Part shown: positions 1 to 64,000 of the stretch, piece after piece
How positions within the stretch are numbered: the first letter of the stretch is position 1
Layout: each line of letters begins with the position of its first letter
Source: Chitinophaga pinensis
GTDB lineage: Bacteria > Bacteroidota > Bacteroidia > UKL13-3
Assembly: GCA_945898275.1 (NCBI GenBank)
Contig: CAMDHZ010000002.1
Span: 131,007 to 195,006, forward strand
Direction of reading: 5' to 3'
DNA: 64,000 bases
Notes under the pieces: generated by a model
The model's database searches: none
What the model saw: the letters and a program-made list of their open reading frames with translations, nothing else
Told to the model about the DNA's origin: nothing
Program-made: the position numbers and the translations under genes

Positions 1-1
1 T

Positions 2-115
2 GGTCTATTACACCTATGCGGCTTTGAAGATAAAAATGATACAGACAAAAGAAACATGAGGGTACTAGAAGAAAATGCCATAGCAAAATTCAATGCCATG
101 TTTCACGTGGAATAA
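2..115 (+). CDS. ybeY: Endoribonuclease YbeY, C-terminal fragment (5' end outside window)
   Basis: Frame 2 reads GLLHLCGFEDKNDTDKRNMRVLEENAIAKFNAMFHVE*, resembling the YbeY C-terminus (GxLHLxGxxD...). Confidence 0.7.
   Translation, partial: GLLHLCGFEDKNDTDKRNMRVLEENAIAKFNAMFHVE
99..114. promoter_or_regulatory. parS: parS-like ParB-binding site (TGTTTCACGTGGAATA)
   Basis: One mismatch to TGTTYCACGTGRAACA; lies at the ybeY stop codon just upstream of mnmG (gidA), a classical origin-proximal gene. Confidence 0.55.
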
Positions 116-135
116 TAAAAATAAAATAAAAAAAG

Positions 136-2001
136 ATGTTTGAAAGGTACGATGTAATAGTGGTTGGTGCTGGTCACGCTGGATGTGAAGCTGCAGCAGC
201 AGCGGCCAATTTGGGCTCAAAAGTCTTACTAATAACAATGGACATGACCAAGATTGCTCAAATGAGTTGTAATCCTGCAATGGGAGGCATAGCAAAAGGT
301 CAAATAGTAAGGGAAATAGATGCCTTAGGCGGATATTCTGGAATAGTAAGTGATAAATCAACGATACAATTTCGAATGCTAAACAGGTCAAAAGGTCCAG
401 CGATGTGGAGCCCAAGATCTCAAAATGATAGGACACTATTCACAAATTATTGGAGGGAACTATTAGAACAAACTAGAAGTGTTGACTTTTGGCAAGACAT
501 GGTAAATGAATTAATCATCGAAAATGGAATGGCTACAGGGGTAATAACAGGAATGGGACAAAGAATAAAGGCAAAATCTGTTATTATCACAAATGGAACA
601 TTTCTTAATGGCATAATTCATATTGGTCAAAAACAATTTGGCGGTGGAAGAATAGGCGAAAAAGCGGCTACAGGAATTACTGAACAACTAAAAAGTTTAG
701 GATATGAAACAGGGAGAATGAAAACAGGCACTCCACCGCGTGTAGACGGAAGAAGTCTTGATTACTCTAAAATGGAAATTCAAGAAGGAGATGAAAATCC
801 AGAAAAATTCTCCTATTTAAAAAACACGAGAAACATAACAAGGCAACTTCCCTGCTGGATTACCTATACGAACCAAAATGTACACGAGGTACTTAAGGAA
901 GGTTTTGATGATTCACCAATGTATGCAGGAAGAATACAAGGACTTGGACCTCGCTATTGTCCATCTATTGAAGATAAAATTAATCGGTTTGCAGAACGCG
1001 AAAGACACCAAATATTTGTTGAGCCTGAAGGATGGAACACAATAGAGATATATGTAAATGGGTTCTCAACTTCACTTCCCGATAATATACAGCTTAAAGC
1101 AATTCGCCTAATTCCAGGATTTGAAAATGCTAAAATTTTCAGACCTGGGTATGCAATAGAATATGACTACTTTCCACCAACACAATTAGAACTAACATTA
1201 GAATCAAAGAACATTAAACATTTATACTTCGCTGGTCAAATAAATGGAACTACTGGCTACGAGGAAGCTGCTTGTCAAGGATTAATTGCCGGTATAAATG
1301 CTCATCAAAAAATAAACGATAAAGAAGAATTTATACTAGGTAGATCAGAAGCATACATTGGAGTGCTAATTGACGATTTGGTAAACAAAGGTACTGATGA
1401 ACCCTATAGAATGTTTACATCGAGAGCTGAATACAGGCTGATGCTAAGACAGGATAATGCAGACATAAGACTAACAGAAAAATCCCACCATATAGGCTTA
1501 GCTAATATAGAACGCTTAAATATGGTAAACGATAAAATAAAGGAGACGGGAGAAATAATCAAATACTTTAAAAACACCTCAATAAATCCTAATGAGATAA
1601 ATACTCTGTTAGAATCTAAAGAAACAAGTGCAATAAAACAAAACTATAAACTATTTCAAATTCTTAGTAGGCCACAAATAGGTATTCAAGATATCATGTT
1701 AGCTTCTGAGGAACTAAAAAGCAATCTAATACATTATAACAATGATAGCTTACTACAAGCCGAAATATTGATGAAGTATGAAGGTTATCTGGAAAAAGAG
1801 CAATTGCTTGTAGAAAAAATGAATAGACTAGAGAATATAAAAATCAAAGATGATTTTGATTTTAGAGATGTTAAATCATTATCACTAGAGGCCAGAGAAA
1901 AACTCATCAAACAAAAACCAAAATCATTGGGACAAGCAGCAAGGATTAGCGGCATTGCACCTTCAGACATATCTATTCTTATGGTACATTTAGGAAGATA
2001 A
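136..2001 (+). CDS. mnmG: tRNA uridine-5-carboxymethylaminomethyl(34) synthesis enzyme MnmG
   Basis: 621 aa; FAD motif DVIVVGAGHAGCEAA, NPAMGGIAKGQIVREIDALGG, FAGQINGTTGYEEAACQGLIAGINA. Confidence 0.98.
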   Translation: MFERYDVIVVGAGHAGCEAAAAAANLGSKVLLITMDMTKIAQMSCNPAMGGIAKGQIVREIDALGGYSGIVSDKSTIQFRMLNRSKGPAMWSPRSQNDRTLFTNYWRELLEQTRSVDFWQDMVNELIIENGMATGVITGMGQRIKAKSVIITNGTFLNGIIHIGQKQFGGGRIGEKAATGITEQLKSLGYETGRMKTGTPPRVDGRSLDYSKMEIQEGDENPEKFSYLKNTRNITRQLPCWITYTNQNVHEVLKEGFDDSPMYAGRIQGLGPRYCPSIEDKINRFAERERHQIFVEPEGWNTIEIYVNGFSTSLPDNIQLKAIRLIPGFENAKIFRPGYAIEYDYFPPTQLELTLESKNIKHLYFAGQINGTTGYEEAACQGLIAGINAHQKINDKEEFILGRSEAYIGVLIDDLVNKGTDEPYRMFTSRAEYRLMLRQDNADIRLTEKSHHIGLANIERLNMVNDKIKETGEIIKYFKNTSINPNEINTLLESKETSAIKQNYKLFQILSRPQIGIQDIMLASEELKSNLIHYNNDSLLQAEILMKYEGYLEKEQLLVEKMNRLENIKIKDDFDFRDVKSLSLEAREKLIKQKPKSLGQAARISGIAPSDISILMVHLGR

Positions 2002-2016
2002 TTGTAATTTGCAGCC

Positions 2017-2916
2017 GTGGAAAATTTAACTAAATGTCCGATATGTTCTGGAACAGAAATTCCAGAACTCCTAACTTGTAAGGATTATGTTTCTTCAAGC
2101 GAAAACTTCAAAATTACATTATGCAATAACTGTAGTCTTCAATTCACAAACCCAAGACCTACAGAAAATAAAATTGGCATATATTATCAATCGGATAAAT
2201 ATATATCCCATTCTGGTTCAGAAAAAAAGAATCTAGGCTTCATATACACAATCTATGATATAGTAAGAAATTTCAGCATCAATAGAAAACTAAATATTAT
2301 CAAGAAATATAATCCAAATGGTAGGCTGCTGGATCTTGGCTGTGGAATGGGATATTTTATAAACGGCGTTAAAGCAGACAAAAATTTTGAATTTGATGCG
2401 GCAGATGTATCAGACGAGGCAATAAATTATGTTAAAGAAAACTTTAACATACAAGTTCTAAATGAATCAAATCTTGATTCAATACCCAATGAAAATTATG
2501 ATGTCATAACTCAATGGCATGTACTTGAACATGTGCACAGAGTAGATGAGAGGATGCTATTCCTAAAAAGAGTTCTAAAACCTAATGGAACTATGTTTAT
2601 TGCAGTTCCAATAAATGATTCATTTGACGCAAAGTATTATAAGAAGTTTTGGGATGGATACGACGTACCGCGTCATCTACTACATTTTAATAGAAAATCA
2701 TTTAAGCACTTAATGCAGAAACATGGATTTAATGTTGTAGCAGAAAAAGCACTTATTTTTGATGCACCCTATATTTCTATGAGGAGTGAAATTCATAGTA
2801 ACAATAAGTTGTCTATGTTAAAAGGAGCACTGATTGGAACAATATCAAATATATCTGCACTCTTTACAAAAAACTATTCAAGTATAATGTTCATAGTAAA
2901 GCATAATGAAGATTAA
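2017..2916 (+). CDS. Class I SAM-dependent methyltransferase with N-terminal zinc-ribbon-like cysteines
   Basis: CPICSGTE...CNNCSLQFTNPRP and LLDLGCGMGYF motifs; GTG start. Confidence 0.85.
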   Translation: MENLTKCPICSGTEIPELLTCKDYVSSSENFKITLCNNCSLQFTNPRPTENKIGIYYQSDKYISHSGSEKKNLGFIYTIYDIVRNFSINRKLNIIKKYNPNGRLLDLGCGMGYFINGVKADKNFEFDAADVSDEAINYVKENFNIQVLNESNLDSIPNENYDVITQWHVLEHVHRVDERMLFLKRVLKPNGTMFIAVPINDSFDAKYYKKFWDGYDVPRHLLHFNRKSFKHLMQKHGFNVVAEKALIFDAPYISMRSEIHSNNKLSMLKGALIGTISNISALFTKNYSSIMFIVKHNED

Positions 2917-4516
2917 ATTTCCAATTGTTACTGTCTTAAACATTTCTATCATGCTTTTAATCCTGGGAGGATGTGCCCAACAAGTTCCACCCGATGGGGG
3001 GCAGAAGGATGAAATTCCACCAAAGGTAATTGGTTCGAAACCAATAAATAAAACTATACAATTTAATTCAGAAAAGGCTGATATAATATTTGATGAATAC
3101 ATTCAAATCAAAGAATTAAAGAATATTATAATCTCTCCTAAGATTACTCAAAAACCAATTATTGTTACAAATGGAAAAAAACTTGAAATACAATTTATTA
3201 AGAATTCTTTAGACACAAATACAACCTATACTATTAACATTGGGAATGCTATTTCAGATATACATGAAGGTAAACTAATAGAAAACTATAACTTCATCTT
3301 TTCAACTGGAAACTGGATTGACTCTAGCCAAATAAAAGGAATAATTCTAGACTCAGAAACTAATCTACCTTTAAAGGATATAACAGTAGCTTTGAGTAAA
3401 TTACCCCAAAATAAAGATAGTGTTATTTATAAAAAAGAAATAACATACTTAACAAAGACAAACGAAAATGGAACATACAATTTAACAAATATTCCATCAA
3501 ATTCTTTTGAAATCTTAGCATTTAAAGATGAAAATAACAATAATCAAATAGATAAAAGTGAAAAAATAGGATTCTACAATGAAACTCTTAACACAGATAA
3601 AAATAACGAAGAAATAAACATTAAAGTATTTAAACAACCTGATTATCAATCAGATAAAATAATTGATACAGTTTATAATAAAATAGGAATAATCAAATTT
3701 ATCATATATGACCATATAAATGCAGAAATAGTTCCTTTAAACAATTCAACACTAAATTATTACAAGACAATAAAAGGTACTGAAAAATATGATACCATTC
3801 AATATTACCTAGGTTCATCAAATGATTCTTTACCACAAAAGTTTACATTTAAGAGAAATTTAATTAATGATACTATAACAGTTACTGGAAAAAGAATAAA
3901 GTCAAAAGATGTTGAAGAACAAACAATAAATATAACAGTACCTGAAAAACAAGGTGACTCAATACATATTCAGTTTAGACAGCCAGTAACAGAATTTATT
4001 TCAGAAAAACTTATTATTAAACAAGACAGTATAATAATCCAAAACTTAGAGTGGCAAAAATTAGATCCATTCAATTTCTATCTAAGAAAAAAGCTAGAAG
4101 AAACTATAAATTATAGTTTAGAAATAAAAGATTCTGCAACAAAAAATATTTATAAAAAATACAGTAAAAGTCAAAATATAAAATTCAGAATACCTAATCA
4201 AGAAGAGTTTGGAACAATAAACATAATTAGTAATAGCACAAATAGTAGTAATATTCTAATTCAACTAAAAGATAATAAAGATATTGTTTATAACGAGAAG
4301 CTTAATAAGGGAACTAATATATTAAAACACATAAAGCCAGGAACATATATATTAAGACTTGTAAATGATACCAATGCTAACAATAAATGGGACGACGGAA
4401 ATATTGTTACTAAACAGCAGCCAGAATTAATAAAAATACTAAATAACGAACTCAAAATAAAAGCAAACTGGGAAACTGAAATCATACTTACAAATCAAGA
4501 TTTAAAATTTGATTAA
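2906..4516 (+). CDS. Ig-like domain lipoprotein
   Basis: Lipobox LILGGC; PPDGGQKDEIPPKVIGSKPINKTIQFNSEKADIIFDEYIQIKEL resembles bacterial Ig-like (SbsA-type) lipoproteins of Bacteroidota. Confidence 0.75.
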   Translation: MKIKFPIVTVLNISIMLLILGGCAQQVPPDGGQKDEIPPKVIGSKPINKTIQFNSEKADIIFDEYIQIKELKNIIISPKITQKPIIVTNGKKLEIQFIKNSLDTNTTYTINIGNAISDIHEGKLIENYNFIFSTGNWIDSSQIKGIILDSETNLPLKDITVALSKLPQNKDSVIYKKEITYLTKTNENGTYNLTNIPSNSFEILAFKDENNNNQIDKSEKIGFYNETLNTDKNNEEINIKVFKQPDYQSDKIIDTVYNKIGIIKFIIYDHINAEIVPLNNSTLNYYKTIKGTEKYDTIQYYLGSSNDSLPQKFTFKRNLINDTITVTGKRIKSKDVEEQTINITVPEKQGDSIHIQFRQPVTEFISEKLIIKQDSIIIQNLEWQKLDPFNFYLRKKLEETINYSLEIKDSATKNIYKKYSKSQNIKFRIPNQEEFGTINIISNSTNSSNILIQLKDNKDIVYNEKLNKGTNILKHIKPGTYILRLVNDTNANNKWDDGNIVTKQQPELIKILNNELKIKANWETEIILTNQDLKFD

Positions 4517-4892
4517 GTGCCTTTATACAGAAGTATGACTAAAAATGGTAAGTAACGTGTTAATAAATTAATAACTAATCAACATTTACATTAAAAATAG
4601 AAAATGCAGTTACTGAAAATATTTTTGATGGGGAAAAAAACCATAAAACTCAACACAATTAATAAAAAATACTTTTCCTCAATCTCAATCAATTCAAGAA
4701 ATATATAACTCACAAAAAAATATAAATATCAGTAATACAAACCTATACAAGGTTAAAAAAATGTTAATTAATATTAATAAGTACAAAATCAAATTATAAA
4801 AAGAGAAAATATCAACCATATTAACATCTCTATTACTATTAGATTAAATAGGTTATTATTAAAATACATATTATAATGTTCGTTGAAAAGTA

Positions 4893-4923
4893 TTGCAGGT
4901 TGAACTAGCTAATAATACCTTTG
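4893..4923 (+). promoter_or_regulatory. Bacteroidota-type promoter for pheS (TTG - N20 - TACCTTTG)
   Basis: -33 TTG at 4893-4895 and -7 TACCTTTG at 4916-4923 match TTG-N(17-23)-TAnnTTTG. Confidence 0.45.
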
Positions 4924-4938
4924 AAGAAATTAAAACTG

Positions 4939-5955
4939 ATGAATGAACGTCTGGAATCGATAAAGGATAAAATTGAAAGATTTGAAATCAAAGCTAAAGA
5001 ACAGGTTGATCAATATAGACTTCAATTTTTATCTAAAAAGGGTGAATTAAATGACTTATTTGAGCAATTTAAAACCATCCCAAATGACCAAAAGAAGGAC
5101 ATTGGTCTCAAACTTAATAATATTAAAAAGCTTGCTCAGGAAAAGCTTGATGAAGCTTTATTAATATTTACCGAAAGCACAAATAAAAGTATCAATAATT
5201 TAGTTGATTTTACTTTACCAGCTGAGACAACTTTTAGTGGAACAAGGCATCCTTTGAACCAAGTTGAAAATGAAATCATAACTATTTTTAAGAAATTAGG
5301 TTTTGTATACCATGAAGGTCCTGAAATTGAAGATGATTGGCATAATTTCTCGGCTCTAAATTTTCCCAAAAATCATCCTGCAAGAGATATGCAGGACACA
5401 TTTTTTATATCGGAGGATATTGCATTGAGAACACATACAAGTTCAGTACAGGTAAGGTTAATGGAAAAGCAAAAACCACCAATTCGAGCAATTATGCCTG
5501 GTAGAGTTTATAGAAATGAAGCGGTTTCGGCTAGAGCTAATTGTTTCTTTCATCAAATTGAAGGCATATTTATTGATGAAAACGTGAGTTTTGCTGATTT
5601 AAAGCAAACCTTATATTATTTTGTGCAGGAATTATTTGGAAACGATGTAAATGTTAGGTTCAGGCCAAGTTATTTTCCTTTTACTGAACCAAGCGCTGAA
5701 ATGGATATAAGCTGTTTATTGTGTAAAGGAAAGGGTTGTAATGTTTGTAAATACACTGGTTGGTTAGAAATTTTAGGTTGTGGGATGATTGACCCTAATG
5801 TATTAAAAGCAAGCAATATTGACCCAGAAAAATATTCAGGGTTTGCGTTCGGAATGGGTATTGAACGAATAGCAATGTTAAAATTTGAGGTAAAGGATTT
5901 GCGTACTTATTTTAACAATGACACTCGATTTTTAAAACAGTTTGAGAGTATTTAA
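4939..5955 (+). CDS. pheS: Phenylalanine--tRNA ligase alpha subunit
   Basis: LRTHTSSVQVRLME, PGRVYRNEAVSARANCFFHQIEG, FGMGIERIAMLK. ORF track starts at TTG 4921, which lies in the predicted -7 box; ATG at 4939 is preferred. Confidence 0.95.
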   Translation: MNERLESIKDKIERFEIKAKEQVDQYRLQFLSKKGELNDLFEQFKTIPNDQKKDIGLKLNNIKKLAQEKLDEALLIFTESTNKSINNLVDFTLPAETTFSGTRHPLNQVENEIITIFKKLGFVYHEGPEIEDDWHNFSALNFPKNHPARDMQDTFFISEDIALRTHTSSVQVRLMEKQKPPIRAIMPGRVYRNEAVSARANCFFHQIEGIFIDENVSFADLKQTLYYFVQELFGNDVNVRFRPSYFPFTEPSAEMDISCLLCKGKGCNVCKYTGWLEILGCGMIDPNVLKASNIDPEKYSGFAFGMGIERIAMLKFEVKDLRTYFNNDTRFLKQFESI

Positions 5956-5966
5956 TTAAAAAAGAA

Positions 5967-6941
5967 ATGAATAAAGGACCAATTAGTAATTTTATCGAAT
6001 CGCATTATAAACATTTTAATGCTGCTGCATTAGTTGATGCTGCAAAAGGATATGAAACACATCTTTTAGAAGGTGGAAAAATGATGGTAACTTTAGCAGG
6101 AGCAATGAGCACAGCTGAGTTAGGAAAGTCATTAGCAGAAATGATTAGGCAAGATAAAATTGCCATTATTTCATGCACGGGTGCAAATTTGGAAGAAGAT
6201 ATTATGAACCTTGTGGCCCATTCTCATTATAAAAGAGTTCCAAACTATAGAGATTTAAGTCCGCAGGATGAATGGAACCTATTAGAAAATCATTTTAACA
6301 GGGTTACAGACACATGTATTCCTGAAGAGGAGGCTTTTAGAAGGCTTCAAAAACATATTCATAAAATATGGAAGGATGCTGATACTGCCGGCGAAAGATT
6401 TTTTCCGCATGAGTATATGTATAAAATCCTATTAAGTGGCGAATTAGAACAATATTACGAAATAGACCCAAAAGACAGCTGGATGCTTGCTGCAGCAAAA
6501 AAGAATTTACCAATAGTAGTTCCTGGATGGGAAGATTCTACCATGGGAAACATTTTTGCCTCTTATGTAATCAAGAATGAGATAAAAGCAGTTACCATGA
6601 AATCAGGTATTGAATACATGGCATGGTTGGCTGATTGGTATGTAAAGAATTCTGAAGGAAAAGGAATTGGATTTTTCCAAATTGGAGGCGGAATAGCAGG
6701 AGATTTTCCTATTTGTGTGGTACCAATGCTATACCAAGACATGGAGATGGAAAATATTCCGTTTTGGAGTTATTTCTGTCAAATTAGTGACTCTACAACA
6801 TCTTATGGCTCATACAGCGGAGCTGTACCAAACGAGAAAATTACTTGGGGAAAATTAGATATTCATACTCCAAAATTCATTGTAGAGAGCGATGCTACAA
6901 TAGTTGCGCCGCTCATATTTGCTTGGATATTGGGTTGGTAA
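5967..6941 (+). CDS. Deoxyhypusine synthase family protein
   Basis: MMVTLAGAMSTAELGKSLAEMIRQDKIAIISCTGANLEED, GGGIAGDFPICVVPML, AVPNEKITWGKL. Confidence 0.9.
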   Translation: MNKGPISNFIESHYKHFNAAALVDAAKGYETHLLEGGKMMVTLAGAMSTAELGKSLAEMIRQDKIAIISCTGANLEEDIMNLVAHSHYKRVPNYRDLSPQDEWNLLENHFNRVTDTCIPEEEAFRRLQKHIHKIWKDADTAGERFFPHEYMYKILLSGELEQYYEIDPKDSWMLAAAKKNLPIVVPGWEDSTMGNIFASYVIKNEIKAVTMKSGIEYMAWLADWYVKNSEGKGIGFFQIGGGIAGDFPICVVPMLYQDMEMENIPFWSYFCQISDSTTSYGSYSGAVPNEKITWGKLDIHTPKFIVESDATIVAPLIFAWILGW

Positions 6942-6949
6942 AAAATAAA

Positions 6950-6974
6950 AAAAAGGCGCCACAGGCGCCTTTTT
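6950..6974. terminator. Bidirectional rho-independent terminator
   Basis: AAAAAGGCGCC-ACA-GGCGCCTTTTT, perfect 11-bp stem between convergent genes. Confidence 0.9.
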
Positions 6975-6980
6975 CATTTC

Positions 6981-8066
6981 CTACTTTTCAAAATAGAAAA
7001 GAGGATATTCTCCGTGTTTTCCAGTATATCCAGGATTTTTCTCTTCCCATTTCCAAATTAGTTTTAGCAATTGCTTTCCAAATAAAAATGGATGCAAATA
7101 AACCTTCATAAAGGGAACACTAACAACTCGCCAAACAGCTAATTTAAAAGGCATTGGCATATTTTGTTGAAAGTACTCATAAGGATGAGCATGAAAATAA
7201 AGCATTTTTTGAGGTTTATCCTTACCAGCAGCTTTTGCAAATAATGCCTTTATTCTGTGTTTAAAGAACTCAAAAGCCCTGAAAGGTAGAAGGGTTAAAT
7301 TCATTAAAATGGAGTGTTTATACCAATCATAAACAACTACACCTTTTCCGTTTTTTGCTAAAACTCGGTACATTTCAGTAATTGCATTAATTTGTTCATC
7401 CTTTGGGATATGATAAACAACATTTAAAGAAATGAAACCGTCTGCTATTCCGTCTTTAATGGGTAATTTTGTTAAGTCACACAACAAACAAATGGCTTTA
7501 TCTCCTAATTTTTTCTTGCATTCTTGCAGGCCTTGGAAAGATAAATCTGCACAAATTCTGTATTTATAATTATCTGAATACTGCAAATAATCTGTGAATT
7601 GTAAAGCACCAGAACCTGCATCTAACATATAGGAACCACTATCATTTAGGTATCTTTTCACTCGCTTATGACAATCTCTTAGGTAATCTGCAGACATTGG
7701 TCTTAAATCTTCAAAAATGATGGCATCTTCATAATCACCTTCTTCTTCTTTAGACCAGCCTCTGTCATTATAAAAGTTTTGAACCAATTTTTTATCAGCA
7801 ATTAAACTCTCTCCAACAATTTTGCTATTGTCTGAAACAATTGCCAAATCAGAAAGTAAAACCACGATGCCTTTAATTATTGGATAAACGTATAAACCGT
7901 CAACAGAAACAAGCGCCGTATCAATTGGGTAGTCTACTAATGTGCCGTTAAGGTGCCAAAGCGTTTGTTTGTTACTTAATTCATTAAGTGTTGAAATTTC
8001 ATTTGAAGCAAGTACACGTAAATCTTTTCCTGTGATGGTGCACTTTAGAATATTAACCCATTCCAT
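6981..8066 (-). CDS. Class I SAM-dependent methyltransferase
   Basis: MLDAGSGALQFTDYL...CADLSFQGLQECKKKLG; methyltransferase fold motifs. Confidence 0.8.
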   Translation of the reverse strand: MEWVNILKCTITGKDLRVLASNEISTLNELSNKQTLWHLNGTLVDYPIDTALVSVDGLYVYPIIKGIVVLLSDLAIVSDNSKIVGESLIADKKLVQNFYNDRGWSKEEEGDYEDAIIFEDLRPMSADYLRDCHKRVKRYLNDSGSYMLDAGSGALQFTDYLQYSDNYKYRICADLSFQGLQECKKKLGDKAICLLCDLTKLPIKDGIADGFISLNVVYHIPKDEQINAITEMYRVLAKNGKGVVVYDWYKHSILMNLTLLPFRAFEFFKHRIKALFAKAAGKDKPQKMLYFHAHPYEYFQQNMPMPFKLAVWRVVSVPFMKVYLHPFLFGKQLLKLIWKWEEKNPGYTGKHGEYPLFYFEK

Positions 8067-8309
8067 AAGTTAAGTAATTTGATATCTACGCAATTAATAG
8101 ATAAATGAAGGAAATTCAAACAAACAAATGATAGCCAATAATTCTTAATACCCCAAAAACAAGTAATTATGATAAAATAGGCTAATGAAAAAGTCATAAT
8201 ACCAAGTTATGCGCCTTTAAATGTTGAAACAGATTCTATAGAGAATTTAGCCAAGCTCTTTTTTAAAAAAGAAAGGGGCCCAATAAATACGTTTAAAAAA
8301 ATGTTTTAA

Positions 8310-9116
8310 CTAAGAAATGTAATCAGCCATTTCAAATTGCAATCTAGCTGCTTCTTCGGCTGCTTTCAATGCAAAATCATGGGAATTAGAAGCATAAATA
8401 ATGCTTCTAGAAGCATTAATTAACAAACCAACACTTTGGTTCAAACCAAACTTAACGACATCTTTTAAGCTACCACCTTGTGCACCTACACCAGGTACCA
8501 ATAAAAAATGATTAGGCGCATATTTTCGAATTAATCCAAATTCTTCAGGTTTTGTGGCACCAACCACAAACATTAGGTTTTGGTTTGAACCTAATTTACA
8601 AGTGTTTTCAACTACATGTTCGAATAAAAACTTCTCTCCAATTTTTTGTTGTTCATAATCTGCACTACCAGGGTTGGAAGTTAATGCCAATACGATACCC
8701 CACTTTCCTTCAAATTCGAAAAATGGTGCAAGCGAATCATTTCCCATGTAAGGAGCAAGTGTAACAGCATCAGCGTTTAATGTTTCAAAAAATGCTTTAG
8801 CATATTGATTACTTGTATTTCCAATGTCCCCTCTTTTCGCATCAGCAATTTTAAAGCATTGTTTTGGGATATAATCAAAGGTGCGTTTCATTGATTCCCA
8901 GCCAGAAGTTCCAGCCGCTTCAAAAAATGCTGTGTTAATTTTATAGGATACAGTGTAAGGTTCTGTAGCATCAATAATTGCTTTGTTAAAGGCGAAAATT
9001 GGATCAGGTTCAGTAAGCAGATGCGATGGAATTTTGCTGACATCAGTATCTAAACCAACACACAAAAAGGATTTTTTCCTTTTTATTTCTGAAACCAAAT
9101 ATTCAAAAGAATACAT
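8310..9116 (-). CDS. pyrF: Orotidine 5'-phosphate decarboxylase
   Basis: FLCVGLDTDVSKIP, FKIADAKRGDIGNTSNQYA, LLVPGVGAQGG. Confidence 0.96.
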   Translation of the reverse strand: MYSFEYLVSEIKRKKSFLCVGLDTDVSKIPSHLLTEPDPIFAFNKAIIDATEPYTVSYKINTAFFEAAGTSGWESMKRTFDYIPKQCFKIADAKRGDIGNTSNQYAKAFFETLNADAVTLAPYMGNDSLAPFFEFEGKWGIVLALTSNPGSADYEQQKIGEKFLFEHVVENTCKLGSNQNLMFVVGATKPEEFGLIRKYAPNHFLLVPGVGAQGGSLKDVVKFGLNQSVGLLINASRSIIYASNSHDFALKAAEEAARLQFEMADYIS

Positions 9117-9118
9117 AA

Positions 9119-9802
9119 TTAAAATAGAAGATTAAATTCAAGGGCAAAGTTATGCATACTACCCAATTTATTATTGATAGGTAAGTTATTATTACCAGGC
9201 CAATCTCTTCCAAGGTTTATATTTCTAAGGCCACCTTTAAAGCAAATCTGAAAAGCAATATAATCTAATTGATATTGATAAGCTGTAACTAAGGACCAAT
9301 CATTATTATTTAAGGGGATATTTCCTTCGGCAGGAAATGTGTTATTGTCTTGAAAAACAAGTTTATTAAGAACATGACTAAATTGGGCTCCAGCACCAAA
9401 TCTGTGCTGGCTTTTTGGACCTGGTTTAACCATAAGCATGACTGGAAAATCAAGGTATAAAAACTTAATAGCCCCAATATCTGGACTTGTTCCCTTAAAG
9501 TTTCCTCCCCTGAAGGTTATTAGTAATTCATGCTGTAAGCTAATTGTTTTATTAAAATTAACTCTTCCAAAACCGCCACCTAAAACGCCTAGTCTGGCGC
9601 CTTTGTCTATGGGATAACTTCCATAAATTGCAGTAATGTTAAATCCCATTTTTATACCTAACCTATATCTTCCTTCATCAGAGGCTTTTACCCAAGGAAT
9701 TGGTTGTTCTTCCACTTCTTCAGTAGAATCGGTTTGACCCAACAAGGTATTATTGAGAAAAAGCGAAATAAGTATTACAAATAGAATTCTCATTGTTTGC
9801 AC
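9119..9802 (-). CDS. Outer-membrane beta-barrel (PorT-like) protein
   Basis: Signal peptide; RYRLGIKMGFNITAIYG, repeated amphipathic strands. Confidence 0.7.
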   Translation of the reverse strand: MQTMRILFVILISLFLNNTLLGQTDSTEEVEEQPIPWVKASDEGRYRLGIKMGFNITAIYGSYPIDKGARLGVLGGGFGRVNFNKTISLQHELLITFRGGNFKGTSPDIGAIKFLYLDFPVMLMVKPGPKSQHRFGAGAQFSHVLNKLVFQDNNTFPAEGNIPLNNNDWSLVTAYQYQLDYIAFQICFKGGLRNINLGRDWPGNNNLPINNKLGSMHNFALEFNLLF

Positions 9803-9863
9803 AAAACTATATCATGCAAACGGTTAATTGTTTAAAAAATTCTAAATATTAGCTTAAAGAAAT

Positions 9864-10673
9864 TTACTTTAAGGTATATCGTTTTCTAACCACATCGTAT
9901 GCTGTAAAATATCCAACGGCCCCATTTGTGATATTTGTTGGCAAATTAGCTGGAGGAGTTTGAAAAGGTCCAGGAATATCTGGGCTAGTATTGTTATATT
10001 CATTGATAAAGCTATACATGTTTTTATCAATAGACCTAAAGATTGCTATAAAAACATCTCCACTATTGTACCTAGAAAAAGGCAATTCAAATACATAAGG
10101 CTTATTTACAGGAGTTAAACTATTATCAAAGGTAATTTTATCAATGTTAAAAGAATCTTGGTTAATGATTTTACTATAAATTCCACTTACAAAATATGTA
10201 TATTTTATTTGAGGTCTATCATCAAATCCAGCGTAGCTAACAGCCCAACCAGCAGGTAGTTGACCACCAAATTCAGCCTCTTTCCAAGTTTGGAAAATCG
10301 AGTCGACCCTGAACATTGGTTCCATATATGTTTGAGCAGTATAGGTTTTTTTATCATATTCAACCAAAAGAGAATAAGTAGTATTTATTTGTCCTTTGAA
10401 CCCAATAGGCCCTTTGTAAACCTTTAGTGTATCATCAAAAACAAAAGGAATATTGTTTACTTTAACCGAGGCATTTTCTATAATTGGCGGAGCATCTGGG
10501 CTATAATAATTTCTGCTAAGCGAGAGTTTAACATATGAACTATCTGATTCATTAGTTACTTCTCCTTCTACTACTAATAGTGGGGTTTCATTTGGAATTT
10601 CTAAGTTTATTTTTTCGCTACATGAAAAAATAAAAAGTATTGAAATTGCTACGAGATATAGTTTGAATTTCAT
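9864..10673 (-). CDS. DUF4249-type lipoprotein adjacent to a TonB receptor
   Basis: Lipobox IFSC; LLVVEGEVTNESDSSYVKLSLSRNYYSPDA; gene order with the TonB receptor. Confidence 0.75.
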   Translation of the reverse strand: MKFKLYLVAISILFIFSCSEKINLEIPNETPLLVVEGEVTNESDSSYVKLSLSRNYYSPDAPPIIENASVKVNNIPFVFDDTLKVYKGPIGFKGQINTTYSLLVEYDKKTYTAQTYMEPMFRVDSIFQTWKEAEFGGQLPAGWAVSYAGFDDRPQIKYTYFVSGIYSKIINQDSFNIDKITFDNSLTPVNKPYVFELPFSRYNSGDVFIAIFRSIDKNMYSFINEYNNTSPDIPGPFQTPPANLPTNITNGAVGYFTAYDVVRKRYTLK

Positions 10674-10678
10674 AAAAA

Positions 10679-13075
10679 TTAGAATTTAAAATTATAGGTT
10701 ACGGATGGAACAATTGTGAACAAGTACCATTTATTAATAATTGGGACACCTGTATTTTCATCATTGGCATAGCTTAATGTGTAGGCATTTTTTCTTCCAT
10801 AGACATTATAAATAGCAAATACCCAATCGCTTTCGTTTTTATAAATTCTTCCTGGTTTTTTCTTTCTTCCTAGTGTTAAAGAAACATCTGCTCTGTGATA
10901 GGCAGGAAATCTTGCATTATTTCTAGAACCATAATAAATGGAAGGTTGTTCATCACCAAAAAGTGAGTATCGTTGGCTTGCTTGCGTAAAGGCTTCACCA
11001 GTAGCGAAAACAAAATTTCCAGAAATACTTACCCTTTCGTTAATTTTTTGGTTAAGAACAAAGGTTAAATAGTGTGTTCTATCAAATCTAAAGTTATACC
11101 AATTGCCTTTATTGATATTATCGGCTCTTCTTTCTGATTTTGAAATAGTGTAGCCCAACCAACCAGTAGTATTTCCACTTTGTTTTCTAGCAAAAAACTC
11201 GATTCCATATGAGCGACCTTCGCCTGCAACGATTTGGCCTTCTATTGCTTCATTGAATTGTATATCTGCACCTTCTCTTAACTCGATAGTGTTACTTAAA
11301 ACTTTATAATAGCCTTCAGCAGAGAACTCAATTTTGTTGTCTAAAAAGTTTCTAAAATACCCAACAGCAACTTGATCAGCAATTTGGGGTTTTATATAAT
11401 TATCACTTGGTGTCCAAAACTCTTGGCCTACACTAGCAGTAATGTTTTGTATCAAATGCATATATTGGTACATTCTGTTATATGAGCCTTTTAAAGAGCT
11501 ATTGTCATTGATAACATAGGTGTAATTTATCCTTGGTTCAAACCCAATAAAAGTATTATAAATCTCGTTTGAACCGTAATTGGTATAAGGGTTTAGAGGG
11601 TCTTTGGCATTTTCTTTAATTTGACCATTTTCTATATAAGTAGGGTTACCTCCTACATAATTTATAGACCTGCCGCTTCCAATGTTAGAAAAAATTGAAA
11701 TTCTGGCACCATATTCCAAAGATGAACGAGCACCAAATTTTGTAGAATGCGAGCCATAAATGTCTTGTTGAATTGCATTTTTGACTGGTAATGTTTGAGC
11801 TTCAACAATAGAAGTTGACTGGACTGGCTCAATTCTTCCAGGTAGGAACTCATACTTGTTAGCCTTAGCACCAAATTTAATAACATTTTTATTGTTTAAA
11901 AAATAGGTTCCATCTACTTTGATATTTACATCATTTAAATAGTTTATACGACTAAAGCTTAGGTTTTCACCCAAATTGATATCGAAATTGTAATTATACC
12001 TTGAATAAACCAAACTTGTATTTACAAACAATTTGCTACTAAAAATATGATTCCAACGCAATGTGCCTGTATAATTTCCCCATCCAAAGCCAAAAGCTTC
12101 ATCCAAAGCTAGATCATCTCTCCCAAAGTAACCACTCAAATAAATTTTATCCTTGTCACTTATAGCATAGTTGAGCTTTATATTTAAATCTCCGAAATAG
12201 GCAGTAACCTCAGATAATTGAGGAGAAAGCGGAAAAAACACATCAAAATAACTCCTTCTGCCACTTATTAGAAAAGAGGATTTATCTTTAATAATTGGAG
12301 CTTCAACTGTTAACCTACTTGAAAGTATACCAATTCCACCACTAGCGCCAAATTTCTTGGAGTTACCATCTTTCATGTGAACATCTAGAACTGAGGCTAA
12401 TCTGCCACCATATTGGGCAGGAATTCCGCCTTTGTAAAGTTCAAAATCTTTTATTGCATCTCCATTAAATGTAGAAAAGAAACCCAAAACGTGAGAAGGA
12501 TTATACACTACGGCTTCGTCTAATAGCACAAGGTTATGGTCGATATTACCTCCTCTTACAATAAAATTAGTTGAACCATCTCCAGCGGCTTGAACCCCCG
12601 GTAACAATTGAATGGCTTTGATGATGTCAACTTCACCTAATAAAATTGGTATTTTCTTAACTTGTTTAACATCAATTTTTACGACACTCATTTTATTTTG
12701 AGTGACATTGTTATTGCTAATTTTGTCAGAATTTACAACAACTTCTTTTAAAGCCTTTTGTGACTCCTTTAGTTCAACATTTAGCTTAATGTTTTGGTTG
12801 ATTACAAGCTCTTTTATTACACTTTCATACCCAACATAACTGATTTCGACTTTATAAAAACCTGCTGGTAAACTTATAGAATAAAAACCATAGGCATTGG
12901 TAGTAGTTCCTGTTTTTAACTCGGCAATGGCAATGGAGGCACCAATTAATTCTTCTCCATTTTTAGCGTCGGTTACTTCTCCGCTAATCGTATAGTTTTT
13001 GGTTTGAGCCAAAATTGAATTTGGTAAAATTAACAACCAAGCAAAGCAAGTTGTAAGAAGTATTTTATGTAACAT
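10679..13075 (-). CDS. TonB-dependent receptor with carboxypeptidase-regulatory-like N-terminus
   Basis: YTISGEVTDAKNGEELIGASIAI, plug IKAIQLLPGVQAAGDGSTNFIVRGGNIDHNLVLLDEAVVYNPSH. Confidence 0.93.
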   Translation of the reverse strand: MLHKILLTTCFAWLLILPNSILAQTKNYTISGEVTDAKNGEELIGASIAIAELKTGTTTNAYGFYSISLPAGFYKVEISYVGYESVIKELVINQNIKLNVELKESQKALKEVVVNSDKISNNNVTQNKMSVVKIDVKQVKKIPILLGEVDIIKAIQLLPGVQAAGDGSTNFIVRGGNIDHNLVLLDEAVVYNPSHVLGFFSTFNGDAIKDFELYKGGIPAQYGGRLASVLDVHMKDGNSKKFGASGGIGILSSRLTVEAPIIKDKSSFLISGRRSYFDVFFPLSPQLSEVTAYFGDLNIKLNYAISDKDKIYLSGYFGRDDLALDEAFGFGWGNYTGTLRWNHIFSSKLFVNTSLVYSRYNYNFDINLGENLSFSRINYLNDVNIKVDGTYFLNNKNVIKFGAKANKYEFLPGRIEPVQSTSIVEAQTLPVKNAIQQDIYGSHSTKFGARSSLEYGARISIFSNIGSGRSINYVGGNPTYIENGQIKENAKDPLNPYTNYGSNEIYNTFIGFEPRINYTYVINDNSSLKGSYNRMYQYMHLIQNITASVGQEFWTPSDNYIKPQIADQVAVGYFRNFLDNKIEFSAEGYYKVLSNTIELREGADIQFNEAIEGQIVAGEGRSYGIEFFARKQSGNTTGWLGYTISKSERRADNINKGNWYNFRFDRTHYLTFVLNQKINERVSISGNFVFATGEAFTQASQRYSLFGDEQPSIYYGSRNNARFPAYHRADVSLTLGRKKKPGRIYKNESDWVFAIYNVYGRKNAYTLSYANDENTGVPIINKWYLFTIVPSVTYNFKF

Positions 13076-13190
13076 AATTGTAATAAATCACGACAAAACT
13101 AACTTGCTAATAGTTCAAACCAAGTTTAAAGCGACAAAGTTTGTTACAGAGATGTTGAGTGGTAAATTTTTGTAGATGAAAGGGTTTGGT

Positions 13191-14885
13191 TCAAACCGAA
13201 ACCTTAAGATTTGAATGCCTGATTCCATAACTGAAATAAACTACCAAGCCAACCACCAGCCAAATACTAAAGCCGATCCAATTGCTAAGTCCTAATTCGG
13301 TCATCAAGTAGAAATTACTTGTTAATCCAAGCACCGGAATAAGAGAGAAGTTTCTTTTATAGCTAAGGAAGGTAATAACAATGCTAAGCATAAGAAAGCC
13401 AAATACTGGAATATTATGCCACCAATCTTGAAGGGTAAAAAGGTTTTGAATAAAATTGGGATTTAGGAGGACAGTTGAGAAAGCGCCAACCATAAAAATT
13501 GCGGGAACCCAGTATTTACCATTGATATAAGGAACACGAAAACCAGTATGGTATTCACTTTTGTGACTTTCCATTACAATAACAGCTGCATTTACTAGTA
13601 CAAAGGCGAATAAAGTACCTATACTAGAAAGGTCGGTAACTTCCTTTAAATTCATAAACAAGGCAGGAACAGCTACCATAATTCCAGTTATGATAGTTGC
13701 AAACCAAGGTGTTTTGTAACGTGGATGAATGGCTGAGAATTTTTTAGGTAGAAGTCCATCCCTGCTCATGGTCATCCAAATGCGCGGTTGACCATTTTGG
13801 AACACTAAAAGCACACTAGCCATTGCAATTACAGCACTAACTGCTACTATACCTTGCATCCATGGAAGATTAACTTTCTCAAATACAAAAGCTAATGGGT
13901 CTCCAACACCTAGTTCTTTATAATCTACCATTCCAGTGAGAACAATGGCAATAAGAATGTATAATACCGTACAAATGATTAGAGAGGCAATCATGCTTTT
14001 TGGCAAGTCTTTTTTAGGATTTTTACATTCTTCGGCAGTTGTCGCAAGGGCATCAAAGCCTACATAGGCAAAGAACACAGAAGACACACCCTTTAATACA
14101 CCAGTTAAACCATTAGGAGCAAACGGGCTCCAATTTTCTGGGTTTACGTAGAAAGCGCCAACTACAATAACAAGGGCTACGACTATCAGCTTAAGCCCTA
14201 CCATAATATTGCTAGCGTTTTTAGTTTCCTTAACACCTCTAAAAATTAACCATGTTATGGCAATAACAATGGCAAGCGCGGGCAAATCTAAAATTAGTTT
14301 AAACCCTAAAATTTCTGGGGCTAAAGCCCAGGCATTGCTTGCCTCAAGGAGCGATGAAGAGATTTCTTGGTGATTTGCCAATAAGGCCGTAGCTTCTTTG
14401 CTGCCATTGAACGCGCTTAAATAATCCATGCTAAAATAAGATGGAATCTGAATTCCTAATCCGGAGAGTAGCCCTGTAAAATAGTCGCTCCAACTTATTG
14501 CAACCACAATGTTTCCAATGGCGTATTCTACAATTAGAGCCCAACCAATGATCCAAGCTATAAGTTCTCCGAAAGCTGCATATGCGTAAGTATAAGCCGA
14601 GCCACTGATAGGAATTACAGAAGCAAATTCTGCATAACATAAAGCGGAAAACCCGCATGCAATGGCAGTAAAAACAAAAAGGGTAATTACTGCTGGTCCA
14701 CCATGAAAACTTGCATTGCCAATGGTTGAAAAAATTCCAGCACCAATGATTGCTGCAATTCCCATGGCAGTTAGGTCTTTAAAACCTAAGGTTCTGTGAA
14801 GTGCACCACCACTTTCTGATAGCGCTGCATGGTCGCGCTGAATATCAGCAATAGTTTTTTTTCTGAAGAGGGATTTGAGCTTCAC
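13191..14885 (-). CDS. APC-family amino acid permease
   Basis: LGFKDLTAMGIAAIIGAGIFSTIG; multiple transmembrane segments. Confidence 0.93.
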   Translation of the reverse strand: MKLKSLFRKKTIADIQRDHAALSESGGALHRTLGFKDLTAMGIAAIIGAGIFSTIGNASFHGGPAVITLFVFTAIACGFSALCYAEFASVIPISGSAYTYAYAAFGELIAWIIGWALIVEYAIGNIVVAISWSDYFTGLLSGLGIQIPSYFSMDYLSAFNGSKEATALLANHQEISSSLLEASNAWALAPEILGFKLILDLPALAIVIAITWLIFRGVKETKNASNIMVGLKLIVVALVIVVGAFYVNPENWSPFAPNGLTGVLKGVSSVFFAYVGFDALATTAEECKNPKKDLPKSMIASLIICTVLYILIAIVLTGMVDYKELGVGDPLAFVFEKVNLPWMQGIVAVSAVIAMASVLLVFQNGQPRIWMTMSRDGLLPKKFSAIHPRYKTPWFATIITGIMVAVPALFMNLKEVTDLSSIGTLFAFVLVNAAVIVMESHKSEYHTGFRVPYINGKYWVPAIFMVGAFSTVLLNPNFIQNLFTLQDWWHNIPVFGFLMLSIVITFLSYKRNFSLIPVLGLTSNFYLMTELGLSNWIGFSIWLVVGLVVYFSYGIRHSNLKVSV

Positions 14886-14943
14886 CGGGTATATTTTAGA
14901 AAATCAAACCTAAAACATACATGTGGCAATTGCAAGTTTGATA

Positions 14944-15510
14944 CTAGAAGAGGTGTTGTTCAATATAATCTATCAGAGAATGAATGCATTTGATATGAAT
15001 TTCTTGGGCTCTATCGGCATATTGGCTAAATGGTGCACGAATTTCTACATCGCATAATCCAGACATTTTACCGCCGTCTTTGCCTGTTAGGCCAATTATT
15101 TTTATGTTAAGTTCTTTGGCAATTTCCATGGCTTTGAGCACATTTTTGCTGTTACCGCTGGTTGAGATGGCAAGCAGCACATCCCCTGAACGCCCAACAG
15201 CTTGAAGGTAACGGCTAAAAATGAAATCATAGCCGTAATCATTTCCAACACACGCAATATGACTGGCGTCGCTCATTGAAATTGCACCAATTGCAGGCCT
15301 ATCATTGCGGTATTTACCGGTTAATTCCTCGGCAAAATGCATGGCATCGCACATGCTCCCGCCATTGCCGCAACTAAGGATTTTTCCACCATTTTTTAGG
15401 GAGTTTACCATTATTCTTCCAGCAGCTTCAATTTTATCAAAGTTTGATTCATCTGCTAGAAAGCTACTTAAAACGCTTTGGGCTTCAATAAAATGTTGTT
15501 TGATACTCAT
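14944..15510 (-). CDS. gmhA: Sedoheptulose 7-phosphate isomerase / SIS domain protein
   Basis: [41 protein letters not shown]. Confidence 0.9.
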
Positions 15511-17603
15511 GGATTGGAGTTTTTAAATGCAGCTTTCCCAGCGTCTAGAAATTTTACAAAGTTTTGGATATTTAGGTCATAGGCTGTTGGTTCAACCAAA
15601 ACCTTTTCATCGGAATCTATTAAAACATAGAAGGGCTGCGCGTTTGCATTGTATTTAGAAATCTGCAAATCTGCATTTTGTTTACCTATTGTTTTTTTCT
15701 GCTTATTATCTCTGGTACTGGTGTACCACTCGGATTCAGGTAATTCTGTTTTATCATCTACATAAAGAGCGAGTATAACATAATCTTCTTGTAATTTTTT
15801 AAGAACAGCAGGGTCGCTCCAAACGTTGGCTTCCATTTCTCTGCAATTGACACAGCCATGGCCAGTAAAATCAATAAAGATTGGTTTGTTTACCTTTTTG
15901 GCATAAGCAAGGGCTTGCTTATAATCAAAGAATCCATTTAAGTCATGGGGCAAGTGAAATAATTCTTTAAAGCGCACTTCACCAAGTTCATCTGAGTTAT
16001 GTTTATTATTAGATTTGGCACTGGATTTACTTAAGTCAAATTCTAAAGTTTCTTGCGGTGGAAGGTAGCCGCTAAGTGCTTTAAGTGGAGCGCCAAATAG
16101 GCCAGGAAAAAGGTAGAGTACAAAGGTAAAAGTTGCAATTGCCATAAATAACCTAGGCACACTAATAGATGTTGCTTCATCATCATGGGCAAACCTTAAT
16201 TTTCCGAGTAAGTACAAGCCAAGTAGGAAGAAAATAACAATCCAAATGGCAATATAAACTTCTCTATCTAACAAACCCCAGTGGTAGGTTTGGTCTGGGA
16301 TAGAAAGGAACTTAAAGGCAAGTGCAAGCTCTAAAAAGCCTAGAACAACTTTTACAGAATTAAGCCAGCCACCAGATTTTGGAAGGTTTTGCAACCAATT
16401 TGGAAAGATTGCAAAGATGGTAAAAGGAGCAGCTAAGCCAGCCCCAAAAGCCGCCATACCTAAGGCTGGTTTTAAGAATTGTCCGCCAACTGCTTCAATT
16501 AATAGAGAACCAACAATTGGTCCTGTGCAACTAAATGAAACAAGCACAAGGGTGAAAGCCATAAAGAAAACACCTAGAAATGAGCCCATCGAGCTTTTAC
16601 TATCCACTTGGTTTACAAATTGGTGCGGCAAGGTAATTTCAAACATCCCTAAAAAGCTAGCAGCAAAAACTATGAATATGATAAAGAAAAGCATGTTAGG
16701 CAGCCAATGTGTGCTAAGGGCATTTCCAAAATCTTCTCCTAATCCAAATACGCCAAAAACAAGGCCTAAAGATGCATAAATACCAACTATACTAAGTCCA
16801 AAACCAAATGCGCGCTTAAGTGCAAGACTTCTGGTTTCGCTACGTTTGGTAAAGAAGGTTACAGTCATTGGAAGCATAGGAAATACACATGGAGTGACAA
16901 CTGCAACTAAACCACCTAAAAAGGCAAAAAGTAAGAATCCCCAAAGAGAGCTTTCATTACCACCACTTACTGAATTTTTGTTTGTAATATTTTTTTCCAA
17001 AGTGGTATCAACGGTACTGAGGTTTGTATCTGTTTTTACTGCTTCAATTGCTATGCTGGCAGTATCAACTTTAGTTGGAACAGCAGCTTCAGTCTTTGCG
17101 TTGTTATGATTATCAATTACTTTTATGTTTTTAAATATTAAGTCATCCTCAAACAACACACACATGCCAGTAATTTGAGAGCATTCTTGGAATTCGAGCG
17201 CCACTTTAATCACCGGATTTGCCTTCAGAATTTTAACTTTTTGTCTAAACTCTGCTTTACCAGTGAATGTAGAAACCTCACCTTCAAACACTTCGTCATA
17301 ATGTTTGTGATTGCCTATTGGTTTTAGTTTTCCAACTAATTGGTAGCTTGGGTGTTTTTCAAAATCGAACAAAGCAACTACTGGTCCAACAGATTCGCTA
17401 AAATCTGAGGAATACATATACCAGTCTTTTTGAATTTTACTGGTGAAAATGAGTTCAATTTCTTCTCCAATGGAAACTTCTTGCTTGGAGGTTTTAAGCT
17501 CCCAAGTTGGTTTTTGCTGGAGTTGTGCTTTTAGAAACAAGGGGTAAAGCCCAAGTAATAAAAACGAAATTAGTAAGTTTTTTATACGAAACATAATATG
17601 CAT
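15507..17603 (-). CDS. DsbD-like thiol:disulfide interchange protein
   Basis: N-terminal DsbD-type domain, [19 protein letters not shown]-terminal thioredoxin [20 protein letters not shown]. Confidence 0.93.
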
Positions 17604-17746
17604 AACGGTTAAGTGTAGAATAAAAACACCATTCCTGACTTTAAATTTTCCTAAAAGTTATAAGGAACAAATTTATACATAATGAGGATTAAAGCAATAG
17701 AGCTCATATAATCTACATTTATCTATGCTAAAGTAATAATTGAGGA

Positions 17747-19489
17747 TTATTTTGGAGCAGCAATTGTTTGAATTAAAATATTTTGAAGAGAATCGCCCTT
17801 TTGCAAATTGTAGGCTAATAAGTAAAATTTTGCATTTGCAATTGTGTTAAGGCTTTTCGGTTTGAACCAATAGTCCCCTTTTTGGTAAGTGCCTGGAGTT
17901 TCGTTACAAAATTGTAAGAGATATTTTTGTTCCCAAAAGATGGTTTTACCTGTAATAGTATCCTTTGCAAAAATGGCTATTTCGGTTCTAAGTTCATGTG
18001 GAAAGTTATGATAAAGCGACAGACGAAGTTCATCACCATTTTCAATCCCAACAAAATTAAAGGCATTTGAAGCCATTAATGTATCTGGAATATTCCCTGC
18101 AGATTTGAAATTTGGAATGCTTAAAGCCTGAGTAACAGTGGTACTAGGTTCACCACATTTTTGTTTCCAAACCCAACCTTTATAAGGACTTGAGGTTCTT
18201 AAAAAAACTTGCCAATACTTTTCTTTGTTCATTTGGTCCCAATGCAAAATGTACTCTTGGTGTTGCCAAGTTTGCGTTAGGTTAAGTAAAATCGAAAGGG
18301 TAATAATTATTCCTAAAACCAACTTAGAAGGCCATTTAATTTTAAGATGCATCAATGAAACAGGTAAAATTAAAATGGGGAGATAGTCTAAATATACGCG
18401 TTGGCCGTAAGAACCTCCATAAAACCAGCTCCACCAACAACTGAAAACATAAGAAATTGCCAAAAAGTAGAGAATATAGTAAGTTATGAAGTATTTGTTT
18501 TTTTTGACCCCAGCCCAAATTGAGAGCAGTTGAAAGAGGAGGAGCAAAGGAGTATAAATAAATAGGCCTTTTTGATAGCTGAACCAAGAGTTTATAAGTT
18601 GGGGGTTATCAAAGTAAAAGCTTTCATTTTGATAACTGTATACAATGAAATTACCCGTTTGTAAATACCATAAAAAACATTGCAGAGATAGCGTAATTCC
18701 AAAGATGATTAGGGCAAAAAGCAGTGACTTCCAGTATCTGAATATATTTCTAAATAGAACAGTTAAGTTGTTAGCATTGCCTACTAATAGAGGGATTGAA
18801 AAAACCACTAAGAAATTTATAGGTCTTAAAAGGATTATTAATGCCATTAAAAGACCCATTAAAAGTATAAATTTTGATTTGTTTTGGTAGAAGAAGGATA
18901 TTGTAAAATAACAAAAAAGAGAAACGGCTGTAAAGGAAAAAACATGGCTAAATCCTGCATCAAACCACGCGTAGTGGGTAAATGGAGTAGCAAATAGGAT
19001 GGAAAGCTGAACAAGAAAAATCAAATTACTTTCTACATTTAACTGAATAAGCGTTTTCCGCAAGAAAACAAGACCGATGAACAACCAGAAAATTGCGGCA
19101 AATAAGACCATAACCTGATAGGGTAACTCATAGCCTGAATCAACATAACCAAGAACTTGTCTCACCAATTGAAGCGGTAAATAAAAAGGAAGTAAAAACG
19201 CTGCAGTTCCACAGGAGTATTTATTTACCCTAAGATTGCCAAGATTATTGTAAGCATAATTTTGATCTATTCTGGAATAAATTAAAGGTTGTGTATTTCT
19301 TGGTTTATCTACCCTATTGATATCTTTATGAAGAAAAATTGAAGGCAGGTAATCGTAGTATCCATAAGCATCTGCATGAATAAAATCTTGGCGACTAGTA
19401 AATCCCCACAACATAATGAAAACGAAGGCCAGCATTAAAGCTAGTTCTTTAATAATATGATTAAAGGGTTTTAATGCCATATTGAGCAA
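17747..19489 (-). CDS. Multi-pass membrane protein, glycosyltransferase-like
   Basis: Many TM helices; HADAYGYYDYLPSIFLHKDI. Confidence 0.6.
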   Translation of the reverse strand: MLNMALKPFNHIIKELALMLAFVFIMLWGFTSRQDFIHADAYGYYDYLPSIFLHKDINRVDKPRNTQPLIYSRIDQNYAYNNLGNLRVNKYSCGTAAFLLPFYLPLQLVRQVLGYVDSGYELPYQVMVLFAAIFWLFIGLVFLRKTLIQLNVESNLIFLVQLSILFATPFTHYAWFDAGFSHVFSFTAVSLFCYFTISFFYQNKSKFILLMGLLMALIILLRPINFLVVFSIPLLVGNANNLTVLFRNIFRYWKSLLFALIIFGITLSLQCFLWYLQTGNFIVYSYQNESFYFDNPQLINSWFSYQKGLFIYTPLLLLFQLLSIWAGVKKNKYFITYYILYFLAISYVFSCWWSWFYGGSYGQRVYLDYLPILILPVSLMHLKIKWPSKLVLGIIITLSILLNLTQTWQHQEYILHWDQMNKEKYWQVFLRTSSPYKGWVWKQKCGEPSTTVTQALSIPNFKSAGNIPDTLMASNAFNFVGIENGDELRLSLYHNFPHELRTEIAIFAKDTITGKTIFWEQKYLLQFCNETPGTYQKGDYWFKPKSLNTIANAKFYLLAYNLQKGDSLQNILIQTIAAPK

Positions 19490-19565
19490 ATATATTTATT
19501 TTAAGAAATTTAGGTTTGCTTATAAAACTATACAGCTTATATTTTTTGTTAGAAAATGCTTATGG

Positions 19566-19592
19566 TTGGCCTTATTTAGAGCACTACTTTTG
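19566..19592 (+). promoter_or_regulatory. Candidate promoter for the LysM/glucosaminidase gene (TTG-N16-TACTTTTG)
   Basis: -7 TACTTTTG at 19585-19592, TTG at 19566-19568, ATG at 19602. Confidence 0.4.
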
Positions 19593-19601
19593 TCAGTTGA
19601 G

Positions 19602-21080
19602 ATGAAGAAAAAACTGCTGAACCTATTTTGCTGCATTATTCCATTGGCTATGTTGGCTCAAACCGATACCTTACCGGTTAAAGTGCCTAGTATGCCAAAG
19701 CAAACTGTAGATCAATATATAGAGAAATACAGTGCTATTGCAGTGGATGAAATGTACAGAAGCAAGATTCCTGCAAGTATTACGCTGGCTCAAGGAATAT
19801 TAGAAAGTGGCAATGGAAATAGCCGGTTAGCTGTTGAGGGCAATAATCATTTTGGTATTAAATGTAAGAAAACCTGGACGGGTAAAACCATTTTTGAAGA
19901 CGATGATGCTTTGCAAGAGTGCTTTAGAAAGTACGATGCAGCCATAGATAGCTACCGAGACCATTCAGATTTTTTAATGAATAATCCTCGGTATGCGTTT
20001 TTGTTTGATTTAGATAAAACAGATTATAAGGGTTGGGCTTATGGACTTAAAAAGGCAGGCTATGCCACTAACCCACAGTATGCAGAGTTGCTTATAACTT
20101 TTATTGATAAGCATAAGCTTCATAAGTTTGATGGTGTGAAGTTGAGCGAGGAAGAAGATAAAGAGCTAAAAAACGACAAGGAGGAGCTAGTAAAAAGTCG
20201 GGGTAAGGAAATTCACAATAATGGTGTAATTGGCGTAATAGCCAATGCAAATGAGAGTTATGCTCAAATTGCCATGAATTATGATTTGAAGGTTTATCAA
20301 TTGTATAGATTTAATGATTTAGAAAAAGATGCTGTATGTAAAGAAGGAGATACAGTTTACTTAAAAACTAAAAGAAATAAGTCGGACAGCCTTTATCATT
20401 TGGTAACAGGCGCTGAAACGCTACATTGGATAAGCCAAAGATATGCAGTAAAGCTCGACAAACTTTTAGAAAGGAATCATTTGTTGAATGGCCAACAGCC
20501 TGCTGTAGGAGAAATGATTTATTTGAAAAACAAACGTGATAATGCGCCTAAGTTGGTTGCAATTGATACCTTAAAGCCCAAATCCAAAGTTGATACAATA
20601 ATCATCGATATTGCTGAACCAAAGCCTTTAGACACAACTTATGACAACAAGGTTTACGACAATATTCAGCAAAACATAGAAACAAGTAAAACAGTTGAAA
20701 CCGTTACTTCTTTGGACAGTATTCAGGATTTCAAGGAAAATTTGAGTTTTTTCCATACCGTTCAAAGGGGAGAAACTTTATATAGCATTGGTAAAAAATA
20801 TGGGATTCGAGTAGATGCAATCATGTATTTAAACCTATTGACTACGGATGCAATTGAGGCGGGTCAGCGCTTAATTATTAACCCAGCAATTTCTAATGCC
20901 GATACCAAGGAACCACAAAGTACACCGGGCGTTCATATCGTTAGACAAGGTGAGACTTTATTTAAAATTGCCAAGATGTATGGCTTAAGTATTCAAGATA
21001 TCAAGGCAACAAATAACTTGGAAAATGAGGTGGTTTTTATCGGTCAGCGATTGGTTATTGTAAAGCAATCAAAAAAATAA
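19602..21080 (+). CDS. Glucosaminidase domain protein with LysM repeats
   Basis: MKKKLLNLFCCIIPLAMLAQ signal peptide; IPASITLAQGILESGNGNSRLAVEGNNHFGIKCKK; LysM HTVQRGETLYSIGKKYGI and HIVRQGETLFKIAKMYGL. ORF track begins at 19482; ATG 19602 fits signal peptide and promoter. Confidence 0.92.
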   Translation: MKKKLLNLFCCIIPLAMLAQTDTLPVKVPSMPKQTVDQYIEKYSAIAVDEMYRSKIPASITLAQGILESGNGNSRLAVEGNNHFGIKCKKTWTGKTIFEDDDALQECFRKYDAAIDSYRDHSDFLMNNPRYAFLFDLDKTDYKGWAYGLKKAGYATNPQYAELLITFIDKHKLHKFDGVKLSEEEDKELKNDKEELVKSRGKEIHNNGVIGVIANANESYAQIAMNYDLKVYQLYRFNDLEKDAVCKEGDTVYLKTKRNKSDSLYHLVTGAETLHWISQRYAVKLDKLLERNHLLNGQQPAVGEMIYLKNKRDNAPKLVAIDTLKPKSKVDTIIIDIAEPKPLDTTYDNKVYDNIQQNIETSKTVETVTSLDSIQDFKENLSFFHTVQRGETLYSIGKKYGIRVDAIMYLNLLTTDAIEAGQRLIINPAISNADTKEPQSTPGVHIVRQGETLFKIAKMYGLSIQDIKATNNLENEVVFIGQRLVIVKQSKK

Positions 21081-21183
21081 ATCAGACAAAAGCTTGGATT
21101 GCAACCAAATTGGATTTTTTTACATCAAATATTTTATTAAACTTGTAATTCTGATTGAGTAAATTAATCAAATATTAAATTGT

Positions 21184-21867
21184 ATGAAAAAAGTTATTCT
21201 TATAGTTGCCGTTTTGTTCTTTGCTATTGGTTTGAAAGCTCAGACTAGGTTTGGTTTTGGTCAGATTGACTACGATAACTGGAATGTGAATGACCCTAAT
21301 GCACATTTGTTATTATTGGTATGGCCACAAAATAATGACACACTTGATTTTGAGGTTGGTGCAGATATTTTTGTGTTAGATGGAACCGCGAAGGCGGGCA
21401 TAGATTTTAATATGAGTACCTCCAAGTGGACTTTCCCTATTGGTACCAATATATTTGATTCTTCAAATCGCAAAAAAATTGCTTATAATTTTGTTCCCAA
21501 TACTACTTTTTGGGGAAAGAAAGATTTCACGATTAAATTAGGAAACTTACAAGGTGTTACTAGTGCTGATTTATTGAATGGACAGGATTTACTTCGTGTT
21601 ATTATTGATTATGATGGAACTGGAATTGGATTGCCAAAGCTAAGCGTTCATGACTATAGATTATATCCAATTCCTGCTAGCACAATGTTATACATTGGAG
21701 GAGTAAATCCAACTGCCTACAAAATTTACGACCTAAGCGGAAGATTAGCCCAAGAAGGTGGAATTTTACAAAGCAGTATTGATGTGAGTAATTTGGGAAA
21801 TGGCCTTTATGTATTATATGCTCAAACAGATAAGGGCATGATAGTACAGAAGTTTCTTAAAGACTAG
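21184..21867 (+). CDS. Secreted protein with T9SS type A sorting domain
   Basis: Signal peptide; C-terminal YRLYPIPASTMLYIGG...YKIYDLSGRLAQEG...LGNGLYVLYAQTDKGMIVQKFLKD. Confidence 0.8.
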   Translation: MKKVILIVAVLFFAIGLKAQTRFGFGQIDYDNWNVNDPNAHLLLLVWPQNNDTLDFEVGADIFVLDGTAKAGIDFNMSTSKWTFPIGTNIFDSSNRKKIAYNFVPNTTFWGKKDFTIKLGNLQGVTSADLLNGQDLLRVIIDYDGTGIGLPKLSVHDYRLYPIPASTMLYIGGVNPTAYKIYDLSGRLAQEGGILQSSIDVSNLGNGLYVLYAQTDKGMIVQKFLKD

Positions 21868-21868
21868 A

Positions 21869-23692
21869 TTGAAAAAAACTTGGTATGTATTCGACTTTGA
21901 CAGTACCTTTACGCAAGTTGAGGCGATGGAAGAGTTGGCAGCCATTAGCTTAGAAAATGACCCAGAGCGGGACATTTTAATAGAAAAAATAAAGCAACTT
22001 ACAGAACTTGCCATGGAAGGCAAAATGCCTTTTGAGAAATCATTAAAGGCAAGGATTGCACTGCTTTCTGCAAAAAAGTATCATTTAAACTTATTGGTGA
22101 ATAGACTTAGGAAGCGCGTAAGCGCTTCATTTGTTAGAAACAAACAGTTTTTCAAAACACACAAAGGAAACGTCTTAATAATTTCTGGAGGTTTTAAGGA
22201 ATTTATTGATCCTATCGTAAAAACGTATCACATTGATGCTGATTGCGTATATGGCAATACATTTATATACGATAAGAAAAACAATATCATTGGGGCAGAT
22301 GAGACCAATTTATTGGCCCAAGCCCAAGGAAAAGTCAAATTACTTAAGCAGCTCAAATTAAGCGGAAACGTAATTATGATTGGAGATGGCTTTACAGATT
22401 TGGAGGTTTTTGAATCGGGTATGGCCAATGAATTTTATGCTTATACCGAAAATGTAAGCCGGCCAAGTGTAATTACTAAATCTGGAAAAGTGGCGCCAAG
22501 TTTAGATGAAATTCTTTTTAAACAGCATTTACCCATGTCTATTTCTTATCCAAAATCGCGCATTAGTGCTTTATTGGTGGGCAAATTAACTTGGCAAGCT
22601 GAAGTATTTTTTAAAAGAGAAGGTTATCAGGTAGAGAAGTATGATTTGTTATCGCAATTAAAAAGTAGCCCAAAGGGTGGCTCTGTGAATATTGTTTTGT
22701 TTGAACCTGAATTAGATAAAAAGGGTACAGTGAGTTCGTTTATTCTTGAACCTAAAAACAAGGTATTGGCGGCTGGAATTTGGGGCGAGTCGGTTCAAAC
22801 CGAAACCAACCCAAAGTTTGCAAAAGCAGGAATAGGAATTTTTAGCAGCAGTTATGCACATACTCGAAGTGTTGCCGAATTGGCCCTATTATATTTATTA
22901 CAATTTTCGAGGCAAAAGCAACAAGAGTTATTTGGTAAAAAGCTTGGTATTATTGGGTATGGACACAGTGGCTCCTTGTTATCTGTGATGGCAGCTCATT
23001 TGGGTTTGGAGGTTTATTATTATGATATTGACCACAAACCACCTATTGGGAATGCTAAGCAAGTTAGAACATTAAGTGATTTATTGCGCAAGTGTGAGTT
23101 GGTAGTAGTGGTTGCGGGCCGTCGATTTATTGGGCAACTAAACATTGGCCCTAAGGAATTGAATTTATTGCCTAAAGAAAGCATTTTAATTCATTTGGGT
23201 TACGATGCTTGTATTGATTTTTTGGCGGTAAAAGACATGCTTAAAACTGGCAGGCTTTCTGGTTTTTATGCAGATGTTTTAGAAGAAAAGAATTTCGCCA
23301 TTTTGAAAGAAAGTGAATCAGTAAAAGTTGGATATAGAGAAAGGTTAATGACACAACAAACGCAGGCAAATATTGCAGCATCGTTAAGCGAATATTTGTT
23401 AGAATATATCAATACTGGCGCCACTAGCGGGAGTTTAAACTTACCCTTAGTTCATTTGCCAAGTATGCATCAGCTGAATAGGTTTATTCATATTCACGAA
23501 AATAAACCAGGGGTTTTGGCTCAAATTAATAATATTTTGGCTACTTATAACATCAATGTGTTGGGTCAATATTTAAAAACCACAGAAACCATAGGATACG
23601 TAATTACTGATGTTAGTAAAGCATATCCACCAAAAGCAATTGAAGATTTAAAAAGAATAGCCGAAACCTTGCGATTTAGAGTTTTGTATTAA
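21869..23692 (+). CDS. HAD-IB phosphatase (SerB-like) fused to a D-3-phosphoglycerate dehydrogenase-like domain and ACT domain
   Basis: N-term VFDFDSTFTQVEAMEELA...IGDGFTDLEVFESGMA; middle HTRSVAELALLYLLQ...LGIIGYGHSG; C-term ACT HIHENKPGVLAQINNILATYNINVLGQYLKT. TTG start. Confidence 0.88.
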   Translation: MKKTWYVFDFDSTFTQVEAMEELAAISLENDPERDILIEKIKQLTELAMEGKMPFEKSLKARIALLSAKKYHLNLLVNRLRKRVSASFVRNKQFFKTHKGNVLIISGGFKEFIDPIVKTYHIDADCVYGNTFIYDKKNNIIGADETNLLAQAQGKVKLLKQLKLSGNVIMIGDGFTDLEVFESGMANEFYAYTENVSRPSVITKSGKVAPSLDEILFKQHLPMSISYPKSRISALLVGKLTWQAEVFFKREGYQVEKYDLLSQLKSSPKGGSVNIVLFEPELDKKGTVSSFILEPKNKVLAAGIWGESVQTETNPKFAKAGIGIFSSSYAHTRSVAELALLYLLQFSRQKQQELFGKKLGIIGYGHSGSLLSVMAAHLGLEVYYYDIDHKPPIGNAKQVRTLSDLLRKCELVVVVAGRRFIGQLNIGPKELNLLPKESILIHLGYDACIDFLAVKDMLKTGRLSGFYADVLEEKNFAILKESESVKVGYRERLMTQQTQANIAASLSEYLLEYINTGATSGSLNLPLVHLPSMHQLNRFIHIHENKPGVLAQINNILATYNINVLGQYLKTTETIGYVITDVSKAYPPKAIEDLKRIAETLRFRVLY

Positions 23693-24420
23693 CTGCGTTG
23701 CATTAAAGCTTCATACATAATGATGCCTGCTGCCACAGATACATTTAGCGAGCTAACGCCAAAATTCATTGGAATTTGCGCTAATGCCGAGCATTTTTTA
23801 ATTAATTCTAAACTAATACCCGTTTCTTCTCCACCCATGATGATGGCCAGAGGTCCTGTTAAATCGGTTTGGCTAATTGAATCTTTGGCTTTTTCTGTGC
23901 AAGCCACAGTTGTAAAGCCAGATTGATTTAGATATTCTAAAGTAGTTTTAAGGTGTTTTTCTCTGCAAACGGGCAGTTTATGTAAAGCACCTGCCGATGT
24001 TTTGATGGCATCCTCATTCACAGGTGCAGTATCTGTTAGAGGAACAACCAAAGCATGTACCCCAGCGCATAGGGCTGTTCTAGCGATTGCTCCTAAATTT
24101 CTTACATCCTTTACACCATCTAAGATTAGAATAAAAGGTGTTTCGCCTTGCTCGAAAAGCGATGGAATAATTTGTTCTAAACTATGATAAGAAATGGGGG
24201 ATGAAAAAGCCATAACCCCTTGGTGATTCTTATCTTTTAGGTTAAAAAACTTTTCTTTTGGTACGGTTTGAACCGGAACCTGCGCTCCACGAGCTGCTTT
24301 AAGCAATTCGTCGAGCGCAGGGTTAAAAATGCCTTTCATGACTTGGATTTTGATAAGGTCTTTACCAGCATCCAAGGCTTCTTTAACGGCATGGGTTCCG
24401 TAGATAATATTTTCTTTCAT
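23689..24420 (-). CDS. rlmB: 23S rRNA (guanosine(2251)-2'-O)-methyltransferase family (TrmH/RlmB)
   Basis: IIYGTHAVKEAL, ILDGVKDVRNLGAIARTALCAGVHALVVP, IMGGEETGIS, SSLNVSVAAGIIMYEA. Confidence 0.93.
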   Translation of the reverse strand: MKENIIYGTHAVKEALDAGKDLIKIQVMKGIFNPALDELLKAARGAQVPVQTVPKEKFFNLKDKNHQGVMAFSSPISYHSLEQIIPSLFEQGETPFILILDGVKDVRNLGAIARTALCAGVHALVVPLTDTAPVNEDAIKTSAGALHKLPVCREKHLKTTLEYLNQSGFTTVACTEKAKDSISQTDLTGPLAIIMGGEETGISLELIKKCSALAQIPMNFGVSSLNVSVAAGIIMYEALMQRS

Positions 24421-24422
24421 TC

Positions 24423-27400
24423 TTACAATCCAACTTGCAGCGTATCGATGCGTTTTCTGAAATCTGCTGCTAATTCGGTTTGTTTATGAAAATCAACTAC
24501 TTGCCAGATATAATTTAGTATTTGAACATTGTCTTCCAAATCTTGGCGCACACTATTTTTCTTTCCTTTAAATGAAAGGAAATATTTAGCATTTTCTTCA
24601 TGAATTCTTAGTAATTCCTTGGCTAAGTTATTCGCCTTTTCAGTAGCGCCGGCTTGGTAATAACCTTCCAAAATTCGCACCACAAAAACATCGTAGGCCA
24701 CTTGCTTATGTGGCATCACCTGTAAACAATAGTCTAATGCTTTTACAGCAGAATCTTTTCTACCTTCTAGGGTGAGTTGTTCACTTAAACGGTAGAAAAT
24801 ATTTCTAAAGTTCTTAGTTTGTCTTAGAATAGTTTCATCAAGATAAACATTGTCTTCAGCCATATTTCCCCATTTAAACTTCTCCATTATGTTCTTGTAA
24901 AGAATGTTTGAGTTGATCCTACCAGTAGTACCATCTCTTTGAACCTCGCTCGTTATAGGCACTAATCTGTAGGTTAAACCTTCTAGTTGGAAGTATTTGG
25001 TTAGGTTAAGATAAACATCGTTTCCTGTGGTGATAGCCCAATAAATAGGTCTGGTATTGATATTAGAAGCTATAATGTCTAATAAAATCAAATCAGCTTT
25101 TAGTAGATTATTGTTACCAATTTCCCAACGAATGGTATCTACCATGAATTGTTCGTCTTCTGGTTGAACCACGCCATTTTTTAAGCACTCTTGACGATTA
25201 ACAATCATGCTAAACTTTTTGGTTGGGTAATATCTAAGGGCATCACCACCTTGTGTAGCAACTGTACCCATTGGGTCAGCGTCATCATTGATAAAGGCCA
25301 GAATATTCTTTAATGGATAAAAATCTTGCGTATTGATACCATATCTTCTAGCAAGTTCAGGATTTTCGAAGAAAACCACATAATCCCTTGTTCCTTGCTT
25401 GTATTTATCTGGCGTCATGCTAAATTCTACTGGTTTGCTGTCGTAAGCTTGACGTTTAAGTCCATCTGCATACCAGTCTGTGTTTAGTAAGCTCATATTA
25501 ATTACGCGCACATCACTTCTAATATTTTCTACGTTTTGGGCATACCAAAGCGGATAGGTATCATTATCTCCATTGGTAAAAAGAATGGCATCTTTGGCGC
25601 AAGAGTTAAGATAGTCTTCTGCAAAAGCCAACGCAGTAAAGCGGTTACTTCTGTTATGGTCGTCCCAGTTTTGTTGACCCATTAGTGCTGGAACAGCGGC
25701 TAAGCTAATTACAGTTGCCCCTACAGCGGCTGTGTTTTTATTGATTTTCTTACTTAACCAATCAACCAACCCTAAAACGCCTAAACCAATCCAAATCATA
25801 AAGGTTTGGTATGAACCAACATAAGCATAATCCCTTTCTCTTGGCTGATGTGCTGGGAAGTTTAGGTAAAGGATAATGAAAAAACCCGTGAATAGGAATA
25901 AAGTTGAAACAATGATTGCATCTTCCTTTGATTTCTTGAAATGGTACACTAAACCAATTATTCCTAAAATTAAGGGTAAGAAGAAATAGGTATTTTTGGC
26001 TTTATTGTTTGCCATTGTTTCTGGCATATTCTTTTGAGGACCTAAGCGCCATTCATCAATAAAGTTAACGCCACTGATCCAATTTCCTCTAGTAAGTTCA
26101 CCATAACCTTGTTCATCATTTTGGCGACCGATGAAATTCCAGAAGAAGTATCTCCAATACATGAAACCCAATTGGTAGCTAAGCATAAAGTCGATATTTT
26201 TTCCGAAGCTAACTTTGTTTTTACCTTCAGGAATTTTTTCCCAATCTCTATATGCTCTTACGTAATCAGCTCTATCAGCCCACATACGCGGGAGGATTGT
26301 ACAATCTTTAGGGTCGTAAACTGCCTTCTTTTTTGTACCTGCTTCAACATATTTTCCATCAAAACCTTTGGCATATTGCATGTCTCCATCATCATATCTA
26401 ATGGGTCTAGCATAGAAATACTGACCATAAAGAAGTGGATTTTCACCGTATTGTTCACGGTTTAAGTAACTTAATAAAGAGAAAGGTTGTTCAGGGTCGT
26501 TCATGTCAATTGGTGGATTGGCCAAAGAACGAATGATGATCATAGCATAAGAAGAGTATCCAACGATTACAAAACTGATAGAAAGCACAATGAGATTAAT
26601 AACATCCATGGCTGCTTTCTTTTTGAACACAAAGAAATAAATAGCGCCAGTCATTGCTCCCCAAAGTATTAATGAACTTAAGTGAAAGTTAATGACCAAA
26701 TTGCTGATAAACATAACACCATAGGCAGCAATTGCTACGTATAGGCTTATGGCACTTTTAGTATGTGTATAATGTAAGAAAGAAGCAAAAAGTGTAATTA
26801 ATAATAAAATTAAGAGCAGCGCGCCCGAGTTAAAGCTTAATCCCAAAGAGTTTACCGCAAAGTAATCTAATTTAGTAGCAATGCCGGGTAGGCCTGGGAT
26901 TAGTCCAAACTGAACAATTCCAATAGCTAAAATAGCTACAGCAGAAGCTCCAAGAAAACCGTTTCGGGTGTATTTGTATTTTTTAAAGTAATAAACGTAA
27001 ACTATCGCTGGGATAACAAGTAAGTTTAACAAATGGACGCCAATAGCTAAACCAATAAGATAGGCAATAAGCACTAACCACTTGCTTGCATCCTTTTCAT
27101 GAGCAACGTTTTCCCACTTTAGAATGCACCAAAAAGTTAGGGTTGTAAAAAAACTTGAAGAGGCATATACCTCTGCTTCAACAGCCGAAAACCAAAAGGT
27201 ATCTGAAAAGTTAAGCGTTAAAGCACCAACGGCACCTGCGCCCATGATGGAAACTGTATTCCAGAATTCAAGTTCTTTGCCATCTTTGTTTAAAATCTTC
27301 TTTGCAAGGTGAGTGATGGTCCAAAACATAAACATTACAGTTAGTGCGCTGGTTACTGCGGAGACCATGTTTACCCAAAAGGCAACTTTACTAGGGTCTG

Positions 27401-27605
27401 AGGCCATCAAACTAAAAACTCTTCCTATCATTAGGAAAAGTGGCGCTCCAGGAGGGTGACAGATTTGCAAACGATAGGAAGCAGAGATAAATTCTCCACA
27501 ATCCCAGAAGCTTACAGTTGGCTCAAGGGTGAGCGTGTAGGTGACTAAAGACACTGCAAAAAGCAGCCATCCGAGTACACTGTTTAACAGGTTATATTTG
27601 TTCAT
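24423..27605 (-). CDS. DUF2723 membrane protein
   Basis: LVTYTLTLEPTVSFWDCGEFISASYRLQICHPPGAPLFLMIGR is the DUF2723 hallmark. Confidence 0.9.
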   Translation of the reverse strand: MNKYNLLNSVLGWLLFAVSLVTYTLTLEPTVSFWDCGEFISASYRLQICHPPGAPLFLMIGRVFSLMASDPSKVAFWVNMVSAVTSALTVMFMFWTITHLAKKILNKDGKELEFWNTVSIMGAGAVGALTLNFSDTFWFSAVEAEVYASSSFFTTLTFWCILKWENVAHEKDASKWLVLIAYLIGLAIGVHLLNLLVIPAIVYVYYFKKYKYTRNGFLGASAVAILAIGIVQFGLIPGLPGIATKLDYFAVNSLGLSFNSGALLLILLLITLFASFLHYTHTKSAISLYVAIAAYGVMFISNLVINFHLSSLILWGAMTGAIYFFVFKKKAAMDVINLIVLSISFVIVGYSSYAMIIIRSLANPPIDMNDPEQPFSLLSYLNREQYGENPLLYGQYFYARPIRYDDGDMQYAKGFDGKYVEAGTKKKAVYDPKDCTILPRMWADRADYVRAYRDWEKIPEGKNKVSFGKNIDFMLSYQLGFMYWRYFFWNFIGRQNDEQGYGELTRGNWISGVNFIDEWRLGPQKNMPETMANNKAKNTYFFLPLILGIIGLVYHFKKSKEDAIIVSTLFLFTGFFIILYLNFPAHQPRERDYAYVGSYQTFMIWIGLGVLGLVDWLSKKINKNTAAVGATVISLAAVPALMGQQNWDDHNRSNRFTALAFAEDYLNSCAKDAILFTNGDNDTYPLWYAQNVENIRSDVRVINMSLLNTDWYADGLKRQAYDSKPVEFSMTPDKYKQGTRDYVVFFENPELARRYGINTQDFYPLKNILAFINDDADPMGTVATQGGDALRYYPTKKFSMIVNRQECLKNGVVQPEDEQFMVDTIRWEIGNNNLLKADLILLDIIASNINTRPIYWAITTGNDVYLNLTKYFQLEGLTYRLVPITSEVQRDGTTGRINSNILYKNIMEKFKWGNMAEDNVYLDETILRQTKNFRNIFYRLSEQLTLEGRKDSAVKALDYCLQVMPHKQVAYDVFVVRILEGYYQAGATEKANNLAKELLRIHEENAKYFLSFKGKKNSVRQDLEDNVQILNYIWQVVDFHKQTELAADFRKRIDTLQVGL

Positions 27606-27698
27606 GCGTTCAAAATAATTATGCGCTATTAACGAAGAAAGGCAAACATAAATGATTTCTCCTAAATTTGCGGAGGTTTTGATAGGAGAAAAAGATTA

Positions 27699-28931
27699 GT
27701 GTCACATACAGTAGTAATAATTGGTGGAGGGGCAGCAGGGTATTTTGCTGCCATCCAATGCGCAGAAACAAACAAGTTAGCCAAGGTTATCTTGTTGGAA
27801 AAGAGCGCAAAAGTGTTGCAAAAGGTAAAAGTTTCCGGAGGTGGAAGATGCAATGTAACGCATGCTTGTTTTGATTTAAAACAATTAGCAAAAAATTATC
27901 CGCGAGGAGAAAAGCATTTAAAATCTGCTTTTTCTCGATTTTTCACCCAAGATACAGTGAATTGGTTTGAACAAAGAAAGGTAAAACTAAAGGCAGAGGC
28001 TGATGGTAGGATGTTTCCAATTACGGATGATTCACAAACTATTATTGATTGTTTGCAAAAAGAGGTTTCTAGGCTAGGAATTGAAGTGAGATTAGAAACT
28101 TCTGTAAAACGTGTAGCGCCAAGTTTTCATGGAGGATTTGATTTATATCTATCAAATGACCAAAAGCTAGTCTGTAACCGAGTTATTATTGCCAGTGGTG
28201 GATCTCCAAAAGCAGAAGGCTTGGATTGGGTAAAAGATTTAGGAGTAAGAATTGAAACACCTGTTCCGTCTTTGTTTACTTTTAATATTCCAAACTCAGA
28301 ATTATTAGCGCTACAAGGGATTGCAGTTAATCCGGTGAGGGTTAGAGTTGTTGATACCAAGCTTGAGAATTGTGGACCTATGTTAATTACCCATTGGGGT
28401 TTAAGCGGTCCTGCAATTTTGAAATTGTCCTCTTTAGGTGCAAGGTATTTTGCAGAAAAAGAGTATAAATTTCAGGCACAAATTAGTTGGCTAGAAAATA
28501 AAAAGGAGGATGCTGTTCGCCAAGAATTGTTTAATTTAAAGGCAGCTAATCCATCGAAGCAGGTTAGTAGTCTCTTCCCTTTTTTGCTCCCAAAACGTTT
28601 AAATACTTATATTTTAGAGCGCTCTGGAATTAATGAAAAGCTAAATTGGGGTGAAGTAAGCAAAGAAAATTTAAATCAATTGATTCAAAATTTGCTTTAT
28701 GATACCTACGAGGTTTCAGGAAAAACTACTTTCAAAGAAGAATTTGTTACCTGTGGCGGTGTGAACCTAGATGACATTGATTTTAGAACCATGGAATTTA
28801 AACGCATGCGTGGCTTACATTTCGCAGGTGAGGTTTTAGATATTGATGGAATTACAGGAGGCTTTAATTTTCAAGCTGCTTGGACAACAGGATTTATTGC
28901 AGGTCAGGCTGCTGCAGCTGAGCTAAGTTAA
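27699..28931 (+). CDS. HI0933/BaiN-type NAD(P)/FAD-dependent oxidoreductase
   Basis: VVIIGGGAAGYFAAIQCA, KVSGGGRCNVTHACF, GLHFAGEVLDIDGITGGFNFQAAWTTGFIAG. Confidence 0.95.
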   Translation: MSHTVVIIGGGAAGYFAAIQCAETNKLAKVILLEKSAKVLQKVKVSGGGRCNVTHACFDLKQLAKNYPRGEKHLKSAFSRFFTQDTVNWFEQRKVKLKAEADGRMFPITDDSQTIIDCLQKEVSRLGIEVRLETSVKRVAPSFHGGFDLYLSNDQKLVCNRVIIASGGSPKAEGLDWVKDLGVRIETPVPSLFTFNIPNSELLALQGIAVNPVRVRVVDTKLENCGPMLITHWGLSGPAILKLSSLGARYFAEKEYKFQAQISWLENKKEDAVRQELFNLKAANPSKQVSSLFPFLLPKRLNTYILERSGINEKLNWGEVSKENLNQLIQNLLYDTYEVSGKTTFKEEFVTCGGVNLDDIDFRTMEFKRMRGLHFAGEVLDIDGITGGFNFQAAWTTGFIAGQAAAAELS

Positions 28932-29385
28932 GTTTTTCTAGGAAGGCAATCATAGATTTAGAATCTTGTGTGCCTATTAGAAATTTCTTTCCACTTTTTA
29001 AAATCAATTGCAATCCTTCATTTCCCCTGATGGTATAAGCTTTTTCACCAGCGAAATTGAACCGGATACCCCATCCTCCAAATTCTTTAATGGCTTTATA
29101 CTTTCTAACTTGAATGTACTGTAGTTCTTCCCATTTCACATAATAATAAACGCGCTGGAAAGGAAAGAACCTTAAGGTAATTCCATGTTCATCCATTCTT
29201 GTTTCAAGATTTGTGAAATACAATAGGACAGAAATGATTGAAACTAAAGTAATACTTATTAATAATCCGTAACGCTCGGTTGGATCAGCCTTGCCAGATA
29301 AAATGCCGTAAGCAATTGCTAAAACTGTAATCAGGAGCATGGTCCAAATCCACCATTGGTTAAATTTTTGTTTCTCGTAGAACAT
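28894..29385 (-). CDS. Small membrane protein, PH-like
   Basis: Two N-terminal TM helices then a beta-rich domain; tail-to-tail overlap with 27699-28931. Confidence 0.6.
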   Translation of the reverse strand: MFYEKQKFNQWWIWTMLLITVLAIAYGILSGKADPTERYGLLISITLVSIISVLLYFTNLETRMDEHGITLRFFPFQRVYYYVKWEELQYIQVRKYKAIKEFGGWGIRFNFAGEKAYTIRGNEGLQLILKSGKKFLIGTQDSKSMIAFLEKLNLAQLQQPDLQ

Positions 29386-29522
29386 AATTGGTTACAAAAG
29401 TGTAAAAAAGTGCCGAGAATTTAAATGTTTAATTAAGGTTAGGCATATAATACATCAAACTTATTCAAGTTAATTTGCTGTATTTTGTAAGTTTGAAGTC
29501 AGATTATTTACTAAATAATATT

Positions 29523-31628
29523 ATGGGAGTTGAAAAGAAGAGAGTTTTGGTTACTGCGGCCTTGCCTTACGCAAATGGTCCAGTGCATATTGGCCATTTG
29601 GCTGGATGTTATTTGCCAGCGGATATTTATGTTAGGTATTTAAAAGCCATTGGTAAAGAGGTTTTGTTTATTTGTGGTAGCGATGAGCATGGTGTACCCA
29701 TTACCATTAAAGCAAAAAAAGAAGGCATTACACCTCAACAGGTTGTAGATAAATATGATGGCATCATGAAGAATGCCTTTAAATCATTTGGAATAGATTT
29801 TAGTTATTATGGCAGAACCAGCTCTCCCGTTCACCATCAAACAGCCCAAGAATTCTTTAGGCATTTATATGAAAAAGGGGTTTTTGAGGAAGAGGTAACT
29901 CAACAATATTATGATGTAGAGGCCCAACAGTTTCTTGCAGATAGGTACATCACAGGAACCTGCCCACGTTGCGGAAATCCTGGTGCTTACGGAGACCAAT
30001 GCGAAAAATGTGGAACATCTTTAAGTCCAACCGATTTAATTAACCCAAAATCTGCATTAAGTGGGGCTGTTCCCATTTTAAAGGAAACAAAAAACTGGTT
30101 TCTTCCAATGGGAAAATTGCAGAGTACACCTGCTTTTCAAGCCTACATTAAGCGCTTTGAGGGATGGAAATCGAACATCAAAGGCCAATGTGCCAGTTGG
30201 TTAAACGAAGGTTTGCAAAGTAGAGCCATGACCAGAGATTTGGATTGGGGCGTTCCTGTTCCGATTGAAGGTGCTGATGGAAAAGTATTGTATGTTTGGT
30301 TTGATGCCCCAATTGGGTACATCAGCGCCACTAAAGAAGCCCTGCTTGCTAGTAGCCAGCAGCCAGATGTCAGCAGCTTAACTTGGCAAGACTGGTGGCA
30401 AAATGAAGCTACCGAACTCATTCATTTTATTGGAAAGGATAATATTGTGTTTCATGCCATTATTTTCCCGATGATGCTCATGACCCACGGAGATTATATT
30501 CTGCCTTCGAATGTGCCAGCAAACGAGTTTCTAAATTTGGAAGGTGATAAGATTTCCACTTCACGCAATTGGGCGGTTTGGTTGCATGAGTACTTAGAAG
30601 ATTTTCCAAATAGAGAGGATGAATTGCGTTATGTGTTAACGAGTATTGCGCCAGAAACCAAAGACAGCGAGTTTACATGGAAGGATTACCAAACGCGCAT
30701 CAATAGCGAGTTGGTTAGCATTTTTGGAAACTTTGTGAACCGAGTTTTGGTGTTGTGCGATAAATATTATGAAGGTGTTGTTCCTTTGGCATTCGACTTC
30801 AGCAACTCAGTAGCTTATGAAAAAATAGAAGCTTCACAGAAAATTTGTTTTGAGCAAATAGCCGCAAATATTGCAGAGATGGAGCAGGATTTAAAAGAAG
30901 TAAAACTGAGAGATGCCCAAGCATGTTTTATGAATATTGCCCGCGCGGGTAACAAATACCTTGCCGACACAGAGCCATGGAAATTGGTTAAAACTGATGA
31001 AGAAGCAGTTAAAGGAATTTTGTTTGATGCACTCCAAATATGTGCAAAGCTAGCCATAGCTGCAACACCATTTTTGCCACACACTTCCAAGAAGTTGGTA
31101 GGTTTGTTAGGTTTGAACCAAGTGAGTTGGCAACAGTTAAACGCTCAAGTTATTATAGAAACTGGCTCACAGTTGGCCAAGCCAGAAATATTATACAAGC
31201 AGGTAGAGGATGAAGAAATTAACAAACAACTCGAAAGGCTTCAACAGATTAAAACATCAAAAACCCAACAGCCAAGTAGCAGCGATTTAGCCGAGCTTAA
31301 GACCAATATTACTTGGGAAGACTTTGATAAATTAGATTTGCGTGTAGGTAAAGTTATTGAAGCTGTAAAAGTTCCTAAAGCAGATAAACTCTTAAATTTA
31401 ACAGTTGATTTAGGCTTTGACAAGCGTACAATCTTAAGCGGCATTGCCGAATATTATCAACCAGAGGAGTTAATAGGAAAGTTGGTAACAGTAGTTGCCA
31501 ATTTAGCCCCACGAAAAATTAGAGGAATCGAAAGCCAAGGCATGCTTTTGATGGCAGGCAATGACTTTGGAAAACTCTACAGCGTGAGCCCAGAAAAAGA
31601 AATAGAACCAGGAAGCGTGGTGAAGTAA
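29523..31628 (+). CDS. metG: Methionine--tRNA ligase with C-terminal tRNA-binding domain
   Basis: [27 protein letters not shown]; zinc cysteines; [13 protein letters not shown]-terminal [18 protein letters not shown] at 29523 preferred. Confidence 0.97.
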
Positions 31629-31826
31629 TGCTTAACTTGCCACATTTAAATTAATAACATTGAAGGTTTCATTTCCATTACTTTAAAAAATTGAATCGTA
31701 CCTATCTGTGCTACCTATGATAATCTGTGTCAAGTAAAATTATGTAAATCTTTTTTACACCTGCATGGACATTAGCCCATAAATCAAGTTATTTGTTAGT
31801 TAATCGACTTTTTAATGATTGGGTTT

Positions 31827-34616
31827 ATGAAAAAATTGGTGTTTTTTACATTTCTGGTGCTTAGCACTTCCTTGGCTTTTGCACAACAATTAATTACTAT
31901 CACGCCTGCTTTTGCTACGGCAAATGATAACAATGTGGTGATTACCTTTGATGCCTCGCTAGGCAATGCTGGCATGTTGGGCGAAGCAATGATTTATGCT
32001 CACGCAGGTGTTATTACTGATAAAAGCACTTCGGGCACCGACTGGAAATATGTGATTGCCGATTGGACCACCAATCTCCCTAAGGCTTTACTTACAAGAG
32101 TGGGTTCGAGCAACCTTTACACCTTAAACATTGGTAATATTAGAACCTATTATAACATTCCTGCAAGTGAAAAGGTGCTTCAATTGGCTTTTGTGTTTAG
32201 AAATGCAACGGGTACTAAAACGGGCAAAACCAGCAGCAATGGCGACATATTTGTTGACATAAACCAAGGCGGTTTTCAGGTTAAGTTGAATGCGCCACTA
32301 AAAGGTAGTTTTTTCCAAAGCACAGATTCTGTAAGCATTTCTGGCAATGGCTCGCTTAAAAGTAACCTTAAATTATTTGCTAATGGAGTAGAAGTAGCCA
32401 GTGTAAATGATGAAAGTATCATCAACTTTAAAACGGTGTTTTCGGCGTTTGGTTCAAACCGAGTAAACCTAGTTTTGCAAGGAAACAACAATGGCCAAAT
32501 GGCTTATGATAGCACCTACATTTTAGCCAAAACCACACCCCTCATTGCAAATGCACCTGCTGGTACAAAAGATGGTATCAATTATATTAATGATAGCACA
32601 GTGATTTTGCAGTTGTATGCACCCTTAAAACAATTTGTATATGTGATTGGCGACTTTAGCAATTGGGAGTTTATGCCTGAAATGTTAATGAACAAAACAC
32701 CTGATAATTCTCGCTATTGGATTAGTATTACCGGTTTAAAAAAGGGTATAGAATATGGTTTTCAATATGTGATAGATGATGCTCAAATGCGTGTAGCGGA
32801 TGTGTATGCCGATAAAATTTTAGACCCTTGGAACGACCAATGGATTGCCAAAGAAACTTATCCAAATTTGAAACCTTACCCTGCTGGAAAAACTACCGAA
32901 ATTGTTTCTGTTTTGCAAACAGGTCAAACAGCCTATAATTGGACAACCACCAATTATACCAAGCCAAATAAAGACAAGTTGATTATTTATGAGTTATTGG
33001 TGAGAGATTTTGTGGGCAAACATGATTATAAAACCTTAAAAGATACCATCGGTTATTTTAAGCGTTTAGGCATCAATTGCATTCAGCTAATGCCCATTAT
33101 GGAGTTTGAAGGCAATGAAAGCTGGGGTTATAATCCTATGTTTTTCTTTGCACCCGACAAATATTATGGCACCAAAGACGATTTGAAAGCCTTTGTAGAT
33201 GCCTGCCATAAGGAGGGAATTGCAGTGGTTTTAGACATTGCACTTAATCACTCATTTGGGCAAAATCCTCAGGTGCGCATGTATTTTAATCCGGCTGCTG
33301 GGCAATATGGACAACCCACCGCAGATAATCCTTGGTTTAACCAAACAGACCGCCACCCCTTTGGCGTTGGATATGACTATAACCATGAGGCTACGGTAGT
33401 GCAGAATTTTACCGATAGAGTAATTAAATACTGGTTAGAAGAATACAAGATAGATGGCTACCGCTTTGATTTATCTAAAGGCTTTACGCAAAAAAATAGC
33501 GGCACCGATGTGGCAACTTGGAATGCCTACGACCAAAGCAGGGTAAACATTTGGAACCGCATTCGTACCGAAATTCTGAAATATGCCCCTGATGCTTACT
33601 TAATTCTAGAGCATTTAGGTGATAACTCAGAAGAAAAAGTATTGGCAGACATGGGCTTTATGCTTTGGGGTAAAATGACCGAAAACTACGCCGAAGCCAT
33701 GATGGGTTATAACAACAGTAAAACCAACCTTAGCTGGGGCAATTACAAGCAAAGAGGTTTTGCGCAACCTAATTTAGTAACCTATGCAGAAAGTCACGAT
33801 GAGGAACGCGTTATGTTTAGCACCCTTACATATGGCAATAGCAATGCAAATTATAGCACCAAAACCTTAGACAATGCGCTGAGAAGAGTGGCAGCCTATC
33901 ATGCTTTGTTGCTGCCATTAAAAGGTCCAAAAATGTTGTGGCAAGGAGGCGAGTTGGGTTATGAAGTTTCTATTAATACCAATGGCAGAACTGGCAACAA
34001 GCCTTTCCGTTGGCAATATGTTACAGATGCAAAGCGCATTCGTGTATATCATGAAGTGGCTGCCATGGCTCAATTAAAGCAACATGTGGCATTGCAATCA
34101 GACAATTATGTGTATGATGTGTCGGGCATGGTAAAAACCTTACGCATTACCCACGATTCTATGAATGTATTTATTGCGGCCAACTTTGATTTAGTGCCTG
34201 CCACCTCCACCATCAATGCACAGAGCAGCAATTGGTGGTACAACTATATGACGGGGGATTCTATTGCAGCCAATATCTTGCAAACCATTAACATTGCCCC
34301 GGGCGATTATGTGATATATACCAGCAAAAAAGTTCTTTCTAATTTGCCATTGCGTGTGCAAAATGTTAATGCGGCCGAGGCTATTGCTCTGTATCCAAAT
34401 CCGTTTAAAGATGAATTGTTTGTGCTTTCGGAAAAGGAGAATATCAGCAAAATTGTGGTAACAGATATGCAAGGCAGGGAGGTTAGGGTTGAACCAAACC
34501 TTTTCTCTGCACAACAATGGCGATTAGATTTTTCTGGTTTAAATGCAGGCGTGTATGTGATTACGGTTTCAGGCAAAAACGGCGTTCAAAGTTTTAAAGC
34601 CATCAAACAAGACTAG
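31827..34616 (+). CDS. Secreted alpha-amylase family glycoside hydrolase with T9SS sorting domain
   Basis: LGINCIQLMPIMEFEGNESWGYNPMFFFAPDKYYG, KIDGYRFDLSKGF, C-term T9SS ALYPNPFKDELFVLSEKENISKIVVTDMQG. MKKLVFF... signal peptide start at 31827. Confidence 0.9.
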   Translation: MKKLVFFTFLVLSTSLAFAQQLITITPAFATANDNNVVITFDASLGNAGMLGEAMIYAHAGVITDKSTSGTDWKYVIADWTTNLPKALLTRVGSSNLYTLNIGNIRTYYNIPASEKVLQLAFVFRNATGTKTGKTSSNGDIFVDINQGGFQVKLNAPLKGSFFQSTDSVSISGNGSLKSNLKLFANGVEVASVNDESIINFKTVFSAFGSNRVNLVLQGNNNGQMAYDSTYILAKTTPLIANAPAGTKDGINYINDSTVILQLYAPLKQFVYVIGDFSNWEFMPEMLMNKTPDNSRYWISITGLKKGIEYGFQYVIDDAQMRVADVYADKILDPWNDQWIAKETYPNLKPYPAGKTTEIVSVLQTGQTAYNWTTTNYTKPNKDKLIIYELLVRDFVGKHDYKTLKDTIGYFKRLGINCIQLMPIMEFEGNESWGYNPMFFFAPDKYYGTKDDLKAFVDACHKEGIAVVLDIALNHSFGQNPQVRMYFNPAAGQYGQPTADNPWFNQTDRHPFGVGYDYNHEATVVQNFTDRVIKYWLEEYKIDGYRFDLSKGFTQKNSGTDVATWNAYDQSRVNIWNRIRTEILKYAPDAYLILEHLGDNSEEKVLADMGFMLWGKMTENYAEAMMGYNNSKTNLSWGNYKQRGFAQPNLVTYAESHDEERVMFSTLTYGNSNANYSTKTLDNALRRVAAYHALLLPLKGPKMLWQGGELGYEVSINTNGRTGNKPFRWQYVTDAKRIRVYHEVAAMAQLKQHVALQSDNYVYDVSGMVKTLRITHDSMNVFIAANFDLVPATSTINAQSSNWWYNYMTGDSIAANILQTINIAPGDYVIYTSKKVLSNLPLRVQNVNAAEAIALYPNPFKDELFVLSEKENISKIVVTDMQGREVRVEPNLFSAQQWRLDFSGLNAGVYVITVSGKNGVQSFKAIKQD

Positions 34617-37090
34617 CGTTCCGATTTCCCTTTTCTTACTGGTTCTGCTTTCCAAGGGTCTTCGGGCCATGCGTGTTTGGGGTAACGGCGTTTGAGCTCT
34701 TTTTTAACTTCGTGGTAGGTATTGTCCCAAAAGCTGCGTAGGTCTGTGGTTATTTGCACTGGCTTATATCCGGGTGATAGCAGGTGCAATACCAATTTGG
34801 TTTTTCCTTGGTTAATAACAGGTGTGTCGGCAATGCCAAAAACCTCTTGCAAGCGTACTGCCAATACAGGCGTTTCTCCATGGGCAAAGTAGGCTATTTT
34901 AAGCGCAGAACCTGTAGGAACCACATACTTTTCGGGGCAAAGTGTTTGAAGCATTTGTTGTTTCTCCCAGCTCAAACTATTTAATAGCGCTTCTTTCAGG
35001 TTGATTTTTTTGAAATCGTCATTTCTTTTTATGTCTAACAAGTAGGGTAGCAACCAATCGGGTTGTTGCAACAAGCTGTCTAAGCTTATGACTGGCCAAT
35101 TTTCTTCTGGGTTCCAAAGGTGTAAACTTGCCAAGCGATGGATAAGCTGTTCGAAGGGTTCTTGAATATCCAATAGGCTCAAACCTTCTTTTTTAATTGC
35201 TTCTACGAGGGCACGCTGTACCTTTTCTGGATTGGGATTTGCAAGGGGTTTAGATTGTAGCACGATGCTTCCAATTCTTAAGTCTTTGCTAGCCACAATC
35301 CCGCCTTTTCTGGTATCCCAAAGAATGGTTTCTTTTTCTTTTACCAAGGGCAATAAATCTTTTGGGTTTAGGGGAGCTGCTAAGAATATCTTCCCAAGTC
35401 CATCCCGAGTATCCATGTGGGCAACGGCCAACCAACTTTCATTGGCAAGGTCGTCTTTATGGCCAGCGGCAGCAATTTTGCCATTGGCCAACTGAAACTG
35501 TGCATTGTTACCATTTCTTGCGCAAGCAATGCGCTCTGGATAAGCGTATGCAAGCAGCAGTCCGGTTTCATATTTATCTACTGGGCTATTGTCTTCGGGC
35601 ACTTGCAGCAAGCCTCTGTAATAAGCAGCCAGCTTGGCAATGCGCGCCATTTTATGTCCTGCATTTTGGTTGCTTCTAAAACGTCTAAGGGCTTCAATGC
35701 GCAAGCTAAGGTCGATGCCCGCTTCTTTGCCCAAGGGGTCGCGTTCGTCTAGTAAGGCTGCAATCTCGCAAGCCAATTGCTGTGCGCTGGTATCGTTGGC
35801 AAGCAAAAGCATGTGAGCCATGCGTGGGTGGCAGGCCATAGATTGAAGCTTTTTGCCATGTGCTGTAATCTTGTTGTTTTCGATGGCACCCAATTGGTCT
35901 AAGGTTTCCATTGCCATTTGTAGTGCGCCCTCTGGCGGCAAGGTAAGCCAACTGAGTTTTTTAATATCACTCACGCCCCAAGTTAACAGGTCTAAACAAA
36001 CAGCTGTTAAATCTGCTTCTAGAATTTCTGGGACCCTGTGCAGGGCAAGTCTATCTTGCGTGGCGGTGGTCCACATGCGGTAACACACGCCCGGCGCTAG
36101 ACGGCCTGCACGGCCCGCTCTTTGGTCGGCAGAGTCTTTAGAAACCATTATCGTTTCAAGTCTGCTCAAACCAGATTTTGGGTCAAACCGAGAAATGCGG
36201 CTAAAGCCAGCATCTACCACTATTTTTATGCCTTCAATGGTTAAACTGGTTTCTGCAATAGAGGTGGCTAATACAATTTTTCTTCTCCCTTTTTTATTGG
36301 GCCAAATCGCCGCCATTTGTTCGGCATTAGAAAGCTGACCGTAAAGTGGGTGTATACTAAAATCGGGCAAATATTTTCTTAGCAGTTCTTCGCATTTTCT
36401 TATTTCTGCTTCGCCGGGTAAAAAGGCCAAGGCATCGCCTTCATTTTCTTTTACGGCTTGAACCAACACACGTGAAAGGGTCTCAGGTAGCAAGAGCAAA
36501 TCATTTTGCCCCGTGTATTTAAGCGTTACTGGAAACAGTTTTCCATCGCTTACAATGGCGTGAGCCTTAAGCATGCTTTGCAATTTGGGCATGTCTAGCG
36601 TGGCACTCATCACCAGAATACGCAAATCTGGACGCAGAATTTGTTGCACTTCCCGGCAAAGTGCAAGGGCCACATCAGCATGGATGCTTCTTTCATGGAA
36701 CTCATCAAAAATAACCAAGCCCACATTTTCGAGGGCGGTATCGTGTTGCATCATCTTGGTGAGGATGCCTTCTGTAATTACCTCGAGTTGGGTATCTTTA
36801 GAAACTACGTTTTCTAGCCTAACCCTATAGCCAACCGTTTTGCCAATGGGGGTTTTAAGCATATCGCTCATGCGCAGGGCAATGGTTTTAGCGGCCAGCC
36901 TTCGCGGTTCGAGCATTAAGATTTTTTTGCCCTTGAGCCAAGGTTCTTGCAGCAAGGCCAAAGGCAGCAAAGTACTTTTGCCAGCGCCCGGTGGGGCATT
37001 AACAATAAGGGTATTTTCTTGAGAGAGGTATTGCTTGGTCTCGTCAAGAATGGCGGTAATGGGAAGAGAAAAATCGTGCGGGTTAAACAT
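34613..37090 (-). CDS. hrpB: ATP-dependent helicase HrpB
   Basis: [48 protein letters not shown]-terminal HrpB region [21 protein letters not shown]-like. Confidence 0.95.
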
Positions 37091-37143
37091 GTTTTAGTGC
37101 TAGAACAAAAACACTCCAAAGCAAAGGCTTCAGAGTGCAAGGG

Positions 37144-37230
37144 CGGAGAGAGAGGGATTCGAACCCTCGATACAGTTTCCCATATACACACTTTCCAGGC
37201 GTGCTCTTTCGACCACTCAGACATCTCTCC
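37144..37230 (-). tRNA. tRNA-Ser(GGA)
   Basis: 87 nt; GGAGAGA/TCTCTCC acceptor, long variable arm, GGTTCGAATCC T-loop, anticodon loop CTGGAAA. Confidence 0.95.
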
Positions 37231-37337
37231 GTAAAAAAAGGGTCACGAAGATGCTGTTTTTTTTCTCGATTACAAAACAACATGCTAAGCTTTGGCGTTT
37301 AGCGTAAACAATCCTAAATTCGATTAAAACAAACCAC

Positions 37338-38204
37338 ATGATTAAACCAATCTCAATTGCTCTGCTGCTTGCTATTTTTTGCAACAACAGCATTGCCCAA
37401 ACCAAATCTAATATTTCGGACGTGTTTATTTTTGGTGGAGGGCTTCTCATGGACAATCCCTACCTAAGTCGCCAAGAAATGCTGCAACTGGCGCCCAATT
37501 CTCCCTTGCTCCAGCAGGATTTAAGCAAGTTCTACGACAACAACTCTCCTTACGACTACAGCGGCACACAAGATGCAACCACCTTTTCTGCAATGCTGGG
37601 ATTTAATCCCTTTAAACCAAAATCCAATCGTTCTATAAGTCCAATTGTTAGAGTAGGCCTTTCGTTTGGTCAGGTTAACCTAGTAAACCAATACCTTAGT
37701 TATACAGAGCGCTTCCCTTATGATACCCTAATCTCGCAAAGAACGGGTGAGAAAATTTACCTCGACTCAATGGCTGGGAGCAGCCTAACCATGCAACAAA
37801 GTGGCAACCAAGCTAGGGTAGAAATTGCCTTGCTTTTCCAAACCAATCTCGAGCGGTGGGTGTCTGTTTACAGCGGATTGTCTGCTGGTGCAGGGCTAAC
37901 CTTTAACAACCGCACGCAAATAGGAAGAAGCAATTACCATTATGGCAATGGATATGGTTATGATTATTACTCAAGCAACTCCCAGTATGAGTGGGAAAAC
38001 TATAATAACAAAAATGGCTACTTGGTTCAAACCGCCATACCCATTGGCTTAAATGTAAGGTTAGGAAAGAAGAGGCCAATCTTAAATCAATCCTTTATCT
38101 TCATGGAATTTTCGCCTGGCCTTGCTTTTTACCATATTCCTGAGCTTAAAACGTATAGTAACTTTACCTATCAAACCAATGTGGGCATCAGGTTTAGGAT
38201 TTAA
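37338..38204 (+). CDS. Outer-membrane beta-barrel-like hypothetical protein
   Basis: Signal peptide and terminal beta strands (NVGIRFRI). Confidence 0.6.
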   Translation: MIKPISIALLLAIFCNNSIAQTKSNISDVFIFGGGLLMDNPYLSRQEMLQLAPNSPLLQQDLSKFYDNNSPYDYSGTQDATTFSAMLGFNPFKPKSNRSISPIVRVGLSFGQVNLVNQYLSYTERFPYDTLISQRTGEKIYLDSMAGSSLTMQQSGNQARVEIALLFQTNLERWVSVYSGLSAGAGLTFNNRTQIGRSNYHYGNGYGYDYYSSNSQYEWENYNNKNGYLVQTAIPIGLNVRLGKKRPILNQSFIFMEFSPGLAFYHIPELKTYSNFTYQTNVGIRFRI

Positions 38205-38225
38205 TTCTGCTATATTGCCCGCGAA

Positions 38226-40169
38226 ATGAAAAAAGTAATTACCATTTGTTTGATCCTATTTGTTAAATTGATAGGAGCACAGGACCAACATTTATGTTCG
38301 ATAAGCAAACTCAGTGCATTGCAAAGAAGCAGTCTCACCAAGAATAATTTAACCAACGCCCAAGCTAGCTTAATAGAAAAATATGATGTGGGTTTCCATC
38401 ATTTGTCATTGTCTGTTGAACGCACAAGCACTTTTATCAGCGGTAATGTTAGAACAATTGCCCGCTCACGGGTTGCTACCTTAGATACTTTTCTTTTTCA
38501 ATTACATACCAATTTTACGGTTGATTCAGTCCATGGTTCAAACCAAACCCCCTATTCTTTTACCAAAATTGGCGATGTAACAGTTGTAATGTTGCCGCAA
38601 AGTATTGGTTTGAACCAAATCATCGACCTCACTATTTATTATAGAGGCACCCCACCAAGTGGCGCAAGTGCAGCGATTGGAAACGGCTTTAGCAATAGGG
38701 CTTCTCCTACTTATGGCAATCAAATAACTTGGAGTTTAAGTCAGCCTTACAGTGCGTATGAGTGGTGGCCATGTAAGCAATCACTTCAAGATAAAATAGA
38801 TTCTATTTTTGTAAGTGTAACTACAGATACTTCCAACAAAGTTGGCTCACATGGGCTATTAAAACAAATAGATCTTAAACCTAATGGCAAGCATACTTTT
38901 CATTGGCAAAGTTTTTATCCTATCAACTATTATTTGGTAATGGTAACGGTAGGTCAATACACAGAATATAGACAATATGCTAAGCCAAAAGGTTATGCAG
39001 ACAGTATTCTAATTCAGAATTATATTTACAGCAATCCAGCAGCTTACACCAATAATGCTACTAGCATTTTGGCCACAAAGCCCCAATTAGAATTGTTCTC
39101 CGACATATTTGGCTTGTATCCCTTTCACAAAGAAAAATACGGCCATGTGATGGCGCCATTTAGCGGGGGCATGGAGCATCAAACCATGAGCAGCATGGGG
39201 ATTTTTAACTTTGGTATTGTAGCACACGAAGTGGCACATCAATGGTTTGGCGACAATGTTACCTGTGCCACTTGGAGCGATATTTGGTTAAACGAAGGTT
39301 TTGCTTCTTATAGTGAGTACTTGGCAAGGCGTTATTTATTACCCAATACGGCTTTGCAAGAACTAACAGATATGCATGCTGCGTCTAAACAAGAAGTTGG
39401 CGCTGTGTATGTAACTGATACTGCCAATGTAAACAGATTATTTAGCAGTGCGTTAACCTATAACAAAGGTGCAGCAGCCATTAGGGTATTGCATTATTTA
39501 TTGGGCGATTCAATGTTTTTTGAGGTGTGTAAAACCTATCAAACAAGATTTGCCAATGGCAACGCAAGTACGCAAGATTTCAATGATTTGGTAAACGAAC
39601 TCAGTGGTAAAAACTATGATTTTTATTTTGATCAATGGATTTATGGCATTGGCTTTCCGGCATATACGAGCACATGGAATCAAACAAATGGAAAATTCTA
39701 TTTAAAAGTAAAACAAGCCAATGCGCACAGCGGGGGTTTATTTAGTCTACCTATCGCCTTTAACTTGCAGCGTGCCATTGGAGACACCCAGATTGTGTTA
39801 GATATAAACACAAGCGAACAAAATATTGAACTGCCCGTTGGTGGAACCATAAGTAATGTGGTAATTGACCCAAATGTTTGGATATTAAAGAATAGCAGCA
39901 TGACAAAAGATGTAGGCTTAAGCGTTGGAGCACAAGCAGAAACAGCAAGTTTACGCATTTATCCAAACCCAGGAGAAGGTATGGTTTGGTTTGAACCAAG
40001 TTTACCAAACACTGCTAGGGTAGAGGTAATTGACCTAAGTGGAAGAACTTGCATGACCTTGAGCGGCAAAGATGGATTTGATTTGAGTTCATTGCAAGCT
40101 GGAGTTTATTTGCTGAATGTAAGAGATAATGCAGGCAAGCAACAGGTGATTAAATATCAAAAATATTGA
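38226..40169 (+). CDS. M1-family aminopeptidase with T9SS sorting domain
   Basis: GGMEHQTMSS and HEVAHQWFGD...NEGFASYSE; C-term LRIYPNPGEGMVWFEPSLPNTARVEVIDLSGR. Confidence 0.93.
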   Translation: MKKVITICLILFVKLIGAQDQHLCSISKLSALQRSSLTKNNLTNAQASLIEKYDVGFHHLSLSVERTSTFISGNVRTIARSRVATLDTFLFQLHTNFTVDSVHGSNQTPYSFTKIGDVTVVMLPQSIGLNQIIDLTIYYRGTPPSGASAAIGNGFSNRASPTYGNQITWSLSQPYSAYEWWPCKQSLQDKIDSIFVSVTTDTSNKVGSHGLLKQIDLKPNGKHTFHWQSFYPINYYLVMVTVGQYTEYRQYAKPKGYADSILIQNYIYSNPAAYTNNATSILATKPQLELFSDIFGLYPFHKEKYGHVMAPFSGGMEHQTMSSMGIFNFGIVAHEVAHQWFGDNVTCATWSDIWLNEGFASYSEYLARRYLLPNTALQELTDMHAASKQEVGAVYVTDTANVNRLFSSALTYNKGAAAIRVLHYLLGDSMFFEVCKTYQTRFANGNASTQDFNDLVNELSGKNYDFYFDQWIYGIGFPAYTSTWNQTNGKFYLKVKQANAHSGGLFSLPIAFNLQRAIGDTQIVLDINTSEQNIELPVGGTISNVVIDPNVWILKNSSMTKDVGLSVGAQAETASLRIYPNPGEGMVWFEPSLPNTARVEVIDLSGRTCMTLSGKDGFDLSSLQAGVYLLNVRDNAGKQQVIKYQKY

Positions 40170-40170
40170 G

Positions 40171-40201
40171 TTTGCCCAAAATTTAGAAAGGCGTATATTT
40201 G
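40171..40201 (+). promoter_or_regulatory. Bacteroidota-type promoter of tRNA-Arg (TTTG-N19-TATATTTG)
   Basis: TTTG 40171-40174 and TATATTTG 40194-40201, 17 nt upstream of the tRNA. Confidence 0.7.
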
Positions 40202-40218
40202 CCTAGCTTAAGGGAAAT

Positions 40219-40290
40219 GGTCTCGTAGTTCAACGGATAGAATAGATGTTTCCTAAACATTTGATAGCAGTTCGATTCTGCTCGAGACTA
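40219..40290 (+). tRNA. tRNA-Arg(CCT)
   Basis: 72 nt cloverleaf; GGTCTCG/CGAGACT acceptor, anticodon loop TTCCTAA, T-loop GTTCGATTC. Confidence 0.93.
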
Positions 40291-40325
40291 CAGAAGCTTT
40301 TAGCGGTTGGCTATTAGCAGTTAAC

Positions 40326-40357
40326 AAAAACCTGTCAAGATGTTGGCAGGTTTTTTT
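40326..40357 (+). terminator. Rho-independent terminator after tRNA-Arg
   Basis: AACCTGTCAA-GATG-TTGGCAGGTT followed by a T-run. Confidence 0.8.
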
Positions 40358-40387
40358 GTTCATAAAGCACTCTTTTTTTCTATACTA

Positions 40388-40629
40388 TTTATGGAGTAGC
40401 TCCCCACCATTTATGGAGTAGCACCGCACCATTTATAGAGTAGCACCGCACCATTTATAGAGTAGCTTCGCACCTTTTATAGAGTAGCTCCGTACCTTTT
40501 ATGGAGTAGGTATGTACCTTTTATGGAGTAGGTATGTACCTTTTATGGAGTAGCTCCGCACCTTTTATGGAGTAGGTATGTACCTTTTATGGAGTAGCTC
40601 CGTACCTTTTATGGAGTAGCACCGCACCA
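40388..40629. repeat. 22-bp tandem repeat array, 11 units
   Basis: Units TTTATRGAGTAG-NNNNNN-ACCW; 11 x 22 = 242 bp exactly. Confidence 0.95.
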
Positions 40630-40699
40630 TTTGGGTACCTGCTTGGTATAACCTATTGGTTCAACCCGAAACCCCTTTAAAATGCCCTATTTTACTTAG

Positions 40700-41968
40700 T
40701 TATTCCTTTATAAATTTTTGGCAAACCTTACCCAACTGCAGGCTATATAAACCTGCTGGCAAGGTTTCTAGCGAGATTTGGGATTGTGAGTTTTGTAGGA
40801 TGCCAGTGAGCAGCCTCTTGCCATAAATATCTATTATTTGATATTCCAAACCTATCAGGTTTTCTGCTATCTCTACCTGAATTAAACCATTGGCAGGGTT
40901 AGGAAACACTTGCACTTTTTGCGAACCTACCTGGTTTATCCCTGTTGAATTAATATTTATTTCTGTCCATGCAGTATCATTTTCACTGCATTTATGGGCT
41001 GTTAAAGTTACCCTAAAGTTCCCAGTAGTTTTATAGGTATGTAATGGCTCAAATTGGGAGGAAGTATCACCATCTCCAAATTCCCATAGATAGCTATCTG
41101 CATTTGTCGCTGCATTTTGAAACTGAATGGTTCTTGGCTTGTCCGTTTGATAAGTGAAGCTTGCTTTTGGTCCAAATTCACCTACGTTCCAATCGCCTAA
41201 TTTTTGATAAACAATCATCTTTGCTGCTTCTCTGATGGCCAAAGCCTGGTTGGTTGCTAATCCACCATTATAGGTAATTTGGGTAGGATCTTTTTTTAGT
41301 AGTATGGTATAAAAACAACAAGCAGCAGCATAGCTTCCTGCCAAAGAAGGGTGGCTTTCATCTGCATTGTAAAGCTCTATGCTAGGGTTATTTGCTCTAA
41401 GGTATTTCCAAACCGCACCAACAGGAGACAGTAGCGCCTTATTATCCTCAGCCATTTTGCTGTACCGCAGTGCCAATAAGCTATCCATTCCTGCATACGT
41501 GCACACAGGTGGCCAAGTTGGGCAGTTTTGTGCATCCCCATTTTTCCTGCCCCAAGTCATGTAAAACACCGTTTGGGTACAAGCATGGTTGGCATGAATG
41601 AGGCTATCTAAGGCTGTTGCATAAGGATATACCAATTCTTCTACATCTGCATCTGGAAAAGAAGGCAACTGACTTTGTTCTTGCAGCACCGCATAATCCC
41701 ATTTTTGGGAATTTATTTTTCCAAGCGAAACAGAATTAGTTGAATGCCCCATAAAGGTATGCCCACCTGGCGTATTGGCATCAGTTATAACCGTATCCCC
41801 GCTAGAAAGTGCAATATTGGATAAAAGCAAAGGAAGGTTATTGTATTGCGTGTAGCTATTTCCAAGGAAAAGCACCTTAAGGGATTGGGTTTGCGCAGAA
41901 ACTCCTATTGGTAACAGCAGCAATAAAAGATTAAAGACCAAAAGGTTTTCGAAGGTTTTAGTTGTCAT
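40700..41968 (-). CDS. Secreted SGNH/GDSL-like protein with PKD domain and T9SS sorting domain
   Basis: VLFLGNSYTQYNNLP; SYLWEFGDGDTSSQFEPLHTYKTTGNFRVTLTA; VFPNPANGLIQVEI. Confidence 0.8.
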   Translation of the reverse strand: MTTKTFENLLVFNLLLLLLPIGVSAQTQSLKVLFLGNSYTQYNNLPLLLSNIALSSGDTVITDANTPGGHTFMGHSTNSVSLGKINSQKWDYAVLQEQSQLPSFPDADVEELVYPYATALDSLIHANHACTQTVFYMTWGRKNGDAQNCPTWPPVCTYAGMDSLLALRYSKMAEDNKALLSPVGAVWKYLRANNPSIELYNADESHPSLAGSYAAACCFYTILLKKDPTQITYNGGLATNQALAIREAAKMIVYQKLGDWNVGEFGPKASFTYQTDKPRTIQFQNAATNADSYLWEFGDGDTSSQFEPLHTYKTTGNFRVTLTAHKCSENDTAWTEININSTGINQVGSQKVQVFPNPANGLIQVEIAENLIGLEYQIIDIYGKRLLTGILQNSQSQISLETLPAGLYSLQLGKVCQKFIKE

Positions 41969-41983
41969 ATAACCATTAGATAG

Positions 41984-42898
41984 CTATCTGTATAGAAAGG
42001 TTGCTAGCCCACCATCACTTATTTCATGAATTAGCTCAAGGTTTGGTTTACGTCTGGAAAACTCTAACGTTTGATTGAAAAACTTTCTAGGCCTTTCTCT
42101 ATGTTGTCTCCAATCTTGCATGATTATGAGGGTTCTATTGGGTACAAAATTCTTTGAAAAAATATTATACCAACCATTATTGGCCTCAAGGGTTCTGCCG
42201 CAATCTACAATTATCATTTCTATTGGTTTGTTTTCCCAAGTTACAAAAGGTAGATTTTCATTTCCATCAAAATTTGCAAATTTTCCATGATTAATAATTA
42301 GTTTATCCATCGCTTCGGCAGCGTATTTCTCAAATATAAACCTAAAGTCATTGTGATTATGTGGTCTGTTTGCCTCCGAATATAAAGGATCCATCCAAGC
42401 AGAACGCCAAATGAAGTCATCAAACACATGCAATTTCTTATCCTTAAAATTTGAGTTTTTTGAAAATGCATCAGTAAGGTGCAAAGTTGAATGGCCTAGC
42501 CATGGACCTAATTCTACAATTTCTCCCCAACCTGAATAGGCTTGCGCTATATAATGATAATAACAAATTTCCTCCCCAGTAATCATACCTGGAACATTAA
42601 AATGCTTGGGTTGCATCTTTAACCAAGGAGCTTGTACATCCATGATTGCATATTCTAGTTTAAAAGCCGATGTTTCATTTTCCCAGTTTTGGACTTTTGC
42701 TTTTGGATTTTTTAGAATTCGCTCAAAATCTTCAACGCTTAATTGCAATAATTCCAATTTGCTAATTAGTTTATTTAACTCCTCTAAGGATATTTCTTTT
42801 GAAGATTGGCCCACTAAACCTAATCCAAAATCTATTCTAGCTTCGGGCGGTAACTGTCTAACTATTTTTCTAAGTATGCTTGCAAATATTGAGTTCAT
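41984..42898 (-). CDS. Class I SAM-dependent methyltransferase-like protein
   Basis: EIVELGPWLGHSTLHLTDAF; PIEMIIVDCGRTLEANNGWYNIF. Confidence 0.55.
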   Translation of the reverse strand: MNSIFASILRKIVRQLPPEARIDFGLGLVGQSSKEISLEELNKLISKLELLQLSVEDFERILKNPKAKVQNWENETSAFKLEYAIMDVQAPWLKMQPKHFNVPGMITGEEICYYHYIAQAYSGWGEIVELGPWLGHSTLHLTDAFSKNSNFKDKKLHVFDDFIWRSAWMDPLYSEANRPHNHNDFRFIFEKYAAEAMDKLIINHGKFANFDGNENLPFVTWENKPIEMIIVDCGRTLEANNGWYNIFSKNFVPNRTLIIMQDWRQHRERPRKFFNQTLEFSRRKPNLELIHEISDGGLATFLYR

Positions 42899-43037
42899 TG
42901 AAGTTTTTAAATAATGTTCCGAAAGTAATGTTTTATTTTATTTTCACGAATCCATACATTTTCTCATTTAGAGGAAAGTTATTTTTCAAATTGTTAAGAC
43001 GTTTAATCAAAGGCTTTTATTATAGTCAAAGAATATT

Positions 43038-43306
43038 CAATAATTTTGCCACATGAACGAGATAAATTCCATTTATAAACTTACCAAATTTGATTACAAA
43101 GACTATTTTGAAAAGGGAGTTGATTTTGAAACTTACTTAGCCAAAATGGAGGAGGAAAAACGGGACAAGCTTTTGCCAATGGGGAGTTTACAGTAGATTC
43201 GTTAGGGTCATCTACCATTGACATAGCTCAGCTATCTCGAGGCATCTATTATATTAGAATATTTAATGAGCAGGCCTCTGTTACATTAAAGTTTATCAAG
43301 TGTTAG
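43038..43306 (+). pseudogene. Chimeric gene debris: 5' end of a thioredoxin-family gene (paralogue of 54362-54997) joined to an orphan T9SS C-terminal tail
   Basis: 43038-43157 aligns without gaps to 54347-54466 (34-nt exact core 43103-43136); 43160-43306 encodes TGQAFANGEFTVDSLGSSTIDIAQLSRGIYYIRIFNEQASVTLKFIKC* in another frame. Confidence 0.85.
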
Positions 43307-43328
43307 GGTATTTAATCTTGTAGCTGTT

Positions 43329-43976
43329 TTAAAGTAAATTATGTTTATTGGCGAAATCAATTAACCCAGCGGTGTTTTTTAGTTCAAGTTTTTGCAGAAT
43401 GTTCTTTCTATGTGTTTTTACTGTATAAAAGCTAAGAAATAACTTTTCTGAAATTTGTGAACTATTCATTTGAAGTGCGATAAGTTTAATTATTTCAAGC
43501 TCTCTTTTTGTTAGTTTTTCAATCGTGTGATTTACATTCCTTATAGATAAATCATCTTCCATATTCTGTTGGTTCAGATTTAAAGAGGGTGAAATATATT
43601 TTATGTCTTGATCAATAGCGTTTAATGCTTCAATTAATTCTTGCTTTCCACCATATTTTATTACGTATGCATTGATGTAATTATTCACTAACGAGCTTAT
43701 TGTTGAAGAATCATCAACCATTGATAGTACAATTATTTTGCATTTTGGTTGAATAGACTTTAGTTTTATTATCAAGTCAAAACCACTATAATCATTCATA
43801 TTTAAGTCAATTATTGCAATGTCAATTTTGATATTCTTGAATGCTTCGATGGTTTCTTTTCCGTTTTTGCATTCAGCAACAATTTGTATATGATTGAATT
43901 CACTTAAAATTAAATTGAGACCTTCTAAAAATATTTTATGGTCATCTGCAATTAGTATTTTCTTAGGCCTTTTCAT
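43329..43976 (-). CDS. LuxR/NarL-family response regulator
   Basis: KKILIADDHKIFLEGLNLIL; HTH LTKRELEIIKLIALQMNSSQISEKLFLSFYTVKTHRKNILQKL. Confidence 0.95.
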   Translation of the reverse strand: MKRPKKILIADDHKIFLEGLNLILSEFNHIQIVAECKNGKETIEAFKNIKIDIAIIDLNMNDYSGFDLIIKLKSIQPKCKIIVLSMVDDSSTISSLVNNYINAYVIKYGGKQELIEALNAIDQDIKYISPSLNLNQQNMEDDLSIRNVNHTIEKLTKRELEIIKLIALQMNSSQISEKLFLSFYTVKTHRKNILQKLELKNTAGLIDFANKHNLL

Positions 43977-45958
43977 TTAGGTAAAGTAATTTCAATTATG
44001 ACGGTTGTACCATTATTTTTTTTGGTATCAAAAACAATACTTCCATTTAATGATGCAATTCTGTTTTTAATATTATTTATGCCTAGGCCTTTATTATTTT
44101 CCTCCAAATCAAACCCAGTTCCATCATCTTCTGCGATAATGAGTAGCCTTGAATTATTTTGTATTACTTGAATTGCTGCAGATTGCGCGTGCGCGTGTTT
44201 TATGATGTTATTTACAAGCTCTTGTATTATTCTAAAAATTTGAACCTCTAAATCTTTTGTAAAGGTTTCCTTTTCAATTTGATGAATGAATTTTAAATCA
44301 ATATCTGAATTTTCTTTTATTTGATGGACAAAGCGATTAATACTTTCAATTATTCCAGAATTAATTAACCCCGGCGGCAATAGGTCATGTGAAATGCTCC
44401 TAACTTCCAGACAAGCCTCATCAATTTGTTTTATGAGATTTTGATGGAAGTTTTTTGCCCTATCCATTAGAAGCACTTTTTCGTAGTCTTCTGACTGGGC
44501 ATGAAGTTTTATTGCAGATAACTGGGCTCCAAGCCCATCGTGAAGTTCTTTAGCGATTCTTTTTCTTTCTCTTTCTTCTCCAGTTAATATCGACCAATAC
44601 AACTCGGTCTGTTTTTTTTCCAATTCCTGTGTTTTAGTTTCAATTTGCCTGGCCAATTCATCATTTAGATTCTCTTTAAGCGTATTTATTTCTTCAAGGT
44701 TTTGTATTAATTGTAATTGTGCAAGCTCTTTATCATTTTTATAAATTCTGAACCGATCAATTAGTGCCAAGAATAAAATAATGCATTTAAACAACAACAG
44801 GAAAACAACAAGATTATTCGTAAATATGAATTCAGGCTCTTTGTTATTTGTAAGAAAAGTCATGAATGAAATAATCGCTGTTGCAAGCAAAAATCCTAGA
44901 ATATAAAACCGGGTTATTTGCACTTTTTTAAACAAGTAATAAACGCCCAGGATACACAGCGATATGTAAAAAATGACTATGAAATTATACATGATTCGAA
45001 TGGAAACATTAAAAACTTCACCATTTTGCAGCATCATGGTTAGCAAGAGCATATTCAGAATAAGAAAAACATTCAAGCTTCGTATAACATACTTATTGTA
45101 AACTTCATTTTTAAAAAATGATTTGGCAAATATGAGTCCGAAAATGATGGTGAGAATAATTGTTATTGGACCACTTTTATTTGACCATTCGCCTTGGTTT
45201 GGCCACAAGTACTGAAATGCAATGCCACTTAAAATAGCTTGATTGATAGATAGAAAAAAAATGTATAAAGCGTAAAAATAAAATACAGAATCTCTGACAA
45301 TAAATCCAAAATAGACACTTAGGAAACAAAGTAAAAATAACACTCCTAAATAGAGTCCAAATATCAGATCTTTTTTTTCTGCATGTAAAACAAATGAATT
45401 TGCCTCTAGTAGCCGCAGCGGAAAATTAAGACGCCGGCCATCTGCAATTATTTTTAACAGAATAATGTGTTTGCCTTTTTCATTAACTACAATTTCAAAT
45501 AATGGATTTCTGAATGGGGTTTTTCTATTAATAAATGGAATTTCATCTCCGGATTGGTCGGTTTTAAATAGTTTATTTTCCGCAAAATGATAAAAGTAAA
45601 TCTTATCAATTAGCGTATTATCTACCTCAAGAAAAAGAGTTTTTGAGGTATTCGAGAGATGCGTAAATTCATACTTAATTACAAATTCATTTTTATATTG
45701 TTGACTCTGAATGCCAAATAGTTTAAATGGATGAGCCTTCCATTGTATACTATCGTAATTTTTAATAGGATTGTTGCAATAAGTCGTATCTATATCAAAT
45801 ATTATTGAACACTTATTGGCAATATTTATTGTTGAATCTTCTCTGGAATAGGCTATTGTTTTTAATCCAAATAAAATAAACACGAGTGCGGAAATATGAA
45901 TTTTCCCGCTTCTCTTTATTTCTTTAAAGTTTGAATAAAAATGTAATAAAATAATCAA
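43973..45958 (-). CDS. 7TMR-DISM-type sensor histidine kinase (HisKA_3)
   Basis: GEERERKRIAKELHDGLGAQLSAIKLHAQ, LVNNIIKHAHA, AEDDGTGFD, seven N-terminal TM helices. Confidence 0.93.
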   Translation of the reverse strand: MIILLHFYSNFKEIKRSGKIHISALVFILFGLKTIAYSREDSTINIANKCSIIFDIDTTYCNNPIKNYDSIQWKAHPFKLFGIQSQQYKNEFVIKYEFTHLSNTSKTLFLEVDNTLIDKIYFYHFAENKLFKTDQSGDEIPFINRKTPFRNPLFEIVVNEKGKHIILLKIIADGRRLNFPLRLLEANSFVLHAEKKDLIFGLYLGVLFLLCFLSVYFGFIVRDSVFYFYALYIFFLSINQAILSGIAFQYLWPNQGEWSNKSGPITIILTIIFGLIFAKSFFKNEVYNKYVIRSLNVFLILNMLLLTMMLQNGEVFNVSIRIMYNFIVIFYISLCILGVYYLFKKVQITRFYILGFLLATAIISFMTFLTNNKEPEFIFTNNLVVFLLLFKCIILFLALIDRFRIYKNDKELAQLQLIQNLEEINTLKENLNDELARQIETKTQELEKKQTELYWSILTGEERERKRIAKELHDGLGAQLSAIKLHAQSEDYEKVLLMDRAKNFHQNLIKQIDEACLEVRSISHDLLPPGLINSGIIESINRFVHQIKENSDIDLKFIHQIEKETFTKDLEVQIFRIIQELVNNIIKHAHAQSAAIQVIQNNSRLLIIAEDDGTGFDLEENNKGLGINNIKNRIASLNGSIVFDTKKNNGTTVIIEITLPK

Positions 45959-46070
45959 TTGATACTTTTATTTATATTTAATACCATGTAAGTTTTTCAA
46001 ATGTAATTCCAAAATACTAATGACACTTTATCACTTATAAAAATACAACTTTGGAGGTATAGTGGCATAA

Positions 46071-46110
46071 GGTTTTTGATTCTTTATTTGCCTAATCAAA
46101 AACCCTTTTT
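46071..46110 (+). promoter_or_regulatory. Hairpin plus T-run directly upstream of the 46111 start codon
   Basis: GGTTTTTGATT-N12-AATCAAAAACC-C-TTTTT-ATG; 11-bp perfect stem. Confidence 0.6.
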
Positions 46111-47169
46111 ATGATTAAATATATTTTACTATTTCTCGTTGTAATCTCATGTTCAGTTTCACAAGCAACAGTTAGAACTGTAAACAATTACATTACAAAT
46201 TCTGCACAGTTTTCAACCGTACAGCCAGCAATTACTGCTTCCGCTACAAACGATACCATTTATTTGCATGGGTCTCCGGTTTCTTATGGTGATTTTACCA
46301 TTACTAAACGATTGGTGATAATTGGAGCCGGTTATTATCTTTCAAATACCATTAATAATTATACAACATTGGTAGGTAATATTACCATTGATACCGTATC
46401 GGTGAATCAGGCTTTAAGCGGATTAACCTTGCAGGGATTAACAATTAACGGACAAATTTCTAATGCCGGCACAGATAGGGCAAATAATGTTTTAATTGAC
46501 AGATGTAAAGTGTCAAATATTACCATTACGGGTTCAAATTGGATTATAAAAAACTCATTTGGGTCTCCATCATTTGGTATTTCATCAATATCTTCCAACG
46601 TTTTAATTTCAAACAATATTTTTCAAACTCTTACCATAAGTAATGGAAGTAGTTTAATTAGTTATGCTACTGGAGTCAAGGTTTCTAATAATGAATTAGG
46701 ATTATTTTATATGAATCCTTGTTTTTATATTTTATGTGTAAACAATATTGTTAAGAATTATACTTCTAGTGGTGCAACTTATGTTGCAAACAATACTTTC
46801 AGCAGAAATATCACCTTTACGGACGGAGGTCCATCAATTAATTTTCCACCCACTAATAATACGGGCAGTGGCAATTTTAATAACATCAATCCACTGTATA
46901 TAAATTATAGCTGTCCTTGGCCAAATGCGCACTATTCTGGTGATTTACTTAGTTATGATTTCAATTATCAGACCGGGTCTGTTGCCATTAATGGAGGAAC
47001 TGATAGCACAAATATTGGCATTTCTGGTGGTCCATACCCAACATTAACAACTAAAATATTTGATGGTAGAACCAAAATTCCGTTGGTTACTGATGTGAAC
47101 ATCGAGAATGCTTATGTAAAACCCGGACAATCAATTCAGATTCATTTTAAGGCAAGAAAAAATAATTAA
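46111..47169 (+). CDS. Secreted parallel beta-helix-like hypothetical protein
   Basis: Signal peptide; repeated NVLISNNIF / GVKVSNNEL / NNIVKNYT / YVANNTFSRN rungs. Confidence 0.65.
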   Translation: MIKYILLFLVVISCSVSQATVRTVNNYITNSAQFSTVQPAITASATNDTIYLHGSPVSYGDFTITKRLVIIGAGYYLSNTINNYTTLVGNITIDTVSVNQALSGLTLQGLTINGQISNAGTDRANNVLIDRCKVSNITITGSNWIIKNSFGSPSFGISSISSNVLISNNIFQTLTISNGSSLISYATGVKVSNNELGLFYMNPCFYILCVNNIVKNYTSSGATYVANNTFSRNITFTDGGPSINFPPTNNTGSGNFNNINPLYINYSCPWPNAHYSGDLLSYDFNYQTGSVAINGGTDSTNIGISGGPYPTLTTKIFDGRTKIPLVTDVNIENAYVKPGQSIQIHFKARKNN

Positions 47170-47176
47170 ACCTTTT

Positions 47177-49465
47177 ATGAAGAATTGTTATCTGTTACTT
47201 CTTTTGATGTTAACATTTGGTTTCGTTGCCAGTGCTCAGCAAATTACTTATGCCGAGTATTATATAGATGCTCCAGTCCAAAATGGTTTAGGTATTTCTA
47301 TACCGCTAACTCAGAATGGTGACTCAATTTCTCCTTCTTTTACAATTCCTTCAACTGGTTTAAGTTCAGGATTGCACCATATCAGCATCAGGGTAAGGAA
47401 TAGTTTGGGAGTTTGGAGTATCATAGAGAACAGACAGTTTACGATTCAAGAGGCAGACTACCCAGCTTTAAAAAATGCACCGCTAAAATCATTTGAGTAT
47501 TATTTTGATTCTGATATAAATGGGACAGGAAACAATGCGAAAATTTCCTTTACAAATTTTTCAGATAGTGTAGAATCCTCCTTCACATTTTCTACAGTTG
47601 GGTTGAACAATGGTTTGCATACCATTTATTATAGATTTCAGGATTCATTGGGCAAATGGAGTTTGTTTGAAGGTAGAAATTTTGTTATACAAGACGATTC
47701 GTATCCAACAGAAAAGACTGCACATTTAAAGAGCTTTGAGTATTATATAGATAATGATGCCAATGGACAAGGCTCTTATCAAAGGTTCTCCCTTAATGGT
47801 TTGTTAGATTCTGTTGAATCTGTGTTGAACCTATCAAGTGTTGGACTTCCTGAAGGTTATCATACTTTATATATTAGATTTCTGGATTCACTTGGAAGAT
47901 GGAGTTTGTTTGAAGGAAGAAATTTTCAAGTTATGAATCATTCGGGTTCTAAAGTTCCTTCAGGAATAGTGGCCGCTGAATATTACAAAGATTCTGATCC
48001 TGGCGCAGGCAATGGAAGTCAGATTTATAGAAGAACGATACCAGTTGATAGTTTAATCGAAAATCATTTTATCTCTACCCTGAGCCTTAGTGCAGGAATT
48101 GATTCAATCTTTGTTCGTGTTAAAGATTCTACTGGCGTATGGTCTTTGCCTAAATTCGTCAAATTTGAGCTTTGTGCGAATTCCCCTGCAAAGGCCATCC
48201 TGTTAGGTGATAGTATTACATACACTTGTAAAGGAATTAAATTTACTAAAAATGTCTTAGCGCTTAGTGGCGAAAGCACTTTTTGGAGAGGGCCTAATTC
48301 TTTTGTTTATATTGGCGATACACTTCAAATAAACCAATTGAATGAAACGCATTTTGGCAGGTATTACATTTATAAAGTAAAAGGTAGTACTGGTTGTGAT
48401 ACAAGTGAAGTGAAGATTTTTGATTTGTTGGAAAGTACGCCAATTAATCCATTGAAGTTGGGTGTTGTTTCACAACAATCTATTTGCGCTGGTGACACAA
48501 TAAAACTGATTTCTCCTGTTACTGGAAATTTCAAATACTTATGGTATAAAAATCAAAACAAATTAAGTGCAGACACCAATACCAATTCTGAACTCTTAAT
48601 CTTTAATTCAGGAAATTACGGACTTCAAATTAAAACACCTGATGCATGCATTTATGCAATGGAAGATACAGCTATAACTTTTAATCCTCGTCCAAATTTG
48701 CCTATAATTTTGGGTAAATCTGAAGGAATCGTGAATGGCAAAGATGTGTTTACTTCAAGTTTAATAAGCTTACAGCATAATTGGTTTGCATGGAATGGCA
48801 ATATTATTAGTCGAAATGATTCAAATTCAGTTGCAGTACAATGGCCTAATCTGGCTGTAAATGCAAGTATTAAGCTTGTTCATAAAAATAATTTTGGTTG
48901 TCAAAGTGATACTGGATACAAACAGGTAGGTGTTCAATTGCCCTATTTTAATTCGGATTCAGTGTTTTTAATTAACTCAAGTAATCAAAAATTGAATGTA
49001 TCGTTCCAAACTAATTATAAATGGAAAACAACATCAAGCCAGACTTGGCTGCAGATTAGTAAAGATTCGATTGGTATAGCTGACACTTTTCAAATAAATG
49101 TAGATGCCAATAATCTTACTGTAGAAAGAATTGCATTTATCAAGGTAGAAAACGAATTTTCATTCAAAATTATCAGGATAGCGCAATCTGCTGCAACAGG
49201 GAAATTAGAACTTTGGGGTTCGCCAGAAATTAAGATTTTTCCCAATCCAAATGTGGGCTTTTTAAACATTGAAAATATCCCTGAATCAATTGAAAAGATA
49301 AGTTTAACAGATATTACAGGAAGGACTATTCTACAAGACCTGGCTCCTAAATTTGGAGAGCTATATCTAGATATACGTGAATTTCCGGATGCAACTTATT
49401 GTCTTGTTTTGGAAGATTTAGAGGGGATAAAACAAATTTTTAAAATTATTAAAACAAAAAATTAA
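47177..49465 (+). CDS. Secreted repeat protein with T9SS sorting domain
   Basis: Four tandem about 80-aa units (FEYYxDxDxNGxG...SLFEGRNF); C-term KIFPNPNVGFLNIENIPESIEKISLTDITGR. Confidence 0.85.
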   Translation: MKNCYLLLLLMLTFGFVASAQQITYAEYYIDAPVQNGLGISIPLTQNGDSISPSFTIPSTGLSSGLHHISIRVRNSLGVWSIIENRQFTIQEADYPALKNAPLKSFEYYFDSDINGTGNNAKISFTNFSDSVESSFTFSTVGLNNGLHTIYYRFQDSLGKWSLFEGRNFVIQDDSYPTEKTAHLKSFEYYIDNDANGQGSYQRFSLNGLLDSVESVLNLSSVGLPEGYHTLYIRFLDSLGRWSLFEGRNFQVMNHSGSKVPSGIVAAEYYKDSDPGAGNGSQIYRRTIPVDSLIENHFISTLSLSAGIDSIFVRVKDSTGVWSLPKFVKFELCANSPAKAILLGDSITYTCKGIKFTKNVLALSGESTFWRGPNSFVYIGDTLQINQLNETHFGRYYIYKVKGSTGCDTSEVKIFDLLESTPINPLKLGVVSQQSICAGDTIKLISPVTGNFKYLWYKNQNKLSADTNTNSELLIFNSGNYGLQIKTPDACIYAMEDTAITFNPRPNLPIILGKSEGIVNGKDVFTSSLISLQHNWFAWNGNIISRNDSNSVAVQWPNLAVNASIKLVHKNNFGCQSDTGYKQVGVQLPYFNSDSVFLINSSNQKLNVSFQTNYKWKTTSSQTWLQISKDSIGIADTFQINVDANNLTVERIAFIKVENEFSFKIIRIAQSAATGKLELWGSPEIKIFPNPNVGFLNIENIPESIEKISLTDITGRTILQDLAPKFGELYLDIREFPDATYCLVLEDLEGIKQIFKIIKTKN

Positions 49466-49472
49466 GTATACA

Positions 49473-51230
49473 ATGAGAGCTTTTATTTTTCTAGGTTTAC
49501 TTTCTATAAGTAATTTAGTATCTGCACAATTACCGCAGGTGGTTTCAGATATTGGTGATGTTTTTAGGTGGCAATCTGTGCTGCTAAAAAATCACATTGT
49601 TTATACCACTTATAATGAAAAAGCATATGGATATGAAAATCTGTTTTCAAGTCAGGGTAATTCTGTTGGTAATGTTAAACTTATTGATAGCGTTCTTCAT
49701 TTAATTCCAGTTGCTAGCAATGAGCAGTGTTTTTTTGTCCGTAAATCAGATGAACTTTGGAAAACAAATGGTACGCTGTCAAATACAAAAATGATTTTTA
49801 AGTTGCCAGAGAATTTCACATTTTGGAGTTATCGTTTTATATCTTCTGGTGATTATCTTTACTTCCTGACAAAAGATTCCATTTATGGAGAAGAATTTTG
49901 GGTAACAGATGGAAGTGGGAACGCAAATTCTACCAAAATGCTGGGTCCTTATTTTTTAGAGACGGATCAGTTAGGTACAGCAGTGGCATACAATGGCGGT
50001 GTTTTACTGTGGGTTCAAAAAAACAATCCCTTAATTTCTAATGATTCCAACGACCTCTATTTTTTTAACAAGGATTCCCAAAAACCGGTTAATTTAACAG
50101 ATGGATTTCCTCGTTGGGGTTCTGGTTATCCAAATGCGTCTTTAAGCATTCCTATAGTTTTTAAGACAAAAGCCTATTTTGCATTCAACCATAGCACCTA
50201 TGGCATGGAACTTTTTGAAACAGATGGCACCGCAAAGGGCACAAAAGTTATTGATATCAGTCCCGGCCTCGACGACTCTCATCCCAAAGATGCCTTCATT
50301 GAATATGGTAAGTTATTTGTTTGTGCAGGCACCAGACCAGGTATTTCAAGAAATGTTATTACCATTGATGACGGCGGAATAGAAAATATACTTCCCTTTC
50401 AAACCCTTACCCTTGATAAAGATTACGCCCTTACTCATGACGGAATTTTTCTTGAGGGCTTAAGCGATACCACAGATAATAGGGGATGGGAGTTATGGAA
50501 AACAGACGGAACTAAAGCAGGTACTTCCTTTGTTATCGATTTAAAACCCGGTACTCAATCTAGTAATCCCAGGTATTTTAGGTATGCTGCAAATACACTT
50601 GTATTTGAAGCTAATAAAAAAGTGTATATAAGTAATGGCACAGATAATGGTACAATGTTAATGCCCATTCAAGACAGCCTTCTAAGTGCAAGAAATTTTA
50701 CAGGCTACGATGATAAAATATTTTTTGTAGGCAAATTGGGTAAAAATGATTATCACCTGTACAAGTACGATAAGAACAGCAAAGCCGGTAAAATTGCTCC
50801 CTTAGGTGCTGAGAATGCAATTAATCCACTTGGAGAGGGAAATGGTTCTGTTGATTATGGCCATAGTTATTTATTTACCTGGAAAGGCGAAATCTTTTTT
50901 ACGGCTAATTATGGACAAGGGAAAAAATTATACAAAATTGGGGCTAGTACAAGCACAGCAATCAATAATTTAGTGCAAGAGGAATCACAAGCTCAAGTAT
51001 ACCCTAATCCTGCTTCCTCTATTTTGAACATCCAACTTAATGACATGGGTGAAAGTGAAATAAATTATGCTATATTTAATTTAGATGGACAATTACTTCA
51101 GGAATATCATCAAGTTAAGCTTGAGAATAATTCTACAAGTATAATACTGGATAATATGGCACCGGGCTTGTATTTTATTATGATTGATACCGGCCAATCA
51201 AAATATTATAACCGTTTTATTAAATATTAG
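49473..51230 (+). CDS. ELWxxDGT-repeat secreted protein with T9SS sorting domain
   Basis: ELWKTNGT, EFWVTDGS, ELFETDGTAKGTKVIDISPG, ELWKTDGTKAGTSFVIDLKPG; C-term VYPNPASSILNIQLNDMGESEINYAIFNLDG. Confidence 0.88.
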   Translation: MRAFIFLGLLSISNLVSAQLPQVVSDIGDVFRWQSVLLKNHIVYTTYNEKAYGYENLFSSQGNSVGNVKLIDSVLHLIPVASNEQCFFVRKSDELWKTNGTLSNTKMIFKLPENFTFWSYRFISSGDYLYFLTKDSIYGEEFWVTDGSGNANSTKMLGPYFLETDQLGTAVAYNGGVLLWVQKNNPLISNDSNDLYFFNKDSQKPVNLTDGFPRWGSGYPNASLSIPIVFKTKAYFAFNHSTYGMELFETDGTAKGTKVIDISPGLDDSHPKDAFIEYGKLFVCAGTRPGISRNVITIDDGGIENILPFQTLTLDKDYALTHDGIFLEGLSDTTDNRGWELWKTDGTKAGTSFVIDLKPGTQSSNPRYFRYAANTLVFEANKKVYISNGTDNGTMLMPIQDSLLSARNFTGYDDKIFFVGKLGKNDYHLYKYDKNSKAGKIAPLGAENAINPLGEGNGSVDYGHSYLFTWKGEIFFTANYGQGKKLYKIGASTSTAINNLVQEESQAQVYPNPASSILNIQLNDMGESEINYAIFNLDGQLLQEYHQVKLENNSTSIILDNMAPGLYFIMIDTGQSKYYNRFIKY

Positions 51231-51309
51231 AGGCGCATCAAAATAAGTGTATTGCCTCCATACTTGTATCCCAACAAAACTGTCAGTGGGTTTCTAAATC
51301 TAAAAAACA

Positions 51310-53529
51310 ATGAACACATCTAAACTTAAATTAAAACTGTTGCTATTTTTATTAGCATCTCTTTTGCTGATTACTTGTAAAAAAGAGGAGGTACTTAAAG
51401 AGGATGAAAGCACTCCAACCACTACCACTCCAACTACAAAAACACCTTTAGATTATGAAATCGACTATAATGTAAATATGATTTATTCGGTGATGTTGGT
51501 ATCAGGTAATCATTACGCGATTGGACTAGGCAAATCTAGTCCAACTTGGGTTGAAGGCGCTTTGGTAACCATTACGCAAGGCGATAAAGTGCTACAAAAA
51601 ACAACAGGCGCAACGGGCGTGGTTAGCTTTAACGGCATCTTTAAAGGTTTGGTAGCTGTGAATATACAAAAGTCAGGGTTTACCACATTAAGTTATCTTG
51701 TATCTGCAAATGGATCTGTGGTGCAGTCTAACGGCACACAGCTCGACTTGGCAAATCTTGTTTCTATTTTTAAGAAAGAAGACCCTACAAGCTCTGCAAG
51801 CCTCCAGGGAAGAGTTACCTATCAAAGTAACTTAACAAACGAAACAAGAGAGCTTGTCCCTCAAAACACAAAGATTGTTGCTACCATTGATGTGGATGAT
51901 CCTACTTTTAAATCAAATTATTTGAATTCGACTGGCATTCTTATACCAACTTCTTCCAATAATGGTAAAATAGTTCAGTATGCCTATGAGGCTTTTTTTT
52001 ATGATACAACTGATGCTAATGGCAATTACTCCATCGCTGTGCCTGCAGGTATTGCAGGGTTGCCCTTTAAGTTAAATGCACCTGATTTAGCAGCAGATCA
52101 AGACCTTTATGAAAATTCAGGGGTATCTGGCTTTAATAGAAAAGTTACAGTTAGAACAGTATTTAGCGCAAGCAGCACAGCAGTTCCAACTCCGGTACCA
52201 TTGGCTGGTGGCGCAACAGTATTTTTTGTGACTGGGAGTGGAGCCTCGGCGTCTGCAAGCATTTCTGGCGCAGGTGAATTAGACAAAATCAATGTAACCA
52301 ATGGAGGGTCTGGATATGCTTCCGCTCCTCGTGTAGTAATAACTGGTGGTGGTGGAAGTGGTGCTGCCGCTGTTGCTGTAATAGCAGGGGGTGTAGTAAC
52401 AGCCATTAACCTTACATCTGCCGGTACAGGATATACTTCTGAACCAAGTATTGGTTTAATTTCAGGTTCTGGCGCACAAATTAGCGCTACTATTGGGGGT
52501 GGATCAGCAATAAAATCAATTGTAGTGGTTAATTCAGGAACTGGGTACACAACTGTTCCCAATGTTACCATTGGCGCACCTAATTTACCAGGCGGAATCA
52601 ATGCCACAGCCATTGCAAACATTAACAATGGGCGGCTTACAGGAATTACACTCACTAATATAGGTTCTGGATATACAACCATTCCAAGTATTGTAATAGA
52701 CCCAGCTCCTTCAGGAGGCATAAATGCAAGTGCTTCAGCAAATCTTGCCGGGCAATCGGTTCAAACCGTAAGCATTTTAAATACTGGTTCAAACTACACA
52801 GGCGCCCCTACACTTGTTTTTTCTGAACCAAGTGTGAGCGGAGGTGTAAGAGCTACTGCTTCCGCACAAATTGATAATACAACAGGGCAAATTATTGGGA
52901 TTATTTTGTTAAATGCAGGTTCTGGCTATACTTCTAATCCTACTATAACGGTAATCTCTGGATCAGGTGCTTCAGGACAAGCCATCACAAAAGGCAGATC
53001 GCTTACTGGTGTTACCATTGTTAATCAAGGAGACAATTACGATTTTGCACCAGATGTAATCATCTCAGGCGGTGGCGGATCTGGGGCAACTGGAACTGCA
53101 AACATTACAAATGGACGTGTTACAGGAATTACCATTACCAATCCTGGCTCAGGATACCAATTTCCGCCAAATATTAGCTTCTTCTCAGGCTCAGGTGCCC
53201 AAGCATCAGTTACAATAAACAATGGGGGTATAGCCTCAATAAAAGTTGTAAACCCAGGAAGCGGTTATGCAGGGGCACCTAGGATATTAATAGTTCCAAA
53301 TGGCCCGGGCGGAGGTGCAACCGCAACGCCAGTTTATGATGCCAATTCTAAATCTATTTCTGGCGTAACTATCACTAATGCTGGCACAGGTTTTATTGGT
53401 GGCAACGTACCATCAGTGTCTGAACCTTTCTCAATTACACCAAGTTTATTAAGTGATAAGTTAATAGTAAGATCAGGCATGACTTATATCAGAGATATCT
53501 ATTATGGAACAGGTAAAAGGGTAGAATAA
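51310..53529 (+). CDS. Lipoprotein with glycine-rich GSGYxxxP repeats
   Basis: Lipobox LLLITC; about ten G(S/T)GYxxxP modules with GGGGSGAxAxA. Confidence 0.8.
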   Translation: MNTSKLKLKLLLFLLASLLLITCKKEEVLKEDESTPTTTTPTTKTPLDYEIDYNVNMIYSVMLVSGNHYAIGLGKSSPTWVEGALVTITQGDKVLQKTTGATGVVSFNGIFKGLVAVNIQKSGFTTLSYLVSANGSVVQSNGTQLDLANLVSIFKKEDPTSSASLQGRVTYQSNLTNETRELVPQNTKIVATIDVDDPTFKSNYLNSTGILIPTSSNNGKIVQYAYEAFFYDTTDANGNYSIAVPAGIAGLPFKLNAPDLAADQDLYENSGVSGFNRKVTVRTVFSASSTAVPTPVPLAGGATVFFVTGSGASASASISGAGELDKINVTNGGSGYASAPRVVITGGGGSGAAAVAVIAGGVVTAINLTSAGTGYTSEPSIGLISGSGAQISATIGGGSAIKSIVVVNSGTGYTTVPNVTIGAPNLPGGINATAIANINNGRLTGITLTNIGSGYTTIPSIVIDPAPSGGINASASANLAGQSVQTVSILNTGSNYTGAPTLVFSEPSVSGGVRATASAQIDNTTGQIIGIILLNAGSGYTSNPTITVISGSGASGQAITKGRSLTGVTIVNQGDNYDFAPDVIISGGGGSGATGTANITNGRVTGITITNPGSGYQFPPNISFFSGSGAQASVTINNGGIASIKVVNPGSGYAGAPRILIVPNGPGGGATATPVYDANSKSISGVTITNAGTGFIGGNVPSVSEPFSITPSLLSDKLIVRSGMTYIRDIYYGTGKRVE

Positions 53530-53601
53530 ACAAGTAATAACCTAAATTCATTTTATTGGCAATTTGCTTTTTTAAGGATGATTGAAATGGGGTGGTAAAA
53601 T

Positions 53602-53994
53602 TTGCCTGAAAATATGATAATTAGATTTGACTCGTTTTCTTGTGATATAGTTAAATTTGACTCAATATTATATGATGAGACTATTAATTTGTATAGTTTT
53701 TTACTTAATGGGAATTCGTTCAATGATGAAGTGGAGGAAGAATTAATGATATTTGAGAATAAAACATCAAAAAATTTAGACTATATAAATAAAAAATATA
53801 ATACAAATTTGGAGGTGAATGAAACTAACCACGATTTTAATAAAGATTTATTGAAAAAACTTGAAATAATATTGAGTAAGGGTATTATTTACAAACCAGA
53901 ATTCTGGACAATTTTATCTTCAGGAATGAAAATAAGATTTAATATGTTATTGGATGAAAGAAGAAATATTTTAGAAATAATTCAGGACAGATAG
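53602..53994 (+). CDS. Hypothetical protein
   Basis: 130-aa AT-rich ORF, no recognised motif; TTG start. Confidence 0.4.
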   Translation: MPENMIIRFDSFSCDIVKFDSILYDETINLYSFLLNGNSFNDEVEEELMIFENKTSKNLDYINKKYNTNLEVNETNHDFNKDLLKKLEIILSKGIIYKPEFWTILSSGMKIRFNMLLDERRNILEIIQDR

Positions 53995-54031
53995 TTTTTC
54001 TGAAAAACCATAGATAATGTGCTAATTTTCA

Positions 54032-54299
54032 GAGCCTGTAAAGTATTTTGTGTAAATGGTAGATGTTAGATTAGGCATCTATTTTCAAATGTAATTAAAA
54101 ATTGATGTACAATTATACCCCAGTTTCTAATTTGATTGGTCCACTTTCTTTCGATTATATTAATGGCAAGGTAAATAGCTTTGAGGGCAGCATTATCATC
54201 AGGGAATACTGTTTTGGTCTTGGTGTATTTTCTGATAGTTGAGTTCATGCTTTAAATCACATTGGTGGTATAAATCATTTTTCTTATTTCACACCTTCC
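54032..54299 (-). mobile_element. Decayed IS256-family (mutator-type) insertion sequence end with transposase C-terminus
   Basis: Minus strand reads MIYTTNVI*SMNSTIRKYTKTKTVFPDDNAALKAIYLAINIIERKWTNQIRNWGIIVHQFLITFENR; premature stop in the YTTNxIESxN motif; GAGCCTGTAAAGTATTTTGTGTAAAT at 54032-54057 resembles an IS256-type terminal repeat. Confidence 0.8.
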
Positions 54300-54361
54300 C
54301 TATGCAACAAATAAATGCAAATAGCTATTAGAATTTATAGAAGAAACAATAATTTTGCGGC

Positions 54362-54997
54362 ATGAACCAAGTAGAAAGTATTCATCAATTAAGCAAGTTT
54401 GACTATAAAGGCTATTTTGAAAAGGGAGTTGATTTTGAAACTTACCTAGCCAAAATGGAGGAGGAAGCTGCTTTAAAAACTTCAGAAGGACTTTTAGCAT
54501 ATGTGCCAATGAATTTACAGCGCGTGTCTAGGATTCTCAAAACTTATGAAGTTTCACCAGCTTTGCTAGAAACTTTTGTACAAATTCAACACAAGATAAA
54601 TTGGCTTGTAATAACAGAAAATTGGTGTGGAGATGCTGCTCAAATTGTACCTGTAATGCATAAAATTGCTTTAGTTTCAGAAGGTAAGATTACTTTAAGA
54701 TTGATTTACAGAGATGAACATTTACCCCTGATAGATGCGCATTTAACAGGAACAAGCAGGTCTATTCCTAAGTTAATTCAATTAGATACACATTTTAATT
54801 TGACTGCTATTTGGGGTCCAAGACCTAATGAAGCGCAGCAATTGGTGCTAGATTTAAAAAAGAATCCTGCAACTGCTGATAAGTATTCTGAGGAGCTACA
54901 CAAATGGTATGCTCAAAATAAACAGGCTTTTATTGAAAGAGATTTATTCAAGGCAATTCAAAAGGGATCTGCCTTATGTGCAGACTGCTTTATTTAA
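54362..54997 (+). CDS. Thioredoxin-family protein
   Basis: NWLVITENWCGDAAQIVPVMHKIA...LRLIYRDEHLPLIDAHLTGTSRSIPKLIQLD. Confidence 0.85.
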   Translation: MNQVESIHQLSKFDYKGYFEKGVDFETYLAKMEEEAALKTSEGLLAYVPMNLQRVSRILKTYEVSPALLETFVQIQHKINWLVITENWCGDAAQIVPVMHKIALVSEGKITLRLIYRDEHLPLIDAHLTGTSRSIPKLIQLDTHFNLTAIWGPRPNEAQQLVLDLKKNPATADKYSEELHKWYAQNKQAFIERDLFKAIQKGSALCADCFI

Positions 54998-55048
54998 GCG
55001 GGAAATTATTTATAAATAATTCCCCGCTTTGTAAAAGGCTTTTAATAT

Positions 55049-55987
55049 TTAAGGTACAATAACTTTATTAATTACATGCACAACCCCATTTGTAGCTTGC
55101 AGGTCTGCAGTAATTACTGAGGCATCTGTGGTTTTTCCGCCACTTAATTTTACTCCAGAAGAGGTGTTAAATGTTAATTCCACAGCAGGATTTAAACTAG
55201 TTACTTTTTGTCCGTTAAGAATTTGATTAGCTCTCACTTGACTTCCCAACACATGTGCTGTTAAAATTGGGGTTAATTGCGCTTTTGTAGTAGCATTTAA
55301 GTCGAAGTTGATATCTTTAAAAGCTTGATCAACTGGTGCAAAAGCTGTGATGTTTTTAGTTTCTTTAAGTGTAGTTACTAATTCTGCTTTTACAACTGCT
55401 GCTACCAGAGAGGAAAATAAAGGGTCATTTATTGCGATGTCTACCACAGTTGGTGGTGTTAATACAGCATCAATAACGTGAAGCACACCGTTGCTTGCAT
55501 CAACATCAGCTGTAATTACATTTATTGTACCATTTAATTTTACTGGAGCAATACCAATTTTCAACGAAACGCCATTTTCACCAATTTTATAAAGTGTAGA
55601 CGCGTAAGAATTTGTAAGCTGAGTAGACTTTACTTCTGAACCCAAAACATGGTACAATAAAGTAGATTTCAAATTCTCAAGATCGGCACCTTGAAGTGTA
55701 CTGATAACTTGCTCAGTTATGCTAAGTTTTCTAAAAGCCTCATTTTTTGGTGCAAAAACTGTGAAGTTTCCTGTACCATTTAAAGTTGCTGTTAAACCTG
55801 TTTTATTCAAAGCAGCTACTAAGATTGAAAATGAAGTGTCGGCACTTGCAATCCCAGCAATTGTTTTTTGAGCTGGTGCAGGGGTTTCATTTTTGTCATC
55901 TTCTTTTGTACATGCTGCAAACAAAAGTGCAAAGGCTACCAATGCACTTACTAATAGACCATTTTTTTTCATTTTTATTTTTTTCAT
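55049..55987 (-). CDS. Lipoprotein with two fasciclin (FAS1) domains
   Basis: GNFTVFAPKNEAFRKL...LLYHVLGSEV...VNVITADVDASNGVLHVIDAVLTPP repeated as KNITAFAPVDQAF...TNGVVHVINKVIVP. Confidence 0.95.
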   Translation of the reverse strand: MKKIKMKKNGLLVSALVAFALLFAACTKEDDKNETPAPAQKTIAGIASADTSFSILVAALNKTGLTATLNGTGNFTVFAPKNEAFRKLSITEQVISTLQGADLENLKSTLLYHVLGSEVKSTQLTNSYASTLYKIGENGVSLKIGIAPVKLNGTINVITADVDASNGVLHVIDAVLTPPTVVDIAINDPLFSSLVAAVVKAELVTTLKETKNITAFAPVDQAFKDINFDLNATTKAQLTPILTAHVLGSQVRANQILNGQKVTSLNPAVELTFNTSSGVKLSGGKTTDASVITADLQATNGVVHVINKVIVP

Positions 55988-56179
55988 AAATTGTTCGTTA
56001 TAGACATTTGATGTTTTTGATAGTTGTCTAGAAACTGAAGAAAAAACTTATTTAACCTGATAACTAGGTTAGAAAAAATAATTAAAAACAATTTTGCAAA
56101 TGCTTTGAACAATGCGACTTATAAATTGTTTGTAATAATTTGGTCTAGATTTTAGAAATTTGGATAGAACAAATAAGCC

Positions 56180-56704
56180 ATGAACATTTTCAGTAAATTA
56201 TTATTTTTTTTCTATGTATTTGGGTTATTATTTTGCAGCTGCGGAAAGCAGTATTATTATCTTAATAAGGTAAGGGCTAATCCAAACAAGGGAACCTTTA
56301 CTTTACAAATTGATAATTATGCCCCAAAACAAATTTATCCGGCTTTTGAAGCAGAAATAAAGGATGCAGCCATAAAAAAACTTATAAGATTAGGACACGC
56401 CTATAAGCCTAACAATCCACAGTATGTAATTTCATTGAGTGTAATGGTTGATTCTGTTGAAAGTATTGGCACGGCTTATATTGGTGGTATGTTTGTTGGC
56501 AGATCAATAGCTACAGGGACCTATCGAAATTATTCTGTTAATAGCAGAGGCATATATTTAAAAGCAAGTGCAGAATTCTTTAAAACTAAAGCAAGTGTTT
56601 GGGAGATGGAGTATGATTTATATTACTTTGCACAACCCTACAGAGATATCAGAAGAACGCGTGGCGTGGTTAGGTATATGATGGGTAAATTTAAACATAA
56701 ATAG
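56180..56704 (+). CDS. Putative lipoprotein, DUF4136-like
   Basis: Lipobox FCSC; YAPKQIYPAFEAEIKDAAIKKLIRLGHAYKPNNPQYVISLSVMVD. Confidence 0.55.
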   Translation: MNIFSKLLFFFYVFGLLFCSCGKQYYYLNKVRANPNKGTFTLQIDNYAPKQIYPAFEAEIKDAAIKKLIRLGHAYKPNNPQYVISLSVMVDSVESIGTAYIGGMFVGRSIATGTYRNYSVNSRGIYLKASAEFFKTKASVWEMEYDLYYFAQPYRDIRRTRGVVRYMMGKFKHK

Positions 56705-56705
56705 C

Positions 56706-57548
56706 ATGGTTCAATATAACCCCAAAGAATGGTTTGGTTTAATATTTAGGTTTCATAAAAGCGATACCTTTCGGCAACTATTTTGGGTGATGGTTTGTGT
56801 AGCTTTGTATTCATTTATACTGGCTTATTTAGAAATTGAGGTACTTTCTCTAAACTTTAAGTCCAATCCTGCTTTGCACAGCATATTGGGATTTGTGTTG
56901 TCGATATTATTGGTTTTTAGAACAAATACAGCCTACGACAGATGGTGGGAAGGTAGAAGACATTGGGGCGCCTTAACCAATTACTCTAGGTCTTTGGCTA
57001 TAAAAATCAAAAGTATGCTACCCAATAAGGATGATAAATATAAGCAATTGATGTATTGGATAGGAATCTATCCGCAAGTTTTGGCAGCGCATTTAAGAAA
57101 TAATAAGTTTGAAGGATTTCAAATTCCTACCAATGTTCATCAGCCAAATTTTGTTTACCATCAATTGGTTAGCGGTTTGAACCAAATGAAGCAAGAGGGT
57201 AAACTGAATGATTTACAATTGCTTCAACTCAACATAGAGCTTTTGTGTTATCCAGAGGTTTGTGGGGCTTGTGAAAGAATTAAGAATACGCCAATTCCTT
57301 TTAGTTATAGCATGTTTTTAAAAAAGTTTATCTTTATCTATATTATAACAATGCCTTATGGTTTCATCAAGGAGTTTGAGTATGGAATTGTGTTGGTTGT
57401 AACATTTGTGCTTTATGTTTTAGGAAGTTTAGAGTTGGTAGCAGAGGAAATAGAAAACCCATTTGGTACAGATGCCAATGATTTGAATTTGGATGAAATG
57501 GCGAGAAATATTCAATTAAATGTAGAAGAAATTGAACAATCTTTTTAA
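56706..57548 (+). CDS. Bestrophin-family (YneE-like) membrane protein
   Basis: LGFVLSILLVFRTNTAYDRWWEGRRHWGALTNYSRSLA; ENPFGTDANDL. Confidence 0.93.
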   Translation: MVQYNPKEWFGLIFRFHKSDTFRQLFWVMVCVALYSFILAYLEIEVLSLNFKSNPALHSILGFVLSILLVFRTNTAYDRWWEGRRHWGALTNYSRSLAIKIKSMLPNKDDKYKQLMYWIGIYPQVLAAHLRNNKFEGFQIPTNVHQPNFVYHQLVSGLNQMKQEGKLNDLQLLQLNIELLCYPEVCGACERIKNTPIPFSYSMFLKKFIFIYIITMPYGFIKEFEYGIVLVVTFVLYVLGSLELVAEEIENPFGTDANDLNLDEMARNIQLNVEEIEQSF

Positions 57549-58137
57549 TCAAAATCAACCCAATATTTTACCCTGCGACGGTGAGCTTTATTTAATTGAA
57601 AACTTTTTTTCCTCAATTGAATCTAAGCAAATTTACACGACATTACTTGAGGAAATAGATTGGCAACAATACCAAATAAAAATGTTTGGTAAAATGATTA
57701 ACCAACCTCGGCTAACAGCTTGGTATGGAGAAGAAAATATAGCTTATAGTTATTCTGGTTTGAGCCTAAATGCCTTGCCTTTTACTCCTTTATTAGAGAA
57801 TTTAAGAACCAAAATTGAAGAGAATTTTCAAGCAAGTTTTAACAGCGTATTACTGAATTTATATAGAAATGAAAAGGACAGCATGGGTTGGCATGCCGAT
57901 GATGAAAAAGAATTAGGCAGTTCCCCTATTATTGCATCACTCAGTTTTGGTTCAACCCGAAAATTCTTACTAAAACATAAACAAGATAAAGCACTTAAAT
58001 TGGGGATAAATCTTACACCCGGTAGTTTAGTGTTAATGAAAGGAACGATGCAACATCATTGGCTACATGCTATCCCAAAAACAACGATAAATTGTGATTC
58101 AAGAATAAATCTGACCTACAGAAAAATACTGTTTTAA
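57532..58137 (+). CDS. AlkB-type alpha-ketoglutarate-dependent dioxygenase
   Basis: PRLTAWYGE, LLNLYRNEKDSMGWHADDEKELG, IASLSFGSTRKFLLKHK, SRINLTYRKI. Confidence 0.93.
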   Translation: MNNLFNQNQPNILPCDGELYLIENFFSSIESKQIYTTLLEEIDWQQYQIKMFGKMINQPRLTAWYGEENIAYSYSGLSLNALPFTPLLENLRTKIEENFQASFNSVLLNLYRNEKDSMGWHADDEKELGSSPIIASLSFGSTRKFLLKHKQDKALKLGINLTPGSLVLMKGTMQHHWLHAIPKTTINCDSRINLTYRKILF

Positions 58138-58236
58138 TCGTCATGCCTAATATACTTTGGCGTCCAGCCAATGTCTTTCTTATTTATTCGACTATGCCAC
58201 TTTGTATTATTTGTTTATTTTCATAATATTGAATCG

Positions 58237-58827
58237 ATGGATTATAACAAGGCCAGCGAATTTATTATAAACAAGGTAAAAAGTGATTTGCCTGAATTTC
58301 TAAAATACCATAGTTACCATCATGTGATGGATGTGCTAGAAGCTGCCATTAATCTTGCTAAATCAGAAGGTCTATCCGATTACGAATGTCTTTTGCTTAA
58401 AACAGCTGTTTTGTATCATGATGCTGGCTTTATTAAACAAGCTAATGAACATGAAAATGTTGGATGTGAAATTGCGCAAGAAACCTTACCGCAGTTTGAT
58501 TATTCAGAAGAAGAAATTACCAGAATTTGTGGGATGATTATGGCCACAAAAATCCCTCAAACCCCCCATAATTTGCTTGAACAAATTATATGTGATGCCG
58601 ACCTTGATTACCTTGGAAGAGATGATTTTTGGAAAATTGGAAATAACCTTTACCAAGAATTGAAGATTTATGGGGTTTTAAATAATGAAAAAGATTGGAA
58701 TAGATTACAGCTTAAATTCCTTACTTCGCATAACTATTTTACCAAAACTGCTATTCAGCTTAGACAAGAAAAAAAGAACAACCACGTAGAAAAAATAAAA
58801 CTAATTGTTTCATCTTACCAAGAATAA
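58237..58827 (+). CDS. HD-domain phosphohydrolase
   Basis: YHSYHHVMDVLEAA...LLKTAVLYHDAGFI...ICDADLDYLGR; ATG at 58237 preferred to 58171. Confidence 0.9.
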   Translation: MDYNKASEFIINKVKSDLPEFLKYHSYHHVMDVLEAAINLAKSEGLSDYECLLLKTAVLYHDAGFIKQANEHENVGCEIAQETLPQFDYSEEEITRICGMIMATKIPQTPHNLLEQIICDADLDYLGRDDFWKIGNNLYQELKIYGVLNNEKDWNRLQLKFLTSHNYFTKTAIQLRQEKKNNHVEKIKLIVSSYQE

Positions 58828-58833
58828 AAATAA

Positions 58834-59659
58834 AATGACTAAACCAGTTATCCTCGTTCCTACGGATTTTACTCCAATAGGCGAAAGTGCAACCAATTAT
58901 GCACAACAATTGGCAAAAATACTTCACGCCAGTGTTACAATGTTCCATGTAGTAAGTAAAGACAAAGAACTTCCTATGGCAGAAGCTGCCCTACAAACCA
59001 TTGCTTCTAACTTATCAACCAGTGGAGTAGAGGCAAACACTCATGTTGCTGTTGGAAATATTTTTGATGATATTGGTGAAGTGGCAAAAACCTTAGATGC
59101 AAAACTAATTGTAATGGGTACACATGGCGTTAAAGGCATGCAACATATCATGGGTTCCAAGGCCCTAAAAGTTATTACAAATAGTGATGTTCCATTTATT
59201 GTGGTTCAAAATAAACCCTTGAAACCCGAAGGATTTAAAACCATTGTGATTCCTCTTAATTTTCAACAAGAGGTGAAACAAAGCATTAAATACGCATGGG
59301 AGATTGGTAAGTATTTCAACGCAAAAATTCATATTGTTTACCTAAAAGAAAAAGATCCTTTTATTGCTGCTAAAATTGAAAGAAACATACCTTACGCACA
59401 AGAGTTATTAGAGGAAAACGGCGTTAGCTACGAAATCACTGGAATTGAAAAAAATAACTTCGAAAAAGACCTATGCCAATTCTCCGAAAAAGAGAATGCG
59501 GATTTAATTACAATTATTAATAACCAAGAGAACATTTTTACCTATTTCGGCGGTTCATTTGAGCAATCGGTTATAGGAAATGAGCAGGAAATTCCTGTGC
59601 TTGTTATCAACGCAATACATTTAAAAGCAGCCTACAGTTTTAGTATTTATTTCGGTTAA
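58834..59659 (+). CDS. Universal stress protein (tandem UspA)
   Basis: KPVILVPTDFTPIGESATNYAQQLAKIL...VMGTHGVKGMQHIMGSKALKVITNSDVPFIVVQ; ATG 58834 preferred. Confidence 0.92.
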
Positions 59660-59723
59660 AATTTTTAATTTTTTAGTTGGTCAATAACTATTTTTTTAAA
59701 AATATCTTTTCATGTAACACTTT

Positions 59724-59731
59724 TATCTTTG
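59724..59731 (+). promoter_or_regulatory. -7 promoter element TATCTTTG upstream of the ECF sigma gene
   Basis: Exact TAnnTTTG; no clear -33 TTG at ideal spacing. Confidence 0.4.
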
Positions 59732-59760
59732 TAGTAGTCTTCATTTAAATCACCAGAAAG

Positions 59761-60318
59761 CTGACGGACTACGACCTTATTAATGCTTGCCTCAAAAATA
59801 ATCCTAAAGCCGAAAAACTGCTTTGGGATCGCTATGCCCCAAAATTATTAGGAATTTGTATGCGTCATTGCCGTAATCAAACTGAGGCGGAAGAAGTATT
59901 GCAAGAAAGCTTTATTAAGATTTTTAGTAAGCTCAGTGATTTTAAAAATCAAGGGTCATTTGAAGGATGGATGAGAAGGATTACTGTTAACACGGCCCTT
60001 ACATACCTTAGACTTACCCATAAATTTACCTTAGAAACCGATACAGAGGCCGCTATTTATTTGAGTGAGCATGCTTATGAGCCACTAGAAAATATTCAGG
60101 TAAAGGAATTATTAAACACCATTCAAACGCTGCCAGAAAATTACAAAGTAGTACTCAATTTGTATTGTATTGATGGCTATTCCCACCCAGAAATTGCAGC
60201 CCAATTAGGAATCTCAGAAGCGGCTTCACGAGTTCATTTACATAGGGCAAAGCAGTTGTTATCACAAAAATTAGGACTAAAAAGAAAGGAGAATCTGGCA
60301 TATGAACACCAAGGATAA
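59761..60318 (+). CDS. ECF-type RNA polymerase sigma factor (non-canonical start, CTG 59761 or ATC 59749)
   Basis: Frame reads LTDYDLINACLKNNPKAEKLLWDRYAPKLLGICMRHCRNQTEAEEVLQESFIKIF...VLNLYCIDGYSHPEIAAQLGISEAASRVHLHRAKQLL; upstream in-frame TAA at 59746. Confidence 0.85.
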   Translation: MTDYDLINACLKNNPKAEKLLWDRYAPKLLGICMRHCRNQTEAEEVLQESFIKIFSKLSDFKNQGSFEGWMRRITVNTALTYLRLTHKFTLETDTEAAIYLSEHAYEPLENIQVKELLNTIQTLPENYKVVLNLYCIDGYSHPEIAAQLGISEAASRVHLHRAKQLLSQKLGLKRKENLAYEHQG

Positions 60319-61579
60319 AGACGCTCTAGATCAGCAACTATTCGATAGCTTGCATACCTTTGAAAGCACACCAAATGATAAGTTGTTTGAAAGCATGCAA
60401 ACTCAACGCAACAATAAGAAAAGGAAAATGGTCTTTGCTTGGTTTTGGCTTTTACCAGTTGCTGCTGCAAGTATTTTAGCATTTAGTTATTGGTTTCGGT
60501 TTGAACCAACCTTAGCGCCCCAAAAACAAGTAGGAAATAAGCTTGCTGATAAAGCACCTTTAAATACACCTGAAAAGAAACTTACTTCTAAAAAGCACCA
60601 CCATAAAAATTCAAATAAAGCCTCAAAGAATTTCACGAGTCAAAGTTTGGTTCAAACCGAAAAAAAAGAGCACCGGAAAATTAGAAAATTAACACCAAGA
60701 AAAGCTCTTAAAGAACCAATGAGCACTGCGGAACAAAAGGGCCAGCAAGCGCTACCTATAATTGAGAATGTTAATCCCACTGCTTTTAATTCAACAGGGT
60801 TTTCTAATCTATTTAATGATTCCCTGAACTTTGCAGATACAATTAGGGCATCGGTTTGCGAAAACATTGAAATTCCAGCTGATAAATTGGGTTTAATTAA
60901 TGTACAAAGTGATAAGCCTAATAAGCAATGGTGGCTAGCTGCTAATTATCTGCAGTTATTTGGAAAAGGTGTGTTAAGTAATAATGAGGAGAGCTTTTTA
61001 CAAATAACAGATAAACCATCAAGTAACTCTGCACAAGCTGCTTATGGCTTGAATCTTTTGCTGGGAAAGCGAATTTACAAGAATTTTTGGCTCTGGACGG
61101 GCTTGCAATATCAACGTACCATTTTTACTGACATGCGCTTATATACTGACTATACGGAAGGAAATATTAATGCAAGTGGGGATGAGATGTTTTATCATAA
61201 GCAATACTTTGATTTAAATTATACAACAGCCACTTTACCGCTTGGAATAACTTACTTGAAGCAACTGAATAAATGGCAATTAAAAATGGATGTTGCTGCT
61301 CAATTTAACTATCTTTTAGCTACCTCTTCTATGCGCTATGATCCTATAAGTAAAGCCATTGAATCGCCTATTAATGCCGCAAATCAAGATAGATTTAATA
61401 GAAAAATGTTTGGCCTTACAAGCACGGCATCGGCAGGATACAGCATTCGAAAAAATCTTTGGATGAATGCAGGTTTAGGGGCAATTGGTTACCGCAGAAG
61501 TTATTTAAATCCAAGTGTATACAATAAGAAACCAAGCGCCAATTTTGTCATACAAATGGGATTACAATATTATTTTTAA
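60302..61579 (+). CDS. Membrane-anchored outer-membrane-related protein co-encoded with the sigma factor (possible anti-sigma)
   Basis: Short N-terminal cytosolic region, one TM, beta-rich C-terminus; overlaps the sigma gene. Confidence 0.6.
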   Translation: MNTKDKDALDQQLFDSLHTFESTPNDKLFESMQTQRNNKKRKMVFAWFWLLPVAAASILAFSYWFRFEPTLAPQKQVGNKLADKAPLNTPEKKLTSKKHHHKNSNKASKNFTSQSLVQTEKKEHRKIRKLTPRKALKEPMSTAEQKGQQALPIIENVNPTAFNSTGFSNLFNDSLNFADTIRASVCENIEIPADKLGLINVQSDKPNKQWWLAANYLQLFGKGVLSNNEESFLQITDKPSSNSAQAAYGLNLLLGKRIYKNFWLWTGLQYQRTIFTDMRLYTDYTEGNINASGDEMFYHKQYFDLNYTTATLPLGITYLKQLNKWQLKMDVAAQFNYLLATSSMRYDPISKAIESPINAANQDRFNRKMFGLTSTASAGYSIRKNLWMNAGLGAIGYRRSYLNPSVYNKKPSANFVIQMGLQYYF

Positions 61580-61634
61580 ACTTTGTAACATGCGAGTCAT
61601 TTAGATAGTCTTTGGTATATAATCATTAATAGCT

Positions 61635-62366
61635 ATGCAAAAATTAAACAACCTGGCAGCCATGTTTGCCATTTCAATTTTAGTAGGATTTGTATCTTGT
61701 AAGAAATTAGAAGAAGGAAAGGGCAGTGGTGGCGGCTATTCCAAAGATTGCAATCTTTCAGGCACCTTAATCAAAACAGATTATAGTAGAAGTGTTTTAA
61801 ACAATTTATGGATACAGGGTGGCAACGGAGAGATTTACCAAGCCTGCGCCAATGACATAATTAACTTTACGGCAGAAAGTTATACCGAAGGACAAAAAGT
61901 AGTATTTGGCACAAGAGCGCTAAAGTCAAATGAAACTTGCGAAAGTATTTTTATTGAATGCCCAAATGGAATGATTATGCCTACCCAAAAGGTTGGTATT
62001 ACTTGTATTAATAAGGTTTCTGGCAAGTGTAGCAAAAGTTTAATCAATAGTCCGTCTTTAGATAAAGAGCAAACAGTAAGCATAGAAAACGTATGGCAAG
62101 AAGGAAACAATTTAAAGTTATTAGTGGCATTTAGTGGCTGTAATTTTGATGCTTCACCCATTAATTTACATTGGGATGGGAATCTAAAGGAGAGCATGCC
62201 TATGCAGATAGAATTTGCATTAGGAAATATGCCAGCGCCACAGATGTGTTTGGCCTATTTTACAGATACGCTTTGTTATGATATAAGTAGTTTAAAAGCG
62301 CATGGCAATCAATATATCCTGCAAGTAAAGGGTTATAAAAAAGGACAAATTCCAATTAAGTTTTAA
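61635..62366 (+). CDS. Hypothetical lipoprotein
   Basis: Lipobox GFVSC. Confidence 0.55.
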   Translation: MQKLNNLAAMFAISILVGFVSCKKLEEGKGSGGGYSKDCNLSGTLIKTDYSRSVLNNLWIQGGNGEIYQACANDIINFTAESYTEGQKVVFGTRALKSNETCESIFIECPNGMIMPTQKVGITCINKVSGKCSKSLINSPSLDKEQTVSIENVWQEGNNLKLLVAFSGCNFDASPINLHWDGNLKESMPMQIEFALGNMPAPQMCLAYFTDTLCYDISSLKAHGNQYILQVKGYKKGQIPIKF

Positions 62367-62858
62367 TTAGGGTGTAGCTGTGATATGCAGTTGTGTGCCC
62401 AGATTTCGTACATAATACTGTCTAAGGCCCCGCTTTGCGGGGCCTTCTATTTGCGAACCATTGCTGGCCACAAACCTAGACCCGCAACAACTTGTAAAAT
62501 TACTGCCTTTAAATTGTCCGCATTTAAAAAAAATACCTGAGGCTTCAACACTTACATAACTGCAACTACTATCTACATTCACTGGGCAAGATCTGTCGAA
62601 GGCAACATATTTTTCCTGCCCTTCAAAGCCAGTATTATATATAATTATCCCGCGCTGTCTGTACCCTTGGTTCAACTCATAAGCATAGCCATTGGTAAAT
62701 TGTAAATCTGCATAGCTTGGCAAATTTAAGTTCACATAAAAATCTACATTAACAGGCGGAAAAAAATCGCCTTGTTGGTTTCTGCTTTCATCCTTACGAC
62801 AACCAGCAAAAACCAGCGTTGCTAAACAAAAAACTAGAATGATTCTCATTACCTTCAT
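62367..62858 (-). CDS. Hypothetical lipoprotein, Rieske-like cysteines
   Basis: Lipobox VFAGC; CPVNVDSSCSYVSVEASGIFFKCGQFKGSNFTSCCGSRF. Confidence 0.5.
   Translation of the reverse strand: MKVMRIILVFCLATLVFAGCRKDESRNQQGDFFPPVNVDFYVNLNLPSYADLQFTNGYAYELNQGYRQRGIIIYNTGFEGQEKYVAFDRSCPVNVDSSCSYVSVEASGIFFKCGQFKGSNFTSCCGSRFVASNGSQIEGPAKRGLRQYYVRNLGTQLHITATP
62424..62446. repeat. Perfect GC-rich inverted repeat inside a CDS
   Basis: AAGGCCCCGC-TTT-GCGGGGCCTT. Confidence 0.9.
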
Positions 62859-62903
62859 GCCTCAAAGATAACTGATTTAACGCTGAGATGATTACATCAA
62901 TAC

Positions 62904-63410
62904 TTATAAACCTGAATTGGGAATTTCCTCAAGTTCTAGTACTTCTTTATAATAGTTTTTGCCATCAGAAAACACACCAATTAAAACAAGTTTTTTACCT
63001 CGCTTATCTACAGTATAAGTAACCCTTCGCACAAAATCTGTACCTGTTGGAATCGTAAAAAAGCTAAAAGATTTAGCCTCTTTCCAATCGGCATACCATA
63101 AAATACCAGCCCCAGAACTTGTTAACTTTTGAAACGAATTGCCCCAAGAAACAGGATATGCTTTAACTTTAAAATCTATTTGGTTATAGGTGTCGCTGCT
63201 ATTATCCCAAAAAATAATGGAACCTAAAGTATCTAGGTCATAAATGGTTTTATTAAAATCGCCCGATACCGAATCTTGCTTTATCCATTGGTATCGGCTA
63301 ATTTTTCTAGGTCCGCTAAAGTTTTGTCTTAAACCATTTTCAGTTTTGCAGGCGCCAAGTGTTACTAAAACAATTAAAAGGGCGGTTTGAACCAAGCGAT
63401 TAATCTTCAT
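62904..63410 (-). CDS. Hypothetical lipoprotein
   Basis: Lipobox TLGAC. Confidence 0.55.
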   Translation of the reverse strand: MKINRLVQTALLIVLVTLGACKTENGLRQNFSGPRKISRYQWIKQDSVSGDFNKTIYDLDTLGSIIFWDNSSDTYNQIDFKVKAYPVSWGNSFQKLTSSGAGILWYADWKEAKSFSFFTIPTGTDFVRRVTYTVDKRGKKLVLIGVFSDGKNYYKEVLELEEIPNSGL

Positions 63411-64000
63411 AAACGTTGAGGTTTAGTTGTAATCCTGCGAAAAGCATAAAATAATCCATCTTCCAATATTGATTGTCTGGGTAGTCATAGAAATTTCCAT
63501 TGGGAATTACCTGTTCATAGGCTTCAAAATTTACGGGTACCCATGAGTCACTCGCGCCGTCTTCGCCTCTCACACCAGATAAATCGTTGTAATAACCACC
63601 TGCATTAGTAGCGCCAGCAATTCCAAAATATAGGTTCAATGGACCTTTTAATTTTATGCTGGTGTCTATTTTATAGAAAAATCCAAAAGTATTATATGTG
63701 CCGTTAATAGGCTGCATCTGACTAAATGAAACGGTACCATCAGGGTATTCGTAATTTGAAACCAAAGAACTGGTAGCAAAACCTATGCGCGTTTGTAGTG
63801 CCCATTTTTTTCTGTTCCCAAATACCAATCCGAAATCTAATGGTGTGCGGTTGAGTAAGGTAAATTGCCTAATGTTTCCATTGGTAAACTCTGCCTTCAT
63901 AACATTTCTAGCAGCGCTCAAGTTTAAGCACATGCCAAAATTATCAGACAGCCAGAAACGCATTCCTATGTCTGTTAGATAAGGAATACCCACTGCTCCC
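63400..64000 (-). CDS. Outer-membrane beta-barrel protein, partial (5' end beyond window)
   Basis: Open frame continues to window edge; alternating strands (YFMLFAGLQLNLNVYED). Confidence 0.6.
   Translation of the reverse strand, partial: GAVGIPYLTDIGMRFWLSDNFGMCLNLSAARNVMKAEFTNGNIRQFTLLNRTPLDFGLVFGNRKKWALQTRIGFATSSLVSNYEYPDGTVSFSQMQPINGTYNTFGFFYKIDTSIKLKGPLNLYFGIAGATNAGGYYNDLSGVRGEDGASDSWVPVNFEAYEQVIPNGNFYDYPDNQYWKMDYFMLFAGLQLNLNVYED

What the first reader, a model, noticed from the sequence alone, without database searches (positions are those of the whole stretch)
21869..23692. SerB-like phosphatase fused to a PGDH domain that seems catalytically degenerate but keeps an ACT domain
HAD motifs look intact (DFDSTF, ISGGF, GDGFTDLE). 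In the PGDH part, aligning by eye to E. coli SerA, INASRGTVVD corresponds to IHLGYDACID (catalytic Arg replaced by Tyr) and TPHIGGSTQEAQENI corresponds to GYRERLMTQQTQANI (catalytic His replaced by Arg). The substrate segment (SRT) reads FEP. The serine-sensing ACT domain is well preserved (HIHENKPGVLAQINNILATYNINVLGQYLKT). I believe HAD-PGDH fusions exist in Bacteroidota; the loss of catalytic residues suggests a pseudo-dehydrogenase acting as an allosteric regulator of the phosphatase.
Basis: partly seen in the sequence, partly recalled or inferred. Interest (0 to 1): 0.75.

Follow-up and report, generated by a model that had tools for sequence, protein, structure and literature searches.

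The report
Phosphoserine phosphatase with dead dehydrogenase regulator
A bacterial enzyme for the last step of making serine carries, fused to it, a broken copy of the first-step enzyme whose serine sensor is still perfect; relatives show this breakage happened several times and sometimes ended in the broken part being cut out, leaving the sensor on the phosphatase.

Summary
Window 21869-23692 (+) encodes a 607-aa HAD phosphatase-PGDH-ACT fusion. All HAD/SerB catalytic and substrate residues are intact. In the PGDH part R60, R62, K141, R240, E269 and H292 (E. coli numbering) are all lost, and the loop 126-147 is deleted. The three serine-binding ACT residues (H344, N346, N364) are kept. R240 and H292 are lost in all 20 fusions of its taxonomic family. 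The genome has a separate intact serA beside serC, and that SerA has no ACT domain.

Across the class, intact ~630-aa fusions are common. Dehydrogenase loss arose about four times on the tree (three solidly): degenerate in the window's family and in f40, incipient in f23, NAD domain excised in f13 and in the window family's sister clade. Every lost lineage keeps the phosphatase and the serine site. 42 of 44 loss genomes, versus 20 of 44 intact-fusion genomes, have a separate SerA. The PGDH part evolves fast but under purifying selection.

Best reading: a phosphoserine phosphatase whose C-terminal pseudo-PGDH/ACT is a serine-feedback module. Catalytic death of the PGDH part is near certain; regulation of the phosphatase is inferred and untested.

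The parts
21869..23692 (+). SerB-pseudoSerA-ACT fusion, 607 aa, TTG start
21869..22522 (+). HAD-IB phosphatase domain (residues 1-218), SerB-like, catalytic and substrate residues D9, D11, T13, E18, R62, S106, K155, D173, D177 intact
   Evidence: TIGR01488 over cut-off; TIGR00338 82.5 bits; human and M. jannaschii PSP
22523..22858 (+). PGDH substrate-binding domain, first half (residues 219-330); R60/S61/R62 equivalents E279/P280/K285 lost
22859..23362 (+). PGDH nucleotide-binding domain (residues 331-498); GxGxxG and D181 kept, loop 126-147 deleted, R240->Y445, E269->K474, H292->R490
   Evidence: (PF02826)
23363..23464 (+). PGDH substrate-binding domain, C-terminal helix and hinge (residues 499-532), largely retained even in relatives that excised the NAD domain
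23465..23689 (+). ACT domain (residues 533-607) with serine-binding H543, N545, N563 intact
   Evidence: (PF22629)
23201..23203 (+). codon of Y445 at the position of catalytic Arg240
23336..23338 (+). codon of R490 at the position of catalytic His292

Best explanation
This is a phosphoserine phosphatase (last step of serine synthesis) descended from a bifunctional SerB-SerA fusion. Its PGDH part is catalytically dead (shown by sequence) and is kept as the arm that carries the serine-binding ACT domain. The pathway's first step is done by a separate serC-linked SerA that has no ACT domain. Inferred mechanism: serine binds at an ACT-ACT interface as in E. coli SerA; the SBD-ACT unit, which rotates on serine binding in SerA, now moves or re-associates against the phosphatase domains and lowers phosphatase activity. 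Serine feedback would thus sit on the last, irreversible step instead of the first. In the sister clade the dead NAD domain has been removed, leaving phosphatase-SBD-ACT.
For: PGDH residues R60, K141, R240 and H292 are 0/20 in the family, while H344/N346/N364 are 20/20 and all HAD residues are intact. A separate intact serC-serA pair is present (L002; 19 of 20 carriers). The own genome has no other ACT-bearing PGDH among its strong PF02826 hits and only one other HAD-IB gene, in what looks like a polysaccharide cluster. Tree: four changes between intact and lost, each lost lineage keeping HAD and the serine site; single-origin groupings of the window+excised clade with f40 or with f13 are rejected, AU p 8e-5 and 0.008. 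Excised proteins lack about SerA residues 112-304, i.e. the NAD domain inserted in the SBD, and rejoin at the SBD helix plus ACT. Median pairwise identity in the family: HAD 0.71, SBD 0.38, NBD 0.44, ACT 0.64; in intact fusions 0.52, 0.65, 0.67, 0.61. dN/dS of the PGDH part is about 0.03-0.20, higher than 0.01-0.03 in intact fusions but well under 1. SerA serine site and SBD-ACT rotation: PMC6300728. ACT-bearing SerB regulated by serine in mycobacteria: PMC10564941.
Against: No biochemistry exists, and no structural model was good enough to show contact between the HAD and PGDH/ACT parts. 47 of 68 genomes of the taxonomic family have no match to the fusion yet almost all keep serA and serC, so the fusion is not essential there. 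One carrier, G039, seems to lack both serA and serC. The HAD domain is below NCBI's SerB cut-off (82.5 vs 144 bits), so phosphoserine as substrate is inferred.
Confidence: 0.62

Rival explanations
1. Decaying passenger: once a second SerA was present the PGDH part became free to degenerate; it persists only because it must fold and because ACT dimerises the phosphatase. There is no serine regulation.
For: Fast evolution of the SBD and NBD, excision in sister and other lineages, and whole-gene loss in many family members (remnant in G054).
Against: The serine-contacting H, N, N are invariant in every degenerate and excised protein, more than dimerisation alone needs; dN/dS of the PGDH part stays well below 1.
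Confidence: 0.2
2. Re-purposed site: the old active-site cleft binds a new ligand (NAD(H) or a pathway metabolite), so the protein senses redox or substrate as well as serine, or has a new activity.
For: GxGxxG and D181 kept; new near-invariant residues at or near old active-site positions: R at G294 (94%), D at G241 (88%), Y at R240 (75%), G at E17 (100%), W at F82 (100%).
Against: The catalytic and phosphate-binding residues are gone, and relatives do without the NAD domain altogether.
Confidence: 0.12
3. Trans-acting subunit: the pseudo-PGDH part pairs with the separate ACT-less SerA and gives it serine feedback.
For: SerA (L002, 322 aa) lacks ACT; PGDHs dimerise through the NAD domain (PMC6300728), which the window protein keeps.
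Against: The genes are unlinked, and the excised relatives lack the dimerising NAD domain while also coexisting with separate SerA.
Confidence: 0.04
4. The PGDH part is still a working dehydrogenase with altered catalytic residues.
For: The Rossmann motif is intact; some type 3 PGDHs use Lys instead of His (PMC6300728).
Against: R60, R62, K141, R240, E269 and H292 are all lost in the window protein (R62 to Lys, a mild change also seen in intact fusions), and the score is 241 bits against NCBI's PGDH cut-off of 404, while the intact fusion L034 scores 641.
Confidence: 0.02

Closest known systems
Intact SerB-SerA (HAD-PGDH-ACT) fusions of the same class, e.g. L034 (634 aa)
   Same: Same domain order, alignable end to end at about 39-45% identity, same ACT site
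   Different: They keep R240/E269/H292/R60/K141; in 24 of 44 genomes sampled they have no L002-type separate SerA beside them
E. coli SerA (type II PGDH, NF008759)
   Same: SBD-NBD-ACT architecture, serine site H344/N346/N364
   Different: All catalytic residues lost here; a phosphatase is fused at the N-terminus
ACT-containing phosphoserine phosphatases such as mycobacterial SerB2 (PMC10564941)
   Same: Phosphoserine phosphatase of HAD type with ACT domains; serine regulates oligomer and activity
   Different: There two ACT domains precede the phosphatase; here one PGDH-type ACT follows through a pseudo-PGDH
Excised HAD-SBD-ACT proteins of a clade that includes Anseongella (L085, L033) and of f13 (L101)
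   Same: Same phosphatase and ACT; the first clade is sister to the window family on the tree
   Different: The NAD-binding domain is removed completely, about 430 aa

Membership tests
Phosphoglycerate dehydrogenase (type II, serine-regulated) | Catalytic R240, E269, H292 and phosphate-binding R60/K141 | tested here: not met
Phosphoglycerate dehydrogenase (type II, serine-regulated) | Score over curated cut-off of NF008759 (404 bits) | tested here: not met
   241 bits; the intact fusion L034 reaches 641
Phosphoglycerate dehydrogenase (type II, serine-regulated) | ACT domain with H344, N346, N364 | tested here: met
SerB phosphoserine phosphatase (HAD-IB) | HAD-IB motifs DxDST, SGG, K, GDGxxD and substrate residues E/R | tested here: met
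SerB phosphoserine phosphatase (HAD-IB) | Over curated TIGR00338 cut-off | tested here: not met
   82.5 vs 144.15 bits; intact and excised relatives also fall below, so it is described as SerB-like
SerB phosphoserine phosphatase (HAD-IB) | Hydrolyses phosphoserine | not testable with these tools
   needs an assay
Pseudoenzyme with regulatory role | Catalytic residues lost family-wide while the fold and gene stay under purifying selection | tested here: met
Pseudoenzyme with regulatory role | Modulates the partner enzyme | not testable with these tools
   needs kinetics with and without L-serine

The most novel reading that the evidence does not exclude
Feedback control of serine synthesis has moved from the first enzyme (SerA) to the last (SerB) by repeated, independent conversion of a bifunctional enzyme into a pseudo-dehydrogenase regulator, with an evolutionary series (intact, incipient loss, dead, NAD domain excised) alive in one bacterial class; in the window's family the dead cleft also gained new conserved residues and may sense a second ligand such as NAD(H).
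Probability: 0.2. Interest if true: 0.75.

Novelty: new variant of a known kind. Interest (0 to 1): 0.6.

Why it matters
It gives a natural series from a two-step bifunctional enzyme to a pseudoenzyme regulator and on to clean domain excision, with several independent repeats. That makes the question of how regulatory domains arise from dead enzymes directly testable. It also corrects annotation: automated pipelines could call these proteins phosphoglycerate dehydrogenases although they cannot catalyse that step, and it predicts that the serine feedback point has moved to the phosphatase.

Tried and rejected
AlphaFold on six sequences gave pLDDT 52.7 (full length) and 67.2 (PGDH+ACT). Foldseek ranks E. 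coli SerA first (E 1.3e-27), but the domain pose is unreliable (TM 0.39), so no structural placement of residues is claimed. The 'sequencing error or pseudogene' idea was rejected: 19 other family members carry the same losses in open frames, dN/dS is below 1, and synteny behind the LysM and secreted-protein genes is conserved. A single origin of all losses was rejected for f40 and f13 versus the window clade, but f40 with f13 as one clade is not rejected (p 0.26), so the number of independent losses may be three rather than four. A first active-site table used a numbering off by one and was replaced. Literature searches found no description of this fusion or its degenerate forms in the held open-access library; this is not proof of absence elsewhere.

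Full report
What is there. Window 21869-23692 (+) is one open frame of 607 aa. Pfam finds HAD, 2-Hacid_dh_C and ACT. NCBIfam finds HAD-IB over cut-off, SerB below cut-off (82.5 of 144 bits), and the serine-regulated PGDH model over residues 224-607 at 241 bits against a cut-off of 404. E. coli SerA is the best solved relative of the C-terminal part (E about 1e-48). Bacterial, human and archaeal phosphoserine phosphatases are the best solved relatives of the N-terminal part.

Active sites. Numbering is by E. coli SerA (locus L117) and its published functional residues (PMC6300728: R60 and K141 for phosphate, R240 for carboxylate, H292 proton donor, H344/N346/N364 for serine). E269 as an active-site residue is from the finding and general knowledge. 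In the window protein R60->E, R62->K, R240->Y, E269->K and H292->R, and the loop 126-147 with K141 is missing; H344, N346 and N364 are kept. HAD residues are all kept, including SerB's substrate-binding Glu and Arg (the role of these two is from knowledge of phosphoserine phosphatases).

Not a local accident. Of 68 genomes of the same taxonomic family, 21 match, among them one short remnant and one truncated protein; 20 proteins were analysed. None has R240 or H292; all have the three serine residues. The gene sits behind the same LysM and secreted-protein genes in nearly all of them. Identity within this family is 0.71 for HAD, 0.38 and 0.44 for the two PGDH domains and 0.64 for ACT, whereas in intact fusions the PGDH part is the better conserved (0.65, 0.67 vs HAD 0.52). 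dN/dS of the PGDH part, where dS is not infinite, is about 0.03-0.20 against 0.01-0.03 in intact fusions: relaxed but still purifying (several pairs are near saturation, so these are rough).

The wider family. A class-wide sample of 396 genomes and fetched loci show four forms: intact ~630-aa fusions; degenerate full-length proteins (window family f1; f40); one incipient case in f23 (L035: R60G, R62E, R240G but E269 and H292 kept); and ~430-aa proteins in which the NAD domain is gone (f38, one f34 genome, Anseongella L033; and f13 L101, repeated in two more genomes of that genus). In L085 about SerA residues 112-304 are missing and the chain rejoins at the last SBD helix and ACT. The NAD domain is an insertion in the substrate-binding domain (established knowledge of this fold), so this is a clean domain removal.

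Tree. HAD+ACT columns only (no PGDH columns): intact versus lost needs four changes; the window family and the main excised clade are sisters (97/87, starred). Putting f40 or f13 with that clade is rejected (p 8e-5, 0.008), but f40+f13 together is not. Three independent losses (window+excised clade, f40/f13, f23) are the conservative count; four is the most parsimonious on the tree. Direction (loss, not gain) follows because the intact residues match E. coli SerA.

Why loss was possible. The window's genome has a separate SerA (L002, 322 aa, no ACT, R/E/H intact) directly behind serC. With a threshold at E 1e-60, 42 of 44 genomes with a lost or partly lost PGDH have such a SerA, against 20 of 44 with an intact fusion; no loss was seen in the 24 genomes without it other than the two exceptions below (Fisher 2e-7, but genomes within families are not independent). 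The two exceptions are G400, which has a more distant dehydrogenase next to serC, and G039, which seems to lack serA and serC.

Reading. Shown: PGDH catalytic residues are lost, phosphatase residues and serine site are kept, the separate SerA lacks ACT, and losses recurred. Inferred: the phosphatase acts on phosphoserine; serine binds the ACT domain; binding changes phosphatase activity. Serine control of an ACT-bearing SerB is known in mycobacteria (PMC10564941), so the proposed function has precedent, with a different architecture.

Limits. Structure prediction was too weak to test geometry. Most members of the taxonomic family lack the fusion and any clear HAD-IB gene yet keep serA and serC, so they must use some other phosphatase. 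The library searched for papers is open-access only.

Noticed in passing
Family f1 genomes such as G004, G012, G013: Many relatives keep serA and serC but have neither the fusion nor any clear HAD-IB phosphatase; their phosphoserine phosphatase is unknown.
   Followed up: partly
L027:1525-1761 (-): Remnant of the fusion gene (78 aa) at the conserved place in G054, next to a murB-like gene: most of the gene has been deleted although serA and serC remain.
   Followed up: yes
L024 (G039): A genome estimated 98% complete keeps the degenerate fusion but has no detectable serC or serC-linked serA.
   Followed up: no
L035:1498-3393 (-): Incipient loss: R60G, R62E, G85E, R240G while E269 and H292 remain; a possible early stage of the same process.
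   Followed up: partly
window 23201-23206 and 23342-23344: New near-invariant residues at old active-site positions in the degenerate family (Y445-D446, R492) suggest a new constraint on the dead cleft.
   Followed up: partly
L120:1411-2073 (-): The genome's only other HAD-IB gene lies between an aminotransferase-like gene and what looks like an ATP-grasp gene, probably a surface-polysaccharide cluster.
   Followed up: no
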